Assembly (NCBI RefSeq): GCF_000321415.2 | Contig: NC_019902.2 | Span: 682,001 to 746,000 of the forward strand | DNA length: 64,000 nucleotides | Origin: Thioalkalivibrio nitratireducens DSM 14787 | GTDB lineage: Bacteria; Pseudomonadota; Gammaproteobacteria; Ectothiorhodospirales; Ectothiorhodospiraceae | Direction: 5' to 3' | In this document: piece by piece, positions 1 to 64,000 of the stretch | Layout of the letters: every line of letters starts with the position of its first letter | How positions within the stretch are numbered: the stretch's first letter is position 1 | Position numbers and translations under genes: made by a program | The notes under the pieces: model-generated | Databases searched by the model: none | Seen by the model: the letters and a program-made list of their open reading frames with translations, nothing else | Told to the model about the DNA's origin: nothing

Positions 1-357
1 GATGACCCGCCACAAGCTGAACAGGTGCGGCAGCTTTTCTCGGGCGCTGAGCGGCAACGCGCGACCTATTTTGTGCCGCTCCTCGTCGTGCTGGAGAGCA
101 TCTGGGTACTGGAGTCCGCCTACCAGGTAGGGCGCAACGAGCTCATAGAGGTATTCAGCGATTTGTTGTTATTACCTGTTCTCGAATTCGAACAGCGCGA
201 AGCCGTGCAGGCGATGCTGCAGACGGCTGGGAACGACCCGCTGGATTTGCCTGATCTCCTGATCGCGAAAAGTGCGCTGCGGAACGGCTGTGACTGCATT
301 GTGACCTTCGACAAAAAGGCCGCGCGAAGCGATGCCTTCGAGTTGCTGACACCCTGA
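1..357 (+). CDS. PIN-domain toxin, 5' end outside window
   Basis: The frame is open from base 1, so the start lies upstream and only the C-terminal part (about 118 codons) is visible. The motif DLLIAKSALRNGCD followed by IVTFDKKAAR is the typical C-terminal half of a PIN-domain ribonuclease (VapC-like), with the acidic residues that bind Mg2+. It ends at TGA 355-357. VapC-type toxins cut tRNA or rRNA and are neutralised by a partner that is usually encoded upstream, here out of view. The family call is fairly sure; the target and partner are unknown. Confidence 0.75.
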   Translation, partial: DDPPQAEQVRQLFSGAERQRATYFVPLLVVLESIWVLESAYQVGRNELIEVFSDLLLLPVLEFEQREAVQAMLQTAGNDPLDLPDLLIAKSALRNGCDCIVTFDKKAARSDAFELLTP

Positions 358-544
358 TCAATTCCGGGGACAGTTTACCCAAGCCGGGCGTGCGCCAGAT
401 CGAGAGGCCTCAGGGAATAGGCTGAGCACGACCATCTTGGCAGAAACCCCCGGCGTGCGAGAGCCCGGCCCGTTGAGCGCCGGCGTTTGGCGCGCCTGCG
501 GCGCGTTCGCGAGCAGGCTCGCTCCCGCAGGGGGAACTGGACGA

Positions 545-597
545 AATGTTGCTCATTTCACTCAAAAACGTTACGTTGACTGAAATGGGCGACATGT
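545..597. promoter_or_regulatory. Candidate operator before the XRE antitoxin
   Basis: GCTCATTTCA (551-560) and TGAAATGGGC (581-590) form an inverted repeat separated by 20 bases, and the similarity extends a few bases outward on both sides. It ends 11 bases before the start of the helix-turn-helix antitoxin gene. Such genes usually repress their own operon, so this is a plausible autoregulatory site. This is inferred from symmetry and position only. Confidence 0.45.
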
Positions 598-607
598 TGG
601 GGCCGAT

Positions 608-1072
608 ATGCCGGCTAGCATCCCGCATTTGACGACCGAAGCGCTGCAGCGTCATGCCCGTGAACTGGCGCAGGTGTTGCGCCAGCGCCGCAAGGCTTTG
701 GGTGTGACGGTGCAGAATGCGGCGGCTGCGGCCGGGATGTCCCGCGATACCTGGTATCGCATGGAGCGCGGCGAGTTGACGGTCACCATCGCGGCTTGGT
801 TCAACGCGCTCGCGGTATTGGGGCTGCGCTTTGGTGTCGGTTTGGACAAGCCGGAAACCGAGGCTGCGGCGAGCGATACGATCCCGCTGGCAATCGCCTT
901 GGCAGAGTACCCGCAGCTTGCGGCGCTTGCCTGGCCGATGGGTGAGAAGACGGTGCTGACGCCGCGCGAGGCGTTCGATGTCTATGCGCGGAATGAGCGG
1001 CATCTGAACGTGGCCGCGTTGACTCCGCGGGAAAAAGCCTTGATCGACAACCTGCGCACGCTGTTTGCCTGA
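608..1072 (+). CDS. XRE-family antitoxin of an AbiE-like nucleotidyltransferase module
   Basis: This 154-residue protein has an N-terminal helix-turn-helix (about residues 20-60, including GMSRDTWYRMERGEL) and a C-terminal half without a recognised fold. The next gene starts 2 bases after its stop and encodes an AbiEii-type nucleotidyltransferase, so this is the cognate antitoxin and probable repressor of the pair. An inverted repeat just upstream is a candidate operator. The antitoxin is intact although its toxin gene has been split by an insertion element. The pairing is inferred from context. Confidence 0.75.
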   Translation: MPASIPHLTTEALQRHARELAQVLRQRRKALGVTVQNAAAAAGMSRDTWYRMERGELTVTIAAWFNALAVLGLRFGVGLDKPETEAAASDTIPLAIALAEYPQLAALAWPMGEKTVLTPREAFDVYARNERHLNVAALTPREKALIDNLRTLFA

Positions 1073-1264
1073 TCATGTTCGCCCGACCGCATCACCAGCG
1101 TGTTCACGAAGTGCTGCTGGCGCTGGATGCAGCCTTGCTGCGCGAACACGAGTGTTACTTTGGCGGCGGCACGGCGATTGTCTTGCAGCGCGATGAGTAT
1201 CGCGAATCCGTCGTTATGGACTTCATGGTGTCGGACGTCACGCGCTACCGCGCGTTGCGTAGGG

Positions 1265-3687
1265 CTGCCCTATACCCACATCTAGTGCTGGACAAACGCC
1301 TGCCGGCCGGGTACCGTGCCGGGCATGTGGGAGCAGAGCCAGATCAAGCGCACGTTGAGCGCGCCGGCGAACCTGGCTCGGGTGCAGGCGCTGATCCGGG
1401 AAGCGCCGGAGTTGCACCGCACGGGGCTTGCGGACCGGGTCTGTGCCACGTTGGGTTTTCTCGATGCGCGTGGGCGCGTGCAGCGGGCGGGCTGTTTGAA
1501 GGCGCTGCGGGCGCTGGAGCGTGCAGGCCGGATCACGCTGCCGCCTGCGCGCAGCACCCCGGGGCGCGGGGGCCAGGGCCGGCGTCTGGGGGAGGCGGTG
1601 CCGGCACCGCAAGGCGTGGGCCGCGAGGTCACCGAGCTGGAGGGCCTGGAGCTGGTACGGGTGGACACCGCCGAACACCGGGCGCTCTGGAATGAGCTGA
1701 TGGCGCGTGAGCACCCGCGCGGGATGGGGCCGCTGGTGGGCGCGCAGGTGCGCTATCTGGTGGGTTCGGCACAGGGCTGGCTGGGGGCGCTGGGGTTCGC
1801 GGCGTCGGCACTACAGCTGGCCGCCCGCGATGCCTGGATCGGCTGGGATCCGGCGCTGCGGGAACGCCATCGGCATCGTGTTGTTGGCTTGAATCGGTTC
1901 CTGCTGCGTCCGGGCGTTTCCTGTCGGAACCTCGCCTCGTGGACACTGGGTCGGGCGTTTCGGCGGCTGGGGGCTGACTTCGAGGCCTGCCATGGGTATC
2001 GTCCCTGGCTGGTGGAGACCTTCATCGAGCCTCCGCACACCGGGGTCAGCCTGCGGGCGTCGAACTGGCGTTTTGTGGGCGAGACCTGTGGCCGGGGTCG
2101 CCAGGATCGCGGCCACGCCGCGGAAGAGACACGCAAGGCGATCTATGTCTATGAACTCGAACCCGACTGGCGCGCACGGTTGGGCGTCGGTCCGGCACCG
2201 GCACGAGGCGACACGCCGCTGGAACCCGCCGAGGGTCTGGATGCGCAGCAGTGGGCTGAACACGAGTTCGGGGGTGCGCCCCTGGGGGACAAGCGATTGA
2301 CGAAACGACTGGTGGACAGCGCCCGGCGCCAGGGCGAGGATCCGCTGCGCGCGTTCACCGCGGTGGCCCGCGACGACTGGGCGGCGGTGAAGGGCTACTA
2401 CCGGCTGATCGACCAGCCGGAGGACTCCGACGTGACGCCGGAGCATATCCTGGCGCCGCATCGGGCGTGCACGCAGCGCCGGATGCAGGCGCAGGCAACG
2501 GTGCTGTGCCTGCAGGATGGCACCGATCTGAACTTCACCACCCGCCCGCAGACGCGCGGCGTCGGGGTCATCGGCCGCAACCAAACCGGTGCCGAGAGTC
2601 TGGGGCTGCATCTGCACTCGACGCTGGCGGTCAACGCCGACGGGCTGCCGCTGGGCGTGCTGCAAGCGCAGTTCGAGGCGCCGCAGCCGCGGGGCGACGC
2701 GGAACCGGCGCAGGAAGAGAAAAAGAGCTTCCGCTGGATCGCCGGTCTGCGCGATGCAGCGGCACTGGCGGCGACCCTCCCCAATACCCGGGTGATCAGT
2801 GTCGCCGACCGGGAGGCCGATGCGTTCGAGCTCTATGTCGAGCAGCAGCGTCACCCCGCGGTGGAGCTGGTGATCCGCGCCCAGCACAACCGCCGGCTTG
2901 CCGACGGGCGGCGCCTGTTCGAGGTCGCCCGGGCGACGGCGAGCCGCGGCTCGGTCGAACTCCCGGTCGATGGCCAGAGCCTGCGCACCAAGACCAGCAA
3001 GCGCCCCGAGCGCCTGGGCCGAGCGGCACGGACCGCGGAACTGGAACTGCGCTACACCCCGATCACGCTCCGTGGCACACCCGCCGGTGCCGATCAGCCC
3101 GTGACCCTCGAACTGACCGTGGTGCATGCGCTGGAACGGGATCCGCCGAAAGGGGAAAAGCCACTCGAATGGTTCGTCCTGACCACGCTGGCCGTCGCCT
3201 CGGCCGAACAGGCCGCCGAAATCTTGCGCTGGTACCGCCTGCGCTGGCGCATCGAGGACTGGCACCGGGTGCTGAAATCGGGTTGCAAGATCGACGAACT
3301 CGGCCATCACAGCGTCGAGCGCCTGGAACGCGCCATCGCGATCCGGCTGGTCATCGCCTGGCGCGTGATGCTGATGACCCTGCTGGGCCGCGAGGCCCCG
3401 GCGTTGCCGCCGGAACTGCTGTTCTCGGACGTCGAACTGCGGGTGCTCGGCGACTACGCCCAGTCCCGGCGCCGGCCCCGCCCCACCCGTCTCCAGGAAG
3501 CGGTCCGCGAAGTCGCCATCCTCGGTGGGTACACCAACCGCAATCACGATCCGCCGCCTGGCCACCAACTGATGTGGCACGGCTACGCCAAACTCACCAC
3601 CATGTCCTTTGCCTACGCTTTACGAGATGAAATCGAATGACACCGCCCCGTATCGACTGGTCTGCGCAACTTGTGGGTAAAGGGCAG
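1265..3687 (+). mobile_element. IS4-family (Tn5-like) insertion sequence with DruA-like fusion transposase
   Basis: The element is 2423 bp. The left end CTGCCCTATACCCACA (1265-1280) and the right end, complement CTGCCCTTTACCCACA (3672-3687), form a 16-bp terminal inverted repeat with one mismatch. It is flanked by an exact 8-bp target duplication, GCGTAGGG, at 1257-1264 and 3688-3695. Removing the element and one duplication restores the host reading frame, which fixes both boundaries. It carries one transposase gene. Confidence 0.93.
1316..3640 (+). CDS. IS4-family DDE transposase with N-terminal DruA-like domain
   Basis: The protein has 774 residues from GTG 1316; ATG 1325 is an equally good start. 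Residues about 30-250 resemble the DUF4338/DruA-type domain (EHPRGMGPLVGAQVRYLV, LLRPGVSCRNLASWTLGR). Residues about 310-774 are a Tn5/IS50-like DDE transposase: D401 in LCLQDGTDLNF, D498 in ISVADREADAFE, and E647 within the YREK signature YRLRWRIEDWHRVLK (Y640, K654). No frameshift is seen, so it may be functional. It cuts and pastes its own element. The role of the DruA-like part is unknown; it should not be read as a Druantia defence system. Confidence 0.88.
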   Translation: MPGMWEQSQIKRTLSAPANLARVQALIREAPELHRTGLADRVCATLGFLDARGRVQRAGCLKALRALERAGRITLPPARSTPGRGGQGRRLGEAVPAPQGVGREVTELEGLELVRVDTAEHRALWNELMAREHPRGMGPLVGAQVRYLVGSAQGWLGALGFAASALQLAARDAWIGWDPALRERHRHRVVGLNRFLLRPGVSCRNLASWTLGRAFRRLGADFEACHGYRPWLVETFIEPPHTGVSLRASNWRFVGETCGRGRQDRGHAAEETRKAIYVYELEPDWRARLGVGPAPARGDTPLEPAEGLDAQQWAEHEFGGAPLGDKRLTKRLVDSARRQGEDPLRAFTAVARDDWAAVKGYYRLIDQPEDSDVTPEHILAPHRACTQRRMQAQATVLCLQDGTDLNFTTRPQTRGVGVIGRNQTGAESLGLHLHSTLAVNADGLPLGVLQAQFEAPQPRGDAEPAQEEKKSFRWIAGLRDAAALAATLPNTRVISVADREADAFELYVEQQRHPAVELVIRAQHNRRLADGRRLFEVARATASRGSVELPVDGQSLRTKTSKRPERLGRAARTAELELRYTPITLRGTPAGADQPVTLELTVVHALERDPPKGEKPLEWFVLTTLAVASAEQAAEILRWYRLRWRIEDWHRVLKSGCKIDELGHHSVERLERAIAIRLVIAWRVMLMTLLGREAPALPPELLFSDVELRVLGDYAQSRRRPRPTRLQEAVREVAILGGYTNRNHDPPPGHQLMWHGYAKLTTMSFAYALRDEIE

Positions 3688-4249
3688 GCGTAGGGTGCTG
3701 CAAGACCGCGATACCTTGGCGCGGTTCTTTGGGCTGGGGCGAGGCCCGCTCGCGGCGCTGCCAGAGGTGCGTGCGGATCAGTATGGGATTCGCGCTGCGT
3801 TGCCACTGAAGACCGGTTCGATCAAGTTCGAGATTGTGTTCGAGGCGCGCATGACCTTGGATCGTCCCGGCCCCGAGGATCAGATTGTTGGCATTGCTAC
3901 GCTGGCGCAGGTGGATCTCGTGGCCACCAAGTTGCTCGCCAACGTGGACCGCTGGGCCGATGACGGTGTGATGAGCCGTGACATCCTGGATCTGGCGATG
4001 CTGCAGCCGACACCGAAAACCTGGAGCGCTGCGGTGCAGAAGGCCGAAGACGCATACGGCGCGGCCGTGTTGCAATCGCTGAAAAAGGCACGGGCGCGGT
4101 TGCTCGACGATCCGCAGCGTCTTGCGCGCTGCATCGAGGCGCTGCAAGTCAGTACGCCGCAAGCGCTTCTCTACCAGCGCCTGAAGGCATTGCCTTGAGC
4201 AGGCATTCGGGGCAATCGTGCAAAGCGGCGAGGGCGTTGGGATTGGCTT

Positions 4250-4345
4250 CGTGAAGCTGGCCACCCATTCCGCGTCTAGCGGGCCGTGGATTCCACGTGA
4301 AGCCGGCCACTCGTTCCGGGGATGCCGGCCACCCGGGTATCGGAG
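4250..4345. repeat. Short tandem-like motif resembling IS21-type ends
   Basis: Three copies of a motif close to GAAGCCGGCCACYC occur at about 4253, 4299 and 4321. IS21-family ends often contain repeated sites of this appearance, so this may be the scar of such an element. No transposase is present. Low confidence. Confidence 0.25.
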
Positions 4346-4411
4346 CGAAGCGACGCGGGTTGTGCATGGTTACGGGAATCGGGTCCTCGGGGTGAAGCCG
4401 CCGGGTCGTCA

Positions 4412-4779
4412 CGGCGCCCGTGGCGCAGGGCTACGCACAGGCCGCGCAGGCACTCGGGGTGCCGGCCGAGCGCCTCGCGGTGCTGGACACGCCCACCGAT
4501 ACCGCGCAGGAGGCGTACGCGGTGCGCGAATTCCTGGGCACGGAGGCGCGCTTCGTACTGGTGACATCGGCCTCGTACATGCCGCGCGCGGTGCGGCATT
4601 TCGAGCGGGTGGGATTGGCGCCGATTGCCTCGCCCACGCATTACCTGACGGGGCGCGATGGGCCGCACCGGCTGAGGTAATGGGTGCCGTCGTCGGATGC
4701 GCTGCGCAAGACGGAACGCGCGGTGTACGAGACCCTGGGCCTGTGGGCGCTGGAGTGGGATCACCGGCGCGGGTTGTAG
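4412..4779 (+). pseudogene. C-terminal fragment of a YdcF/SanA-family gene
   Basis: The sequence is closely similar to the second half of the intact gene at 7597-8370: LGVPAERLAVLDTPTDTAQ, then RHFERVGLAPIASPTHY. The intact copy reads HRLGYWVPSS, whereas here the tyrosine codon is TAA (4678-4680), after which homology continues to TAG 4777-4779. There is no N-terminal membrane segment and no start region. It is therefore a dead partial duplicate, one of three such fragments in the window. Confidence 0.85.
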
Positions 4780-4803
4780 GCGGGTGGTGCGGCCGCTGTG
4801 CGG

Positions 4804-4876
4804 GCATTCGCGTGCAAGGCACGCTCCTACAACACCACCCCACGCCCCTGTAGGAGCGAGCCTTGCACGCGAATGC
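4804..4876. repeat. Long hairpin repeat (28-base arms, 17-base loop)
   Basis: Bases 4804-4831 and 4849-4876 are inverted copies matching at 27 of 28 positions, around GTGCAAGGCACGCTCCTACA. Shorter relatives of the arm occur at about 23,690 and 30,040. It looks like a REP-type palindrome distinct from the R1 family. There is no T-tract, so it is not a standard terminator. Confidence 0.7.
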
Positions 4877-4911
4877 AGCTTCAAACCGGGGTCTGACCCC
4901 TTGCTTTTCTC

Positions 4912-5100
4912 ATGCCTTTGATTCTTCTTCACGGCTGGTCGGACACCAGCGCTTCGTTTACCCACCTGGCGCGGCATTTGGCGCGGGTCGGGGCGGTGGC
5001 GGGCGGCGACGTTCGCTCGATTTCGCTCGGCGATTACCTGTCGATGAGCGACGATCTGCGCTTCGACGACCTGCAGGCGGCGCTGGACCGGGCCTGGGAC
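4912..5100 (+). pseudogene. N-terminal fragment of an alpha/beta hydrolase
   Basis: The reading LILLHGWSDTSASFTHLARHL is the start of an alpha/beta hydrolase (HGWSD, strand and oxyanion region). Similarity stops near RAWDDHG at about 5100, and the frame then runs through unrelated repeat-like sequence to a stop at 5157. The missing middle section resembles the fragment at 7139-7342, suggesting that one gene was broken and its parts separated. Confidence 0.7.
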
Positions 5101-5192
5101 GATCACGGGTCTGCGCAACGGGGTTCAGACCTTGCCTTATGCCTCGTCGATGCATAGTGGGCTTTCCAGGGATGGACACAGGGGGGGCGAGG

Positions 5193-5397
5193 GTGGCTCG
5201 ACCGTTACGTGCGGAGTATCCATGGACGCTGGATCACGTGACCGCCAGTGGTAACTGGCGAGGCCGGATCTACCTTGATGAAGCGGATCATCGGCGGTTC
5301 GTCGAGACCTGGCGCAAGCGGTGCAGCGGTTCAACCAAGTGCTTTCGGCGTACTGCCTGATGGGCCACCACTACCACGTGCTGGTGGCGAAATCTGA
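5193..5397 (+). pseudogene. REP-associated tyrosine transposase (RAYT) remnant
   Basis: Starting at GTG 5193 the frame reads ARPLRAEYPWTLDHVTASGN. After ETW, near 5312, it must shift by one base to continue as AQAVQRFNQVLSAYCLMG followed by HHYHVLV. This is the N-terminal half of a Y1/HUH transposase of the REP-associated type. The metal-binding HYH is present, but the catalytic tyrosine region is absent. It is frameshifted and truncated. RAYTs mobilise REP sequences, which are very abundant here. Confidence 0.8.
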
Positions 5398-5423
5398 CCC
5401 CATGGGTGACCCCATGGGCTGTG

Positions 5424-5855
5424 TCAGTGCTTGCCTGGTTCAGCCACGAAGGGGTTGACGATCTCTACGCCGGCAAACCGGCGCCCTGCCTGCATGTCTT
5501 CGGAAAACAGGACGGCACAATCGGCCTGGATCGCCATCTGAACGATCATCCCATCCCAGAACGAAAGCTGATGTTCGATAGACAACCGCGCCGCCGATAC
5601 CACGTCATTGGTCCGAGGCGTCATCACATCGGCGCGAGCAAACAACATCAGCTTTTCGGTCGCAATACCGGGGTCGACACCCAGCTTGCGGGTTGCGGCC
5701 CAGAAATACTCCTGCAGCACCTGGATCGAGATCACCGCACGCCCCGGGCTTCTATGCTCCTGCCACAGCGACAAGGCGCGATCCTGCTTTTCCGGCGCAT
5801 CCAGGTCGTCGGTGTAAACCAGCAGGTTGGTATCGAAAAAGCTACGAGCGCTCAT
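5424..5855 (-). CDS. PIN-domain toxin (VapC-like)
   Basis: This 143-residue protein begins MSARSFFDTNLLVYTDD, with the first Mg2+ ligand in FDTN, and ends with the acidic cluster in LSFWDGMIV and a VLFSEDMQ strand. The length is normal for VapC ribonucleases. The chosen ATG at 5855 overlaps the end of the antitoxin gene by 14 bases, implying translational coupling. Four codons further upstream another ATG exists but would lie deeper in the partner gene. It probably cleaves an RNA target; which one cannot be told. Confidence 0.85.
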   Translation of the reverse strand: MSARSFFDTNLLVYTDDLDAPEKQDRALSLWQEHRSPGRAVISIQVLQEYFWAATRKLGVDPGIATEKLMLFARADVMTPRTNDVVSAARLSIEHQLSFWDGMIVQMAIQADCAVLFSEDMQAGRRFAGVEIVNPFVAEPGKH

Positions 5856-6072
5856 GCACTTCGTCACGGTTGAAGCGCCAGTCTCCGCGCCGGCCCTGCG
5901 ATAGCTTGCTCAATTCGCGCAGACGTTCGAATTCTTGGCTCGGCGCGCGCTGACCGGCAAGTTCCTCGAGGTAGTCGCGAATCAACTGGTTCAGACTCTT
6001 GCCCCGGCGGGCCGCCTCGGCCCTGGCCTTCTCGATCAACCTTTCATCGGCGGACAGCGTGATGTTCTTCAT
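5842..6072 (-). CDS. Antitoxin partner of the PIN toxin
   Basis: The 76-residue protein starts MKNITLSADERLIEKARAEA, continues GKSLNQLIRDYLEEL, and ends in a charged tail. The N-terminal ribbon-helix-helix-like pattern fits a DNA-binding VapB-type antitoxin, and the tail would wrap the toxin. Longer in-frame starts upstream are unlikely, because they would read through unrelated sequence. It is first in a two-gene operon running left and is divergent from the TacAT pair. Confidence 0.8.
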   Translation of the reverse strand: MKNITLSADERLIEKARAEAARRGKSLNQLIRDYLEELAGQRAPSQEFERLRELSKLSQGRRGDWRFNRDEVHERS

Positions 6073-6126
6073 GATCTTCTGTCCTGTGCACACAGGCACC
6101 CAGAATAGCATAGGGATCGGTCCACA

Positions 6127-6175
6127 GGGGCCAGCGGCATCGATGCGTTGCGTATATGCCGCCGGCCCTTTTTTT
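6127..6175 (+). terminator. Hairpin with T-tract, repeated at 24,531
   Basis: GGGGCCAGCGGCAT pairs with ATGCCGCCGGCCC and is followed by seven T residues at 6169-6175. A near copy of the whole 49-base unit, including the flanking CCTGATTC, lies at 24,531-24,577. It could insulate the downstream TacAT operon from read-through. The fact that it recurs suggests that it is also a dispersed repeat. Confidence 0.5.
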
Positions 6176-6214
6176 CCTGATTCCTCAGCAGCGCGAAGTG
6201 ATGCGTTTGAGCGG

Positions 6215-6242
6215 TTGACATTTTTTTCGTGTGTGCCATTCT
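6215..6242 (+). promoter_or_regulatory. Candidate promoter of the tacAT-like operon
   Basis: A perfect TTGACA at 6215-6220 is followed after 16 bases by CATTCT (6237-6242), a weak -10. It lies 44 bases before the ATG of the antitoxin gene. The -35 is convincing and the -10 is not, so this is a candidate only. Confidence 0.4.
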
Positions 6243-6285
6243 GGCGCCAGCTACACGGAGGCTTGGCAACGAGAGGGGTGTCGCA

Positions 6286-6621
6286 ATGACAGCGGCAACG
6301 GGGAGAGAGCAGGAAAAGCGGTTGGTCGCCCGCGCCAATGCCGAGATTCATCGAATCATCCAGGAGGCGGCAGAGTGGCAGGGTTCGACCGTTTCCCAGT
6401 TCCTGCTGGATGCGGCGCTGGAGCGAGCCCGCGAGGTTACCGAGCGGGCCACGCGGATCCACACGAGCCGCGAGGCCTTCGAGAACATGATGGTGGCGCT
6501 GGATCAGCCTGCACGTCCCTTGCCCCGCCTGCGGCAGGCAGCGCGACGTTACAAGGAAGAGGCTCATGCCACGGATCCGGAAGGAGCAGCTGAGCAGAAA
6601 TCACCACCGCGCGGGCTTTGA
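6286..6621 (+). CDS. DUF1778/TacA-like antitoxin
   Basis: The 111-residue protein from ATG 6286 (preceded by GAGAGGGG) reads REQEKRLVARANAEIHRIIQ and QGSTVSQFLLDAALERA, the ribbon-helix-helix core of the DUF1778 family. These proteins repress their operon and bind GNAT toxins through the C-terminal helices. The gene overlaps the acetyltransferase gene by 56 bases. The toxin start is read in another frame inside the antitoxin tail, a usual arrangement for TacAT pairs. Confidence 0.85.
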   Translation: MTAATGREQEKRLVARANAEIHRIIQEAAEWQGSTVSQFLLDAALERAREVTERATRIHTSREAFENMMVALDQPARPLPRLRQAARRYKEEAHATDPEGAAEQKSPPRGL

Positions 6622-7081
6622 CTGCGGGGTCGAGGAGCTCAATACGTTCATTCGGAATACGGCCCGGCGACAGGACGAGCGCCATCTCGTGCGGACCACG
6701 GTGTTGGTCGATGTCGATCGCCCCGAGCGCATCCTTGCATACTACTCTACGGCTCCCTGCGAGATTGCACCGCCGCCAGGGGTGCCGGCCTGGAGGAACG
6801 ATCCTCACCCGGTGCCCTTCCTGCGGATGGCGCGGCTCGCTTCGGATCTAAGCGTTCGGGGGCGTGGCTTCGGTGAACTCGCGCTGCTTGCCGCCATTGA
6901 GGATGCCGCGACCATCTCCCGGGGATTTACCGCGATTGGTGGGCTGGTAGTGGATGCGAAGGATCAGCACGCGGCCGTTTTTTACGAGCGGTTCGGCTTT
7001 GTCAGGATCGAAAAAGCTGGACTCCAGCTCTTCATGCCCATTCAGGACTGCGTGTCCCTCATGGATGAGCCGGGGGCGTGA
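6566..7081 (+). CDS. GNAT-family toxin (TacT-like)
   Basis: This 171-residue N-acetyltransferase has the acetyl-CoA loop VRGRGFGELAL (about residues 94-104) and the catalytic tyrosine in AAVFYERFGF (about residue 138). TacT-type toxins acetylate the amino acid on charged tRNA and stop translation. AAGGAAGAGG before ATG 6566 is a good ribosome site. The DUF1778 antitoxin directly upstream fixes the assignment as a type II toxin. The gene looks intact. Confidence 0.87.
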   Translation: MPRIRKEQLSRNHHRAGFDCGVEELNTFIRNTARRQDERHLVRTTVLVDVDRPERILAYYSTAPCEIAPPPGVPAWRNDPHPVPFLRMARLASDLSVRGRGFGELALLAAIEDAATISRGFTAIGGLVVDAKDQHAAVFYERFGFVRIEKAGLQLFMPIQDCVSLMDEPGA

Positions 7082-7138
7082 TGAACATCGTCCCGCCTGG
7101 GGGCTCGGGTGGGGAGCGTGCCGCGCATGCCCTACGCC

Positions 7139-7342
7139 TGCGGCGTGGTCGTGCATTTGACCAGCGCGCTGATCGTGCGCGACTGGCTGAGCCGGTACTT
7201 CGCAGTGGACGCGTCGCCGGTGAAGCACCTGGTGATGCTGGCACCGGCCAGCTTCGGGTCGTCGCTCGCGCATATGGGGCGGTCGGTGCTGGGGCGGGCG
7301 ATGAAGGGCTTCGTGCGCCGCCAGGAGGGGCAGGGGCGCTGA
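7139..7342 (+). pseudogene. Middle fragment of an alpha/beta hydrolase
   Basis: The reading VVVHLTSALIVRDWLSRYF and VKHLVMLAPASFGSSLAHMG resembles the central part of lipase-like alpha/beta hydrolases, where the nucleophile motif would be HSTGAL. Here the serine position reads HLTSAL, so the catalytic serine appears lost. The frame ends at TGA 7340-7342. It may be the counterpart of the N-terminal fragment at 4912. Confidence 0.65.
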
Positions 7343-7424
7343 TGCGCGAGCGGGCTGCGGCCGGGCAAACCGTGCTGGTAGTGACCGCCTCGGCGGAACG
7401 AGCGGTGCGTGAGGCGCGCCGGCT

Positions 7425-7590
7425 GGATCGCCACGGGGCTTCGCCCCTCGCGATGACGGTGGGGGTTGGGGGCCGTCACTGCGAGCCCCGCAGGGGCGTG
7501 GCAGTCCACGCGGCGGCTGGATCGCCGCGGGCCTTTGCCACGGCCTTCGGCCTTGCAATGACAGGCCCTCGCGATAACGTTTCTGTGCGC
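7425..7590. repeat. R1 palindromic repeat array
   Basis: R1 consists of a head (GTCACTGCGAGCCCCG and GGGGCGTGGCAGTCC) and an inverted tail (GGATCGCCACGGGGCTTCG and CCCTCGCGATGACGG), arranged as REP/BIME-like pairs. This stretch holds one tail, one head and a second tail before the YdcF-family gene. Confidence 0.85.
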
Positions 7591-7596
7591 TGACGC

Positions 7597-8370
7597 ATGC
7601 TCGACACCCTCAAACCCCTCGTCGGCGCCTTCGCGGCGCCGTTGGCGCTGGCGACGCTGCTCGTGCTGTTGGCCGCGCTGGCGCTGTGGCGGGGCCGGCG
7701 CGTGCTCGGGCGTCTGCTGCTGGTGCTGGGCCTGTTGCTGATCTTCCTGTCGTCCTGGGCCCCGGTCGCGAACCGCCTGTTGGCGCCGTTGGAGGGCGCC
7801 TATCCGCCGGTGTGGGATCCGCGCGATCACGGGGACGTGACTGCGGTGGTGGTGCTCGGTGCCGGGTGGGAGCCTGATTTCGATGCTCCTGCCTCGATCC
7901 GGCTAAGCACCAGTTCGTCGGTGCGCCTGATGGAGGGGCTGCGCCTGCTTGAGGCACCGCCGGAGGCGAAACTGGTCGTCAGTGGCGGTAGCCGCCGTGC
8001 CGACGAGGCGCCGGTGGCGCAGGGCTATGCCGCGGCCGCGCAGGCACTCGGGGTGCCGGCCGAACGCATCGTGGTGCTGGACACGCCCACCGATACCGCG
8101 CAGGAGGCGTACGCGGTGCGGGAGCTGCTGGGGACCGAGGCGCGGTTTCTGCTGGTGACGTCGGCCTCGCACATGCCACGCTCGGTGCGGCATTTCGAGC
8201 GGCTGGGGCTTTCACCGATTGCCTCGCCGACGCATTACCGGACGGGGCGCGACGGGCCGCACCGGCTGGGGTACTGGGTGCCGTCGTCGGACGCACTGCG
8301 CAAGACGGAACGCGCGGTGTACGAGTACCTGGGACTGCGGGCGCTGGAGTGGGATCATCGGGGGCGCTGA
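7597..8370 (+). CDS. YdcF/ElyC/SanA-family membrane protein
   Basis: The 257-residue protein has two N-terminal membrane segments (about 10-28 and 34-52). A DUF218 domain follows: VVVLGAGWEP, LVVSGGSRR, DTPTDTAQEA and LVTSASHMPRS, with the family's conserved GG and T/S-A-H features. ElyC/SanA/YdcF proteins act at the inner membrane and are linked to envelope polymer metabolism, but the reaction is unknown. This is the only complete copy; fragments of the same gene lie at 4412, 9272 and 29,860. Confidence 0.85.
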   Translation: MLDTLKPLVGAFAAPLALATLLVLLAALALWRGRRVLGRLLLVLGLLLIFLSSWAPVANRLLAPLEGAYPPVWDPRDHGDVTAVVVLGAGWEPDFDAPASIRLSTSSSVRLMEGLRLLEAPPEAKLVVSGGSRRADEAPVAQGYAAAAQALGVPAERIVVLDTPTDTAQEAYAVRELLGTEARFLLVTSASHMPRSVRHFERLGLSPIASPTHYRTGRDGPHRLGYWVPSSDALRKTERAVYEYLGLRALEWDHRGR

Positions 8371-8460
8371 CCCGATGCGCGGCAAGGCCCGCCCTGAACC
8401 ACGGGGCTTGCCGCGCACCGGGTCAATTGTCGTGTTCCGGTACCCAGACGACACTGGTAC

Positions 8461-8901
8461 TCACCTTGACTCCAACCAGGTCTGAAACCGCGCGGGCTCC
8501 ATCACGGGGACCGAAAGCGCTTCCCGCAGGGCAAGGATGTCTTGGTCGCCGCTGACCAGCACGTCGGCCTCCGCCTGTCGCGCCAAAGCAATGAACATCG
8601 CGTCCGCCGGGTCACGGAGACCGGGGGGCGAAGGTTCATCACCCGTAGTGAAGGTTTCGGCATACGGAAGGTAATCGGCGAGCAGCGCCTCGCGTTCGCC
8701 AGGGTCCAGCTTGAACTTGGGGTAGGCCAGCACGCGAATCAGTTCCACGGCCGTGCCACGGCTGACCAGCGGAACGACCCGTCCGGACTGCCAGGCCCGT
8801 CGCAACCAAGCGAGACGTCCGCGCGAGAACAGCAGGGCCGATACGACGCAGTTGGTGTCGAGTACGGCCCGCGGCGGTCCGGTCAGCGACCTCTTGCCCA
8901 T
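8461..8901 (-). CDS. PIN-family toxin of a VapC/PIN-AbrB module
   Basis: The 146-residue protein has AVLDTNCVVSALLF near the start, LRDPADAMFIALA with central acidic residues, and VLVSGDQDILAL at the end, matching the TA-associated PIN family. It overlaps the antitoxin gene upstream by 19 bases. It is predicted to be an Mg2+-dependent RNase. All expected acidic positions are present, so it is probably active. Confidence 0.87.
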   Translation of the reverse strand: MGKRSLTGPPRAVLDTNCVVSALLFSRGRLAWLRRAWQSGRVVPLVSRGTAVELIRVLAYPKFKLDPGEREALLADYLPYAETFTTGDEPSPPGLRDPADAMFIALARQAEADVLVSGDQDILALREALSVPVMEPARFQTWLESR

Positions 8902-9104
8902 TGGATGGCATCTCGCGCGTCGTCTTCCGTGATCCCGAGAGCTTCGAGTTTCTTGCGCACGGCGTCCGCGTCCTGCGGGCGCACCGGGGTCAGCACAATG
9001 CGTCCATCTTCAGCCGACACGTCGAAATAGGTGGCATCGCCCACGGCTTTCAGGATCGCCTTCGGCAGCGTCAACTGGTTCTTGGAGGTTTTCTTGGCAA
9101 GCAT
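8883..9104 (-). CDS. AbrB/MazE-type swapped-hairpin antitoxin
   Basis: The 73-residue protein begins MLAKKTSKNQLTLPKAILKA, the SpoVT/AbrB DNA-binding hairpin, then VGDATYFDVSAEDGRIVLTPV. The C-terminal helix (about residues 45-73) would bind the PIN toxin encoded directly downstream. It is the first gene of the operon and probably autoregulatory. Confidence 0.85.
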   Translation of the reverse strand: MLAKKTSKNQLTLPKAILKAVGDATYFDVSAEDGRIVLTPVRPQDADAVRKKLEALGITEDDARDAIQWARGR

Positions 9105-9271
9105 CGCGGCCCTGCGGCAGAACCATCAAAGTAAGGATTCCTTATTGTAGCTGAACGGCCTCGCGTCGGCCAACGCGATCCGGGGCGAATGGCAACGATG
9201 AGAGGGATCCTGAAAAAGGAGCTGTCCGCGAGCGCGGACCTTCTCGCCATCCACGTGCATCCCGCGCCACA

Positions 9272-9420
9272 TTCCTGGGCACGGAGGCGCGCTTCGCGCT
9301 GGTCACGTTGGCCTCGCACGGGCGGCGCGCGGTGCGGCATTTCGAGCGGGTGGGACTGGAACCGATTCCGGCGCCGACGGGGTTCAAGACGGGGCCCGAC
9401 CCGGCGGCCATTCGGCGGCG
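9272..9420 (+). pseudogene. Short fragment of a YdcF-family gene
   Basis: FLGTEARFALVTLASHGRR followed by AVRHFERVGLEPIPAPTG aligns with about 50 internal residues of the intact YdcF-family protein at 7597. Neither end is present. It stands just before the HicBA module. Confidence 0.75.
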
Positions 9421-9509
9421 CACCGTCGACCTGTTTGATACTATGCGTACACATACCTGTCAGGGCACTGGGGACGGTCGTCGCCCGTCCAAAACCTGGA
9501 GGCTTGATC

Positions 9510-9719
9510 ATGAGACAGTACTCTGCAGTCGTCGAACGCTGCCCGCAGACCGGGTATTACGTGGGCTTCATTCCCGGATTCCCTGGTGCGCACAGTCAGG
9601 CGGAAACGTTGGACGAGTTACAAAGCAACCTTAAGGAAGTCATCGAGATGCTGCTGGAGGACGGCGAGCCGCAGTTGGAATCCGAGTTCGTCGGAGTTCA
9701 ACAGATCGCAGTTGCCTGA
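9510..9719 (+). CDS. HicB-family antitoxin
   Basis: The 69-residue protein MRQYSAVVERCPQTGYYVGF, with ETLDELQSNLKEVIEMLLED, is the compact HicB RNase-H-like fold. CTGGAGGC lies 7 bases before ATG 9510. Longer in-frame readings upstream would run through the YdcF fragment and are rejected. HicB binds and blocks HicA. The order antitoxin-toxin (hicB before hicA) is one of the two known arrangements. Confidence 0.88.
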   Translation: MRQYSAVVERCPQTGYYVGFIPGFPGAHSQAETLDELQSNLKEVIEMLLEDGEPQLESEFVGVQQIAVA

Positions 9720-9722
9720 GCG

Positions 9723-9950
9723 GTGGGCAACCTTCCCGTTCTTAAACCTCGCGAAGTCGTTGCAATCCTTTTGCGACTCGGTTTCGTCGAGGTTCGCCAA
9801 AGAGGTTCGCATAAGCACTTCAGGCATCCGGATGGAAGAGCGACAACGGTGCCATTCCACGCCGGCCGGCACATCTCCACACCGTTGCTGCGGCAGATCA
9901 TCAAGGATATCGGGCTCACCCCCGACGATTTTCTGACCAACCATGGATGA
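9723..9950 (+). CDS. HicA-family mRNA interferase toxin
   Basis: The 75-residue protein from GTG 9723 has the dsRNA-binding-like fold with the catalytic histidine in [14 protein letters not shown]. It starts 3 bases after the hicB stop, so the two are translated together. HicA cleaves mRNA. The gene appears complete. Confidence 0.88.
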
Positions 9951-10047
9951 CCCGGTGCGTGGCAAGCCCCGCCGATCAGGGTGGGGAAGGATCGCGCGGA
10001 CGCTGTAGGCGCCGTTGGGTCTTCAGGGTGGTGTCCGCTGCTCTTCG

Positions 10048-10211
10048 ATGAATTCACCCATACCAAGCGGTCACCGGCCGATATTCTGGAAAATACGCGC
10101 CTGGTGGGCCGGCCGCTACGCATGGCCACACCGCAAGCGGCCTGGCGTGATCTGAAGCGGGTGGGCCGCAACACCCATCTGGTCGATGCGCGGGCCCTGG
10201 CCGATGACTGA
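10048..10211 (+). pseudogene. C-terminal fragment of an AbiEi-like antitoxin
   Basis: From about 10,048 the sequence is nearly identical to the last third of the intact antitoxin at 28,327-28,836 (FTHTKRSPADILENTRLVG to VDARALADD). The winged-helix N-terminus is missing, replaced by unrelated sequence. The cognate toxin gene follows with an 8-base overlap. Confidence 0.88.
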
Positions 10212-11097
10212 GCGGGTCGATTTCTCCGCGCTGACGGCTCGGGCAATGGCGCAGTCGGGTCGTGGCCACATGCGCCCGGTGATCGAAAAGGAACTGCTGC
10301 ACTACGACATCCTGTTCGGGCTCGACCGCGACGGGCTGCTCGATGAGTTGACGTTTCAGGGCGGGACGGCGCTTCGTCTCTGCTACGGCTCACCCCGTTT
10401 CAGCGAGGGTCTGGACTTTGCTGGCGGGCGAGACTTTTCGCGCGCGCGGGTCGACGGCATTAGGGCCGCACTGGAAGCCTACATCGGCCAGCGCTATGGC
10501 CTCGAGGTGATCGTGCGTGAGCCGGCCGAGCTCGTCGATGATCCGGGCCACCGCGGCATTCATGTCGACACCTGGCAGATCGCGATCATCACCGCACCCA
10601 CACGGCCTGATATTCCGCGGCAGCGGATCAAGCTCGAAATCGCCAATGTCGAGGCCTATTCTCGACAGCCGCGCAGCCTCCGTCTCAACGATGACTTTCT
10701 GCCCGATGGCTACGGCGATACGCTGGTGTTGACCGAATCGCTGGATGAGATCATGGCCGACAAACTGGTGTCGCTGGTCAATGATCAGCGCTACGTGCGC
10801 CATCGGGATATCTGGGATTTGCGCTGGCTCAAGCAGCAGGGGGCGGCGGTCAATCCGGGGTGGGTCGCAAACAAGATCGAGGACTACCGCATTACCGACT
10901 ACCGCGACAGGCTGGACGACCTGCGCGCCAGATTGCCTGCCATCGTCCGCAGCGCTGCCTTTGCCCAGGAAATGAACCGCTTTCTGCCGGTTGACGTGCA
11001 GCAGCGAACCCTCGCAAAACCCAAATTCCTGGATTTTCTTGCCAGCGAGATCGATGGTCTGCTGACAACAGTTCGGAGCGCGCTGCAGTCTGGGTGA
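10204..11097 (+). CDS. AbiEii-type nucleotidyltransferase toxin, copy 1, probably inactive
   Basis: The 297-residue protein starts at ATG 10,204 (ATGACTGA overlap). The core reads TFQGGTALRLCYGSPRF followed by SEGLDF. The other copy at 28,829 reads SEDLDF, so the first aspartate of the catalytic DxD (residue 69) is glycine here because GAT became GGT. AbiEii enzymes transfer nucleotides onto tRNA and are held in check by AbiEi. With its antitoxin truncated, only a disabled toxin would be tolerated, which fits this substitution. The rest is over 95% identical to copy 2. Confidence 0.85.
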   Translation: MTERVDFSALTARAMAQSGRGHMRPVIEKELLHYDILFGLDRDGLLDELTFQGGTALRLCYGSPRFSEGLDFAGGRDFSRARVDGIRAALEAYIGQRYGLEVIVREPAELVDDPGHRGIHVDTWQIAIITAPTRPDIPRQRIKLEIANVEAYSRQPRSLRLNDDFLPDGYGDTLVLTESLDEIMADKLVSLVNDQRYVRHRDIWDLRWLKQQGAAVNPGWVANKIEDYRITDYRDRLDDLRARLPAIVRSAAFAQEMNRFLPVDVQQRTLAKPKFLDFLASEIDGLLTTVRSALQSG

Positions 11098-11224
11098 TGA
11101 AATTCGATGTCGACAAGGACGATCAGCAGAGCCGGTCCTGCGGATGCCGTTGACGGTCCCCAAGGGGCGGAGGCCATTTTGGGCGATGACAGAGCCTCGC
11201 GATGACGGTAGGGGCTTGATGACC

Positions 11225-11605
11225 GTCACTGCGAGCCCCTGTCATTGCGAGGCCGAAGGCCGCGGCAAACTGGCGTGGCAGTCCACACGCCGGCTGGATC
11301 GCCACGGGCCTTCGGCCCTCGCGATGACGGTGGGGGTTGGTGCCGTCACTGCGAGCCCCGCAGGGGCGCGGCAGTCCACGCGCCGGTTGGATCGCCACGG
11401 GTCTTTGGCCCTCGCGATGACGGTGGGGGGTAGGGCCCGTCACTGCGAGCCCCTGTCATTGCGAGGCCGAAGGCTGCGGCAAACTGGCGTGGCAGTCCAT
11501 GCGCCGGCTGGATCGCCACGGGCCTTCGGCCCTCGCGATGACGGGTGGGGGTTGGGGGCCGTCACTGCATGCCCCGCAGGGGCGCGGCAGTCCAATTGCA
11601 GCAAT
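11225..11605. repeat. R1 palindromic repeat array before GIY-YIG copy 1
   Basis: Three to four R1 units stand head to tail, each a head (CACTGCGAGCCCC with a GGCAGTCC end) plus a tail (GGATCGCCACGGGCCTTCGG, CCTCGCGATGACGG). Two heads carry an inserted CTGTCATTGCGAGGCCGAAGG variant. The last head ends GGCAGTCCAATTGCAGCAAT and leads directly into the nuclease gene. Confidence 0.88.
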
Positions 11606-11623
11606 GGGCCAAGGAGGGCCGGT

Positions 11624-11911
11624 ATGAAGCAGCCATGCGTGTACATGATGACGAACCGCCGAAACGGCACGCTGTACGTTGGGGTTACCAGCAACCTGGT
11701 ACAGCGGGTCTGGCAGCACAAGTCCGGGGTCGTTGAAGGTTTCACGAAACAATATTCTCTGCACCGGCTGGCTTGGTTCGAGGTACACGAGACGATGGAA
11801 TCCGCCATCTCCCGCGAGAAGCAACTCAAGGCCGGGAACCGGAAACGGAAACTGCGGCTCATCGAGGCGCTGAATCCGGACTGGCGAGACCTGTACGCCG
11901 ACATCCTTTGA
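11624..11911 (+). CDS. GIY-YIG nuclease, copy 1, inside R1 array
   Basis: The 95-residue single-domain GIY-YIG protein has VYMMTNRRNGTLYVGVTSNL (here CVYMM...TLYVG stands for the GIY...YIG pair), the catalytic arginine region LVQRVWQHK, and glutamate in AISREKQLKAG. AAGGAGGGCC precedes ATG 11,624. The protein sequence is identical to that of the copy at 33,610-33,897. R1 repeat heads abut it on both sides. Its function is unknown; it resembles UPF0213/YhbQ-like proteins. Longer readings upstream only translate repeats. Confidence 0.88.
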   Translation: MKQPCVYMMTNRRNGTLYVGVTSNLVQRVWQHKSGVVEGFTKQYSLHRLAWFEVHETMESAISREKQLKAGNRKRKLRLIEALNPDWRDLYADIL

Positions 11912-11922
11912 ATGGTGGTGTC

Positions 11923-12140
11923 AGCCCCGCAGGGGCGCGGCAGTCCACGCGCCGGCTGGATCGCCACGGGCCTTCGGCCCTCGCGATGACGGCTGGGGAC
12001 TGGGGGCCGTCACTGCGAGCCCCGCAGGGGCGCGGCAGTCCGCGCGCCGGCTGGATCGCCACGGGCCTTCGGCCCTCGCGATGACGGTGGGGGGTAGGGC
12101 CCGTCACTGCGAGCCCTGCAGGGGCGCGGCAGTCCATGCG
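11923..12140. repeat. R1 palindromic repeat array after GIY-YIG copy 1
   Basis: The stretch contains a partial head beginning TCAGCCCCGCAGGGGCGCGG, a tail, a full head-tail pair, and a final head ending at about 12,136. Units are nearly identical to each other. Confidence 0.88.
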
Positions 12141-12207
12141 GCTGCTGGGCGTCTGCTTTGCGGGCATTCGCGAGTTCGCTTGCTCGCGCACTTCGGCAGG
12201 CCTTCCG

Positions 12208-12642
12208 TCAAGTGCGGATGACGTGCAGGTGTCGCTGCTCGGCACCCTTCACCGCGTCGTATCGGATCCGCTGGTCGAACGTAACGAGGCGCCCGTTGTT
12301 GCGCGCTGCGATGGCCAGCAGGTACGCGTCGGTGATCTGTCGGTGGCCGAGGAGTTGTGGCCAGTTCAGAAGATCGCTTGCCGTGAGGCTGATGTCGTCT
12401 GGCCAGAATCGGTGATCTGAGTTTTGCTGGGCTTCGCGAACCCGTAGGGCCACCTGCTGTAGGGGCTGGGTGTTGGGGTACGTCGGTTGCGACATGATCC
12501 GCACCACGCCGTTTTCCGTGATCGGGCAGGATGCCCAGCCGTGTTGTATTTCCTGTGCCAGCCAGTTTGTGGCGGATCGATGCAGGGTGTGGGCGGCGTC
12601 GAGGAGCGCGATGACGACGTTGATATCCAGAAGCGCGCGCAT
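12208..12642 (-). CDS. VapC-family PIN toxin
   Basis: The 144-residue protein starts MRALLDINVVIALLDAAHTLH (D6 and the following asparagine are PIN ligands) and has RQITDAYLLAIAARNNGRLVTF near the end, with the conserved TDAYL. The fold and length are those of the TIGR00028-like VapC group. Its ATG overlaps the antitoxin stop (TGATG). Confidence 0.88.
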   Translation of the reverse strand: MRALLDINVVIALLDAAHTLHRSATNWLAQEIQHGWASCPITENGVVRIMSQPTYPNTQPLQQVALRVREAQQNSDHRFWPDDISLTASDLLNWPQLLGHRQITDAYLLAIAARNNGRLVTFDQRIRYDAVKGAEQRHLHVIRT

Positions 12643-12890
12643 CAGACCCCTTCTTCGTCCCGTAACTGCTCGACCCTCTCGTTGGTGACGATGCGGGCCG
12701 ATGGAGAGGCGAAGGGACGGAAGCCGCCGACGCCTCGGGTGGAAGGCTCGCCCTGCGGTGTGGCCGGTTGCGTCAGTGCGGCACGTAGCAGGCGCGAAAC
12801 CACTCGGCCCGCCGAGGTGCGCTCTCGTTGCGCGATTTCCTTGGCGGCCTCGAGGACGTCATCTTCGATGTCGATCGTCGTTCTCATCAC
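12642..12890 (-). CDS. VapB-type ribbon-helix-helix antitoxin
   Basis: The 82-residue protein reads MRTTIDIEDDVLEAAKEIAQ then TSAGRVVSRLLRAAL, a ribbon-helix-helix DNA-binding domain. A flexible tail ending LRDEEGV follows. ATG 12,887 is an alternative start three bases in. First gene of a vapBC operon; predicted to repress the operon with its partner. Confidence 0.87.
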   Translation of the reverse strand: MMRTTIDIEDDVLEAAKEIAQRERTSAGRVVSRLLRAALTQPATPQGEPSTRGVGGFRPFASPSARIVTNERVEQLRDEEGV

Positions 12891-13064
12891 TTCACTCGCG
12901 ATGGCGTGATGCGTTGATGTTGCGTCATCTTAACATCGGTGTCCTTTGCCAACCAGCCTTGAGGTTCATGATCCGACGCGCTAGGCCCCGGTGTTCCGGG
13001 AGCTGCGCTCGCATCGCGGGCGTTCGCGGGCGGGGATCGCTCCTACGGGGGCGCAAGCCGACGT
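12891..13064. other. Intergenic region with small REP-like hairpin
   Basis: No gene is recognised. TCGCGGGCGTTCGCGGGCGGGGATCGCTCC (about 13,013-13,045, quoted in part) belongs to the class of short GC-rich palindromes also seen at about 510 and 24,030. The vapBC promoter must lie at the left edge. Confidence 0.4.
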
Positions 13065-13600
13065 GGCAGTCCCTGCGCCGCTGGATCGCCACGGGCCTTC
13101 GGCCCTCGCGATGACGGTGGGGGTAGGGCCCGTCCACTGCGAGCCCCGAACCGCCTCGGTCACTGCGAGCCCCGGAGGGGCGTGGCAGTCCATGCGCCGC
13201 TGGATCGCCACGGGCCTTCGGCCCTCGCGATGACGGTGGGGGTAGGGCCCGTCCACTGCGAGCCCCGAACCGCCTCGGTCACTGCGAGCCCCGGAGGGGC
13301 GTGGCAGTCCATGCGCCGCTGGATCGCCACGGGCCTTCGGCCCTCGCGATGACGGTGGGGGTAGGGCCCGTCCACTGCGAGCCCCGAACCGCCTCCGTCA
13401 CTGCGAGCCTCGGAGGGGCGTGGCAGTCCATGCGCCGCTGGATCGCCACGGGCCTTCGGCCCTCGCGATGACGGTGGGGGTAGGGCCCGTCCACTGCGAG
13501 CCCCGAACCGCCTCCGTCACTGCGAGCCCGGAGGGGCGTGGCAGTCCATGCGCCGCTGGATCGCCACGGGCCTTCGGCCCTCGCGATGACGGTGTGCCAG
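13065..13600. repeat. R1 array with exact 119-bp tandem period
   Basis: The word GAGCCCCGAACCGCCTC recurs at 13,141, 13,260, 13,379 and 13,498, an exact 119-bp period. Each unit contains one R1 head and one tail plus a GGGTAGGGCCCGTCC linker. Units differ at very few positions, so the array expanded recently. Confidence 0.92.
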
Positions 13601-13922
13601 CTGGCGGATGACGGCCTTCGGCCTTTTCCGCCCTGCGCCTCTTTCATCATCGGGGGTGGCCACATAGGCCATGGAAGTTAACCCAGGAAGGCGCTTGGGG
13701 AGCAGGCACACCACTGCGGGGGTTGGCGGTGGCCCAGGCGTCCCGGTACCCTCAGCGCCGGATGGCGCATGGCGTTTTCCGGCCTTCGCCGTATTTCGTC
13801 GTCGGGGGGCTCGGTTGGTGTTGAACAGCGGAGCTTGCGTGCGAGAGGATGCCCGGCGTTGTTTCGGCCTGGAATCGGGCCATGTGTTTCTTCGGCATTT
13901 CGTCCTGCGACAGGGTGGTTTC

Positions 13923-15095
13923 GTGGATGACCTGAACCCCGTTTTTCCCGCGTTGCTGGCGGAAGTCCGTGCCATCTACGGCGCGGGTGCGATTCCGCTG
14001 CACCGGCCGGTGTTCGACGGGCCGGAGCGGCAGTTTCTCGTGGATGTTGTCGATTCGAACTTTGTTTCGTCGGTGGGGCGCCGGGTGGACGAGTTCGAGC
14101 AGCGGGTCGCGGCATTCACCGGGGCCGGATTCGCGGTCGCCACCGTGAACGGTACTGCAGCGTTGCATGTGGCGCTGGAACTCGCGGGCGTGAAACCCGG
14201 CGACGAGGTGCTGACCCAGGCCCTGACTTTCGTGGCCACCTGCAACGCGGTCCGCTACCTGGGTGCTCGGCCGGTGTTCGTGGACGTCGACCGGGACACG
14301 CTTGGGCTGAGTCCGGATGCGCTGCGCCGCTTTCTGGAACAGGAGACCGAGTTGCGCCACGGCCGCTGCGTGAACCGCCGCACCGGGGCGCGGATCGCGG
14401 CCTGCGTGCCGATGCATACCTTCGGGTTTCCGTGCCGGATCGCCGAGATCGTGGCGCTGTGCGAAAGCTACGCGATTCCTGTGGTCGAGGATGCGGCGGA
14501 GTCGCTGGGTAGCTGGGCCGATGGACGGCACACGGGTATCTTCGGCCGGCTCGGTACGCTGAGCTTCAACGGCAACAAGGTGATCACGACCGGCGGCGGC
14601 GGGATGATCCTCACCGACGACGAGACCCTCGCGCGGCGCGCGAAGCATCTGACGACGACCGCGAAGCAGCCCCATGCCTGGGAGTTCGTGCACGACGCGG
14701 TGGGCTACAACTACCGCATGCCGAACCTGAACGCCGCGCTCGGTTGCGCGCAGATGGAGCGGCTGGAAGAGATGCTGGAGGCGAAGCGTGCGGTGGCCCG
14801 GCGCTATGCCGCCTTTGCGGCGGAGCACGGGCTAGAGTGGGTCCGTGAGCGCGAAGGGACACGTGCGAACTTCTGGCTGAATGCGCTGGTGCTCGGTGCG
14901 CGCGAAGAGCGGGATGCTTTGCTCGAATATACGAACGCTGCCGGGGTGATGTCGCGGCCGGTCTGGCGCCTGATGAACCGGCTCGCAATGTTCGATGACT
15001 GCCAGACCGACGGCCTGGAGAACTCGCGCTGGCTGGAGGAGCGGGTGGTCAACCTGCCGTCCAGCGTGCCGGATGGGGCGATGAAGCCGATGTAG
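13923..15095 (+). CDS. LegC-type PLP-dependent sugar aminotransferase
   Basis: The 390-residue DegT/DnrJ/EryC1-family enzyme has PLHRPVFDGPERQFLVDVVD at about residue 25, SSVGRRVDEFE, and the PLP lysine in SFNGNKVITTGGGGM. LegC homologues aminate UDP-4-keto sugars in legionaminic or related nonulosonic acid synthesis. GTG 13,923 behind CAGGGTGG is preferred; the frame stays open further upstream only by translating a repeat. It is followed, after repeats, by a UDP-HexNAc dehydratase. A truncated second copy lies at 34,294. Confidence 0.82.
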   Translation: MDDLNPVFPALLAEVRAIYGAGAIPLHRPVFDGPERQFLVDVVDSNFVSSVGRRVDEFEQRVAAFTGAGFAVATVNGTAALHVALELAGVKPGDEVLTQALTFVATCNAVRYLGARPVFVDVDRDTLGLSPDALRRFLEQETELRHGRCVNRRTGARIAACVPMHTFGFPCRIAEIVALCESYAIPVVEDAAESLGSWADGRHTGIFGRLGTLSFNGNKVITTGGGGMILTDDETLARRAKHLTTTAKQPHAWEFVHDAVGYNYRMPNLNAALGCAQMERLEEMLEAKRAVARRYAAFAAEHGLEWVREREGTRANFWLNALVLGAREERDALLEYTNAAGVMSRPVWRLMNRLAMFDDCQTDGLENSRWLEERVVNLPSSVPDGAMKPM

Positions 15096-15163
15096 TTGCC
15101 ACGCCGCGCTTGCGGCTGAAGGCTTCGCTCCTCCCGATGGAGGACTGCTCAGTATTTCCATAA

Positions 15164-15634
15164 CGTGAAATGACAGCCACCGAAGGACACGGAAATCACG
15201 GAATATGAAACAAATCAAACCCTTTTTTCGTGTTTGTCCGTGCTTTCCGTGGCTCGCCTTTTCATGTTGCAGGGTGGCCGCTGGCCATGAAAGCTAGGGA
15301 AGCGATGAAGAATCCGTCATCGCGAGGAGCGAAGCGACGCGGCGATCCATAAGGTGCTGATCTGGCGAGCTTTGCCTGGATTATTCGCTGCGCTCACCCT
15401 GCACAGTCTTCCGCTGTTCAATGCGCCACGCGCGTTAACGTGAAAGTCACGGCCTGTCTCGTGTCCCGGGCGACCCGTAGGGCGGAAAAGCGCAGCGTCA
15501 TCCGCCACACAGCGTTCGCGCCTCCCCGGCGCCTGCGGCAATCCGGGCGCCCGCTGGCGGATGACGGCCTTCGGCCTTTTCCGCCCTACGCCTCTTTCAT
15601 CATCGGGGGTGGCCACACGGGTTATGGCAGTTAG
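15164..15634. repeat. Repeat modules C and B, with an R1-like piece between
   Basis: Module C (15,164-15,297) begins CGTGAAATGACAGCCACCG and carries the inverted pair around CACGGAAATCACGGAATATG. At about 15,320-15,355 is an R1-like GTCATCGCGAGGAGCGAAGC. Module B (15,439-15,634) begins CGTGAAAGTCACGGCCTGTC, contains GCGTCATCCGCC inverted against GGCGGATGACGG, and ends GGCAGTTAG. The rest of 15,096-15,786 shows no gene. Confidence 0.85.
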
Positions 15635-15786
15635 TGCCGCGCTTCCCGCCACGCTGCGCTCGCGGCTGAAGGCTCGTTCGCAATCACGAAGACTATTATT
15701 CAACGTTTCTTAGGCGATCGCCGGCCGCGAGCCCGCTGTAACTACTTCTTGGCTTTGGTAGGCCACGACTATGGGGAGACCTGTCC

Positions 15787-16974
15787 ATGAACGTTCTTGA
15801 TCTGATCGGCCGTTCCGAGCCGCTGTTCGATGCCGACGTGAGCCGTTTCGAGGCCGAGCTCTCCGAGCGCGTGCAGGGCGGGCGGTTCCTGGTGATCGGC
15901 GGTGCCGGTTCCATCGGCCAGGCGGTAGCGCGGGAAATCTTCCGGCGCCGGCCGAAGGTGCTGCACGTGGTCGACATCAGCGAAAACAATATGGTCGAGC
16001 TGGTGCGCGATATCCGCAGTACGCTGGGCTACATCGACGGCGATTTCCGCACCTTCGCGATCGACTGCGGCTCGGTGGAATTCGATGCGCTGATGCGCTG
16101 GAGCGGCGGCTACGATTACATCCTGAACCTCTCCGCGCTGAAGCATGTGCGCAGCGAGAAGGACCCGTTCACGCTGATGCGCATGGTCGACGTGAACATC
16201 CTGAACACGAACCGCACGCTGGAGTTCGCGCGCGCGCAGGGCAGCCGGAAGTACTTCTGCGTGTCCACCGACAAGGCCGCGAACCCGGTGAACATGATGG
16301 GCGCGAGCAAGCGCATCATGGAGATGTTCCTGATGCGCGCGAGCCTGGAGTTGCCGATTTCGACCGCGCGCTTCGCCAACGTCGCGTTCTCCGACGGCAG
16401 CCTGCTGCACGGCTTCAACCAGCGCTTTGCGAAGCGCCAGCCGATCTCGGCACCGCGCGATGTGCGCCGCTACTTCGTGACCCCGCGGGAGTCCGGCGAA
16501 CTGTGCCTGATGTCCTGCCTGCTCGGTGAGAACCGCGACATCTTTTTCCCGAAGCTCTCGGAGAAGCTGCACCTGATCACGTTTTCGGAGATCGCGGTGC
16601 GCTACCTCGCGGCGCTGGGTTTCGAGGCACATGTCTGCGCGACCGAGGACGAGGCGCGGGTGCGGGCGGACGAGCTGATCGCGGCCAAACGCTGGCCCTG
16701 CTACTTCTTCGACAGCGATACCACCGGGGAGAAGGACTTCGAGGAGTTCTTTACCGATAATGAGGTGTTGGACATGGAGCGTTTCGAAAGCATCGGCGTG
16801 ATCCGCAACGAGCCGGTGTTCGATCCCGCCCGGCTGGAGCGGTTCGTTGCCCGCATCGCCGAGTTGAAGGCGGGCGGTGTGTGGGACAAGCTCGATCTGG
16901 TGGCTCTGTTCCACGAGATGATCCCCGGTTTCGCGCACAAGGAAACCGGCAAGTACCTCGATTCGCGCATGTAG
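15787..16974 (+). CDS. UDP-HexNAc 4,6-dehydratase (LegB/CapD-like)
   Basis: The 395-residue short-chain dehydrogenase-type enzyme has the NAD(P) loop VIGGAGSIGQAVA (about 36-48) and the CapD/FlaA1-type active-site segment KAANPVNMMGASKR, where methionine replaces the usual tyrosine before xxxK. Such enzymes make UDP-4-keto-6-deoxy sugars, the substrate for LegC-type aminotransferases. With the gene at 13,923 it suggests synthesis of an N-acetylated deoxy sugar for surface polysaccharide. It appears intact; the exact stereochemistry cannot be read from the sequence. Confidence 0.82.
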   Translation: MNVLDLIGRSEPLFDADVSRFEAELSERVQGGRFLVIGGAGSIGQAVAREIFRRRPKVLHVVDISENNMVELVRDIRSTLGYIDGDFRTFAIDCGSVEFDALMRWSGGYDYILNLSALKHVRSEKDPFTLMRMVDVNILNTNRTLEFARAQGSRKYFCVSTDKAANPVNMMGASKRIMEMFLMRASLELPISTARFANVAFSDGSLLHGFNQRFAKRQPISAPRDVRRYFVTPRESGELCLMSCLLGENRDIFFPKLSEKLHLITFSEIAVRYLAALGFEAHVCATEDEARVRADELIAAKRWPCYFFDSDTTGEKDFEEFFTDNEVLDMERFESIGVIRNEPVFDPARLERFVARIAELKAGGVWDKLDLVALFHEMIPGFAHKETGKYLDSRM

Positions 16975-17225
16975 CCGGCGCATTCCAACCGCGCGGCACA
17001 GGATCGTTGGACGCCTGCCGCTGGATTGCATGAATCGCGGGGAAAGACGCAGCGCCCCGTCCCCAAGCCGGCCCAGCGTGGGTGCACGGAGTGGGGCCGG
17101 TCGCTTGCGGAGCGCCGGCTCGATTAGCGTGAAAGAACCTGACGTTGGGGCGAGCGAGATTCTGGCGTGACGCATGCCGGTGCGCAAATGCCTGCTTGCG
17201 GGACTCGAAGAGCCTGTGTGGCGGC

Positions 17226-18444
<1,219 letters not shown>

Positions 18445-18616
18445 GCTGACCTCCTCGGGCAAACGCACTATCCTTCACGATGTGCTGTCGCCAAGGGCGC
18501 CGTCCTTCAACGGCCTGTCGGGACTCGACGGCTCTTTTTAGCGTGCGCTGTCCATGACCCTTCCAGGCCATGCCAGGCAATCCGGGGTACGAGTGAAGGA
18601 CGGCGGGTCGAGTTAG

Positions 18617-19470
18617 CGTGCGCGGTCGGCGCCATCAAGAATTATCGCGACCTCAGCCCGACGCGACAGCACGCCCATTATCTTTCATCATCGGGGGTGC
18701 CGCGCGCCCGGCGGCATGACAGTTAGCGTGAAATGACAGCCACGGATTGACACGGATGAACACGGATGTTTGTTGATTGAAGCCCTATCCGTGTGTATCC
18801 GTGGCAGGGAGACTTTCATGGGCGGGGGTGGCAGAGCGGCATGACAGTTAGCGTGAAAGTCACGGCCTGTCTCGTGTCCCGGGCGAGCCGTAGGGCGGAA
18901 GAGCGCAGCGTCATCCGCCGCTCGGCGTTCGCGCCTCCCCGGCGCCTGCGGCAACTCCGGCGCCGGATGGCGGATGACGGCCTTCGGCCTCTTCCGCCCT
19001 ACGCGTCTTTCATTATCGGGGGGTGGCCGCTGGCCATGGAAGTTAGCGTGAAAATACGCCGCCCTAGAATCGTATGTCTCTGATTTATAATCGTAGTTTC
19101 ATCCTTCGGGGTGCCTCGCGGCCGAGGGCATGACAGTTAGCGTGAAAGTCACGGCCTGTCTCGTGTCCCGGGCGACCCGTAGGGCGGAAGAGCGCAGCGT
19201 CATCCGCCGCTCGGCGTTCGCGCCTCCCCGGCGCCCGCGGCAACCCCGGCGCCGGATGGCGGATGACGGCCTTCGGCCTTTTCCGCCCTACGCCTCTTTC
19301 ATCACCGGGGGTGGCCACATAGGCCATGGAAGTTAACGTGAAATGACAGCCACGGAAGGACACGGAAATCACGGAAATCACGGAATATGAAACAAATCAA
19401 GCCTTTTTTCTGTGTCTGTCCGTGCCTTCCGTGGCTCGCGTTTTCGTTTCGCAGAGGCAGCCCGCGCCAT
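18617..19470. repeat. Chain of dispersed repeat modules joined at GTTAG/CGTGAAA
   Basis: Five junctions of the form GTTAG or GTTAA then CGTG occur at 18,617, 18,727, 18,852, 19,047, 19,141 and 19,337. The intervening modules are 110, 125 (C-like), 195 (B), 94 (A) and 196 bp (B), followed by a C module reaching the MITE. Most modules end CATG(A/G)(A/C)AGTTA. The same modules recur at 15,164, 15,439 and 42,579. Confidence 0.85.
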
Positions 19471-19477
19471 GAGGGCT

Positions 19478-19757
19478 CCTGATTATCACGAAACCTCCGC
19501 AGCGAGTGCGACGCCGTGCGGCATCGGTCGTCATTGCGAGCGTAGCGCGGCACTAATGCGCGCAGCGCATTGAACAGCCGAAGGCTGGCCCGAAGGGCGA
19601 GCGCAGCGAGTAATCCAGGCGGCGCGGGGAGGACTAATGCCGTTTGGATCGCCACGTCCCGCCACGCTGCGCTCGCGGCTAAAGGCTTCGCGCCTCGCGA
19701 TGACGGTGGTTTCGATGACGGCCCGTTCCAATTTGCGGAGCTTCCCTGATAATCAGG
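19478..19757. mobile_element. 280-bp MITE-like element, copy 1
   Basis: It begins CCTGATTATCACGAAACCTCC and ends with the inverted GGAGCTTCCCTGATAATCAGG (near-perfect 21-bp ends). It is flanked by an exact 8-bp duplication TGAGGGCT at 19,470-19,477 and 19,758-19,765. The interior carries REP-like ends GTCATTGCGAGCG and CTCGCGATGACGG. It has no coding capacity. A second copy with different flanks lies at 35,039. Confidence 0.9.
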
Positions 19758-19816
19758 TGAGGGCTTGAAGCAGTTCCGTGGCAGTATGTGGGGCATTCGT
19801 TCAAGGAGCAGATCCG

Positions 19817-20500
19817 ATGCAAAGATTCGTCGATATCGTGTTTTCTGGGCTCGCCGTGCTGGTGCTCTTGCCGGTGCTGCTGCCGATCATGCTCGCGTTG
19901 CGCCTGACTGGCGAGGGCGAGATCTTTTTCCGGCAGCAACGCATTGGCAAGGACGGTGAACCCTTCGGCCTGCTGAAGTTCGCGACCATGCTGAAGGACA
20001 GCCCGAACATGGGCACCGGCACGGTCACGGTGAAGGACGACCCGCGCATCCTCCCGGTCGGGCGGTTCCTGCGCAAGACGAAAATCAACGAGTTGCCGCA
20101 GTTGTTCAACATTCTCAAGGGCGACATGAGCATCGTGGGCCCGCGCCCGCAGGAACGACGCTGCTTCGACGCCTTTGCGCCCGAGGTGCAGATGCAGTTG
20201 ATCCGCGTACGCCCGGGGCTTTCGGGCATCGGCTCGATCGTGTTCCGCGACGAGGAATCGATCCTGGGTCTGGTCGATGACCCGGTGCGCTTCTACGATG
20301 ACGTGATCGCGCCGTACAAGGGGGCGGTCGAACGCTGGTACATCGACCACCAGACGCTGCGCAACTATTTCCTGGTGATCGCGGTGACCGCCTGGGTAGT
20401 GCTCTTCCCCCGGAGCCCGATCGTCTGGCGCGTGTTCGACCTCCCGGCACCGCCGCCCGAACTCGAGCGGAACCTGATGGCCGCCAGCACGGCAGGCTGA
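19817..20500 (+). CDS. Initiating sugar-phosphate transferase (PglC/WcaJ-type)
   Basis: The 227-residue bacterial sugar transferase has one N-terminal hydrophobic segment (VDIVFSGLAVLVLLPVLLPI), then FRQQRIGKDGEPFGLLKFAT, and the catalytic-type region INELPQLFNILKGDMSIVGP RPQ. It transfers a sugar phosphate to undecaprenyl phosphate at the inner membrane, starting exopolysaccharide or O-unit synthesis. It is a short, single-segment form like PglC. AAGGAGCAGATCC precedes ATG 19,817. It follows the LegB/LegC genes after repeats. Confidence 0.87.
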   Translation: MQRFVDIVFSGLAVLVLLPVLLPIMLALRLTGEGEIFFRQQRIGKDGEPFGLLKFATMLKDSPNMGTGTVTVKDDPRILPVGRFLRKTKINELPQLFNILKGDMSIVGPRPQERRCFDAFAPEVQMQLIRVRPGLSGIGSIVFRDEESILGLVDDPVRFYDDVIAPYKGAVERWYIDHQTLRNYFLVIAVTAWVVLFPRSPIVWRVFDLPAPPPELERNLMAASTAG

Positions 20501-20615
20501 TCACGCCGGCGGCGGATCGCCGTAGAGCCAAGATGCAGGAGCGTTGGAATGCGGTTGCCAGGCGATTGGGGAACCGAGGAGGATTTAATCCTGCTGCGTC
20601 GTGTGCGGAACTCCC

Positions 20616-20669
20616 ATGCGCAGCACGCAGCAACTCGGCATTACCCTGCCGATCGAGTTGACCAAGGTG
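20616..20669 (+). pseudogene. ParD-type antitoxin, N-terminal stub
   Basis: MRSTQQLGITLPIEL is the characteristic start of ParD/CopG-like antitoxins. The similarity stops after about 15 residues and no ParE toxin follows. It is a remnant only. Confidence 0.55.
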
Positions 20670-20722
20670 CGCCGTGTCGGTGAAGGAGGTCCCCGGGCCC
20701 TGTGGGGAGGCTGCGACGGTCG

Positions 20723-21037
20723 TCAGCGCGGACCTCGGTCCGTGTCGGCGCAATTGGGGTGGGGGGCGATTACTTTCGCCGTGAGGGCCACTCCCAAAGC
20801 TCGGCAGACCCGCTGCACGGTGTCCAGACGCGGGTGAGCGCCGGGGCGCAGCGCCCGGTATAGCGCTTCGCGCTTGACGCCGGAAGCGCGGGCGATTTCG
20901 GTCATGCCTCGTGCCTTGGCGATATGTCCAAGCGCGGCGGCAAGCACGCCGGGTTCCCCGTCTTCGAGCACCTGACTCAGGTACTCCGCCACGTCTTCGT
21001 CCGTGTTGAGGTACTGGGCCATGTCGAATTCGGGCAA
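20723..21037 (-). CDS. Orphan HigA-like addiction module antidote
   Basis: LPEFDMAQYLNTDEDVAEYL followed by ARGMTEIARASGVKREALYR and RALGVALTAKV matches the putative addiction module antidote family (XRE fold). The conserved region begins upstream of the only ATG (21,022), so TTG 21,037 is taken, but the true start may have been removed: the frame runs straight into the heparinase fragment. The killer gene that normally precedes it is missing. Confidence 0.6.
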   Translation of the reverse strand: MPEFDMAQYLNTDEDVAEYLSQVLEDGEPGVLAAALGHIAKARGMTEIARASGVKREALYRALRPGAHPRLDTVQRVCRALGVALTAKVIAPHPNCADTDRGPR

Positions 21038-21055
21038 CCGGTGGATGGCTCCACG

Positions 21056-21785
21056 CGGCTGGAACGACCCGCGGCGTGACAAGCTCTGGCTTTACAACCT
21101 GCACTATTTCGATGACCTGAATGCCGTGGATGCGGACGCCCGCGCCGGCTGGCATCGCGCGTTGATTCCGCGTTGGATCGCCGAAAATCCCCCCGGGCAG
21201 GGCAATGGCTGGGAGCCGTATCCGACCTCGTTGCGGATCGTGAATTGGGTGAAGTGGGCGTTGCGCCAGGGTGCGCCTCCAGGGGAAGCCGATTCGGCGC
21301 TGGTTGGGCGGCCTCCGGAGGATCCGCCGGCTGCTCGGAAGCGAGCGGATGGTCATCCCGTCCTGCTGCGGGAGAGTGCCGGCTTCCGGCACAGTCTCGC
21401 GGTACAGGCCCGATGGTTACGCCGTCGCCTGGAGCATCATCTGCTCGGAAACCATCTGTTCGCCAATGCCAAGGCCCTGGTTTTTACCAGGGCCTTTTTT
21501 CGTGGGGCGGAAGCCGAACATTGGCTGGCATTGGGGCAGCGCTTGCTTGCCAGAGAGCTGCGCGAGCAGATCCTCGCTGATGGCGGGCACTTCGAGCGCA
21601 GCCCAACGGGCCACTGCGCTCGCTGGCGACTGACGGGGGGCGAGGTTGAACTGGAGTCCGGGTTCTGGCACCCGGAGTTCGGGCGCTCGGTTTCAAACCG
21701 CTGTCTGGTCTTGCGACTCGCCGGCAGCACGGGCAGCTTTGAGCTCGCTTGGGCCTCGGCGGGTTGTCGCGGCGAAACCATTTGA
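21056..21785 (+). pseudogene. Heparinase II/III-like gene, degraded
   Basis: WNDPRRDKLWLYNLHYFDDL and GNGWEPYPTSLRIVNWVKWA are typical of the N-terminal part of heparinase II/III-like proteins. The true start is missing. A stretch of unrelated residues follows GAPPGEADSA, homology resumes at HSLAVQARWLRRRLEHHLLG, and after GGHFERSP it jumps to a C-terminal piece (FWHPEFGRSVSNRC). This implies internal deletion and rearrangement. The remnant comes from the polysaccharide cluster. Confidence 0.7.
21472..21500 (+). terminator. Perfect intrinsic-terminator hairpin inside the heparinase remnant
   Basis: AGGCCCTGGT (21,472-21,481) pairs perfectly with ACCAGGGCCT (21,486-21,495) and the T-tract extends to 21,500. 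It lies within the coding frame of the degraded heparinase gene. Confidence 0.6.
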
Positions 21786-21890
21786 ACGGGTAATCGGTGA
21801 TCGGAGCGATGGATGTTCTTTCATTCGACAAACATGCGCGAGGCCGAAAGCTGATCCGAGCCCTGCGGAAGAAGCCCCCCGGTTGTCGCT

Positions 21891-22435
21891 GAGGCCGAGG
21901 AACTCTCTCAGGAAGCGCTGTTCCCGGTGCGGCTGCTGCGGCTGTTCCGCTACGGCCGAGGCGAGTGCGAGAACCGCTGGATGGACGAGCACATCAAGGT
22001 GGCCGGGCCCACGGCGGACTTCCGCGGCGAGTTGATCGACGACAACCTGAATTCGCTCATCGGGTGGACGGACAAGCACAACCGCTACGCCAGCCGCGAG
22101 GCGGTGGATCTGCTGAACCTGGAATACGGCTTCATGCCGCACGATTCGGTGGCGCGCCTGCGCGGGGGTTCCCATGCCGGGCTGAAGCGCTGACTGAAGG
22201 AGCGGGTGTACGCGCGCCTGCCGGGCGGGTTCCGGGCATTGGCGTATTTCCTGTACCCCTATGTCCTGCGCCTGGGCTTCCTGGACGGCCGCGCCGGGTT
22301 TGCGTTCCATTTCCTGCAGGGCTTCTGGTACCGCTACCTGGTCGACGCCAAGGTGGCCGAAGCACGGCGGTATATGCGGGAGGAGGGGTGGACGTGCGCG
22401 TGGCGATCGAGCGGGTGTTGGGGGTGAGGGTTTGA
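21891..22435 (+). pseudogene. Glycosyltransferase family 2, C-terminal remnant
   Basis: PVRLLRLFRYGRGECENRWM and DEHIKVAGPTADFRGELIDD belong to a GT2-type glycosyltransferase of polysaccharide clusters. An in-frame TGA follows GLKR at about 22,191, then LKERVYARLPGGFRALAYFL continues. A one-base shift near 22,385 is needed to reach VDVRVAIERVLGVRV and TGA 22,433. The N-terminal catalytic domain is missing. Confidence 0.75.
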
Positions 22436-22483
22436 GGGGGTGGGGGTGTATCCCGCCACTGCGACGAGGCCGGGTCGTTCGTC

Positions 22484-22875
22484 ACTGCGAGGAGCGTAGC
22501 GACGTGGCAGTCCATGCGCCGCTGGATCGCCGCGGGGCTTCGCCCCTCGCGATGACAGCCCTCGCGATGACGGTGGGGGGTGAAAGGGTCCGTCACTGCG
22601 AGCCCCGGAGGGGCGCGGCAGTCCATGCGCCGGTTGGATCGCCACGGGCCTTCGGCCCTCGCGATGACGGTGGGGGTGAAAGGGTCCGTCACTGCGAGCC
22701 CCTGTCATTGCGAGGCCGAAGGCCGCGGCAAACTGGCGCGGCAGCCCACGCGCCGCCTCGCGATGACGGGTGGGGGTGAAAGGGTCCGTCACTGCGAGCC
22801 CCTGTCATTGCGAGGCCGAAGGCCGCGGCAAACTGGCGCGGCAGTCCACACGCCGCCTCGCGATGACGGAGGTGG
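22484..22875. repeat. R1 palindromic repeat array
   Basis: There are four to five R1 heads and tails, two of them with the CTGTCATTGCGAGGCCGAAGG insertion followed by CGCGGCAAACTGGCGCGGCAG. Linkers read GGGGGTGAAAGGGTCC. No gene lies in 22,436-22,978. Confidence 0.87.
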
Positions 22876-22978
22876 GGTGGGCCCTCCCGATGCCGGGAGG
22901 ATGCGGGTTTGAGGGAGTGGGACTGCTGGGCGTTGGTGTGATTGACAACGGAAGTCGAATGTTGGAGCATTTTACAAC

Positions 22979-23266
22979 ATGCCTGCGGAATTGCTGCTCC
23001 ATGAGCGCCACCAGATCAGCCAGGATTCCTTCGCGGAGCTACGCGTCTGGCGCGTTCCCTCTCCGGTACGCGGTTCCGCTCATGTGTACAAGTACAGCCT
23101 CGCCTACGTGGTCGCCGGGCAGTGCGTCTTGCGCTACGACAACGAGGCCGGGAAGGGAGACCACCGGCACCTTGGGCCGAACGAGGTTGCTTATTCCTTC
23201 CGTGACCCAGCGCAGTTGCTGAACGATTTCTGGTCCGATGTCGATCGGTGGAGGGCGCGATGCTGA
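22979..23266 (+). CDS. TumE-family toxin
   Basis: The 95-residue protein MPAELLLHERHQISQDSFAE, with HVYKYSLAYVVAGQCVLRYD and KGDHRHLG, matches the TumE (DUF6516) family. The histidines of the DHRH segment are conserved. It overlaps the next gene by 7 bases (ATGCTGA). An inverted repeat ATGTTG/CAACAT (22,959-22,980) reaches the start codon and is a possible operator. Its biochemical activity is not established. Confidence 0.8.
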   Translation: MPAELLLHERHQISQDSFAELRVWRVPSPVRGSAHVYKYSLAYVVAGQCVLRYDNEAGKGDHRHLGPNEVAYSFRDPAQLLNDFWSDVDRWRARC

Positions 23267-23604
23267 ACAAGGTAACGCTGACGGTCTCGTCCCGCGAGGC
23301 CGTGACCAACCGGACGCTGGCGGCCTTTCGTGGGGAACCGCAGGGTGCCGTGATCTCCTTTGCATCGCCGGAAATGCTTTGGCAGACGTTGACCCGCAAG
23401 CGCTGGGAGTTGCTCAAGGCCATGACGGGGCGTGGCCCGATGACAATCCGCGCGCTGTCTCGTGAGCTAGACCGGGATGTGAAGGGCGTGCACGGAGACG
23501 TGCATGCGCTCCTCGATGCGGGTGTTCTGGATCGAACCGAGGAGGGGCGGATCCTGTTCCCTTACGATGCCGTGCACGTCGATTTCGAACTGGAAGCAGC
23601 CTGA
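23260..23604 (+). CDS. TumA-family antitoxin, winged-helix regulator
   Basis: The 114-residue protein has ASPEMLWQTLTRKRWELLKA and RALSRELDRDVKGVHGDVHA, a winged helix of the HVO_A0114/TumA type that would bind DNA. It is translationally coupled to the TumE gene. Predicted to neutralise TumE and repress the operon. Confidence 0.8.
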   Translation: MLNKVTLTVSSREAVTNRTLAAFRGEPQGAVISFASPEMLWQTLTRKRWELLKAMTGRGPMTIRALSRELDRDVKGVHGDVHALLDAGVLDRTEEGRILFPYDAVHVDFELEAA

Positions 23605-23859
23605 ATCGCCCGGGCAGAGGTCAGGCCCCCGGTTCGGAACCCCCCGCGATGACGGTTGATGGGGGCTGGGCTGGCCGTGTAGGCGTGCCTTGCACGCGAA
23701 AGCGCCGCGGCTTTCCGCGCACACCTCTCGTGGCGCCACGTTCCTGCAGAAGGGCGAGAGAAGCGTCCTGCCAGAGGAGTTCGACGAGTGTCCGGGGGAT
23801 TGGGTCTGGTGGGAGCGCGCCTGGGACCCGTATTGCTTGACGCCCCGGTGGCTCAGGTC

Positions 23860-23956
23860 TAGGGCCATTCGCCTTCCGGCGGATGTGCTCGCGCGCTGGA
23901 AGGCTACCGGGCCGGGTTGGCAGACTCGAATGGCGAGGCGCCTCGAGGAGGAATAA
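23860..23956 (+). pseudogene. Possible BrnA-like antitoxin C-terminus
   Basis: AIRLPADVLARWKATGPGWQ followed by TRMARRLEEE resembles the end of BrnA/DUF4415 antitoxins (xGPGWQTRI). Nothing upstream looks like the rest of the gene. This is a weak, short match. Confidence 0.4.
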
Positions 23957-24054
23957 AGGGCCGGGCTCACAGCTTGAAGTTCAGGGTCAGAGGCACCGGC
24001 GTTGGGCGCGCCTGCGGCGGGTTTGGGACCGGCGTCGCTCCTGCAGGGGTCCCC

Positions 24055-24510
24055 GGTCACTGCGAGCCCCGCGCTTCCTCCGTCACTGCGAGCCCCGCAG
24101 GGGCGCGGCAGTCCATGCGGCATTTGGATCGCCGCGGGGCTTCGCCCCTCGCGATGACGGTGGGGGGCAGGGCCTGTCACTGCGAGCCCCGCACCACCCC
24201 CGTCACTGCGAGCCCCGCACCACCTCCGTCACTGCGAGCCCCGGAGGGGCGTGGCAGTCCATGCGGCGGCTGGATCGCCACGGGCCTTCGGCCCCCGCGA
24301 TGACGGTGGGGGCTTTATGGCCGTCACTGCGAGCCTCGTACCGCCTCCGTCACTGCGAGCCCCGGAGGGGCGTGGCAGTCCATGCGGCGGCTGGATCGCC
24401 ACGGGCCTTTGGCCCTCGCGATGACGGTGGGGGCTTTATGGCCGTCACTTCGAGCCTCGTACCGCCTCCGTCACTGCGAGGCCGAAGGCCCGCGGCAAAC
24501 TGGCGTGGCA
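24055..24510. repeat. R1 palindromic repeat array, about 120-bp spacing
   Basis: There are about four head-tail pairs linked by GTGGGGGCTTTATGGCCGTC and by extra partial heads GAGCCCCGCACCACC or GAGCCTCGTACCGCC. The array ends in the CACTGCGAGGCCGAAGG variant. No gene is visible in 23,957-24,706. Confidence 0.87.
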
Positions 24511-24530
24511 GCCCACTTGGCGAAAACACA

Positions 24531-24577
24531 GGGGCCGACGGCAGCGATGCATTGCATACATGCCGCCGGCCTTTTTT
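24531..24577 (+). terminator. Hairpin with T-tract, copy of the 6127 unit
   Basis: GGGGCCGACGGCAGCGATGC and CATGCCGCCGGCC form a stem followed by six T (24,572-24,577). The unit is a close copy of 6127-6175. Apart from terminator function, the two copies suggest a mobile repeat. Confidence 0.5.
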
Positions 24578-24706
24578 GTACCTGATTCTTCGATCCGACC
24601 GGATTCTGATCCATGTTCGCCACCCTGAAATCCCGTGTCGCCATCTGAGTGTGATCACCTGATTTGATGTTGCGCTGATCACGTTCGTTGAGGGGTCTGC
24701 TCAGCA

Positions 24707-24997
24707 CTAAGCCGCCGAACCCCGGGAGGGGGTTCGGCGGCGTCTCGAGCGCAGGGCTTGGGAGAGCTTCAGAACGGCGGGCTGTCCGGGTCTTCGTGTG
24801 GGATGGGATCGTCGGACAGGAAACTCAGTTGGGTCGAGGTTTTCCTGCGAGCGTTCGTCGTGGTAGCGATGGATCTGCCCGAGGTAGTGGGATTCGAACA
24901 AGACCAGGAAGTCGCTGAACAGGGCCTGCAACGCGACGACGGAGGCGTCGCTGAGTTCGGGCCAGGGCAGCGATTGGGGAGAGGAGGATGAGCGCAT
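24707..24997 (-). CDS. Small protein of the rve/AAA transposon
   Basis: The 96-residue protein reads WPELSDASVVALQALFSDFL then VLFESHYLGQIHRYHDER. It is acidic to neutral at first and then arginine-rich. It begins 18 bases after the ATPase stop, so it is the last gene of the element's operon. No known domain is recognised. A perfect 12-bp hairpin (24,711-24,741) overlaps its end and may terminate the transcript. Confidence 0.55.
   Translation of the reverse strand: MRSSSSPQSLPWPELSDASVVALQALFSDFLVLFESHYLGQIHRYHDERSQENLDPTEFPVRRSHPTRRPGQPAVLKLSQALRSRRRRTPSRGSAA
24711..24741 (-). terminator. Strong hairpin at the transposon's left end
   Basis: GCCGCCGAACCC (24,711-24,722) and GGGTTCGGCGGC (24,730-24,741) pair perfectly over 12 bp with a 7-base loop. 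There is no long T-tract, so it could be a transcription or read-through barrier rather than a classic terminator. Confidence 0.45.
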
Positions 24998-25015
24998 GAG
25001 GGTCTCCAGAGGGTT

Positions 25016-25861
25016 TCAGCGGCGTGCGGCGGCGCGGCGCGGGATGGGTTTTTCGTTGGGGGCGAAGACGTCGAGGTAGAGTTTTTCGTCGAGCTGCGGC
25101 AGGTCGCGTTGGGCGGCGACGGCGAGCAGTTCGGCGGCCAGGGTGGTGAGCATCCGGTAGTTGCCGACGGCGTGGTCACAGAGGGTGTGCTGGAGCGCGG
25201 GGGTCATGAGGCTGGCGTTGCCGGCGGTGTCGAGCAGGTGTTGCAGGCAGGCTTGGAGTTCGTCGCGGCTGGCGGCTTCGGTGACCAGGCGGGTGCGGAT
25301 GCGCGAGCCGAGCGGGATGAGTTCCTCGCGGCGCAGCTTTTCGGGCAGGCGGGCGTCGCCGGCGAGGACCACGCACAGGAGGGTCTGGGAGTCGAACCGG
25401 GCGCTGGCCATCAGGCGCAGTTCGGACAGGACCGCGGGGCTCATTTCCTGGGCTTCGTCGATCAGGAGCACGGCGCGCCGGCGCGTGGTGTCCAGGTGGG
25501 CGAACCAGTTCTCGCGCAGAGCCTTGAAGCCACCCCAGCGGTTGTGCGGGCGCAGGGGCACGCCGAAGAGATCACCCATCTCGCGGTAGAAGTCGGCGAG
25601 ATGGCTCTGCGGGTGATGGATCGCGGCGACGGTGAGGTCGGGCAGCCGTGCCAGGCGTTCCGCGATCAGGCGCAGGACGGCGCTTTTGCCGGTGCCGGGG
25701 TCGCCGTGGACCATGGCGAAGCCACCTTCCCGGATCAGTCCCTGCTCGATGCGCCAGTAGAAGTCCTCGACCCGTGCTGGCACATAGAGTGCCTCGATCG
25801 GGATTTCGGTGGCGAACGGGTTCCACTTCAGCCCGTAGAGGGCGAGTAATTTCGGGTTCAT
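25016..25861 (-). CDS. ExeA/TniB-like AAA ATPase, transposition helper
   Basis: The 281-residue P-loop ATPase has Walker A VHGDPGTGKSAVLRL (about residues 50-64), Walker B AVLLIDEAQEM, and sensor-like VVLAGDARLPEKL. It begins MNPKLLALYGLKWNPFATEI, as ExeA-like proteins do. The ATG overlaps the transposase stop by 4 bases, so the two are co-translated. By analogy with IstB/TniB/TnsC it would choose or present target DNA to the transposase. Confidence 0.85.
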   Translation of the reverse strand: MNPKLLALYGLKWNPFATEIPIEALYVPARVEDFYWRIEQGLIREGGFAMVHGDPGTGKSAVLRLIAERLARLPDLTVAAIHHPQSHLADFYREMGDLFGVPLRPHNRWGGFKALRENWFAHLDTTRRRAVLLIDEAQEMSPAVLSELRLMASARFDSQTLLCVVLAGDARLPEKLRREELIPLGSRIRTRLVTEAASRDELQACLQHLLDTAGNASLMTPALQHTLCDHAVGNYRMLTTLAAELLAVAAQRDLPQLDEKLYLDVFAPNEKPIPRRAAARR

Positions 25862-27297
25862 GCGTCGTCCTCCTCGGGGATCGGCAGATAGGCTGGCGGC
25901 AGACCGGTGGCGGCGTAGTCGGCGAGCAGCTGGCGTAACAATGGCGCCATGCCCGAGGGCGGCAGCGGATCCAGCGGGGGCGTGGCAGGGGGTCGGGTGC
26001 GGCGTTGGCCGTGGGCGTGGGCGGACTTGTCGAGCGGCAGCACCGGGCACAGGAGGGTGCCGGTGTGCGGATCGACCAGATCGACGCGACTGCGATCCCA
26101 GCGCGCGTAACGCAGGTGCACCCGGTCGAGGTGCTGGTAGCGGGCGGGGATTTCGAAGCGCTGCCCGTCCAGCGAGACGGTGCCGTCGGAGCGCCGCTGG
26201 CGGCGGGTGACCTCGATGCGGAAGGCGTCGGCCAGGGCCGCGACCGGCGGGCAGTCCCGGCGTACGTTGGGTCCGGCCAGATAGCGTTGCAGCGGGGTGG
26301 TGCCGAGTTCACTGTGGTGAGTGCGGTGGTACTCCTGCTCGGCCCAGGCCTGCGTGGCCTGGTTCAGCACCTCCAGGGTGAGTGGCGTGTGCCCTTCCAG
26401 CATCGGCAGCAGACGGCCTTCGATACGTCCCCAGAGGGACTCCTGCTTACCGTTTTGATGCGGAGAATACGGTAGCGTGGTCTGGTGCAGCACGCCCAGG
26501 CGTTGCAGTCCGGCGACGGTTTCCTCGGCCAGCATCGCAGCGCCATTGTCGGTCATCAAGGCCCGCGGCAGGCCGCGCTTCATGAACGCCTGCGACAGGC
26601 CGTGCACCAGACCCTGGGCGCTCTCGTCCAGGTACCACTGGAGATGGCAGATCAGGCGCGAGCGATCGTCCAGGATGCCGAGCAGATACGGCTTGGCCCA
26701 GGTTCCGTCCCGGGTCAGCACCTTGCGCGAGCCGTGATGGAAGTCCAGATGCCACAGGGCCGCGACATGCTCCAGCTCGTAGCTGCGTACCTCGAGCCGT
26801 TCGAACCGGTCACGGGCCCGCTCGGCCCCTTCAGTATCCCGGCGCGGACGCGCCTGACGGTGCATCCCGTGCGCCTTCAGGTACCGCCGCACCGTGGCGT
26901 ACGAGGGCATCCCCTCCGTGCAGCCGGCGAAGGCCGCACACAGGTTGTCGAAGTGCAACTGCGCGGTCCAGCCGGGATGCTCCCGGTACTGCTGCACCAG
27001 GGTCTCGATCACTACCGGCGTCAGGGCCATGAAGTGGCCCTTGGGCCGGCGCCGGTTGCGCAAGGCGGCCACCGGATCGGTGGCCGCGCGGGCCGCGTAG
27101 TACCAGCGCTCTAGCGTCGACACGCCGAAGCGCACAGGGCCTCCGGTGACCGGATGCCGCCAGTCGCGTTCGGCCAGTGCTGCCAGCGCCGCTTGCAACG
27201 CACCCGGCTGGGGTGGCGCCGCGAACAAAGGACCAATGATCGAGAAGCGCAGCCGCGCCCAGCGATCGCGGTGGCGTGGATCGTTGCCTGTGGTCAA
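25858..27297 (-). CDS. DDE (rve) transposase of the multi-gene transposon
   Basis: The 479-residue protein has an N-terminal helix-turn-helix (FGVSTLERWYYAARA) and an integrase core with D in LWHLDFHHGSRKVL, D in PRALMTDNGAAMLAE, and E in HQNGKQESLWGRIEG. The C-terminal Mu-type beta barrel includes GTVSLDGQRFEIPARYQHLD. The start is TTG 27,297 behind GGGAGAAGG. It forms a unit with the downstream AAA ATPase. The catalytic triad is intact. Confidence 0.87.
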   Translation of the reverse strand: MTTGNDPRHRDRWARLRFSIIGPLFAAPPQPGALQAALAALAERDWRHPVTGGPVRFGVSTLERWYYAARAATDPVAALRNRRRPKGHFMALTPVVIETLVQQYREHPGWTAQLHFDNLCAAFAGCTEGMPSYATVRRYLKAHGMHRQARPRRDTEGAERARDRFERLEVRSYELEHVAALWHLDFHHGSRKVLTRDGTWAKPYLLGILDDRSRLICHLQWYLDESAQGLVHGLSQAFMKRGLPRALMTDNGAAMLAEETVAGLQRLGVLHQTTLPYSPHQNGKQESLWGRIEGRLLPMLEGHTPLTLEVLNQATQAWAEQEYHRTHHSELGTTPLQRYLAGPNVRRDCPPVAALADAFRIEVTRRQRRSDGTVSLDGQRFEIPARYQHLDRVHLRYARWDRSRVDLVDPHTGTLLCPVLPLDKSAHAHGQRRTRPPATPPLDPLPPSGMAPLLRQLLADYAATGLPPAYLPIPEEDDA

Positions 27298-27394
27298 AAG
27301 CCTTCTCCCAGTGTCGGCGGTACCGGCGGTACCACCCTCCTGAGGAGGCTATTTGTTACGCTCGGCTCTGCCTATTGACATCCTCTGCGGAAAC

Positions 27395-27955
27395 TCAGCG
27401 CCCCTCGGGAGCCGTGACCGTGAGCGGCCAGAGCCACGTCAGTAACGCAAGCAACGGTGCCTGCCCCTGGCCCGGGATGCGCTCCAGAAGACCGGCCGGC
27501 AACCGTACCACCGCCACCGGCGGCAGGAACCGCGCACCCAGCACCTGCCACACCGCACTCTGCGCAAAGCCTTCGCGCCACCACCGGCGCCACCGCGCCA
27601 GAGTCCGCCAGGGAATCGACAACGCTTCACACAGTGCGGATGCCGCCGGGGTCCGCTCGCCCACCCGGGTCGACCCCAACACCACCACCCAGCCCAACCA
27701 CACCCGCCGCCCCAGGAACCGCACCGACCTCGAGGTGGTCCGGCGCCGACACTGATGACAGCAAAAACTCAGCCGGGTCGAATACTCCACGCGGAACGCA
27801 CCCGGACAGCCACGCGGCTTGCGCGGATAGTTCGCCTGATGCAAGGCACCGCCACAGTACGGACACCCCGCCGCCTGGACCTCAGCCGCCACGGTCTCAT
27901 CGATGTAGGTCAGAAAGCGGAAAAACTGGGGATCGGACAACGGAACGTGGCACAC
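27395..27955 (-). CDS. Zinc-ribbon protein of the rve/AAA transposon
   Basis: From GTG 27,955 the product is 186 residues (the frame opens up to GTG 28,045). It has two CxxC-type clusters, GCPYCGGAL and SFCCHQCRRR, with NYPRKPRGCPGAF between them. A basic middle RWRRWWREGF and a hydrophobic end follow. It is the first gene of the leftward cluster, about 100 bases before the transposase. Function unknown; a DNA-binding accessory role is a guess. Confidence 0.6.
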   Translation of the reverse strand: MCHVPLSDPQFFRFLTYIDETVAAEVQAAGCPYCGGALHQANYPRKPRGCPGAFRVEYSTRLSFCCHQCRRRTTSRSVRFLGRRVWLGWVVVLGSTRVGERTPAASALCEALSIPWRTLARWRRWWREGFAQSAVWQVLGARFLPPVAVVRLPAGLLERIPGQGQAPLLALLTWLWPLTVTAPEGR

Positions 27956-28326
27956 TGTGAGCGTCTCTTGGCGTGGTAACCAGAGACTCCCCCGAAGGGC
28001 GCGTTTGTTCAAGCTCCCCGAGGGGGATCCCCCCTCTAACCTCACGCTGCCTGATCATTCCAGCCGCAAATCCCATCAGCAGCCATGACCGTGCTCAGCC
28101 ATCCTCCTCCATTGGAGCGGTTCGTGTGGCGTCTGCTGTTGTTGCTCCATGTATTGCCGGATGGTTTCGAGGGGCGCAACGCGCTGGAGCTGCCACAAAC
28201 CGGAACAGATTTCTTTTCCGTCGGGTTACAGATCCCGGCTTCAGGATTCAGGTTTACGGAAAAGCAGTGTTTTGATGGTGTTTCTGTATACTTGGAGCCA
28301 TAGAGCAGTCTGTTGCGATCAAGACA
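27956..28326. other. Right end of the transposon and leader of the AbiE operon
   Basis: 27,956-28,085 holds the leader of the transposon operon, with a GGGGAG/CTCCCC-type hairpin around 27,990-28,035, and the right inverted end. From 28,086 no gene is convincing. TATACT at 28,287-28,292 is a possible -10 for the AbiEi-like gene; no good -35 is seen. Confidence 0.4.
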
Positions 28327-28836
28327 TTGGCCGAGTGGGCCCGGGCTGGGCGCATCGTGTTTACCGTGGGTGATCTGGCCAAGCTATTTCCTGCGGACCA
28401 GCGGCGGACCCTGCTGGCTGCGCTCGGGAGGTTGGTGGACGAGGGTGTGCTGGCGCGGGCGTGCCGCGGTGTGTATGTGTATGTACTGACGGGCGAGCCG
28501 GGTTCGGATGTGATCGAACGCATTGCTGTGGCACTGCGCCGGGGCCACTACAGTTACACCAGCCTGGAATCGGCGCTGTCGGAGTATGGGGCGATTTCAC
28601 AGATTCCGGTCGATCGCCTGACGGCCATGACGACGGGCCGATCGGGCGTGTATCGAACGCCCTGGGGCACCATTGAATTCACTCATACCAAGCGGTCGCC
28701 GGCCGATATTCTGGAAAATACGCGCCTGGTGGGCCGGCCGCTGCGCATGGCCACACCGCAAGCGGCCTGGCGTGATCTGAAGCGGGTGGGCCGCAACACC
28801 CATCTGGTCGATGCGCGGGCCCTGGCCGATGACTGA
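28327..28836 (+). CDS. AbiEi-like antitoxin (type IV TA), complete copy
   Basis: The 169-residue protein from TTG 28,327 (no ATG is available; a few codons further upstream are also open) has a winged helix in VFTVGDLAKLFPADQRRTLL and VDEGVLARACRGVYVYV. A transcription-like C-terminal domain ends VDARALADD. AbiEi proteins repress the operon and counteract the AbiEii nucleotidyltransferase, whose gene overlaps by 8 bases. The last third is duplicated at 10,048. Confidence 0.83.
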   Translation: MAEWARAGRIVFTVGDLAKLFPADQRRTLLAALGRLVDEGVLARACRGVYVYVLTGEPGSDVIERIAVALRRGHYSYTSLESALSEYGAISQIPVDRLTAMTTGRSGVYRTPWGTIEFTHTKRSPADILENTRLVGRPLRMATPQAAWRDLKRVGRNTHLVDARALADD

Positions 28837-29722
28837 ACGGGTCGATTTCTCCGCGCTGACCGCTCGGGCGATGGCGCAGTCGGGTCGTGGCCACATGCGC
28901 CCGGTGATCGAAAAGGAACTGCTGCACTACGACATCCTGTTCGGGCTCGACCGCGACGGGCTGCTCGATGAGTTGACGTTTCAGGGCGGGACGGCGCTTC
29001 GTCTCTGCTACGGTTCACCCCGTTTCAGCGAGGATCTGGACTTTGCCGGCGGACGCGACTTTTCGCGCGCGCGGGTCGACGGGATCAGGGCCGCACTGGA
29101 AACCTACATCGGCCAGCGCTATGGCCTTGAGGTGATCGTGCGCGAGCCGGCCGAGCTCGTCGATGATCCGGGCTACCGCGGCATTCACGTCGACACCTGG
29201 CAGATCGCGATCGTCACCGCACCCACACGACCTGATATTCCGCGGCAGCGGATCAAGCTCGAAATCGCCAATGTCGAGGCCTATTCTCGACAGCCGCGCA
29301 GCCTCCGCCTCAACTATGACTTTCTGCCCGACGGCTACGGCGATACGCTGGTGTTGGCCGAATCGCTGGATGAGATCATGGCCGACAAGCTGGTGTCGCT
29401 GGTCAATAGTCAGCGCTACGTGCGCCATCGGGATATCTGGGATTTGCGCTGGCTCAAGCAGCAGGGGGCGGCGGTCAATCCGGGGTGGGTCGCACACAAG
29501 ATCGAGGACTACCGCATCACCGACTACCGCGACAGGCTGGACGACCTGCGCGCCAGACTGCCTGCCATCGTCCGCAGCGCTGCCTTTGCCCAGGAAATGA
29601 ACCGCTTTCTGCCGGTTGAAGTGCAGGAGCGAACCCTTGCAAAACCCAAATTCCTGGATTTTCTTGCCAGCGAGATTGATGGCCTGCTGACAACGGTTCG
29701 GAGCGCGCTGCAGTCTGGGTGA
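28829..29722 (+). CDS. AbiEii-type nucleotidyltransferase toxin, copy 2
   Basis: The 297-residue protein has the nucleotidyltransferase core FQGGTALRLCYGSPRF followed by SEDLDF, with both aspartates D69 and D71 of the DxD motif. It also has KLEIANVEAYSRQPRSLR and ADKLVSLVNSQRYVRHRDIW, the helper region of the AbiEii family. With its intact antitoxin this is the one AbiE module in the window likely to work. It would modify tRNA or another RNA and stop growth, for instance on phage infection. Confidence 0.88.
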   Translation: MTERVDFSALTARAMAQSGRGHMRPVIEKELLHYDILFGLDRDGLLDELTFQGGTALRLCYGSPRFSEDLDFAGGRDFSRARVDGIRAALETYIGQRYGLEVIVREPAELVDDPGYRGIHVDTWQIAIVTAPTRPDIPRQRIKLEIANVEAYSRQPRSLRLNYDFLPDGYGDTLVLAESLDEIMADKLVSLVNSQRYVRHRDIWDLRWLKQQGAAVNPGWVAHKIEDYRITDYRDRLDDLRARLPAIVRSAAFAQEMNRFLPVEVQERTLAKPKFLDFLASEIDGLLTTVRSALQSG

Positions 29723-29859
29723 TGAAATTCGATGTCGACAAGGACGATCAGCAGAGCCGGTCCGGCGGATGCCGTTGACGGTCCCCAAGGGGCGGAGGCC
29801 ATTTTGGGCGATGACAGAGCCTCGCGATGACGGTAGGGGCTTGATGACCGTCACTGCTC

Positions 29860-30033
29860 GCGCGGGTGGGGCTTTCACCCAGTGTATCGCCCACGCACTA
29901 CTGGACTGGCCGCGACGGGGCGCAGCGGCTTCGGTACTCGGTGCCTTCGGCGCAGGCACTGCGCAAGACCGAGCGCGCGGTGTACGAGTACCTGGGACTG
30001 CGGGCGCTGGAGTGGGATCACCAGGGGCGGTAG
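29860..30033 (+). pseudogene. C-terminal fragment of a YdcF-family gene
   Basis: The end of the YdcF-family protein is recognisable: TGRDGAQRLRYSVPSAQALR then KTERAVYEYLGLRALEWDHQ, stopping at TAG 30,031. The N-terminal three quarters are missing. It abuts the duplicated AbiE segment. Confidence 0.82.
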
Positions 30034-30188
30034 ATGTTGTCGCGTGCCTTGCACGCAACTGGGTGTAGACGAATGTCCGGTGGGTTCCCTGCCCACCAAG
30101 CCCAAGCCGCTTTCGAATATTGCGGATATTTGGTTTATTTCGGTCATGATTCCTCCCATGATGCTGTTTGAAACCCCTGGAGGCTGTC

Positions 30189-30653
30189 ATGACCACACGT
30201 TCTCCCTCCCATTCGTTGCCGACGGCTGAAGAAGTTGCCATCGCCCGTGAGAGCGGCCGGGCGTTGTCCGCCTTCCTGCAGACACGCGCGGAAACCCAGC
30301 AGATCGAGATCCTTGACGACAAGGGCGCGTCGCATCCAGTCCGCGTCCCGGTGTCGACGCTGCGGCTGCTCGTCGACGTCCTGACCGAAATCGGTGAGGG
30401 CAACGCGGTCAGCATCATCCCGATCCACGCCGAGCTCACGACGCAGGAAGCTGCGGACGTGCTCAACGTCTCGCGGCCCTTCCTCGTGCAGTTACTGGAG
30501 CGCGGCGAGATCCCGTTCCACAAGATCGGAACGCACCGGCGCGTCCGCTACCAGGATGTGATCGCGTACAAGGAGCGGATCGACGCTGAGCGCAGCAAGG
30601 CCCTCGATGCACTGGCCGAGCAGGCCCAGGCGCTCAAGATGGGGTACGAATGA
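30189..30653 (+). CDS. Excisionase-type antitoxin of a PIN module
   Basis: The 154-residue protein from ATG 30,189 (TGGAGG upstream) has an N-terminal helical part with RVPVSTLRLLVDVLTEIGEG and then an excisionase/MerR-like helix-turn-helix: ELTTQEAADVLNVSRPFLVQ, IPFHKIGTHRRVRYQDVIAY. This class is known as the antitoxin of PIN-domain partners. Its stop abuts the toxin start (TGAATG). Confidence 0.82.
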   Translation: MTTRSPSHSLPTAEEVAIARESGRALSAFLQTRAETQQIEILDDKGASHPVRVPVSTLRLLVDVLTEIGEGNAVSIIPIHAELTTQEAADVLNVSRPFLVQLLERGEIPFHKIGTHRRVRYQDVIAYKERIDAERSKALDALAEQAQALKMGYE

Positions 30654-31118
30654 ATGAGTTCGCACTTCACCGTCATCTACGACGCGTGCGTGCTCTACCC
30701 GGCACCGTTGCGCGACCTGCTGATGCGCTTGGCACTGACCGATCTGTACCGGGCGCGCTGGACGGACAGGATCCACGACGAGTGGACGCGTAACGTTCTG
30801 AAGCAACGGCCGGACCTGAAGGCGGAAGACCTGGAGCGGACGCGGTCGCTGATGAACGCCCACGTCCGCGACAGCGTGGTCACGGGCTTCGAGCATTTGA
30901 TTCCATCGGTCGAGTTGCCGGACGCCGATGACCGGCATGTGGTGGCCGCCGCCATTCACAGCGGCGCCAGTCTGATCGTGACCTTCAACCTGAAGGATTT
31001 CCCGCCGGATCAGCTCAAGCGTTACAACCTGGACGCCCGGCATCCCGACGATTTCATCTTTGATCTACTGGATCTGCACGGCGCCCGAGTGTGCGAGGCG
31101 GCTGCCAACCATCGCTGA
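30654..31118 (+). CDS. PIN-domain toxin with a premature stop
   Basis: The 154-residue PIN protein has VIYDACVLYPAPLRDLLMRL at the start and LPDADDRHVVAAAIHSGASL with VTFNLKDFP later, so the catalytic domain is whole. TGA at 31,116 is followed in the same frame by SLKNPPKTVDDYLDTLLKQA and ends at TGA 31,224, which is the usual C-terminus of this family. The protein has therefore lost about 35 residues; activity may or may not remain. Confidence 0.75.
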   Translation: MSSHFTVIYDACVLYPAPLRDLLMRLALTDLYRARWTDRIHDEWTRNVLKQRPDLKAEDLERTRSLMNAHVRDSVVTGFEHLIPSVELPDADDRHVVAAAIHSGASLIVTFNLKDFPPDQLKRYNLDARHPDDFIFDLLDLHGARVCEAAANHR

Positions 31119-31369
31119 TCGCTGAAGAACCCTCCCAAGACGGTTGACGATTACCTGGACACGCTGCTCAAGCAGGCGCTGACACAGACCGTCTGCCGGT
31201 TACGGGAGTGGAAGGTGGCGATCTGACGGCGGACGGTTCGCCTGAGGCCGCTCCCATGGAATGTAGGGGTGTGCCCAGCACGCGAATGGGCGTTGGTGGA
31301 GACCCGTGCGGTTGTCGCGCCTGCGGCGCGTTCGATGACGGCGTGGCAGTCCAATTGAAACAGGCCAAG

Positions 31370-31880
31370 GAGGGCCGTGTGGATCGCCAGGGGGCTTTGC
31401 CCCTCGCGATGACGGTGGGGGCTTTGTGGTCGTCACTGCGAGCCCCGGAGGGGCGTGGCAGTCCACACGGCGGTTGGATCGCCACGGGGCTTTGCCTCTC
31501 GCGATGACGGTGGGGGCTTTATGGCCGTCATGCGAGCCCCGCACCGCCTCCGTCACTGCGAGCCCCGCAGGGGCGCGGCAGTCCATACGGCGCCTGGATC
31601 GCCACGGGCCTTTGGCCCTCGCGATGACGGTGGGGGCTTTGTGACCGTCATGCGAGCCCCGCACCGCCTCCGTCACTGCGAGCCCCGCAGGGGCGCGGCA
31701 GTCCATACGGCGCCTGGATCGCCACGGGCCTTTGGCCCTCGCGATGACGGTGGGGGCTTTGTGACCGTCATGCGAGCCCCGCCTCCGTCACTGCGAGCCC
31801 CGCAGGGGCGCGGCAGTCCATACGGCGCCTGGATCGCCACGGGCCTTTGGCCCTCGCGATGACGGTGGGGGCTTTGTGGT
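31370..31880. repeat. R1 array, 120-bp period, with a GIY-YIG leader scar
   Basis: GAGCCCCGCAGGGGCGCGG recurs at 31,560 and 31,680 (120 bp) and again at 31,795. Just before the array, at 31,344-31,380, is GTGGCAGTCCAATTGAAACA followed by GGCCAAGGAGGGCCGTGT, the leader seen before both GIY-YIG genes, here joined directly to an R1 tail with no gene. Confidence 0.88.
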
Positions 31881-31946
31881 CGCACGCTCACGCGAATGGG
31901 CTCACCGGCGAGCAGGATCCTCTTGGCTTGCCTTGAAGAAGGTTTT

Positions 31947-31969
31947 TGTGTACACATGATGAGTACACA
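31947..31969. promoter_or_regulatory. Candidate operator of the Phd/VapC-like pair
   Basis: TGTGTACACA (31,947-31,956) and TGAGTACACA (31,960-31,969) form a near-perfect inverted repeat with a 3-base spacer, 19 bases before the antitoxin ATG. Phd-type antitoxins bind such palindromes. Inferred. Confidence 0.55.
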
Positions 31970-31987
31970 TTGGGTCCTGGGGGCAAC

Positions 31988-32224
31988 ATGAAAGAAGTCA
32001 GCGTCCGCGAGGCGCGCGAACAGCTTTCCAGCATCCTGAAAGCCGTGGAGCGGGGCGAGGAGGTCGGCATCCTGCGTCGGGGGCGGCCCGTCGCGCGCGT
32101 GGTGCGGCCCGCGGGGGATCCCCCGGCATTTCGTTCCCGTGCGGACTTGCGGCAGAGCCTGCCGGCCATGCGGGAGGCCGCCGTCGATACGGTCCGCGCA
32201 CTGCGGGATAGCGAACGCTACTGA
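31988..32224 (+). CDS. Phd/YefM-type antitoxin
   Basis: The 78-residue protein begins MKEVSVREAREQLSSILKAV and reads GEEVGILRRGRPVARVV, the Phd/YefM DNA-binding fold. The C-terminal part (about 45-78) would bind the toxin. ATG 31,988 is preferred to the ATG at 31,946, which lies in the operator palindrome. The stop overlaps the toxin start (TGATG). Confidence 0.87.
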   Translation: MKEVSVREAREQLSSILKAVERGEEVGILRRGRPVARVVRPAGDPPAFRSRADLRQSLPAMREAAVDTVRALRDSERY

Positions 32225-32658
32225 TGTTCTACGCGGACACCAGCGCAGTCTTGCCGTTTTACCGCAGCGAACCCGCCAGCGACACCATCGAGCGGCTCTT
32301 GCTTGCGCAGCGCCAGCCGCCCGTCATTAGTGACCTGGTGCGTGTGGAGTTTGCTTCGGCACTGGCCCGCTGGGTCCGCATGGATGAATTGGGCGAGGCT
32401 CAGGCCAACCGGATCGAGTCGGCGTTTCACGAAGACGTTCGCGAGGGGCGTTATCGCCTCGTGGCGCTGGACTCAGGCGTGTTCGAGCGAGCCCTGCACT
32501 GGCTGCTCACGCGTCGGACCAGCCTGAGGACGATGGACGCCCTGCATCTGGCATGCGCCGAGGCCAGCGAAGCCCCCTTGCTGACCCTCGATCAGGCACT
32601 CCTGACGTCAGCGGAGTTTTTCGGCGTCGCTACGTTTGGGGCAACCGGAAAGATCTGA
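32224..32658 (+). CDS. VapC-like PIN toxin
   Basis: The 144-residue protein has MFYADTSAVLPFYRSEPASD (Mg2+ ligand D5), VRVEFASALARW with a conserved glutamate, and LRTMDALHLACAEA with the third acidic residue. All catalytic positions are present and the length is normal. It is co-translated with the Phd-type antitoxin. Confidence 0.88.
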   Translation: MFYADTSAVLPFYRSEPASDTIERLLLAQRQPPVISDLVRVEFASALARWVRMDELGEAQANRIESAFHEDVREGRYRLVALDSGVFERALHWLLTRRTSLRTMDALHLACAEASEAPLLTLDQALLTSAEFFGVATFGATGKI

Positions 32659-32669
32659 CCCCCGGGCGA

Positions 32670-32936
32670 TCATCGTTTCTGAACATCCTCCGCGAGCGAT
32701 GCTTTGATCAGGGACTGATAGGGCATGTCCCGCCGATTCGCCTCGATCTTGATCCTCTCGAGCAAGGCGATGGGCAGGCGCAGGGAAATGGTCTTGGTCG
32801 AGGGCTTGAGATTCGGGAGGCTGACGTTTTGTGCCGCATCCCAGTCAACGTATTCGCTGGAATCGTGGCTCTCCCAGAATGCGCGTTCGTCTGCCTCCGT
32901 TTGAAACTCAGGTCTGGCTTTCGGATGTTTGGTCAT
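32670..32936 (-). CDS. BrnA/CopG-family antitoxin
   Basis: The 88-residue protein has AFWESHDSSEYVDWDAAQNV and then KTISLRLPIALLERIKIEAN with MPYQSLIKASLAED, a C-terminal ribbon-helix-helix typical of CopG/BrnA antitoxins. It overlaps the end of a degraded BrnT-like gene by 29 bases. Probably an orphan now. Confidence 0.78.
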   Translation of the reverse strand: MTKHPKARPEFQTEADERAFWESHDSSEYVDWDAAQNVSLPNLKPSTKTISLRLPIALLERIKIEANRRDMPYQSLIKASLAEDVQKR

Positions 32937-33115
32937 GGACAGCTCTCTCTTTGCGATGCATGTCTCGGACGGAAATCACGCGGATCAGGGTGTCCGCAGC
33001 GCGCAGGGTGAAGCTGACGTGGAGCCTCCATCCGTCGTCAACTCGCGGAGAAACGCATTGGGGTGTGCCGCAAAGCGCAGGTGGCGCGCATCCGCGAGCC
33101 GGATCCTGATCGGGA
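32908..33115 (-). pseudogene. BrnT-like toxin remnant
   Basis: The C-terminal end GWRLHVSFTLRAADTLIRVI then SVRDMHRKERAVHD resembles BrnT (xxRVISxRxA-RxE). Upstream, a different frame reads RLADARHLRFAAHPNAFLRE, so a frameshift separates the halves. An R1 array replaces the start. No complete toxin is encoded. Confidence 0.5.
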
Positions 33116-33164
33116 GATTGTTGGGGTGGGGTAGGGTTAGGGGTGGTAGGGCCGCCACTGCGAG

Positions 33165-33590
33165 GAGGCCGCACTCCCTCTGTCACTGCGAGCCCCGCAA
33201 CCCCCCCTCCGTCACTGCGAGCCCCGCAGGGGCGCGGCAGTCCACGCGGCGGCTGGATCGCCACGGGCCTTTGGCCCTCGCGATGACGGTGGGGGCTTTG
33301 TGGTCGTCATGCGAGCCCCGCACCGCCTCCGTCACTGCGAGCCCCGCAGGGGCGCGGCAGTCCACGCGGCGGCTGGATCGCCACGGGCCTTTGGCCCTCG
33401 CGATGACGGTGGAGGCTTTGTGACCGTCATGCGAGCCCCGCACCGCCTCCGTCACTGCGAGCCCCGCAGGGGCGCGGCAGTCCACGCGGCGGCTGGATCG
33501 CCACGGGCCTTTGGCCCTCGCGATGACGGTGGAGGTGGGGCCGTCACTGCGAGGAGCCCGCAGGGCGACGTGGCAGTCCAATTGCAGCAA
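33165..33590. repeat. R1 array with exact 120-bp tandem period before GIY-YIG copy 2
   Basis: GAGCCCCGCAGGGGCGCGG starts at 33,219, 33,339 and 33,459, an exact 120-bp period. A final head at about 33,541, GTCACTGCGAGGAGCCCGCA, runs into GTGGCAGTCCAATTGCAGCA before the nuclease gene. Confidence 0.92.
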
Positions 33591-33609
33591 TGGGCCAAGG
33601 AGGGTCGGT

Positions 33610-33897
33610 ATGAAGCAGCCATGCGTTTACATGATGACGAACCGCCGAAACGGCACGCTGTACGTTGGGGTTACCAGCAACCTGGTACAGCGGGTCTGGC
33701 AGCACAAGTCCGGGGTCGTTGAAGGTTTCACGAAACAATATTCTCTGCACCGGCTGGCTTGGTTCGAGGTACACGAGACGATGGAATCCGCGATCTCCCG
33801 CGAGAAGCAACTCAAGGCGGGGAACCGGAAACGGAAACTGCGACTCATCGAGGCACTGAATCCGGACTGGCGAGACCTGTACGCCGACATCCTTTGA
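33610..33897 (+). CDS. GIY-YIG nuclease, copy 2, inside R1 array
   Basis: The 95-residue protein is identical to the copy at 11,624-11,911, with only a few silent changes in the DNA. The leader AAGGAGGGTCGGT and the downstream TCAGCCCCGCAGGGGCGTGG join are shared as well. R1 units surround it on both sides. The near identity of two copies embedded in repeats suggests recent movement or conversion. Function unknown. Confidence 0.88.
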   Translation: MKQPCVYMMTNRRNGTLYVGVTSNLVQRVWQHKSGVVEGFTKQYSLHRLAWFEVHETMESAISREKQLKAGNRKRKLRLIEALNPDWRDLYADIL

Positions 33898-33904
33898 ATG
33901 GTGG

Positions 33905-34215
33905 TGTCAGCCCCGCAGGGGCGTGGCAGTCCATACGGCGCCTGGATCGCCACGGGCCTTTGGCCCTCGCGATGACGGTTGGGCGTGCGTCACTGCGAGC
34001 TCCGGAGGAGCGCGGCAGTCCATGCGGCGGTTGGGTCGCCGCGGGGCTTTGCCACGGCCTTCGGCCTCGCAATGACAGGCCCTCGCGATGACGGTTGGGC
34101 GTGCGTCACTGCGGGCCCCGGAGGGGCGCGATGCGGCGGTTGGGTCGCCGCGGGGCTTTGCCACGGCCTTCGGCCTCGCAATGACAGGCCCTCGCGATGA
34201 CGGTGGGGGCCGTCA
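33905..34215. repeat. R1 array after GIY-YIG copy 2
   Basis: There are three R1 pairs. The last two carry the longer tail GGGGCTTTGCCACGGCCTTC plus GGCCTCGCAATGACAGGCC. The remaining 34,216-34,290 has no feature. Confidence 0.87.
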
Positions 34216-34293
34216 CTGCGGCGACTATTACCCCCACTGAACACGGATCTGCAGCCAACTTGAGCTGAACTCGGGCGCGGGTCAGGCTTACCC

Positions 34294-35010
34294 TTGCACC
34301 GACCGGTGTTCGACGGGCCGGAGCGGCAGTTTCTCGTGGATGTTGTTGATTCGAAATTTGTTTCGTCGGTGGGGCGCCGGGTGGATGAGTTCGAGCAGCG
34401 GGTCGCGGCATTCACCGGCGCCGGATTTGCGGTCGCCACCGTGAACGGCACCGCGGCGTTGCATGTGGCGCTGGAACTCGCGGGCGTGACACCCGGCGAG
34501 GAGGTGCTGACTCAGGCCCTGACTTTCGTGGCCACCTGCAACGCGGTCCGCTACCTGGGTGCCCGGCCGGTGTTCGTGGACGTCGACCGGGACACGCTTG
34601 GGCTGAGCCCGGATGCGCTGCGCCGCTTTCTGGAACAGGAGACCGAGTTGCGCCACGGCCGCTGCGTGAACCGCCGCACCGGGGCGCGGATCGCGGCCTG
34701 CGTGCCGATGCATACCTTCGGGTTTCCGTGCCGGATCGCCGAGATCGTGGCGCTGTGCGAAGGCTACGCGATTCCGGTGGTCGAGGATGCGGCGGAGTCG
34801 CTGGGGAGTTGGGTCGATGGGCGGCACACGGGTATTTTCGGCCGGCTCAGTACGCTGAGCTTCAACGGCAACAAGGTGATCACCACCGGCGGCGGCGGGA
34901 TGATCCTGACCGACGACGAGACCTTGGCGCGGCGTGCGAAGCATCTGACGACGACCGCGAAGCAGCCCCATGCCTGGGAGTTTGTGCACGACGCGGTGGG
35001 CTACAACTAC
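34294..35010 (+). pseudogene. LegC-type aminotransferase, truncated duplicate
   Basis: The sequence matches the intact gene at 13,923 from LHRPVFDGPERQ to HDAVGYNY at over 95% identity, then stops at TGA 35,011. About 25 N-terminal and 125 C-terminal residues are missing. The PLP lysine segment SFNGNKVITTGGGG remains, but the enzyme would lack its C-terminal domain. The break joins IS-like sequence and the second MITE. Confidence 0.9.
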
Positions 35011-35038
35011 TGAAGTGGACCCCAGTGTCAAGACAGTA

Positions 35039-35318
35039 CCTGATTATCACGAAACCTCCTCAGCCAGTGCGATACCTCTCCGCGTCGGTCGTCATTGCGA
35101 GCGAAGCGCGGCACTAATGCGCATAGCGCATTGAACAGCCGCAGGCTGGCCCGAAGGGCGAGCGCAGCGAGTAATCCAGGCGGCGCAGGGGGGACCATCG
35201 CCCTCTGGATCGCCACGTCCCGCCACGCTGCGCTCGCGGCTAAAGGCTTCGCTCCTCGCGATGACGCTGGTTTCGAAGATGGCCCAGTCCAGCTTGCGGA
35301 GCTTCCGTGATAATCAGG
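35039..35318. mobile_element. 280-bp MITE-like element, copy 2
   Basis: It has the same ends as the element at 19,478: CCTGATTATCACGAAACCTCC and GGAGCTTCCGTGATAATCAGG (inverted, 18 of 21). The exact 8-bp flanking duplication AGACAGTA lies at 35,031-35,038 and 35,319-35,326. It has the same length as copy 1 and a few internal differences. Non-coding. Confidence 0.9.
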
Positions 35319-35584
35319 AGACAGTAAGTGGACGAGTTTAAGCAACGGCCTGGACCTCGCTCGCAGCGGAGCAGCGCTGCCCTGGTGTTACCGGTTCGCC
35401 GGGCGGCGTTGCCGCCGGGCCGTCGCTCCTGTCCGGAATCCCGTCCCGAGCATGGCTCAGCCCCTGGCCGGATTTCACTCAGAATGACGAGGAACCCGTC
35501 CTGGAGTGGACGGTTACCTTCGTGAAGATCAGGATGATGCTCATCAACAATGTCGCGCAAGGCAAGCGCAGGCAGGAGCAAGCG

Positions 35585-36136
35585 ATGCCGGTTTGCGTGC
35601 GCACGATGGGGGAATCTGACCGCAAGTTGATTGCGGATGTGGTCATGGAAGCCTTCGGTCCGACCGATGGTCCGGAGATCGTACAACTGATCGCGGAGCT
35701 GTTGGCGGATCCGAGCGCACAGCCGGTTTTGTCGCTGGTGGCGACCACGGGTGACCGGGTTGTCGGGCATATCCTGTTCAGCGGCGCGCGGGTCGAAACG
35801 GGCGAGCAGGCGCATTCCGCGGTGATCCTGGCTCCGCTCGCGGTGCGTCCGGATTTCCAGTCCCGGGGAATCGGCGGGCGGTTGGTTACAGAGGGCCTCA
35901 AGTGGCTCGTCGAGGCGGGGGTGGACCTCGTGTTCGTGCTGGGGTATCCGGATTACTATTCGCGATTCGGGTTTGCCGAGGCGGGCGTTCGGGGCTTCGA
36001 TGCCCCGTATCCGATCGCGGCGAAGAACGCCGGGGCCTGGATGGTCCTGGCGCTCCGTCCGGGGATCCTGGGAGCGGTGAAGGGAACGGTGCGCTGTGCC
36101 AATGCGCTCGATGACCCGCGGTACTGGCGGGAGTGA
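35585..36136 (+). CDS. GNAT-family N-acetyltransferase (YhbS-like)
   Basis: The 183-residue protein from ATG 35,585 (CAGGAGC upstream) has LAPLAVRPDFQSRGIGGRLV, the acetyl-CoA binding segment with RGIGGRL, and YPDYYSRFGFAEAGVRGF at the end. It resembles YhbS-like acetyltransferases. The substrate is unknown. No antitoxin neighbours it, so it is probably not a TacT-type toxin. First ordinary gene right of the island. Confidence 0.82.
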   Translation: MPVCVRTMGESDRKLIADVVMEAFGPTDGPEIVQLIAELLADPSAQPVLSLVATTGDRVVGHILFSGARVETGEQAHSAVILAPLAVRPDFQSRGIGGRLVTEGLKWLVEAGVDLVFVLGYPDYYSRFGFAEAGVRGFDAPYPIAAKNAGAWMVLALRPGILGAVKGTVRCANALDDPRYWRE

Positions 36137-36352
36137 GTCGGACGATACGCTTCCTGCGTCGCAGCGCTGTCACGCGCAGTGAAATCTCTCCGAACGGGAT
36201 GATCGTTTGGATCAGAGCCGCAACGGGTCGACTTCGGGAGTGCGTCGAGACCCGTTCTCCGATACGCACCGGTGGACGGAATCGACGGACGGGCGCGTAT
36301 CCGAGGCGCGGCGTTGGCATGCCGAAGGCGTTGAGTCGAAAGTCGAGGGAAC

Positions 36353-36697
36353 ATGGCGAAGAACAAGCGGAAACGCACGCACGCGCAGAAGGCGGCACGC
36401 GCGCGATGCAAGGCGGAGTTCATGACGATCTTCGTGGCAGGCAAGCAGAAGCGGGTGCGCCGTCCTCCGAGCATCGACGGGTTGGACCCGGACGAATTCA
36501 TCTGCCGCAATGCCGATCCGATCTGGTTGCATCAAAACGAGATGTGGGAGTACATGGAACCGGAACCAGTGGACAACGACACGGAACCGGTCGTGAAACC
36601 TCGAACCCGAGCGCAAGACGCGCTGAACGTGCATGAACCACAGGAAATCGATGGGGAACCGGTCGTGAAACGACCCGGCGATGACATTCCCTTCTGA
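36353..36697 (+). CDS. Hypothetical basic/acidic protein
   Basis: The 114-residue product starts MAKNKRKRTHAQKAARARCK (very basic), has PDEFICRNADPIWLHQNEMW in the middle, and an acidic tail ending GDDIPF. GAGGGAAC precedes the ATG. No family is recognised. The codon use is that of real genes, and the biased amino acid layout makes coding likely. Confidence 0.55.
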   Translation: MAKNKRKRTHAQKAARARCKAEFMTIFVAGKQKRVRRPPSIDGLDPDEFICRNADPIWLHQNEMWEYMEPEPVDNDTEPVVKPRTRAQDALNVHEPQEIDGEPVVKRPGDDIPF

Positions 36698-36893
36698 GTC
36701 CGCTATCCCGGTGAATCGCGGGTGACGGTCGGATCCGCAGCGGAATTATGCGGCGCCAACAGTTGCCCCGCGGTTGCACGCGATGCCGGAAGGCGTGACA
36801 GATCGTTTGCTACGGGATCGCAGCACGGCGGGTCGGTGGCGTTTGCGCTGGGCAGCCTCAAGCGGCGTGGCCCTGAACGAACGGAGGTGATCC

Positions 36894-36995
36894 ATGCTCG
36901 GCGCGATCGTCGGAGACATCGTCGGTTCGGTGCACGAGGGGGCGCCGTCCACTTGCTCACTCGCGACAGAAGGTGCAATGATTGCCCGTCAATAA
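36894..36995 (+). pseudogene. ADP-ribosylglycohydrolase, N-terminal stub
   Basis: MLGAIVGDIVGSVHEG is the typical start of ADP-ribosylglycohydrolase-type proteins, with ACGGAGGTGATCC before the ATG. The frame ends after 33 codons (TAA 36,993) and nothing further of the family follows. A TetR gene starts 20 bases later. Confidence 0.6.
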
Positions 36996-37015
36996 GCTAG
37001 CGAGTACTCACTTTC

Positions 37016-37657
37016 ATGGCGCGTAAACCCACCGAAGAGAGGCGCGAGGAGATCGTCCAGGCTCTGCTGGCTCTGGCTGCAGAACGCGGCGCCAGCAATG
37101 TCTCCACCCAGGCGATCGCCGATCGGGTCGGGATCGCACAACCCACGATCTTTCGGCATTTTCCGACTCGGGACGCCATTTTCCGCGCGGCGCTGGATTC
37201 CATCGGGCGCAAGCTGCTGGATGTACTCACACCGATACTGTCCGGACGCGGCCCCGCGGATACCCGGCTGCGCAAGCTGCTGACCCGCCAGCTGCGATTC
37301 ATCAGCCGCCGCAAGGGGCTACCACGTCTCATTTTCTCCGAGCGTTTGCATCTCGAAGACCCCGAGTTGAAGGTCGTGGTACGGAGCATCATGGATCGCT
37401 ACACCTCTCGGCTGGAAACGCTGCTTCAGGAAGGCACCGGCCAGGGATGCTTTCGTCAGGACCTGGAGGCCGCCGAAACCGCCCGCCTGATTGTGGCGAT
37501 GATTCAGGGATTGGTGATGCGCTGGTCGCTCTCCGACTTCGAGTTCCCGCTCGACCAGCAGGGCGAGGTGCTTTGGCGACTCCTGGAACCCGCTCTGTTG
37601 GCACAACCGACCAGGTCTCCTTCAGCACCTGGTCCACACCAACATTCGTTCGGTTAA
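37016..37657 (+). CDS. TetR/AcrR-family repressor
   Basis: The 213-residue protein has the TetR helix-turn-helix: REEIVQALLALAAERGASNV, STQAIADRVGIAQPTIFRHF (about 12-55). A variable ligand-binding C-terminal domain follows. It lies just upstream of, and in the same direction as, a cytochrome and an RND adaptor-pump pair, so it probably controls that efflux operon. The ligand is unknown. Confidence 0.87.
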   Translation: MARKPTEERREEIVQALLALAAERGASNVSTQAIADRVGIAQPTIFRHFPTRDAIFRAALDSIGRKLLDVLTPILSGRGPADTRLRKLLTRQLRFISRRKGLPRLIFSERLHLEDPELKVVVRSIMDRYTSRLETLLQEGTGQGCFRQDLEAAETARLIVAMIQGLVMRWSLSDFEFPLDQQGEVLWRLLEPALLAQPTRSPSAPGPHQHSFG

Positions 37658-37868
37658 CGATGGTGACGATATACGCCACTCGGAAAGATCAAAGTCGGTC
37701 GCCTATCACGGTGATCGTTCCTTCTACCCATCCCGGCCGCGGTCTGTCATCCGCCGGTGCCGGGTCGCCGCGAGCGCCGAATGGTGGGTGACGCTTTTCG
37801 TCCGCCCTGCGGGTCGCCGAGATGCGAACAGTGGATCTTTTCACGTCAACCAACGGGAGAGTCTCGAA

Positions 37869-38321
37869 ATGCCTTTGGCGTACATCCGTAGTACAAGCAG
37901 AGCCGCCCTTGCGGTTGGGATCCTCACCTTGTCCCTGGCCAGTACCGCATCGGGGGAGAGTTTCAGGACCGTCATGCAAGGCCTCGCAATAGAAATGAAC
38001 CGGGTCCAGTCGGCGCTGTTTGTCGAGGACTTCGCCACCATTGTGGATGCTGCCGACGCCATCGTCGACCATCCGCGGCCCTCGCCGGATGAGCGGCGGC
38101 GCATCCTGGCGGCGGTCGAACCGCATATCGATGAATTCCGCTCTCTGGATCAGCAGGTACACGAAGCCGCCGAGAACCTTGCTGACGCAGCGAGCGATCG
38201 GGATCTGGAGATGACCATCCGCTACCACGGCAGGCTGGTGGCTGCCTGCATCGCCTGTCACAGTGCATTCCGGGAAGACGTGGTCGGTACGTTGTCTTCG
38301 GAAGATGTACCGGATCGCTGA
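37869..38321 (+). CDS. Periplasmic c-type cytochrome (cytochrome c'-like)
   Basis: The 150-residue protein has a signal peptide (LAVGILTLSLASTASG, cleavage near residue 26) and a single haem site CIACH near the C-terminus, as in class II cytochromes c. The helical body is mostly charged. It lies 7 bases before the RND adaptor gene, suggesting co-transcription. Its link to efflux is unclear. Confidence 0.75.
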   Translation: MPLAYIRSTSRAALAVGILTLSLASTASGESFRTVMQGLAIEMNRVQSALFVEDFATIVDAADAIVDHPRPSPDERRRILAAVEPHIDEFRSLDQQVHEAAENLADAASDRDLEMTIRYHGRLVAACIACHSAFREDVVGTLSSEDVPDR

Positions 38322-38328
38322 GCACGAC

Positions 38329-39465
38329 ATGAACGGGCTGCAGATCCCATCCAACCGCGGCGGCCTCCGGCGCACCGTCGGCTTGGTCGCACTGGCCGGG
38401 GTCGTCGCGGTGACTGCCTGGAGCGCGGCGAACCGGCTTTCAGAACGGTTTTCCCCCGACGCCGCGCGCGCTACGCCATCCCCGGCCGTTGCGACGATTC
38501 TCGCCCAACCGGCGGCGGTCACGCTCTACAGCCCTGCGTATCGCGGCAGCATCGAGACGCACTACGAGGCGACCATCTCGGCACGGATCACGGCGCAGGT
38601 GCTGGAAAGTCCATGGACCCCCGGGGATCGGGTCGAGGCGGATGAACTTCTGGTGCGGATGGATGCCGACGAGATGCATTTTGAGGTCCAGCAACGACAG
38701 GCTACCGACCAGCGCCTCGGTGGGGAACGCGCAACCGCGCAGCGCAACCTCGAACGTCAGCAGGACCTTTTTGCCCGGAACCTGACTCCGGAAAGCGAGC
38801 TCGATGACGCTCACCAGCGAGTCGCCACATTGGAGGCCCAGATCCGCGAGAACCGGTCGGCGCTGGAACTGGCCCGCAAACGTCTGGAATACGCCACGGA
38901 GCGGGCCCCGATCGCCGCGCAGGTCCGCCATACCCATGTGCGCCCGGGCGATTTGGCCGTATCGGGCCAGCCGCTGATCGACCTGGTAGGCCTCGATGGC
39001 CTTCATGCGGTCCTGCGCGTGCCGGAGCGGGAGACCGTGCTGTTGAAACCCGGCCTGGCCGTGGAGCTGACCATTCCCGCTCTGGACCATGTCGTGACGA
39101 CCCGGCTGGACCGGGTGCATCCCACATTGGCAGCCGGCCGGCGTAGCGGCAGCTTTGAAACGCGGCTGCCCGAGGCGCCCGAGGCGGCCCGTCCCGGCAT
39201 GGCCGTACAGGCACGGGTTATCCTGGAGCACTTGGACGAGGCCACCAGGGTGCCTGCCCATGCCGTCTGGAGCGACGCTGGAATCCACTGGGTCTATCGG
39301 CTCGAGGACGGACACGCCTACCGCAGGGAGGTCGTTACGCGGTCATTGCCGAACGGTGAGCGAGCGATCAGCGAGGGCATCGACCCGGGTGATCGCATCA
39401 TCGTGACCCCGGACCGCCGGATCCGGGATGGTCTGCCCGTACGGGACGTGAACGGCACCCGCTGA
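38329..39465 (+). CDS. RND efflux periplasmic adaptor (HlyD/AcrA type)
   Basis: The 378-residue membrane fusion protein has one N-terminal anchor (TVGLVALAGVVAVTAWSA) and a barrel-sandwich hybrid interrupted by a coiled coil (about 110-190, ERATAQRNLERQQDLFARNL to ENRSALELARKRLEYA). Beta-barrel regions follow. It couples the inner membrane pump to an outer membrane channel. ATG 38,329 is chosen, since the longer frame enters the cytochrome gene. The stop overlaps the pump start. Confidence 0.87.
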   Translation: MNGLQIPSNRGGLRRTVGLVALAGVVAVTAWSAANRLSERFSPDAARATPSPAVATILAQPAAVTLYSPAYRGSIETHYEATISARITAQVLESPWTPGDRVEADELLVRMDADEMHFEVQQRQATDQRLGGERATAQRNLERQQDLFARNLTPESELDDAHQRVATLEAQIRENRSALELARKRLEYATERAPIAAQVRHTHVRPGDLAVSGQPLIDLVGLDGLHAVLRVPERETVLLKPGLAVELTIPALDHVVTTRLDRVHPTLAAGRRSGSFETRLPEAPEAARPGMAVQARVILEHLDEATRVPAHAVWSDAGIHWVYRLEDGHAYRREVVTRSLPNGERAISEGIDPGDRIIVTPDRRIRDGLPVRDVNGTR

Positions 39466-42400
39466 TGGCCTGGGTCGAGGTGCTCCTCCGGAACCGGCAT
39501 ACAGTGCTGGTGCTGCTTGCCGCCATCCTGATCCTGGGCCTGCAGGCGCGCTTCGATTTGTCCGTTCAGCTCTTTCCCGACACCGACCCGCCGACCGTCA
39601 CGGTCATCACCGAATACCCCGGCATGGCGGCCCTGGATGTCGACCGCGAGCTTACACGCCTGCTGGAGGAAGAGTTTGCCAGCCTCGATGGCGTGAGCCG
39701 GATCAGTTCCTCCAGTCAGACCGGACTGTCCGTGGCACGGGTGGAATTCGACTACGGCATCACCAGTGCCCTCGCCGCAGTGGACGTCCAGAACGCCGTC
39801 GGCCGCTTGCGCCCGGACCTGCCCGCCACCATCGAAGAACCACAGATCCTGGAGTTCTCCACGGCCGACAAGCCGATCATCACCATCGCCCTGACCAGCG
39901 ACACCCTGGCGCTCGACGAGATCCGCGAGCAGGCCGACAACGCGATCCGGGGAAGGCTCGAATGGATCCCCGGCGTCGCCGCGGTCGATGTGGTCGGTGG
40001 GCACAAGAGGGAACTGCATGTCGCCCTCGATCCCGAGCGCACCGAGGCCCTCGGGATCGACATGGTCCAGGTACTGGAGGCCCTCGACGACTGGAATCTG
40101 ATGGCGCCGGGCGGTCGTGTCCGCATCGGTGAACTCGAGAGCGTGGTGCGGTTCGATGCGCCATTGCGACGCGAGGCCGATGCACGCGGGATCATCCTGG
40201 CCGCGGACGGCGATGCCCGCGTGCGCCTGGACGACGTCGCCCGCGTCCGTCTGGAACCCGGCGAGCCCCGCTCGGCCTACCGCCATGACGGCCGGGCGGC
40301 CATCGCCGTGCAGGTGCTGCGCCGGGACGATGCCAACACGGTGGAGGTGGCCGCGCGGGTGCGCGAGGCACTGGAACCCTTGCGCGACGCCGCGCCCGAG
40401 CTGGACATCGTCGTCGCCGACGATGATTCGGTGTTCACCGAGAAGGTCATCGCCGACATGACGCAGACCGTGATCATCGCCATCGCCCTGACGATGATGA
40501 TCGTCCTGGTGTTTCTCGCCGATCTGCGTCAGGCCGGGATCATCGCTCTCTCCATTCCGGCGGCGTTCCTGGCGACCTTCGGCCTGATGCAACTGGCCGG
40601 CCTCGATCTGAACATGGTCACCATGTCGGCGCTGATCCTGGCCATCGGTCTGCTGGTCGATGATGGCATCGTGATCCTCGAGAACATCCACCGTCACCTG
40701 GACGACGAGGGCCAGCCTCCGCGCCAGGCGGCCATCGAGGGGGTCGGCGAGGTCTTCGCCGCCAAGCTGGGCGGCACGCTGACCACCCTCGGCGTACTGC
40801 TGCCTCTCACGTTCATGGGCGGCTTTGTCGGCGAGTTGTTCCGGCCGCTTGCGCTGACCCTGGCGTTCGCCCTGAGCGCGTCGTTCGTAATGGCGGTCAC
40901 GCTGATCCCGCTGCTCGCCACCTACTGGCTTCGGCCCGCCACCTCGGCCGCCACCCCGCGCTGGAGGGAGCCCCTGGAGGCGCCGGCGCGCGGCGTACGC
41001 AACCTCTATCTGGACGTGCTGGTATTAGCGTTGCAGCGCCCGCTGGCGACGCTGGTGGTGGCAGTCATGCTGCTGGCCCTCAGCCTGGGCATGCTCCGCA
41101 TGACCGGGAGCGAAATGCTGCCGCGTTTCGACTCGGGCAGTTTCCAGGTCCTGGTCGATATGGCGCCGGGTACTCGGCTGGAGACCACCCTGGAAAGCCT
41201 CGTGCCCGTCGAGCGGTACCTGGCGAAGCAGGAGTACGTGACCGCTGTCAGCAGCCAGTTCGGGCACGAAGCCGGCGCCCGATCGATGGGCGACCGCGGC
41301 ACCATGGGGGTCAACCAGGCCGAGATCACGGTGACGCTGGTGCCGCGGACGCAACGTTCCCTTACGCAGTGGGAAATCATGGACGACGTGCGCCAGCGTC
41401 TCGAAGCCACGCCGGGAGTCACCCTCGCCGTGCCCCGCGAACTCGGTGGCACCGCGCGTTCGTCAACCGCCGCCCCGATCATCGCCCGGATCAGCGGCGA
41501 GCAGGCCCCGGCCCTGGACCACACAGCCAGCGAACTGCTGGGCCATCTATCGGGCATCCCGGGAATCACCGATCTGTACAAGGACTGGGCTCTCGATACT
41601 CCCGAGGTGCGGGTCCGGGTCGACCATGACCGCGCGGCCGAACTCGGCCTCACCGGTACCGCGATCGCCCGAACGGTTCACCAGGCCATGGACGGGACCG
41701 TGGCCACACGCTTCCGCCAGCCACCGAAGCGGGATCTGGACGTGGTCGTGCGTTACCAGGCCCCCGACCGCCGCTACCCGGAAGACTTGGAGGGCATCCT
41801 GCTGCCCACCCGCGAGGGGCCCGTCGCACTGAGTGAAGTCGCAAGCCTTGGACATACCCTCGGTCCGCGCATCGTCACGCGGGAAAACGGCCAGCGAACG
41901 CTGGACATCCTCGGCTTCCACCTGGGGCGTCCGCTGTCCGAGGTCGTGGCCGACGTGCAGCAGCGCCTGGACACGTTCGCCGCCCCGGATGGCTACCCGG
42001 CGATCCTGGCCGGCGAGCAGGCGGACTTCGACGATGCCCGTGACCACATGATGCGGGCACTGCTGCTGGCCGCGATGGCCGTGTACCTGCTGCTGGTCGT
42101 GCAGTTCCGCAGCTTCGCGCAGCCCGTCATCATCATGAGCGCCATTCCGTTGCAGTTCATCGGCGTGGTCGCCGCGCTGCTGATCGCCGGGAAGTACGTC
42201 TCCATGCCCGCGCTGCTCGGGATCATCCTGCTGATCGGCATTGTCGTGAACAACAGCATCATCCTGCTCGACCTGGCCCGGCGCCGGCTGGCCGAAGGCG
42301 CGGACGTTCACGCGGCGGTCACGGAGGCGGTGGAAACCCGCATGCGGCCGATCATGATGACCGCCCTGTCCACGGTCGCCGGGATGTTGCTGCTGGCGCT

Positions 42401-42578
42401 GGAAATGGCGGTTGGGGCTGAACGTTTTTCCCCCATTGCCACGGTGATCATCGGCGGGATACTGGCGGCCACATTACTGACCCTGGTCGTGATCCCAGTG
42501 CTGTTTGCACTGCTCCACCGCCTCTCGCGGCATCCGGACGCTCATGATCGGTACCCGGCCCCGGGGGGCGCCGGTTAG
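39465..42578 (+). CDS. RND efflux pump, inner membrane permease
   Basis: The 1037-residue protein has 12 expected membrane segments, the proton-relay segment ILAIGLLVDDGIVILENIHR in TM4, two large periplasmic loops (about 33-330 and 555-860), and a second set of helices from YLLLVVQFRSFAQPVIIMSA. TGATG couples it to the adaptor. Drug, lipid or metal substrate cannot be decided. No outer membrane channel gene is adjacent. The TAG stop coincides with the start of the repeat chain. Confidence 0.9.
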   Translation: MAWVEVLLRNRHTVLVLLAAILILGLQARFDLSVQLFPDTDPPTVTVITEYPGMAALDVDRELTRLLEEEFASLDGVSRISSSSQTGLSVARVEFDYGITSALAAVDVQNAVGRLRPDLPATIEEPQILEFSTADKPIITIALTSDTLALDEIREQADNAIRGRLEWIPGVAAVDVVGGHKRELHVALDPERTEALGIDMVQVLEALDDWNLMAPGGRVRIGELESVVRFDAPLRREADARGIILAADGDARVRLDDVARVRLEPGEPRSAYRHDGRAAIAVQVLRRDDANTVEVAARVREALEPLRDAAPELDIVVADDDSVFTEKVIADMTQTVIIAIALTMMIVLVFLADLRQAGIIALSIPAAFLATFGLMQLAGLDLNMVTMSALILAIGLLVDDGIVILENIHRHLDDEGQPPRQAAIEGVGEVFAAKLGGTLTTLGVLLPLTFMGGFVGELFRPLALTLAFALSASFVMAVTLIPLLATYWLRPATSAATPRWREPLEAPARGVRNLYLDVLVLALQRPLATLVVAVMLLALSLGMLRMTGSEMLPRFDSGSFQVLVDMAPGTRLETTLESLVPVERYLAKQEYVTAVSSQFGHEAGARSMGDRGTMGVNQAEITVTLVPRTQRSLTQWEIMDDVRQRLEATPGVTLAVPRELGGTARSSTAAPIIARISGEQAPALDHTASELLGHLSGIPGITDLYKDWALDTPEVRVRVDHDRAAELGLTGTAIARTVHQAMDGTVATRFRQPPKRDLDVVVRYQAPDRRYPEDLEGILLPTREGPVALSEVASLGHTLGPRIVTRENGQRTLDILGFHLGRPLSEVVADVQQRLDTFAAPDGYPAILAGEQADFDDARDHMMRALLLAAMAVYLLLVVQFRSFAQPVIIMSAIPLQFIGVVAALLIAGKYVSMPALLGIILLIGIVVNNSIILLDLARRRLAEGADVHAAVTEAVETRMRPIMMTALSTVAGMLLLALEMAVGAERFSPIATVIIGGILAATLLTLVVIPVLFALLHRLSRHPDAHDRYPAPGGAG

Positions 42579-42964
42579 CGGGAAAATCAAGCCGCCCGAG
42601 AATCGTATGTCTCGGATTTATAATCGTAGTTTCATCCTTCGGGGTGCCTCGCGGCCGAGGGCATGAGAGTTAGCGTGAAAATACGCCGCCCTAGAATCGT
42701 ATGTCTCTGATTTATAATCGTAGTTTCATCCTTCGGGGTGCCTCGCGGCCGAGGGCATGACAGTTAGCGTGAAAGTCCCGGCCTGTCTCGTGTCCCTGGC
42801 GACCCGTAGGGCGGAAGAGCGCAGCGTCATCCGCCACACGGCGTTCGCAGTGCCCAGGCGCCCGCAGCATCCCCAACGCCGGCTGGCGGATGACGGCCTT
42901 CGGCCTCTTCCGCCCTACGCCTCTTTCATCATCGGGGGGTGGCTGCCCGCGCCATGACAGTCTG
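42579..42964. repeat. Repeat modules A, A and B chained head to tail
   Basis: Two copies of module A (42,579-42,673 and 42,674-42,767, about 94-95 bp, containing GAATCGTATGTCTC and ATTTATAATCGTAGTTTCAT) are followed by a B module (42,768-42,964). Each junction reads GTTAG then CGTGAAA or a close variant. The first unit begins directly after the pump's TAG stop. Confidence 0.88.
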
Positions 42965-43179
42965 CGTGAAAAGAGCGCGCAGCGCGGACGAAATCCCCCG
43001 CTTGCGGGACAAATCCGGCGGGAGCCGATTTCGAACAGCAGCAGGGTGGGCCACAGGCGGGCGCAGCGGGTCATCGAGCAAAAGCCTGCCGATCAACGGT
43101 TCATCGATCGTCATGTCCTGTCTGCACGGCGCTGGCGGCCGGAGGTGTGATTCGATGCGATCATGAAGCAATCAGCGTT
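42965..43179. other. No recognised feature
   Basis: A leftward frame reading PLIGRLLLDDPLRPPVAHPA exists but matches no family I know. No repeat or regulatory element is clear. It may be a gene remnant between the repeat chain and the copper chaperone gene. Confidence 0.3.
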
Positions 43180-43767
43180 TCACTCGGGTGCATGGTGGCG
43201 ATGGCCGTGTGCTGGCTCGGGTCCGCGGTCCGAGTGTCCGTGATGGTGACCGTGGTCCGATGGGCCGCCAGACTGCACGACCGCTTCCAGGTGCAGATCC
43301 TCGTGTGCTTCGATGTAGAGCGTGATCGGGATCGTGTCGCCACCGGAGAGCGGTTGAACGAGATCGATCAGCATCACGTGCAGCCCGCCGGGGCGGAGTT
43401 CGATCCGGTCCTGCGCGGCGATGGTGATGGCATCCACCTGGCGCATGCGCATCACGCCCTCGGCATCCTGCACATGGTCGTGCAGTTCGGTGACGCGGGC
43501 GGCGGGGGATTCTCCTGCCAGGATCCGGATATCGGCGTCGGTCGTGTTGCGCAGCGTCATGTAGGCGGCGCTATTGGGCACGCCCGGGGGCGTGAGCCGC
43601 ACCCACGCCGGCGCGTCGAGCTCGATTCCAGGCGGGCAGTCGCAGTCCGCGTGCGCGGACCCGTGGTGGCCGGGAGTATGATGGGCAGTGACGGCAGGGC
43701 TGCCCATCGTTGCCAGCACCAGCACGAGGCTGTACAGCAGTCCGGGTGATCCTGATCGGAGATGCAT
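43180..43767 (-). CDS. PCu(A)C-like periplasmic copper chaperone, His-rich tail
   Basis: The 195-residue protein starts at ATG 43,767 with AGGAG 8 bases upstream. It has a signal peptide (LLYSLVLVLATMGSPAVTAH) and the PCu(A)C-like core AYMTLRNTTDADIRILAGES, TELHDHVQDAEGVMRMRQVD, RPGGLHVMLIDL. The usual H-x-M copper ligands are partly kept as HDH and MRM. A tail rich in histidine (GHHHGHSDRG, HGHRHH) adds metal-binding capacity. It would deliver Cu(I) to cytochrome oxidase or protect against copper. Confidence 0.82.
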   Translation of the reverse strand: MHLRSGSPGLLYSLVLVLATMGSPAVTAHHTPGHHGSAHADCDCPPGIELDAPAWVRLTPPGVPNSAAYMTLRNTTDADIRILAGESPAARVTELHDHVQDAEGVMRMRQVDAITIAAQDRIELRPGGLHVMLIDLVQPLSGGDTIPITLYIEAHEDLHLEAVVQSGGPSDHGHHHGHSDRGPEPAHGHRHHAPE

Positions 43768-44152
43768 CGGTGAATTCTCCTCGGTCATGGTGGATGCAGG
43801 TGCCGGCAGGTGTCCACGGCGCGCTGTTTGGGGCGTTCGCGTCGGCGATGGGGGCGCCGCCAGCGCTCGGGGTGGTACGGCCACCGTGCCCGGGGCGCGC
43901 CGTGGCTACACCTGGCCAGCGTTCGGCTCTAAGCAATATCCATGCTATTGCAGTGATCGGCTGTGGAACGGGCGTTCCGAAAGGGTACTTGTTCTCTGGA
44001 ACACTGCATATCGCGCACCGGGCGATCATGCTGCTGCATTTGGCGCAGGTCTTCGCGTCGCGCTTGCGCGCGGATGAGCACGCTGCGGAACATCGGTTCG
44101 AATCGGGTTATCGTTTTACGGTAACGGGATACGGGCAGGCGGAGGGCTGAAG
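43768..44152. other. Intergenic, no supported gene
   Basis: Both strands are open for some distance, but the readings have no recognisable domain. The segment must contain the promoter of the copper chaperone gene. Nothing else is seen. Confidence 0.4.
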
Positions 44153-44345
44153 ATGGCGGAGTTGACCCCCTGGGACAAGGATGCCGTCGCGCTGGTAGGG
44201 CAGGCGGTGCTTGCCCCGTCGAGCCACAACACGCAACCCTGGGTCTTCCTGCTCGGGGAGCCGCTGATCGACCTGTTGGCGGACCGTACGCGGGCGCTGC
44301 CGGCGAACGATCCCGAGGGTCGTGAACTCAGCATCAGCGGCGGCG
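44153..44345 (+). pseudogene. Nitroreductase-like (Acg family) N-terminal stub
   Basis: LAPSSHNTQPWVFLLGEPLI and DLLADRTRALPANDPEGREL are the N-terminal FMN-binding segment of Acg-type nitroreductases. Similarity ends at ISGGD, where the frame enters the 3' end of the oppositely oriented histidine kinase gene. The remainder of the gene is absent. Confidence 0.75.
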
Positions 44346-44351
44346 ACTGCG

Positions 44352-45683
44352 TCACCTGCGTGTGTTCGGCAGCACCACACGGGCCTCGGTGCCTCCGCCC
44401 TCGCGGGGATGCAGCGAGACGTCCCAGCCGTTGGCCTTGGCCAGCTGGCGCGTGATCGCGAGACCGAGGCCACTGCCTCCCGTCTGGGCGCTGCGCGAGG
44501 CCTCCAGCCGATGGAACGGGCGGAACACCGCCTCGAGCTGGTCGCCGGGAATACCGGGGCCCCGGTCGAGCACGCGGATGACGACTGTCGGCGCGCACTC
44601 GAGCGCCACCTCGACCGGCTGTCCTTCGCCGTAGCGGACCGCGTTCTCGACCAGGTTGGCGAGCACCCGCTGCAGTGCCACCGGGTTCAGATGCCGGCTG
44701 CAGGACGCGGGTGCGCTGCTCCAGCTGATGTCGCCTTCGCTGCGGCAGGCATCGGCGATGATCTGTTCCAGCAGCGCGACCAGGTCGACGGTCTGTTCCT
44801 CCCGAGTCTCCAGATCCCGGCTCAGCGCCAGTGTCTGCCGAATGATCCGGTCCATCGCCTCGAGATCGTCGCAAATGCCATCGATCAGCTTCGGGTCGTG
44901 TATTTCCCGCAGCATCTCCAGCGACAGTCGCATGCGCGTGAGCGGCGTGCGCAGGTCGTGGGATACGCCGGCCAGCAGGGTGGTCCGGTTCGCGAGCAGT
45001 TCGCGTACCTCGTGTGCCATGGTGTTGAAGTTCCGGGCCAGCATCCGGACCTCGCGTGGCCCCTTCTCGGGCAGGGGTTCGGGCAGCTGTCCCTGGCTGA
45101 CATCGGCAACCGCGGCCGACAGGCGGCGTATGCGCCGGGTGGTGCCGCCAGCCATGAATATGGAGGTGATCAACACCAGCAGCACGGTGATGACCGCGAC
45201 CGTCAGCACGCCTTCCAGGCGCCGGGTCACGATGCGGTCGTGGGCAAGCCCGATGCGCAGGTTCTGGCCGCCGATGGACAGGTCGGCCCAGTACCATCGC
45301 TCGCCATCGCGCTGCTGCGGACGCAGCGGCACGTCGAAGCCGACCCGGCGCGACAGGGATTCCTGCACGAACGCGAGGTAGGGGGCGGGCAGCTTGTCTG
45401 CCGGCGGCAGGGTTTCCCTGAGGTCCGTGATGCGCAGGCCGTGATTGCGGAGCAGGCGGTCGTTGAATTCACGTCGGGCCGGGGGAGGGATCTCCGCCCA
45501 GCTACGCGCCGACAGCAGCATCAGCGCTGCCAGGTCGTCGCCCGCGCTTCGTGCGAGAGGCAGGATGGTGAAGTGCGCGACGGTACCCAGGATCAGCACC
45601 GCAAAGGTGAGGAAGGCGACCAGCAGGATGCCGGTGGTGCGCACGAAGATCGAGCTGGGCGAGACGGCCTGCAGCCACCTCAT
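44352..45683 (-). CDS. Sensor histidine kinase (EnvZ type)
   Basis: The 443-residue kinase has two membrane segments (about 15-38 and 160-180) around a periplasmic sensor domain, a HAMP linker, the H-box GVSHDLRTPLTRMRLSLEML, the N-box LANLVENAVRYGEG, and ATP-lid glycines DRGPGIPG and GGSGLGLAITRQL. It autophosphorylates on the H-box histidine and passes phosphate to the regulator encoded just upstream (4-base overlap). The signal may be osmotic or envelope-related; it is not determined. Confidence 0.9.
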   Translation of the reverse strand: MRWLQAVSPSSIFVRTTGILLVAFLTFAVLILGTVAHFTILPLARSAGDDLAALMLLSARSWAEIPPPARREFNDRLLRNHGLRITDLRETLPPADKLPAPYLAFVQESLSRRVGFDVPLRPQQRDGERWYWADLSIGGQNLRIGLAHDRIVTRRLEGVLTVAVITVLLVLITSIFMAGGTTRRIRRLSAAVADVSQGQLPEPLPEKGPREVRMLARNFNTMAHEVRELLANRTTLLAGVSHDLRTPLTRMRLSLEMLREIHDPKLIDGICDDLEAMDRIIRQTLALSRDLETREEQTVDLVALLEQIIADACRSEGDISWSSAPASCSRHLNPVALQRVLANLVENAVRYGEGQPVEVALECAPTVVIRVLDRGPGIPGDQLEAVFRPFHRLEASRSAQTGGSGLGLAITRQLAKANGWDVSLHPREGGGTEARVVLPNTRR

Positions 45684-46411
45684 TCGGAAACCTCGTTGCC
45701 ATCGGGGGCGAACAGGTAGCCGCGCCCCCAGACGGTGCGGATGTAGCGCGGATGGCTGGCGTCGTCCTCGATCTTGCGTCGCAGCCGGGCGACCCGAACA
45801 TCGATGCTGCGGTCGAACGGCTGGTGCTCGTAGCCCTTGATCAGGTCCAGCAGGGTGTTGCGGTCCAGCACGCGCTGGGGGTGTTCGGTCAGTACCCGCA
45901 GCAGGGTGAACTCGCCCGTGGTCAGGGGTACCTCTTCGCCGTTGCGCAGCAGGCGCTGCGAGGCGACGTGCATCTCGAAGGGTCCGAAGCGGTATATTCC
46001 TTCCGGCTCCCCGCTGGCCTCGTCCTCGGTTGCGGCCGAGTGCCGCCGCAGCACGGCGCGCACCCGGGCAAGCAACTCCCGCGGGTTGAACGGCTTGGCG
46101 ATGTAGTCGTCGGCCCCGACCTCGAGACCGACGATGCGGTCGACATCCTCGCCGCGCGCGGAAACCATGATCACCGGCAGCGCCTGACGGCTCACCGTGC
46201 GGCGCAACAGCGACAGGCCGTCCTCGCCCGGCAGCATCACATCGAGGATCAGCAGGTCGAAGGCCGCGTCTGCCAGCGCACGATCCATCTCGACGCCGTC
46301 GCGCACGGCCACCACTTCGTAGCCCTGCTCCTCCAGGTAGCGCCGGAGCAGGTCGCGCAGACCCGGGTCGTCGTCGACTACGAGGATGCGGGCGGGGGTT
46401 GTCGTCTCCAT
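45680..46411 (-). CDS. OmpR-family response regulator
   Basis: The 243-residue protein has a receiver domain with acidic DDDPGLRDLLRR and the phospho-acceptor in FDLLILDVMLPGEDG, lysine in ADDYIAKPFNPREL, and a C-terminal winged helix (EHPQRVLDRNTLLDLIKGYE, RSIDVRVARLRRKIE). First gene of a two-gene operon with the EnvZ-type kinase. It resembles OmpR closely in layout. Confidence 0.9.
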   Translation of the reverse strand: METTTPARILVVDDDPGLRDLLRRYLEEQGYEVVAVRDGVEMDRALADAAFDLLILDVMLPGEDGLSLLRRTVSRQALPVIMVSARGEDVDRIVGLEVGADDYIAKPFNPRELLARVRAVLRRHSAATEDEASGEPEGIYRFGPFEMHVASQRLLRNGEEVPLTTGEFTLLRVLTEHPQRVLDRNTLLDLIKGYEHQPFDRSIDVRVARLRRKIEDDASHPRYIRTVWGRGYLFAPDGNEVSE

Positions 46412-46636
46412 GGGCCTATTGTGCGCATCTTTCGGCCGCGGCGCTGCGGGTGAAACACACTGTTACAAAGTCAGAACAACAGGACATTCTTATGCAACAG
46501 GGCACCCGTATGGTGGAGCCTGTGCAGGATGCCTTCGGCCCGAATCGGGTGGCGCGCCGCCCCTGGCGCGGCTGCCGATCGCCGGAGAAGCGGCCTGCCT
46601 CGATAGCGAAGCGGAACCCTTACAGGAGAAGTCATC

Positions 46637-46795
46637 ATGTACTTCGACAATTTTACCCTCATCGGTGTTGTTGCGGCAGTTGCCATCGCTGCGCTGGTCG
46701 TCCGCCTGGTGGCGAGCGATTCGGACGGTACTTCGGAGCACGCTACCAGCCGTGCCGACGCGAGCGAAGACGACAGCCTGTTCGCCCGTCCCTGA
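46637..46795 (+). CDS. Small single-span membrane protein, 52 residues
   Basis: It starts MYFDNFTLIGVVAAVAIAAL with ACAGGAGAAG just upstream, an excellent ribosome site. A transmembrane helix covers about residues 8-26, and the rest is an acidic soluble tail ending LFARP. It stands alone between the two-component operon and a strong terminator hairpin at 46,915. No family is recognised. The start signal, helix and terminator support a real gene. Confidence 0.65.
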   Translation: MYFDNFTLIGVVAAVAIAALVVRLVASDSDGTSEHATSRADASEDDSLFARP

Positions 46796-46914
46796 CGGGA
46801 CGCTCCGCACCGGAGCGTCGGTGTGCCGCCGCCCTGGCCGGCGTTCTGCCGGGCTCCAGCATAGGCCCGTTCCAGTGCCGCGATGTCGAACCTCGTCATC
46901 TGCCGTCACGCAGC

Positions 46915-46938
46915 GGGGACCGTGCACGGTCCCCTTTT
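46915..46938 (+). terminator. Intrinsic terminator, 20-bp perfect palindrome
   Basis: GGGGACCGTGCACGGTCCCC (46,915-46,934) is fully self-complementary and followed by TTTT. It can end the transcript of the small membrane protein gene. Confidence 0.65.
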
Positions 46939-47030
46939 GTGGGATCAGGCGCCGTGAAGCGTTGCCCGGGAAAGCGCGACCCCGCAGGCCCATAACGGAC
47001 CCTCTCTCGGCCGGTACGGGTTCGAGGCCG

Positions 47031-48422
47031 TCAGGCGGCGTTCGCGACCGGGTCGCTCTGGCCGGGGCGGGACACCTTCAGCGTGACGAGTTCCTCGGCG
47101 CTGGTTGGGTGGATCGGGATGGTTAGGTCGAAGTCGCGCTTGGTCGCGCCCATGCGCACCGCGACCGCAAAGCCCTGCAGCATCTCGTCGACTGCGTCGC
47201 CGACCATGTGGATGCCGACCACCCGCTCGTCGTCGCCGGCACAGACCAGCTTCATCGAGATCGGCGCGATGTCACCCTCGGCGAAGGCCCGCGCGAGGCC
47301 ACCGAACTCGGTCTCGTACACGTGCACCTGGTCGCCGTACCGGGCGACCGCCTGCGGTTCGGTCATGCCTACTGCACCGGTTGGCGGGTGGGTGAAAGTC
47401 ACCGTGGGAATCTGACTGTAGTCGACCGGGACCGGGTCGCGTTCCGGCGCGAACCAGTGGTCCGCGAGCCGCCGGCCGGCGGCGATCGCGACCGGGGTCA
47501 GCGGCCCCTTGCCGATGATGTCACCGAGCGCGAACACGCCGGGGACGTTCGTCTCCTGCCACTCGCCCACCGGCACGGTCCCGTTCGGACGCAGTTCCAC
47601 GCCGACCGACTCCAGCCCGATGTCGCGGGTCCTTGGCGAGCGCCCGACCGCCCAGAGCACCCGTTCGAACGGGCCGGCTTCGCTGCCGTCGGCGATCTGC
47701 ACGCGGACGGCGCCGGTTTCGCCCGCGAGACCCTTCACCGTGGCCCCCAGACGGCGTTCGATGCCTTGTTCCTCCAGATGCCGTTCGAGCACGTGACTGA
47801 CCATCGGGTCGAACATTTCCAGCACCCGGTCCTCCATCGCGATCACGGTCACCTCCGCGCCGAACGCGCGGAGCATGCCGGCCATCTCCAGCCCGATGTA
47901 GCCGGCACCGATGATCGCGATGGACCTGGGGAGATCCTCCCACTGGAAGAAATCATCCGAAGTCGCACCCAGCTCATGTCCGGGCATGCGCGGAACGATG
48001 GGTTCGCCGCCGGTGGCGATCACCACACGCTCGCCGCGGTACTCCTTGCCGCCGGCACTGACCGTGCGCTCGTCCAGCAGCTGTGCCCGTTCCGGCACGT
48101 AGTCCACGCCGAGGCGCTCCAGGTAGCCGGACCAGTAGTCGTTCAGCATGCGCAGGAACGCGTGCCGGCGCTGGACCAGATCCGGGTAGCGGAGGCCCGA
48201 GGATTGCAGATCCACGCCGAATTCCGAAGCGTGGCGGGCGTGGCTGATGTGGTGGGCGGCGTACCAGGTCAGCTTCTTGGGCACGCAGCCCTCGTTCACG
48301 CAGGTGCCGCCGAGGGGCTTCGGGTCGAAGACCACGACGCGGGCGCCGTGGCCGGCGGCCCGCTCGGCGACCGCGAGACCACCGCTGCCTCCGCCGATCA
48401 CGATGATGTCGTACTGTTCCAT
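47031..48422 (-). CDS. gor: Glutathione-disulfide reductase
   Basis: The 463-residue flavoprotein from ATG 48,422 has the FAD loop DIIVIGGGSGGLAVAERAAG, the redox disulfide in GGTCVNEGCVPKK, the NADPH loop IAIIGAGYIGLEMAGMLRAF, and the C-terminal HPTSAEE active-site motif. It reduces GSSG with NADPH in the cytoplasm. A longer start adds unrelated residues. It lies upstream of a Prx5-glutaredoxin fusion running in the same direction. Confidence 0.92.
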   Translation of the reverse strand: MEQYDIIVIGGGSGGLAVAERAAGHGARVVVFDPKPLGGTCVNEGCVPKKLTWYAAHHISHARHASEFGVDLQSSGLRYPDLVQRRHAFLRMLNDYWSGYLERLGVDYVPERAQLLDERTVSAGGKEYRGERVVIATGGEPIVPRMPGHELGATSDDFFQWEDLPRSIAIIGAGYIGLEMAGMLRAFGAEVTVIAMEDRVLEMFDPMVSHVLERHLEEQGIERRLGATVKGLAGETGAVRVQIADGSEAGPFERVLWAVGRSPRTRDIGLESVGVELRPNGTVPVGEWQETNVPGVFALGDIIGKGPLTPVAIAAGRRLADHWFAPERDPVPVDYSQIPTVTFTHPPTGAVGMTEPQAVARYGDQVHVYETEFGGLARAFAEGDIAPISMKLVCAGDDERVVGIHMVGDAVDEMLQGFAVAVRMGATKRDFDLTIPIHPTSAEELVTLKVSRPGQSDPVANAA

Positions 48423-48571
48423 GTGGGCTCCCGTTGGACTTCGCGAATGAGCGTGCCCCGGGTCGCGGGGCACCTGTGTCAATGGTTCGCCGGCATTTTA
48501 CCGGAGTGGCGCTCGGGCGGCCCAAAGGCCGGGATGGCGCGCCGGAAACGCGGGTCCCGGCGCGCTTCGGC

Positions 48572-49327
48572 TCAGGCCGCGGGGCGGATGCGCGCGCGGT
48601 CCAGCCAGACCTTCAGCTCTTCCGAGCCACCGATGCGCTCGCCGTTCACGAAGACCTGAGGCACGGTCATCGCGCCGGTTGCGGCCCGCAAGCTGCGCAG
48701 GCTGGCGTCGCGGCCGAGCACGATCTCTTCGAAATCCATGCTGGCCTGCTGCAGGTCGTCCTTCGCGGCCTTGCAGTACGGGCAGCCCGGTTTGGTGAAC
48801 AGCACCACGTCCTTGGGCCGGGCAGCATTCGGCGCCAGGTACTCGAGCATGGTATCCGCATCGGAGACCACGAACGGGTCGCCTGGTTCGTCGGGTTCGA
48901 TGAACTGCTTCTCGATCACGCCGTCGCGCACCAGCATCGAGTAGCGCCAGGAGCGCTTGCCGAAGCCGAGGTCGGACTTGTCCACCAGCATGCCCATCGC
49001 GTCGGTGAACTCGCCGTTGCCGTCGGCAATGAAGGTGATGCGTTCGGCGCACTGATCCGCCTGCCAGGCCTCCATCACGAAGCCGTCGTTCACCGAGATG
49101 CAGACGATCTCGTCGATGCCCTGCGCCTTCAGGACCGGCGCCAGCTCGTTGTAGCGGGGAACGTGGGCCGAGGAACACGTGGGCGTGAAAGCGCCCGGCA
49201 GCGCGAACACGACGACGTTGCGGCCTTTGAAGATGTCTGCGGAGCGGATGTCGTTCCACTCGTTGTCCTTGCGGCAGCGGAATGTGACTTCGGGTACGCG
49301 CTGACCTTCGCGTGCTTGCAGCGTCAT
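48572..49327 (-). CDS. Peroxiredoxin-glutaredoxin hybrid peroxidase
   Basis: The 251-residue fusion has an N-terminal Prx5-type domain with the peroxidatic cysteine in [14 protein letters not shown] (about residue 52) and a C-terminal glutaredoxin with CPYC in [14 protein letters not shown] (about 185). Such hybrids, known from Chromatium and Haemophilus, reduce peroxides with glutathione. The glutathione reductase gene is next to it, so the two form a complete NADPH-to-peroxide chain. Confidence 0.92.
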
Positions 49328-49597
49328 GGTGATGTCTCCTCAATCGAATGAACGGTATGGGTTCGAAATCTTTCGGGTCCAGCCGTGGCTGGAACGAGGC
49401 TCAGACTACGGGCTGCATGGCGATACCTCCAATCAAATAAAAAGAACGGTAAGATAGTCGTGAACTAACACTCCGGGGCAAGTGTGGTGCCCTGCGCTGG
49501 GGCGGGATGTCCGGTTTCAGTGCTGGTGGCATTTGACGGGAACGCGCGAAACCGGGAAGCTCTCGGGTTCGCCCGCTCTTGCGGGCACATGCGTTAT

Positions 49598-49709
<112 letters not shown>

Positions 49710-49758
49710 GCCCTTTCGCGCACGTTCAGCCGCGCAGGCCGGGGGTTCCGGAAACAAG

Positions 49759-51618
49759 ATGAGTCATCAGGTGCTGGCCCGAAAATGGCGCCCCAGCCGG
49801 TTTGAGAACCTGGTGGGCCAGCCGCATGTGGTGCGGGCGCTGGTGAATGCGCTGAGCAGCGGACGCATCCACCACGCCTACCTCTTTTCCGGTACCCGGG
49901 GGGTCGGCAAGACCACCATTGCGCGCATCCTGGCCCGATGCCTCAACTGCGAGACGGGCGTTACTGCGACGCCCTGCGGCCAGTGCCGGCCCTGCGTGGA
50001 GATTGCCGAGGGGCGGCATCTGGACCTGATTGAGGTCGACGCGGCGTCGCGCACCCGGGTCGACGACACGCGGGAACTGCTGGACAACGTGTCGTACGCG
50101 CCGGTATCGGGGCGTTACAAGGTGTACCTCGTTGACGAAGTGCACATGCTCTCCGAAAAGAGCTTCAACGCACTATTGAAAACGCTCGAGGAACCTCCGC
50201 CGCACGTCATCTTCCTGCTGGCGACCACGGACCCCCAGAAGCTGCCGGTGACCGTGCTCTCCCGCTGTCTTCAGTTCAACTTGAAGCCGATGCCGGCGGC
50301 GCTGATCGCGGAGCACCTGGAACGCGTTCTGGCGTCGGAGGGCGTGGCCGCGGCACCGGGTGCGTTGCTGCGGCTGGCAGAAGCCGCCGAGGGGAGCATG
50401 CGCGATGCGCTGAGCCTCACCGACCAGGCGATTGCGTACTCCGGCGACGAGCTGGGCGAGTCCGAGGTCTGCGACATGATCGGCCTGTTGCCGAGGTCGC
50501 GACTGACCGAACTCCTCGACGTGGTCTGGGCGGTGCAGGGGGCACGCATGCTCGGGTTGCTGCGGGAGCTCGATGCACTGGCCCCGGACTGGGCGCGGCT
50601 GCTCGAGGAACTCGCGGCGCTGGTGCATGGCGTGGCGGTGCAGCAGGTGCTGCTGCAGGAACCGGGCGCGGCTGCTGCCGGCACGCCGGACGACCCTGCG
50701 TCGCGCTGGGCGCAGCAGGCCGCGGCACGCGAGGCGCCCGAGGACATCCAGCTTGCCTACCAGATCCTGCTCCACGGGGCGCGTGATCTGCCGTACGCGC
50801 CGGACGCCAGGATTGGGGCGGAGATGACGCTGTTGCGCATGCTGGCCTTCCGGCCTGCGCCGGACGTGCAAGGGGGCGACAGTCAAGTGGGCGACAGTGC
50901 GGGGAATTCCGGCACGCGCCGCGCCGGTCGGGCGGCGCCCGCGTTCGGGGCGGCGCCGGAGCGGGGGGCGGCGCGCGCCGCGACCGGTACGCCGGCGCGA
51001 TCGCCAACGCCGGTCACACCCGTCGCCGGGGCGCCCGGGGCGCCCCCCCGCGCGGGCGGGTCCGAAAGCGGTGTGCGCGAGCGGGTCGCCCGTGAGACCG
51101 CCGCTGCACCGGCTTCGAAGGCCGGGAATTCGCATGCGATCACGCAGCAGGGGCCTGCACCCGAGGCACAGCGAACGGCGCCTGACCCGGGTTCGAGCGT
51201 CGCGGCAGGGCTGGACTGGCATGCCTTCGCCGGTTCGCTTCCCGCCGGACCGGCACGCGAACTGGCGCTGCATGCCGACCTGCTCGAATGCGGATCCGAA
51301 CGGGTGGTGATTGCCGTTCAGCCTGCCCACCGCATGCTGGGAACGGCGCGAACCCGTGCACGGGTAGCAGAGGCGCTGGGCCGGGTGCTCGGGTACCAGG
51401 TCAGCCTGGAGCTCCGTGAGCAGGCGGCACCGTCGGGCAGTACCCCGGCGGCCAGGCTTGCGGCGGACGCGGCCGACCGTCACGCTAGGGCCGAGGCGGA
51501 ACTCCGTGCCGACCCGGTGATTCAGACGTTGCAGGAAACCTTCGGCGCGGAGGTGACCCGGGTGGTCGTGGCGGAAGAGGAAGACCGCCCCGACGCGGGC
51601 GCCCCGCCGGCGTCGTAG
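49759..51618 (+). CDS. dnaX: DNA polymerase III subunits gamma/tau
   Basis: The 619-residue clamp-loader protein has Walker A GTRGVGKTT (residues 45-53), zinc cysteines C64, C73, C76, C79, the DExH-like KVYLVDEVHMLSEKSFNALL, and SRC sensor TVLSRCLQFNLKP. A Pro/Ala-rich linker (about 370-480) leads to the tau C-terminal domain. A programmed frameshift site for gamma was not evident. It loads the sliding clamp at the fork. First gene of dnaX-ybaB-recR. Confidence 0.93.
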   Translation: MSHQVLARKWRPSRFENLVGQPHVVRALVNALSSGRIHHAYLFSGTRGVGKTTIARILARCLNCETGVTATPCGQCRPCVEIAEGRHLDLIEVDAASRTRVDDTRELLDNVSYAPVSGRYKVYLVDEVHMLSEKSFNALLKTLEEPPPHVIFLLATTDPQKLPVTVLSRCLQFNLKPMPAALIAEHLERVLASEGVAAAPGALLRLAEAAEGSMRDALSLTDQAIAYSGDELGESEVCDMIGLLPRSRLTELLDVVWAVQGARMLGLLRELDALAPDWARLLEELAALVHGVAVQQVLLQEPGAAAAGTPDDPASRWAQQAAAREAPEDIQLAYQILLHGARDLPYAPDARIGAEMTLLRMLAFRPAPDVQGGDSQVGDSAGNSGTRRAGRAAPAFGAAPERGAARAATGTPARSPTPVTPVAGAPGAPPRAGGSESGVRERVARETAAAPASKAGNSHAITQQGPAPEAQRTAPDPGSSVAAGLDWHAFAGSLPAGPARELALHADLLECGSERVVIAVQPAHRMLGTARTRARVAEALGRVLGYQVSLELREQAAPSGSTPAARLAADAADRHARAEAELRADPVIQTLQETFGAEVTRVVVAEEEDRPDAGAPPAS

Positions 51619-51699
51619 GATGGCGGCACGCGGCGGCTCGGTGTCGCGCGATTTCCATGAAACAGGCTTCGACATGCCGTTGAGCAGGAGCAGCAGGAA

Positions 51700-52026
51700 A
51701 TGATGAAAGGTGGTTTGGGCGGCCTGATGAAACAGGCCCAGAAGATGCAGGAAGACATGCAGAAGGTGCAGGCTGAGCTTGCGAATATGGAGATCGACGG
51801 TCAGGCCGGTGGCGGTCTCGTCCGGGTCGTGATGACCGGCAAGTACGAAGTGCGCCGGGTGACCATTGACCCCAGCCTGTTCGACGATGATCGTGACATG
51901 ATCGAAGACCTGGTGGCAGCAGCGGTGAACGACGCCGTGCACAAGGCCGAGGCGGCGGCGCAGGAACGCATGGCCGGGCTGACGGCCGGGATGGGTCTGC
52001 CCGCCGGCATGAAATTGCCGTTCTGA
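51700..52026 (+). CDS. ybaB: YbaB/EbfC nucleoid-associated protein
   Basis: The 108-residue protein reads [20 protein letters not shown] followed by [13 protein letters not shown]-like sequence (here [18 protein letters not shown]), the tweezers-like fold. AGGAG lies before ATGATG at 51,700. It is a dimeric DNA-binding protein located between dnaX and recR as in most Proteobacteria. Confidence 0.92.
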
Positions 52027-52063
52027 CCCCGCTTCCCGGGCCGCTGGTGCTGCTCGTGCAGCG

Positions 52064-52660
52064 ATGACGACCGAGCCCGCCCTCGAGGAACTGATCGCGG
52101 CACTGCGCTGCTTGCCGGGTGTCGGCAACAAGTCGGCGCGGCGGATGGCGCTGCATCTGCTGGAACGCGATCGAGCGGGAGCTCGCCGGCTGTCCCGAGC
52201 GCTGGAGGTGGCTGCGGACACGGTCGGACACTGTTCCCGCTGTCGCACGCTGACGGCTGCCGATACCTGTGCGCGCTGCCTCGACCCCTCGCGCGACCCG
52301 GGTGTGATCTGTGTGGTCGAAACCCCGGGCGACGTGCTGGCCATCGAGGCGGCTACCGATTTCCGCGGGGTGTTTCATGTGCTGCTGGGGCGCCTTTCGC
52401 CGCTCGACGGCATCGGCCCTTCGGAACTGGGGCTGGACCGGCTGGAGCAGCGGCTGCACGATGAACCCGTGCGCGAGCTCATCCTGGCCACGAATGCCTC
52501 GGTGGAAGGCGAGGTGACCGCGCACTACCTCGCCGAGATGGCTGCACGTCACGGCGTGCGAGCCACGCGGATCGCGCAGGGCGTGCCGGCCGGGGGCGAA
52601 CTGGAGTACCTGGACGCCGGCACGCTCGCCCATGCCTTGTCGGGCCGGCGCGAATATTGA
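52064..52660 (+). CDS. recR: Recombination protein RecR
   Basis: The 198-residue protein has an N-terminal helix-hairpin-helix (LPGVGNKSARRMALHLL), a zinc finger with four cysteines (CSRCRTLTAADTCARC), a Toprim domain (ICVVETPGDVLAIEA) and the C-terminal ATRIAQGVPAGGELEYLD. It forms a clamp that with RecO/RecF loads RecA at gaps. Complete. Confidence 0.94.
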   Translation: MTTEPALEELIAALRCLPGVGNKSARRMALHLLERDRAGARRLSRALEVAADTVGHCSRCRTLTAADTCARCLDPSRDPGVICVVETPGDVLAIEAATDFRGVFHVLLGRLSPLDGIGPSELGLDRLEQRLHDEPVRELILATNASVEGEVTAHYLAEMAARHGVRATRIAQGVPAGGELEYLDAGTLAHALSGRREY

Positions 52661-52704
52661 TATAAAACCGGGTCCCTGGGACGTCCCAACTGCAAAGGTG
52701 ACGC

Positions 52705-53049
52705 GTGAGCGATTGTGTATTCTGCCGTATCGTGGCCGGCGAGATCCCCGCGCGGATCATCCTGAAAACCGACACGGTGCTCGCGTTCCACGATCTGAAT
52801 CCGCAGGCGCCCGGGCATGCGCTGGTGATCCCGCGCCGCCACATCGCGACTCTGAACGACGCTTCGGAGTCGGACCGCGCGATCCTCGGCGACCTGATGC
52901 TGGCGGGGGCGGAGGTCGCCAGAATCCTGGGTTTCGCCGAATCGGGATACCGGACGGTGACGAACTGCAACCCGGACGGAGGCCAGACGGTCTACCATAT
53001 ACACTTGCATGTCCTGGGGGGGCGGCGGCTGTCCTGGCCCCCGGGCTGA
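52705..53049 (+). CDS. hinT: HIT-family nucleotide hydrolase (HinT)
   Basis: The 114-residue protein from GTG 52,705 reads CVFCRIVAGEIPARIILKTD and ends with the histidine triad YHIHLHVLGGR. It hydrolyses purine nucleoside phosphoramidates. It follows recR after 44 bases. Confidence 0.9.
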   Translation: MSDCVFCRIVAGEIPARIILKTDTVLAFHDLNPQAPGHALVIPRRHIATLNDASESDRAILGDLMLAGAEVARILGFAESGYRTVTNCNPDGGQTVYHIHLHVLGGRRLSWPPG

Positions 53050-53120
53050 CCAAAAAGGGGTTATACTTGAGGTGCAGGGCGCTCCGGAGTGACGTTCGTC
53101 CTGCAGGGAGAACACGACAG

Positions 53121-53876
53121 ATGAACGCATGCCATCGAACAACCCGTTTCGCGCTTCGGCTGGTGCTCGGCGTGTTGCCGTTCGTGCTGGCCTCGGGCGC
53201 CGTGCATGCCGACTCCCGCTCGCTGTATTCGCTCGGTTACACCCCTGGCGCCGACGCCCGTACGAATCTCGATGCGTTTACCTCGGCGGACCGGCTGCGT
53301 CCCGGGTTCCGGAACGACGTGCAGCAGGGCTCTGCGCTGAACCTGGAAGTGCGTTCCACACGATTGCCGTCCGCGGCGGCGCCCGGCCTTGCCGAGCGGT
53401 CGCTGGAGACCAGCGGCGGCTATCGGCACCGGTTCGGTGGCAGCGGGTTCGGATACGGTGTCGATCTGGGCCTGGGCATGTACGCACCGACCTGGGATCA
53501 GCCGTTCGACCTCGAGCAGGGGCTCGGTGATCGCAGTTCGTTCATGGTCACTGATTTCAGCACCGGCCCGACCTATGAATCCGGTAGCCTGCGCAGCCGC
53601 GTTCGCGTCGGTGTGCGCTATCCACTGCTCGGCGAAGGCGACGCGGCCAGCCCGCTGTACGGCCACCGCGGCGACTCCGGTCGCGGCGCGGGTTACGTGA
53701 GCCTGGACAGCCGACTGCGTTTCAGCAACCAGACCGAAATGTCGCTGAGCGTGTTCTACGACGACTACGGCTTGAGTTCGTCGTCGGACGACTGGTTGAG
53801 CGACGGCCTCGGTTTCCGTGGCGGCGCGGGTAGCAGCCAGTCGGTGGTCGGCTTCGAGATGGGGCTGAATTTCTGA
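53121..53876 (+). CDS. Predicted outer-membrane beta-barrel protein
   Basis: The 251-residue protein from ATG 53,121 (CAGGGAG upstream) has a signal peptide (ALRLVLGVLPFVLASGAVHA). Alternating hydrophobic/polar strands follow (GYGVDLGLGMYAP, SRVRVGVRYPL, EMSLSVFYDDYGL), with a terminal phenylalanine in VVGFEMGLNF, as outer membrane barrels have. No specific family is recognised. The frame extends upstream over hinT but that part is not coding. Confidence 0.7.
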   Translation: MNACHRTTRFALRLVLGVLPFVLASGAVHADSRSLYSLGYTPGADARTNLDAFTSADRLRPGFRNDVQQGSALNLEVRSTRLPSAAAPGLAERSLETSGGYRHRFGGSGFGYGVDLGLGMYAPTWDQPFDLEQGLGDRSSFMVTDFSTGPTYESGSLRSRVRVGVRYPLLGEGDAASPLYGHRGDSGRGAGYVSLDSRLRFSNQTEMSLSVFYDDYGLSSSSDDWLSDGLGFRGGAGSSQSVVGFEMGLNF

Positions 53877-53897
53877 CGCGGCCGCGCTCCGGTGGGG

Positions 53898-54845
53898 TCA
53901 ACGGCGTGCGCCGCGATTCCCCGGCATAAGGCGCCCGCCCGCGCCGATCTCCTGCAACAACTCGTGCCAGGCCTCCAGCCGGTGTGCGGGCAGGCCGCCG
54001 TCCGCGACGGCCACCGTGACCGCGCAGCCCGGTTCGGCCCGGTGGGTGCAATCCCGGAACCGGCAGCGTTCCGCGAAAGCGGCCAGGTCGGGAAAACCCC
54101 GCACCAGCTCCGCGGTGCTGCTGATTTCCGGGGTGAAGTCGCGGACTCCGGGGGAGTCGATCCATGCCCCTCCCTCGGCCTCGTACCAGCGTGCAGTGGT
54201 GGTCGTGTGCCGGCCCTCTCCCGAATGCCCCAGATTTCCGATCCGCAGTTCCTCGCGCGGCAGCAACGCCTGGATCAGCGAGGACTTGCCAACTCCCGAC
54301 TGCCCGACCAGGATGTTGCTGTGGCCGCGAGCGGCTGTGCGGAGCCGATCGAGCCCGTACCCGGTGTGTGCGCTGACGCGCAGCAGGTCCAGGTTCAGGC
54401 AGCGGTAGTTCTCGAGCAACGCGTCGAAGGCCGCCGGGCGTTGCAGGTCGGCGCGGTCCCACTTGTTCACCAGGATTCCTGGCTGTGCCGGGAGGTTGAC
54501 GATGCCGGCCAGAAACCGGTCGACCAGGAACGACGGCACCTCGGGGCGCGGCGCGATCACGATCCACACCCGGTCGATGTTCGCTGCGATGGTCCTGGGC
54601 CGGTTCGAAACGTCGCGGCGGGTCAACTGGTTGTGACGGTCCGCACGCCGCGCAACTGCGGCTTCCGTGGCCTCGAGGAAGACGCGGTCACCGCAGACCA
54701 CATCGTCGGTCTTGCGCCGCAGTCGTGCACGCTGCTGCACCCGTTGCCGGGTATCGAGCACGTCCACTTCGCTGCCATAGCGTGCGATCACCCGCAGCGG
54801 AGCGGTAGTTGAGGCCGCGTGCTTTCCGGGCTGTCGCGTAGCCAT
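53898..54845 (-). CDS. rsgA: Ribosome small subunit-dependent GTPase A
   Basis: The product is about 315 residues from ATG 54,845 (ATG 54,851 is also possible). It has an OB fold, then the circularly permuted GTPase: NKWDRADL (G4), ILVGQSGVGKSSLIQALL (G1), and DSPGVRDF (G3). The zinc knuckle is CRFRDCTHRAEPGC. It helps 30S maturation. A 12-bp perfect hairpin (54,865-54,902) sits in its leader. Confidence 0.9.
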   Translation of the reverse strand: MATRQPGKHAASTTAPLRVIARYGSEVDVLDTRQRVQQRARLRRKTDDVVCGDRVFLEATEAAVARRADRHNQLTRRDVSNRPRTIAANIDRVWIVIAPRPEVPSFLVDRFLAGIVNLPAQPGILVNKWDRADLQRPAAFDALLENYRCLNLDLLRVSAHTGYGLDRLRTAARGHSNILVGQSGVGKSSLIQALLPREELRIGNLGHSGEGRHTTTTARWYEAEGGAWIDSPGVRDFTPEISSTAELVRGFPDLAAFAERCRFRDCTHRAEPGCAVTVAVADGGLPAHRLEAWHELLQEIGAGGRLMPGNRGARR

Positions 54846-54968
54846 GCACATCACCCGAGCGGTGCCCGGCCCGGGGAAGGCTTCAATGCTCCCCGGGCCG
54901 GGTAGCCGCGCCATCGTGCCAGCGACCGCGCCGCACGAGGCCCACTCCCGGGGCGACCGGCACTCGGT

Positions 54969-55304
54969 CTACTCGAGCAGCGCATCGATGCGTGCGGCGC
55001 AGACGAAGTCGTTCAGTGTCAGCCCGTTCACCGCGTGGGTCGTGAACCGAACCACGCACTGGTTATAGGAGACCTCGAGATCGGGATGGTGGTCCTCGCG
55101 GTTCGCGATCCACGCGACCGCGTTCACGAAGCCAACCGTTTCGTGAAAATTGCCGAAACGCAGCCGCCGTGAGATCGGTCCCTGGTCGCTATCCAGATTC
55201 CATTCGGGGTGGAGCTGTTTCAGCATCGCATCGCGGTCGGCCGGACTCATCGGCCCCGGGAATCGTTCCGGGGGCTCGCAATGCCGGTTCTTCAGGTCGC
55301 TCAT
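54969..55304 (-). CDS. phhB: Pterin-4a-carbinolamine dehydratase
   Basis: The 111-residue protein has RLRFGNFHETVGFVNAVAWI and the signature EDHHPDLEVSYNQC, whose histidines perform dehydration of 4a-hydroxytetrahydropterin. Such genes also occur without phenylalanine hydroxylase, where they may serve in molybdopterin or transcription roles. It is complete and is flanked by rsgA and a cytochrome gene. Confidence 0.88.
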   Translation of the reverse strand: MSDLKNRHCEPPERFPGPMSPADRDAMLKQLHPEWNLDSDQGPISRRLRFGNFHETVGFVNAVAWIANREDHHPDLEVSYNQCVVRFTTHAVNGLTLNDFVCAARIDALLE

Positions 55305-55322
55305 TACAGGCCCTCCCGGCGC

Positions 55323-55625
55323 TCAGAACTGGTAGTAGTTCTCGTTGAGATAGTGCGCGACGGCCTCGACCTCGTCGTCGAACCAGCCGGTCCCGAGGTT
55401 CACGTTGCAGCGGTTCACCTGTGTGACCAGCGAATCGAACGACTCCACGCCGCGGGTGTGGCGGGTATATAGCTCCGATCCGTCGCCGCCAACCATGCTG
55501 ACATGGCACGACACGCAGTTCTCCTGGTGCAGCTTCTCGCCTAGCCCGACGTCGCTGGCCTGGGACGGCGCGGCGAAGGTGGTCGCGACGAACAGTGTAC
55601 CGAGTGCGGTTCCAAGATAACGCAT
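55323..55625 (-). CDS. Small periplasmic cytochrome c
   Basis: The 100-residue protein has a signal peptide ending near PSQA and one haem-binding CVSCH (ENCVSCHVSMVGGDGSELY). An aromatic C-terminus NENYYQF follows. It is a class I-like monohaem cytochrome. Its partner is unknown; it may act in the terminal respiratory chain. Confidence 0.82.
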   Translation of the reverse strand: MRYLGTALGTLFVATTFAAPSQASDVGLGEKLHQENCVSCHVSMVGGDGSELYTRHTRGVESFDSLVTQVNRCNVNLGTGWFDDEVEAVAHYLNENYYQF

Positions 55626-55714
55626 AGGACCTTCTCCTTTGCAGTGGGCGTGCCGGACCCGATCCCGGATCCGGCACTGAATGATAGACTGGCGAACGAT
55701 TCGAGGGAGAGCGC

Positions 55715-56284
55715 ATGGGCCAGAATGCCGATAACCTGATCTGGATAGACCTCGAGATGACCGGTTTGGATCCCCATTCGGACCTGATTCTCGAGGTTGC
55801 GACGATCGTCACCGACAAGGATCTGAACGTGCTCGCCGAGGGACCGGTGATCGCGGTGCGCCAGCAGGAAGCGGTGCTGGTGCGTATGGACGACTGGAAC
55901 CGCAGAACGCACGGGGCCTCCGGACTGATGCAACGCGTGCGCGACAGCATGACCGATGAGCTCGGCGCCGAGCATGCGACGCTGGAGTTTGTGAAGCAAT
56001 GGGTGCCGCGCAATGCGTCGCCGATGTGCGGCAACTCGATCTGCCAGGACCGCCGTTTCCTGGCCCGGTGTATGCCTGATCTCGAGAGGTACTTCCATTA
56101 CCGCAATCTGGACGTGAGTACGCTGAAGGAACTCGCCCGGCGCTGGGCGCCGCAGGTGCTCGCATCTTCGAACAAAGAGGCCACGCACCAGGCACTGCAG
56201 GACATCCGGGACTCGATCGCCGAACTGCGTCATTACCGCGAGCACTTCATCCGGTTGCCGGCTGGCCGGCCCGAGGCGGAGTAG
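55715..56284 (+). CDS. orn: Oligoribonuclease
   Basis: The 189-residue DEDDh exonuclease begins with [20 protein letters not shown] (D and E ligands), [20 protein letters not shown], and ends [19 protein letters not shown], with the active-site histidine. It degrades 2-5 nt RNAs including pGpG. The length is standard. Confidence 0.94.
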
Positions 56285-56493
56285 ATAGACGGGTTCACTG
56301 CAGTGACATTCGCCCGGCGGGGTGAGCGGGCGGATTTGTTGCCCTTGCCCGCCAGCGCATCGGGCCGTGTGTGGATCGCGATCCCGCGATCCTTTCGGTG
56401 AGTCAGTGTGAGCCCGGGTTCCTTGGCTCGCGAGGGACTGAATCGAAGAAGCGCGTTGCGTGCCGCCGGGTGCGTTGTGCCGCATCTTGAGGA

Positions 56494-58134
56494 TCAGGCC
56501 GGATGGTGCGCCGCCGATGATGGCGGCGTCTGCACCGTGGGTTTGCCGTCGAGTGCCGGATCGCGCTCCGGATAATTGCGGACGTAATGCAGCCCGCGGC
56601 TTTCCCGTCGTTCCAGCGCGCTCTTCACGATGATGTCGGCGACCAGCACGAGGTTTCGCAGTTCGATCAGGTCGGGCGTGATGCGGTAGTGGCTGTAGTA
56701 TTCGTGTACCTCTTCCATCAGGACCCGGATGCGCCGCTGCGCACGCAGCAGTCGGTCCAGGCTGCGGACGATCCCGACGTAGTCCCACATCAGCCGGCGG
56801 AGTTCGTCCCAGTCGTGGGACACCACGACCTCTTCGTCGGAATCGGTGACCCGCGATTCGTCCCAGTTCGGCGGCTGCGGCAGGGACTCCGGCCGCAGCG
56901 GATCCGGAACGGACAGGATGTGGTCGGCCGCGGCCCGCGCATAGACCAGGCATTCCAGCAGTGAATTGCTCGCCATCCGGTTGGCGCCGTGCAGCCCGGT
57001 GTAGGAGACTTCGCCCGCGGCATAGAGCCCCGGGAGGTCGGTCTGTCCGTGCCGGTTCACCATCACCCCGCCGCAGGTGTAATGCGCGGCCGGCACCACC
57101 GGCAGCGGTTCGGTCGTCATGTCGAAGCCGTATTCCAGGCAGCGCTGGTGAATGGTCGGGAAGTGCTCGCGCACGAATTCCGGTGGACGGTGGCTGATGT
57201 CCAGGTACACGCAGTCGATGCCGAGGCGCTTCATCTCGTGGTCGATCGCGCGGGCGACGATGTCGCGCGGCGCCAGTTCCGCACGCCGGTCGAAGCGTTC
57301 CATGAACCGTTCGCCGCCGGGCAGGAGCAAGTGCCCGCCCTCGCCGCGCACGGCTTCCGAGATCAGGAAGGATTTGGCCCTGGGGTGGAACAGGCAGGTG
57401 GGATGGAACTGCATGAATTCCATGTTCGCAACCCGGCAGCCGGCGCGCCAGGCCATCGCGATTCCGTCCCCGGTCGCGCCGTCGGGGTTGGAGCTGTACA
57501 GGTAGACCTTGCTGGCGCCGCCGGTGGCGAGGATCACGACCGGTGCCAACACGGTCTGCACCTGCCGCGTGGTGCCATCCTGCACATAGGCGCCGATGAC
57601 CCGGGGGCTGCCGCCGGCGCGGTGCACGATCAGGTCCACCGCCATGTGCCGCTCGAACACGTCGATCCGGGGACGCTCCCGGAGGGTGTGTACCAGGGTG
57701 TCCTCGATCGCCTGGCCGGTGGCGTCGGCCGCGTGGGCGACCCGTCGCGCACTGTGCCCGCCCTCGCGGGTCAAGTGCAGGCGGCTGCGCCCCTCGTGGG
57801 CCTCGCGGGTGAACGGCACGCCGAGTCCGAGCAGCCACTGGATCGCCTCGGGACCGGCGGCCACGGTGCGGCGCACGGCATCGATCTCGCACAGGCCGGC
57901 GCCGGCGTCGAGGGTGTCGGCCATGTGGGCATCGAAGGAGTCGGCCTTGTCCAGCACCGCCGAGATGCCCCCTTGCGCGTAGCGGGTGCTGCCCTCGTCC
58001 ACAGGCCCCTTGCTGAGCACGGCCACGCGCCGGAACGGTGCGAGATGGAGTGCCGCGGTCAGGCCCGAGGCGCCGCTTCCGATGATCAGCACGTCGAAGC
58101 GCTCGACCGGCGGATCCATTTGTGTTGCGGCCAT
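56494..58134 (-). CDS. nadB: L-aspartate oxidase
   Basis: The 546-residue flavoprotein has the FAD motif VLIIGSGASGLTAALHLAPF, GSTRYAQGGISAVLDKADSF, the active-site region LTREGGHSARRVAHAADATG, and HYTCGGVMVNRHGQTDLPGL. It oxidises aspartate to iminoaspartate, the first step of NAD synthesis. In Gammaproteobacteria nadB usually stands divergent to rpoE, as here. Confidence 0.94.
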   Translation of the reverse strand: MAATQMDPPVERFDVLIIGSGASGLTAALHLAPFRRVAVLSKGPVDEGSTRYAQGGISAVLDKADSFDAHMADTLDAGAGLCEIDAVRRTVAAGPEAIQWLLGLGVPFTREAHEGRSRLHLTREGGHSARRVAHAADATGQAIEDTLVHTLRERPRIDVFERHMAVDLIVHRAGGSPRVIGAYVQDGTTRQVQTVLAPVVILATGGASKVYLYSSNPDGATGDGIAMAWRAGCRVANMEFMQFHPTCLFHPRAKSFLISEAVRGEGGHLLLPGGERFMERFDRRAELAPRDIVARAIDHEMKRLGIDCVYLDISHRPPEFVREHFPTIHQRCLEYGFDMTTEPLPVVPAAHYTCGGVMVNRHGQTDLPGLYAAGEVSYTGLHGANRMASNSLLECLVYARAAADHILSVPDPLRPESLPQPPNWDESRVTDSDEEVVVSHDWDELRRLMWDYVGIVRSLDRLLRAQRRIRVLMEEVHEYYSHYRITPDLIELRNLVLVADIIVKSALERRESRGLHYVRNYPERDPALDGKPTVQTPPSSAAHHPA

Positions 58135-58206
58135 GGCTCAGGTAACGTTCCGGCGTTGTTTTGCCGGCAGCCGACCGCGTGCCGCGACGCTTGGGGCAAT
58201 CAAGAC

Positions 58207-58233
58207 GAACTTCACCATGGTTACAGGGTCCAT
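58207..58233 (+). promoter_or_regulatory. Candidate sigma-E promoter of rpoE
   Basis: GAACTT (58,207-58,212) followed after 16 bases by TCCAT (58,229) resembles the sigma-E type (GAACTT, about 16 bases, TCTGA). It lies 46 bases before the rpoE start. Autoregulation of rpoE is known in many relatives. The -10 match is only partial. Confidence 0.45.
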
Positions 58234-58278
58234 GCAGCCAAGATTACCGGAGTCCGGGCTCCGGGCGGGAGTCTCCGC

Positions 58279-58857
58279 ATGAGCGAGAAGGCTTCCGACG
58301 AGGCCCTGGTCAAGCGCGTTCAGAGTGGCGAGAAGGCAGCATTCGACATCCTGGTCCTCAAGTACCAGCACAAGATCATCAATCTGGTCGGGCGCTACGT
58401 GCACGACCATGCGGCGGCACTCGACGTGTCGCAGGAGGCCTTCATCAAGGCCTACCGGGGGCTGGCGAATTTTCGGGGCGAGAGCGCCTTCTACACCTGG
58501 TTGTACCGGATCGCGATCAACACCGCGAAGAACTACCTCGTGGCCCAGGGAAGGCGGCGGCCTGAAGCGGAGGTGGACGCCCAGGACGCTGAGCAGATCG
58601 GTGGCAATTCGGCGCTCAAGGACAGTGCAACCCCTGAAGGGGAGTTGTTGTCAGAGGAAATACAGGCAGCGGTGCAACGCACCATCGAGCGTTTGCCGGA
58701 CGACCTGCGAACCGCGATTACGCTGCGCGAACTGGAAGGGCTGAGCTACGAGGAGATCGCCCAGACCATGGGATGTCCGATCGGGACCGTCCGTTCGCGC
58801 ATCTTTCGAGCCAGAGAAGCCATCGACCGGACCCTGCGTCCGCTGCTAAACGATTGA
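58279..58857 (+). CDS. rpoE: RNA polymerase sigma-E factor
   Basis: The 192-residue ECF sigma factor has region 2 DVSQEAFIKAYRGLANFRGE and FYTWLYRIAINTAKNYLV, and region 4 GLSYEEIAQTMGCPIGTVRS. It directs transcription of envelope-stress genes when freed from RseA, which is encoded 7 bases downstream. The long frame upstream of ATG 58,279 is antisense to nadB and not coding. Confidence 0.94.
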   Translation: MSEKASDEALVKRVQSGEKAAFDILVLKYQHKIINLVGRYVHDHAAALDVSQEAFIKAYRGLANFRGESAFYTWLYRIAINTAKNYLVAQGRRRPEAEVDAQDAEQIGGNSALKDSATPEGELLSEEIQAAVQRTIERLPDDLRTAITLRELEGLSYEEIAQTMGCPIGTVRSRIFRAREAIDRTLRPLLND

Positions 58858-58864
58858 GCGAGCG

Positions 58865-59395
58865 ATGATGAACAAGCAAGTGAGCAAAGCCGAGCGTCTT
58901 TCCGCGCTGGTGGACAACGAGACCGATGCGTTCGAAACCCGCCGGCTGGTGGGTGAGCTGTTGAAGTCGGACGGGGATCGTGGAACCTGGGCGCGCTACC
59001 ACTTGATCGGGGATGGTCTGCGCGGAGGCCTGCGCCAGGTGGCGCCGGTGGATTTCGTCGATCGTATCCGCGACGAGCTCGCCGACGAGGCACCGATCCG
59101 TGTGGCAGCCGGCGGCAACTCGCGTGCACGCTGGGTCAGGCCGGTTGCGGGCGCCGGTGTCGCGGCAGCGGTAGCGATGGTGACCTTGCTGGGCCTGCAG
59201 ATGGTCGTGGGCGGAGGTGAGAATACACCGGTCGCAACTACCGAAGATGCCGAGCCGGAAGCGCTGGCCGCGGAGAATGAGGGCGGTGTGGCGCCGGATC
59301 CGCGCTTCGCGCGCTACCTCGAGAATCATGCCGAGTTGGTGGCTCCGGGATCCTCGGCGTTCGCCCGGGTTCGTAACTCAGTGGACGGCGAGTAG
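58865..59395 (+). CDS. rseA: Anti-sigma-E factor RseA
   Basis: The 176-residue protein has a cytoplasmic sigma-binding part (AERLSALVDNETDAFETRRL, TWARYHLIGDGLRGGL), one membrane helix (VAGAGVAAAVAMVTLLGLQM, about 95-118), and a periplasmic tail. It holds RpoE inactive until regulated proteolysis. ATG 58,868 is a possible start too. Confidence 0.9.
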   Translation: MMNKQVSKAERLSALVDNETDAFETRRLVGELLKSDGDRGTWARYHLIGDGLRGGLRQVAPVDFVDRIRDELADEAPIRVAAGGNSRARWVRPVAGAGVAAAVAMVTLLGLQMVVGGGENTPVATTEDAEPEALAAENEGGVAPDPRFARYLENHAELVAPGSSAFARVRNSVDGE

Positions 59396-59401
59396 CGGCG
59401 G

Positions 59402-60391
59402 ATGTGGGGCTGGGTACGCAACCTCCCGGTCATGCTTCTTCTGGTCCTGCCGGCTGCCTCCGTCGGTGACGAGGGCGATCCGGTCCGCTGGCTGGAGCGC
59501 ATGACCGAAAGCCTGCACCTGCAGAGCTACGAAGGGACTTTCGTGTTCCAGCGGGGTGACCGGATCGATACCGTCCGGGTGGTGCATGCGGCCGAAGAGG
59601 GCGGTTACCGGGAACGTCTCCAAACCTTGACCGGTTCCGCCCGCGAGGTGGTCCGGTCGGTAGACCGGCTGAGCGTCCTGAAAGGCGCTCGCGCCGAGGG
59701 TGAGGGTGCGGGTGAAGGAGCGCCGCAATGGCCCCCTGCAATCGCGGGGGCGCTGGTCCGGGCGAATGACCGCTATCACCTGAAATCGCCGGGGTTCGAC
59801 CGCATCGCCGGCTTCCCCTGTTACCTGCTGCATGCGAAGGCCCGGGACGAGTTGCGCTACAGTCACAAGTACTGCCTGCATCGCGAAACCGGGTTGCCGC
59901 TACTGAGCGAACTGATCGACGCCAGCGGACAGTTGCTGGAGCGGATGGTCTTCACCGAGTTGGAGTTCCTCGACGTGGTGTTCGAGGACGCCCTGCAGGC
60001 GCGGGGATGCGATGCGCGGCATATCGATGTACGTGTTCCGTCCGAGGATGCGCTGCAGGAGGCGGCCCACGAGAAGTGGTTGTTCGAGGACCTTCCGCCG
60101 GGGTTTGCGCCGGTGATCGCGACCGAGCGCTCTTTCGGCCCAAATGCGCCGCCGTCGCTGCACTTTGTGCTGAGTGACGGTCTGGCAACCGTGTCGGTCT
60201 ATGTCGACGTGTCCGGCGAGGTGTCGGAAACCTTCGAGGGCGCGACGCGCTCCGGGGCGACGCACGCCGTGGCCAGGCCGCTGGCTGGACACCAGTTGAC
60301 GGTGGTGGGCGAGGTGCCGAGGCAGACGGTGGAATGGATCGCCGGGTCTGCACGCTACCTGGGTGACGATGGTGCGGGGCCGGGGCCCTGA
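59402..60391 (+). CDS. rseB: Sigma-E regulator RseB/MucB
   Basis: The 329-residue periplasmic protein has a signal peptide (LPVMLLLVLPAASVGDEGD), the LolA-like domain with MTESLHLQSYEGTFVFQRGD, DTVRVVHAAEEGGYRERLQT, and the C-terminal domain. It protects RseA from cleavage and senses mislocalised lipoprotein or LPS. It starts 6 bases after the rseA stop. Confidence 0.92.
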   Translation: MWGWVRNLPVMLLLVLPAASVGDEGDPVRWLERMTESLHLQSYEGTFVFQRGDRIDTVRVVHAAEEGGYRERLQTLTGSAREVVRSVDRLSVLKGARAEGEGAGEGAPQWPPAIAGALVRANDRYHLKSPGFDRIAGFPCYLLHAKARDELRYSHKYCLHRETGLPLLSELIDASGQLLERMVFTELEFLDVVFEDALQARGCDARHIDVRVPSEDALQEAAHEKWLFEDLPPGFAPVIATERSFGPNAPPSLHFVLSDGLATVSVYVDVSGEVSETFEGATRSGATHAVARPLAGHQLTVVGEVPRQTVEWIAGSARYLGDDGAGPGP

Positions 60392-60402
60392 TCGTTCTGC
60401 CG

Positions 60403-60873
60403 ATGACGGCCTGGATCGAGGAGCGGGGTGTGGTCCTGGCGGCCGACGCACAGTGGGCCACCGTCCGCATGCAGCGCCAATCGACCTGCGGCTCCTGCTC
60501 GGCGCGCAGCGGGTGCGGCAATGGTGTGCTGGCTGAGGTGCTCGGGCGTCGGGCGCTGGAGTTGCGGCTGCCCAATCATCAGCACGGCCTGCACAGCGGT
60601 GATCGGGTGATTTTGGGGGTCGAGGACCGTGCCCTCGTTTCGAGTGCCTTCGCAATGTACCTGCTGCCGCTGCTCGGGCTGATCGCTGTCCCGGTGGCTG
60701 CAGGCTGGGCCGTGCCGGCAATTGCGGAAGGCTGGCTCGTGCTCGCGGGCGCGGCGGGATTCGCGGCGGGGCTTGTCGGTGTGCGGCGTTGGTTGCGCGG
60801 CCAGGGCCGGCGACTCGAACCGATTTTGCTGGGGGTGGAGTCCGTCCGGACGCAGGTTCCGGGCGGGAAGTGA
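60403..60873 (+). CDS. rseC: RseC/MucC membrane protein
   Basis: The 156-residue protein has a cytoplasmic cysteine cluster STCGSCSARSGCG, then two membrane helices (AMYLLPLLGLIAVPVAAGWA, LVLAGAAGFAAGLVGV). It is a positive modulator of sigma-E in relatives and is related to electron transport components. It follows rseB in the same transcript. Confidence 0.9.
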   Translation: MTAWIEERGVVLAADAQWATVRMQRQSTCGSCSARSGCGNGVLAEVLGRRALELRLPNHQHGLHSGDRVILGVEDRALVSSAFAMYLLPLLGLIAVPVAAGWAVPAIAEGWLVLAGAAGFAAGLVGVRRWLRGQGRRLEPILLGVESVRTQVPGGK

Positions 60874-61034
60874 CGGCCGACCGGTCGTCGTACAGCGAGG
60901 GATACGTGGGCGTCGTCCGGCACGGCGGCGATGCCGCCGTCCTGCGACCACTGCACGCGGCAGTTTCCCGGGTTCGGGAACTCGGGCCACTGCCCGCCCT
61001 CTAGACTGGTACTCAACGGACCCTGAAGGTGAAT

Positions 61035-62441
61035 ATGAAAATCTATCGTTGGTTTGTACTTGCGGTTGTGCTGATCGCGTTCTCGGCCCCGGTAGCCGCG
61101 GGCCAGCTCCCGGACTTCGTGCCGCTGGCCGAGGAATACAGTCCGGCAGTCGTGAACATTTCCTCTACACGGGAGCGCGCGTCCGCCGAGGGAGGCAGAG
61201 AGATGCCCGAGCTCCCCGAAGGCATGCCCTTTGGCGACCTGCTCGAACGGTTTTTCGGCGAACGGGGTATGCCGCAGCCCTTCGAACGTGAGCGCGCATC
61301 GCTGGGCTCCGGGTTCATCTACACGGCGGACGGTTACATTCTGACCAACCATCACGTGGTCGAAGGGGCCTCGGAGATCGTGGTCCGGCTGTCGGACCGG
61401 CGCGTATTCACGGCGGAACTCGTGGGCTCCGATCCCCAGAGTGACGTGGCGGTATTGAAGATCGACGCCGATGACCTTCCCACGCTGAAACTCGGTTCCT
61501 CTGAACGGCTCCGGGTCGGCGAGTGGGTGCTTGCGATCGGCTCGCCCTTCGGTTTTGATCACTCGGTGACGGCCGGCATCGTCAGTGCGAAGGGGCGCAG
61601 CCTGCCCTCGGACAACTACGTGCCGTTCATCCAGACCGACGTCGCGATCAACCCTGGAAACTCGGGGGGGCCGCTGTTCAATCTGGATGGCGAGGTCGTC
61701 GGCATCAATTCCCAGATCTACAGCCGCACTGGCGGGTTCATGGGGCTCTCGTTCGCGATTCCGATCGAGATGGCGGTCGAAGTCGCGGAGCAGCTGCGCG
61801 AGACCGGCACGGTGACTCGCGGCTGGCTGGGGGTGCTGATCCAGGAGGTGACGCGCGAACTTGCCGATTCCTTCGGCATGTCGCGCCCCACGGGTGCCCT
61901 GGTCGCACAGGTGCAGCCGAACAGCCCCGCCGAGCGGGCGGGATTCCGGACCGGTGACGTGATCCTGCGTTTCAACGGCATCGACGTGCCGCGCTCGAGT
62001 GCTCTGCCGCCGATCGTTGGGCGTACCCCGGTCGATTCCGAGGTCGAGGTCGACGTGCGGCGCGGCAGTGAGGAGATCGTGATCGAGGTCACGATCGATG
62101 CGTTGCCCGAGGAGGTTGCGGCCGGTCGAGGGATGCCGCCGCGTGCCACCGAACCTCAGACCCTGCTCGGCATGCAGATCGAGCCGCTGGGTGCCGAAGA
62201 GCGCTCGGCGCTAGGTCTGGGCGAGACCGGGGTCCGGGTGCGCGGGGTCACCGGCAACCCGGCGCGCGCCGCCGGGATCGCCGCCGGCGACGTAATCGCG
62301 CAGTTCGCGGGGGAGGCGGTGAGTTCGCCGGAAGATCTCGAGGAAAAGGCGAACGCGGCAGAGCCGGGCCGCTCGGTTGCCGTGCTGATCCACCGCGACG
62401 GCAACCCGGTGTTCATCGCCTTGCGCATTCCCAACCCGTGA
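61035..62441 (+). CDS. Periplasmic serine protease DegP/MucD
   Basis: The 468-residue protein from ATG 61,035 (AAGGTGA upstream; GTG 61,029 is an alternative) has a signal peptide (LAVVLIAFSAPVAAG), catalytic H in LTNHHVVEGA, D in DVAVLKIDADDL and S in NPGNSGGPLFNLDG. Two PDZ domains follow (about 280-365 and 380-468). It degrades misfolded envelope proteins and is placed at the end of the sigma-E operon. Confidence 0.92.
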   Translation: MKIYRWFVLAVVLIAFSAPVAAGQLPDFVPLAEEYSPAVVNISSTRERASAEGGREMPELPEGMPFGDLLERFFGERGMPQPFERERASLGSGFIYTADGYILTNHHVVEGASEIVVRLSDRRVFTAELVGSDPQSDVAVLKIDADDLPTLKLGSSERLRVGEWVLAIGSPFGFDHSVTAGIVSAKGRSLPSDNYVPFIQTDVAINPGNSGGPLFNLDGEVVGINSQIYSRTGGFMGLSFAIPIEMAVEVAEQLRETGTVTRGWLGVLIQEVTRELADSFGMSRPTGALVAQVQPNSPAERAGFRTGDVILRFNGIDVPRSSALPPIVGRTPVDSEVEVDVRRGSEEIVIEVTIDALPEEVAAGRGMPPRATEPQTLLGMQIEPLGAEERSALGLGETGVRVRGVTGNPARAAGIAAGDVIAQFAGEAVSSPEDLEEKANAAEPGRSVAVLIHRDGNPVFIALRIPNP

Positions 62442-62508
62442 TCGCCGGGCCGTACCGGGGCGCTGCCGGAACCCGCCGGCGGCAGCCCGGGCCCGCGGGC
62501 GGCTGACC

Positions 62509-62784
62509 ATGCCCGATTCCGGCGGGACCGGTTGCCAGCAGGTCCCGCGCCTGACGCTGTACTTCCGGGAAGGCTGCGGACTCTGCGAGCAGATGCACGC
62601 AGAGCTTTCCGTGCTCGAAAGCCGGTATACTTTCGCGCTTGAGCGTATCGACATCGATGAAGATCCACGCCTGGTGGCCCGTTTCAATGCGAAGGTCCCG
62701 GTGCTGGCGGTGGACGGTGAGATCCTCTGCTGCCACTACCTCGATACGTCCGCACTGATCGACGAGCTGACCCGGCATGACTGA
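62509..62784 (+). CDS. Thioredoxin/glutaredoxin-fold protein (DUF836-like)
   Basis: The 91-residue protein has [20 protein letters not shown] with a CGLC redox pair, and [20 protein letters not shown] with the cis-proline of the thioredoxin fold. Such small proteins often precede lepA. Its end overlaps the lepA start by 8 bases. Probably cytoplasmic; the substrate is unknown. Confidence 0.82.
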
Positions 62785-64000
62785 GACCCGACTGACACGC
62801 AACTTTTCCATCATCGCGCATATCGACCATGGCAAGTCGACGCTCGCGGACCGACTCATCCAGGTCTGCGGCGGGCTGACCGAGCGTGAAATGGCCGAGC
62901 AGGTGCTGGATTCGATGGATCTCGAGCGCGAGCGCGGCATCACCATCAAGGCCCAGAGCGTGTCGCTGTTCTACGACGCGGCTGATGGCCAGCGCTACCA
63001 GCTGAACTTCATCGACACACCTGGGCATGTCGACTTCTCCTACGAAGTCTCACGCTCGCTCGCCGCCTGCGAGGGTGCGCTGCTGGTGGTCGATGCGTCC
63101 CAGGGTGTCGAGGCACAGAGCGTCGCCAACTGTTACACCGCGATCGACCAGGGCCTGGAGGTCGTGCCGGTACTGAACAAGATCGATCTGCCGGCCGCGG
63201 AGCCCGACCGGGTCGCGACTGAGATCGAGGACGTGATCGGTATTGAGGCGGCGAACGCGATCCAGGTCTCTGCGAAGACCGGGGCAGGCGTGCCGGAACT
63301 GTTGGAGGAACTGGTGCGTCGGATCCCGCCGCCGGAAGGCCGTGCGGACGCTCCGCTGCAGGCGCTGGTCATCGACTCCTGGTACGACAACTACCTCGGC
63401 GTGGTGGCGCTGGTACGGGTCAAGGTCGGCCAGCTGCACGCAAAGCGCCGGATCATCGCGATGTCGGTCGGACGTGCCTACGAAGTGGACCGGGTCGGCG
63501 TGTTCACCCCGAAGCCGGTGGACCGGCCGTTCCTCGACGTCGGCGATGTCGGTTATGTGATCGCGAGCATCAAGGACATCACCGGGGCAAAGGTCGGCGA
63601 CACCTTCACCGACGCGCAGAACCCGGCCACCACCCCGCTGCCGGGTTTCCAGGAGGTGCAGCCGCGCGTCTTCGCCGGGCTGTTCCCTATCAGCGCCGAG
63701 GCCTTCAACGACCTGCGCGACGCCCTGGACAAGCTGCGCCTGAACGACGCCTCCCTGCAGTTCGAGCCGGAGACCTCGCAGGCGCTGGGATTCGGATTCC
63801 GCTGCGGTTTCCTCGGGATGCTGCACATGGAGATCGTGCAGGAGCGATTGGAGCGCGAGTACAACCTGGATCTCATCACTACCGCGCCCACGGTGGTCTA
63901 CGAGGTCGAGAAGACCGACGGCGAAGTGGTGCCGGTGCACAATCCGTCGGAACTTCCGCCTGCCAACGAGGTGGCGGAGATCCGTGAACCGGTGATCCTG
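62777..64000 (+). CDS. lepA: Elongation factor 4 (LepA), 3' end outside window
   Basis: 408 codons are visible from ATG 62,777. The GTPase domain has [18 protein letters not shown] (G1), [13 protein letters not shown] (G2), [20 protein letters not shown] (G3) and [13 protein letters not shown] (G4). The beta-barrel and G'-like parts follow ([20 protein letters not shown]). It binds the ribosome and back-translocates or assists initiation. The C-terminal third is cut off by the window edge. Confidence 0.95.

Follow-up and report, generated by a model that had tools for sequence, protein, structure and literature searches.

MITEs with IS1595-type ends carrying REP pairs in Thioalkalivibrio nitratireducens

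Paired REPs and short mobile elements have been brought together in several described systems. In REPIN/RAYT systems, paired inverted REPs multiply as a non-autonomous unit (PMC3116915, PMC2817692). A 2013 survey found no association of CGTC REPs with a transposase gene, described them as lacking a dedicated transposase, left their movement by other transposases as a question, and noted that the CGTC dimers of Halothiobacillus neapolitanus lie inside 41-bp palindromes (PMC3733652). A REP within a MITE is also known: QMITE2 of Coxiella burnetii, 150–190 bp long, contains a GTAG REP, and several of its copies have direct repeats (PMC5896051). Members of the IS1595 family, for their part, usually produce 8-bp duplications (PMC8101967).

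The MITE described here touches each of these systems and coincides with none. Like QMITE2 it holds a REP, has several copies and is flanked by direct repeats, but QMITE2 has a GTAG REP, direct repeats of 7–11 nt and a REP that is the target of IS1111, whereas here a head-to-head pair of CGTC or GTAG type, depending on the genome, lies between IS1595 ends. It shares with REPINs paired inverted REPs in a non-autonomous unit, yet a DDE-type end and an 8-bp duplication, not the REP edge, bound the mobile unit. Its core has the CGTC terminus, AT stem base, CCA tail and head-to-head dimers of the CGTC/GTAG superfamilies, though the surveyed CGTC REPs stood without a transposase association and the present ones belong to units bounded by transposon ends and duplications (PMC3733652). 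With the IS1595 family (IS1595 group; DDE_Tnp_IS1595 plus zinc ribbon) it has in common the terminal CCTGATTA, the 8-bp duplications, the A/T target edges and an end that recurs, nearly unchanged, next to a family transposase gene of its own genome; it differs in having no transposase gene, in its length (about 160–310 bp against about 1,050 bp) and in an interior of REP palindromes and not IS sequence. We found no literature linking CGTC REPs to IS1595 within a coverage that mostly leaves out subscription journals. REP-holding MITEs being already known, what is new is the assignment of the ends to IS1595, the swap of cargo within one shell and the presence of one cargo in two shells.

Copies and evidence of transposition

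The window, 64,000 nucleotides in all, comprises bases 682,001–746,000 of the single-contig 4,002,350-bp genome of Thioalkalivibrio nitratireducens (G000). By sequence inspection, two 280-bp copies of the MITE lie exactly where a sequence-only reading had placed them (Table 1), each with its own exact 8-bp direct repeat, TGAGGGCT for copy 1 and AGACAGTA for copy 2. That reading had also given the copies shared ends and their inverse; both are present, but the inverse is not exact, since the right end of copy 1, CCTGATTATCAGGGAAGCTCCG read inward, leaves three differences between that copy's two 22-bp ends. The family's end consensus is CCTGATTATCASGRAASCTCC(G/T). The left flank of copy 1 (window 18,720–19,450) has another repeat of about 200 bp, found in tens of copies, 85–97% identical, in the genome G011.

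Table 1. Positions of the MITE copies, their parts and the second-shell elements (window coordinates unless G000 is given)
Feature	Position	Strand	Remarks
MITE copy 1	19478..19757	+	280-bp class, arm type A1
Copy 1 left target duplication TGAGGGCT	19470..19477	.	single copy TGAGGGTT at the G011 empty site
Copy 1 right target duplication TGAGGGCT	19758..19765	.	
Copy 1 left terminal inverted repeat CCTGATTATCACGAAACCTCCG	19478..19499	+	IS1595-type
Copy 1 right terminal inverted repeat CCTGATTATCAGGGAAGCTCCG	19736..19757	-	
Copy 1 cargo, head-to-head CGTC-REP dimer (CGTCATTGCGAG...CTCGCGATGACG)	19529..19705	+	expanded form, extra hairpins; features per PMC3733652
MITE copy 2	35039..35318	+	280-bp class, arm type A2
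Copy 2 left target duplication AGACAGTA	35031..35038	.	
Copy 2 right target duplication AGACAGTA	35319..35326	.	
Copy 2 cargo, CGTC-REP dimer	35090..35266	+	
Second-shell elements	G000 621,400-621,520; 102,630-102,770; 3,752,250-3,752,390; window ~15,296-15,470		

The genome of T. nitratireducens gave about 42 BLAST matches to the MITE, and the end pattern, at up to three mismatches, matched 100 times, 50 per strand, against 0 matches for a reversed control pattern. Copies fall into size classes of 280, 254 and 194 bp with ends of about 22 bp. The 8-bp duplication was exact in 25 of the 41 two-ended copies and had one mismatch in 5 more; among the copies with CC...GG termini (n = 31), 22 were exact at 8 bp and none at 5–7 or 9–12 bp, and a control that paired left and right flanks from different copies yielded no exact match in 1,640 comparisons. 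Both edges of the duplication were A or T (W-N6-W) in 24 of the 25 exact cases, against 0.109 as the background in the window (binomial p ~2e-22). Roughly one two-ended copy in four lacks a duplication; several of these are clearly degenerate, lie in a tandem array or are fused to another repeat, and in several the absence is explained by one or both ends adjoining another repeat. Copies of this kind had been named beforehand as what would speak against transposition, an objection that holds only in part because they are a minority.

The site itself can be seen unoccupied in G011, a close relative whose 3,756,729-bp genome is the nearest to ours: at the site orthologous to copy 1 the flanks meet at one TGAGGGYT (GCCCGCACCATGAGGGTTTGAAGCAG) and all 280 bp are absent. 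At the copy 2 locus the match to G011 ends with the aminotransferase gene, so the insertion site itself falls beyond it. The duplications at many sites and this empty site bear out the earlier claim that the MITE transposed as a unit, and the element has the features of a MITE throughout: it is short, lacks a transposase, and has terminal inverted repeats, a target duplication and many copies. End-pattern matches in named genomes were nearly all in Thioalkalivibrio, and no match to the element turned up in viral contigs or plasmids.

Some ends stand in other settings. At least ten IS1595-type ends (L006, L009, L016, L034, L035, L073, L079, L089, L090, L092) adjoin a conserved 60–130 bp repeat, AGTCCCGTTTCTCCGCGAACGCCTGCCCCGG...CCGGGGTTGGGAGG, for which Rfam gave nothing in the loci tested; where such an end belongs to a two-ended copy, that copy lacks target duplications. 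Two units with MITE ends, L082 (own genome 315,421–315,686, with a one-mismatch duplication) and L127, have an interior resembling the terminal part of a protein-coding gene (..FACKA..KGKNP stop), possibly a captured gene end.

Relation to the IS1595 family

One subgroup of IS1595 has ends in CCTGATT, and because the 8-bp duplications and CCTGATT ends of the MITE pointed to this family, its domain was searched for in the genus. This search gave 14 matches in 7 of 30 genomes, and family transposases exceeded the cut-offs of PF12762, the zinc ribbon PF12760 and NCBIfam NF033547. Four complete copies of 1,045–1,048 bp have the ends CCTGATTA(T/G)CA and exact 8-bp duplications (AAATTCAT, TCGCCCTT, TCCCTGTT and TGAGGGGT), all of the W-N6-W form; their proteins carried NF033547 in all three scanned and both Pfam domains in both scanned. 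The MITE thus has an 8-bp target duplication and ends common to IS of this family in the same genus.

The closest transposase relative within the own genome, at 641 kb, is broken: codon 69 is an in-frame TAG. Its surviving right end, GCTGATTAGCACGAAAGCTCCG, lies where the gene ends on the 3' side and equals the MITE end pattern at 20 of 22 positions; no left end was recognisable for this IS. We considered this TAG-interrupted IS as a live source and rejected it. By eye, this locus (L089, G000 640,000–641,600) is fused at its left to a group II intron reverse-transcriptase-like fragment. Truncated IS1595 copies in two other genomes, G010 and G002, have transposases 89–90% identical to the one at 641 kb and near-identical ends (CCTGATTAGCACGGATGCTCCG), while an intact own-genome copy (L170) is more divergent and shares the MITE end only in part (CCTGATTAGCAACGAGAGTC). 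No intact IS1595 with MITE-identical ends (CCTGATTATCACGRAASCTCCG) was found in 47 genomes of the order. The full-length autonomous partner with the same ends that the sequence-only reading had looked to was therefore not recovered in intact form, its nearest representatives being the broken relative and the two truncated ones. Where that reading knew of no named element with these ends, they can now be traced to the IS1595 family, though to no intact IS with identical ends.

Three longer pairs of ends were considered and discarded: a 1.5-kb pair at 929.5–931.0 kb encloses an ordinary gene (by eye membrane transporter-like) and no transposase, and a 1.2-kb pair (L138) and a 2.7-kb pair (L162) enclose host genes, as judged by eye from their ORFs.

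REP cargo, mosaic cores and a second shell

The interior of the MITE is a head-to-head CGTC-REP pair as Di Nocera and colleagues define it, with the CGTC terminus, AT at the stem base and the CCA tail (CGTCATTGCGAGCGAAGCGCGGCAATCCA...TGGATCGCCACGTCGCTTCGCTCCTCGCGATGACG); of their 8–9 bp stem and 4–5 bp loop, the stem is imperfect in the MITE core subtype, and the 254- and 280-bp classes have a 60-bp insertion (PMC3733652). The three size classes differ by this insertion, in the left REP, and by a 26-bp insertion in the right REP. About 52 bp separate the MITE ends from the REP edges inside them, so that the REP edge is not the end of the mobile unit as it is in REPIN/RAYT systems. Other genomes supplied 39 two-ended elements, 13 of them with exact duplications; of the 39, 33 have GTAG motifs (the motif test is short, and so the few with a single motif are less certain), 2 have CGTC motifs (both in G011) and 4 have neither by the strict pattern, at least 2 of these resembling decayed GTAG pairs. 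One own-genome copy (L081) also holds a GTAG pair within MITE ends. The suggestion that this is a MITE that captured a REP pair is upheld by the CGTC-REP dimer core, by the GTAG-REP dimers within the same ends elsewhere and by the same core within other ends. Clusters of CGTC REPs of a different loop subtype and without a shell occupy window 11,190–13,600, 22,540–22,870 and 31,400–34,200.

Because the core is mosaic, we followed its history by state tables and identity correlations and not by a tree. Core states ++, +- and -- were all seen with arm type A11 and likewise with A22, and both the expanded and the basic core are found in the second shell and in each of the two arm types of the IS1595-type shell. 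Between copies, identities of the two arms were correlated (rho 0.60), whereas those of the left and right core halves were nearly unrelated (rho 0.16); as the pairs are not independent of one another, this contrast in rho is meaningful and the p-values are not. L003 and L012, for example, share 95% of the core and 78% of the arms. Exchange of cores by recombination is the simplest reading of these patterns.

The second shell belongs to a separate family of short elements whose ends read CTAG/GGAARCGCTGATTAA, with 4-bp junction repeats, CGTC-REP pairs inside and 24 end matches in the genome. Four core-only matches sit between the unrelated ends GGAARCGCTGA, several of their junctions showing CTAG, and there are further second-shell units, such as L184, L221 and L222, the last flanked by ATAA on both sides. 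These ends presumably resemble those of the IS5 group, an assignment that is only a lead given that no IS with second-shell ends was found.

Since one shell contains either CGTC or GTAG pairs and one core occurs in two shells, REP pairs look, on this sequence comparison, like interchangeable cargo of transposon-end shells. More tentatively, they might be a general exchangeable cargo of DDE shells from unrelated IS families (the IS1595-type shell with its 8-bp duplication and the 4-bp shell with CTAG junctions), a hitch-hiking that needs no dedicated enzyme and spreads CGTC REPs; we hold this wider idea possible but somewhat less probable than its contrary. CGTC REPs within IS1595 ends offer one concrete answer to the missing dedicated transposase and suggest how such palindromes spread, and with a CGTC pair here and a GTAG pair in sister species inside the same ends, the open question becomes directly testable. 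They also suggest that REP distributions in such genomes track the history of IS and not that of REP enzymes.

Means of spread

We consider it very probable that the family consists of MITEs with ends of the IS1595 family (IS1595-like group) that were moved in trans, with the REP pair as a passenger and with cores exchanged among them. A transposase supplied in trans would bind the ends of about 22 bp (CCTGATTATCACG...) and insert the unit at W-N6-W sites with an 8-bp duplication. Duplication and empty site are observed directly; from the shared ends, the duplication length and the target preference we infer that the enzyme was an IS1595 transposase. The REP pair inside would travel as a passenger, of CGTC type here and in G011 and of GTAG type in other Thioalkalivibrio, and its cores would be swapped among copies and across shells that differ in their ends, with homologous recombination or gene conversion as the most likely route, as their mosaic make-up suggests.

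Alternatively, the repeat could be mainly a REP element, its REP pairs self-mobile via RAYTs and the IS1595-like ends merely their landing places. The own genome does have RAYT-like genes, one at 27 kb above the NF047646 cut-off and another, a weaker relative, at 1,367 kb, and the shell-free CGTC-REP units, whose loop subtype differs, are clustered. RAYT elements (HUH transposases), however, are not known to duplicate 8-bp targets, which counts against them here. The duplications directly border the IS1595-like ends on the outside, G011 is missing all 280 bp at its empty site and CGTC REPs have been reported not to flank RAYT genes (PMC3733652), making this explanation improbable, although RAYTs could be behind the first entry of a REP pair into the shell. 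It is still less probable that the transposase of another family with 8-bp duplications (IS4-, IS66- or ISL3-type, for example) moves the MITEs: the lack of any intact IS with exactly the MITE ends among those found would allow it, but the shared terminal CCTGATTA, the 8-bp length, the W-N6-W preference and the near-identical end beside an IS1595 transposase gene speak for IS1595.

Least credible of all is spread by segmental duplication or gene conversion, with the copies serving as host regulatory hairpins. The unit folds strongly (RNA z -5.0, DNA z -3.8), copy 1 ends 59 bp before the start codon of a sugar-transferase gene and copy 2 begins 25 bp past the stop codon of an aminotransferase gene; yet any inverted-repeat element would be expected to fold strongly, copy 1 showed no promoter- or terminator-like site, and the 8-bp duplications, which differ from site to site, and the empty site contradict such a means of spread. 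The MITE had no Rfam match, and it may have a regulatory role after insertion.

Under movement by an IS1595 transposase in trans, the broken state of the closest transposase gene means that the family is probably at rest in the own genome, unless the intact and more divergent IS1595 copy acts on it. The RAYT gene at 27 kb lies directly beside a DDE-transposase-like ORF in the same orientation (G000 27,000–28,500).
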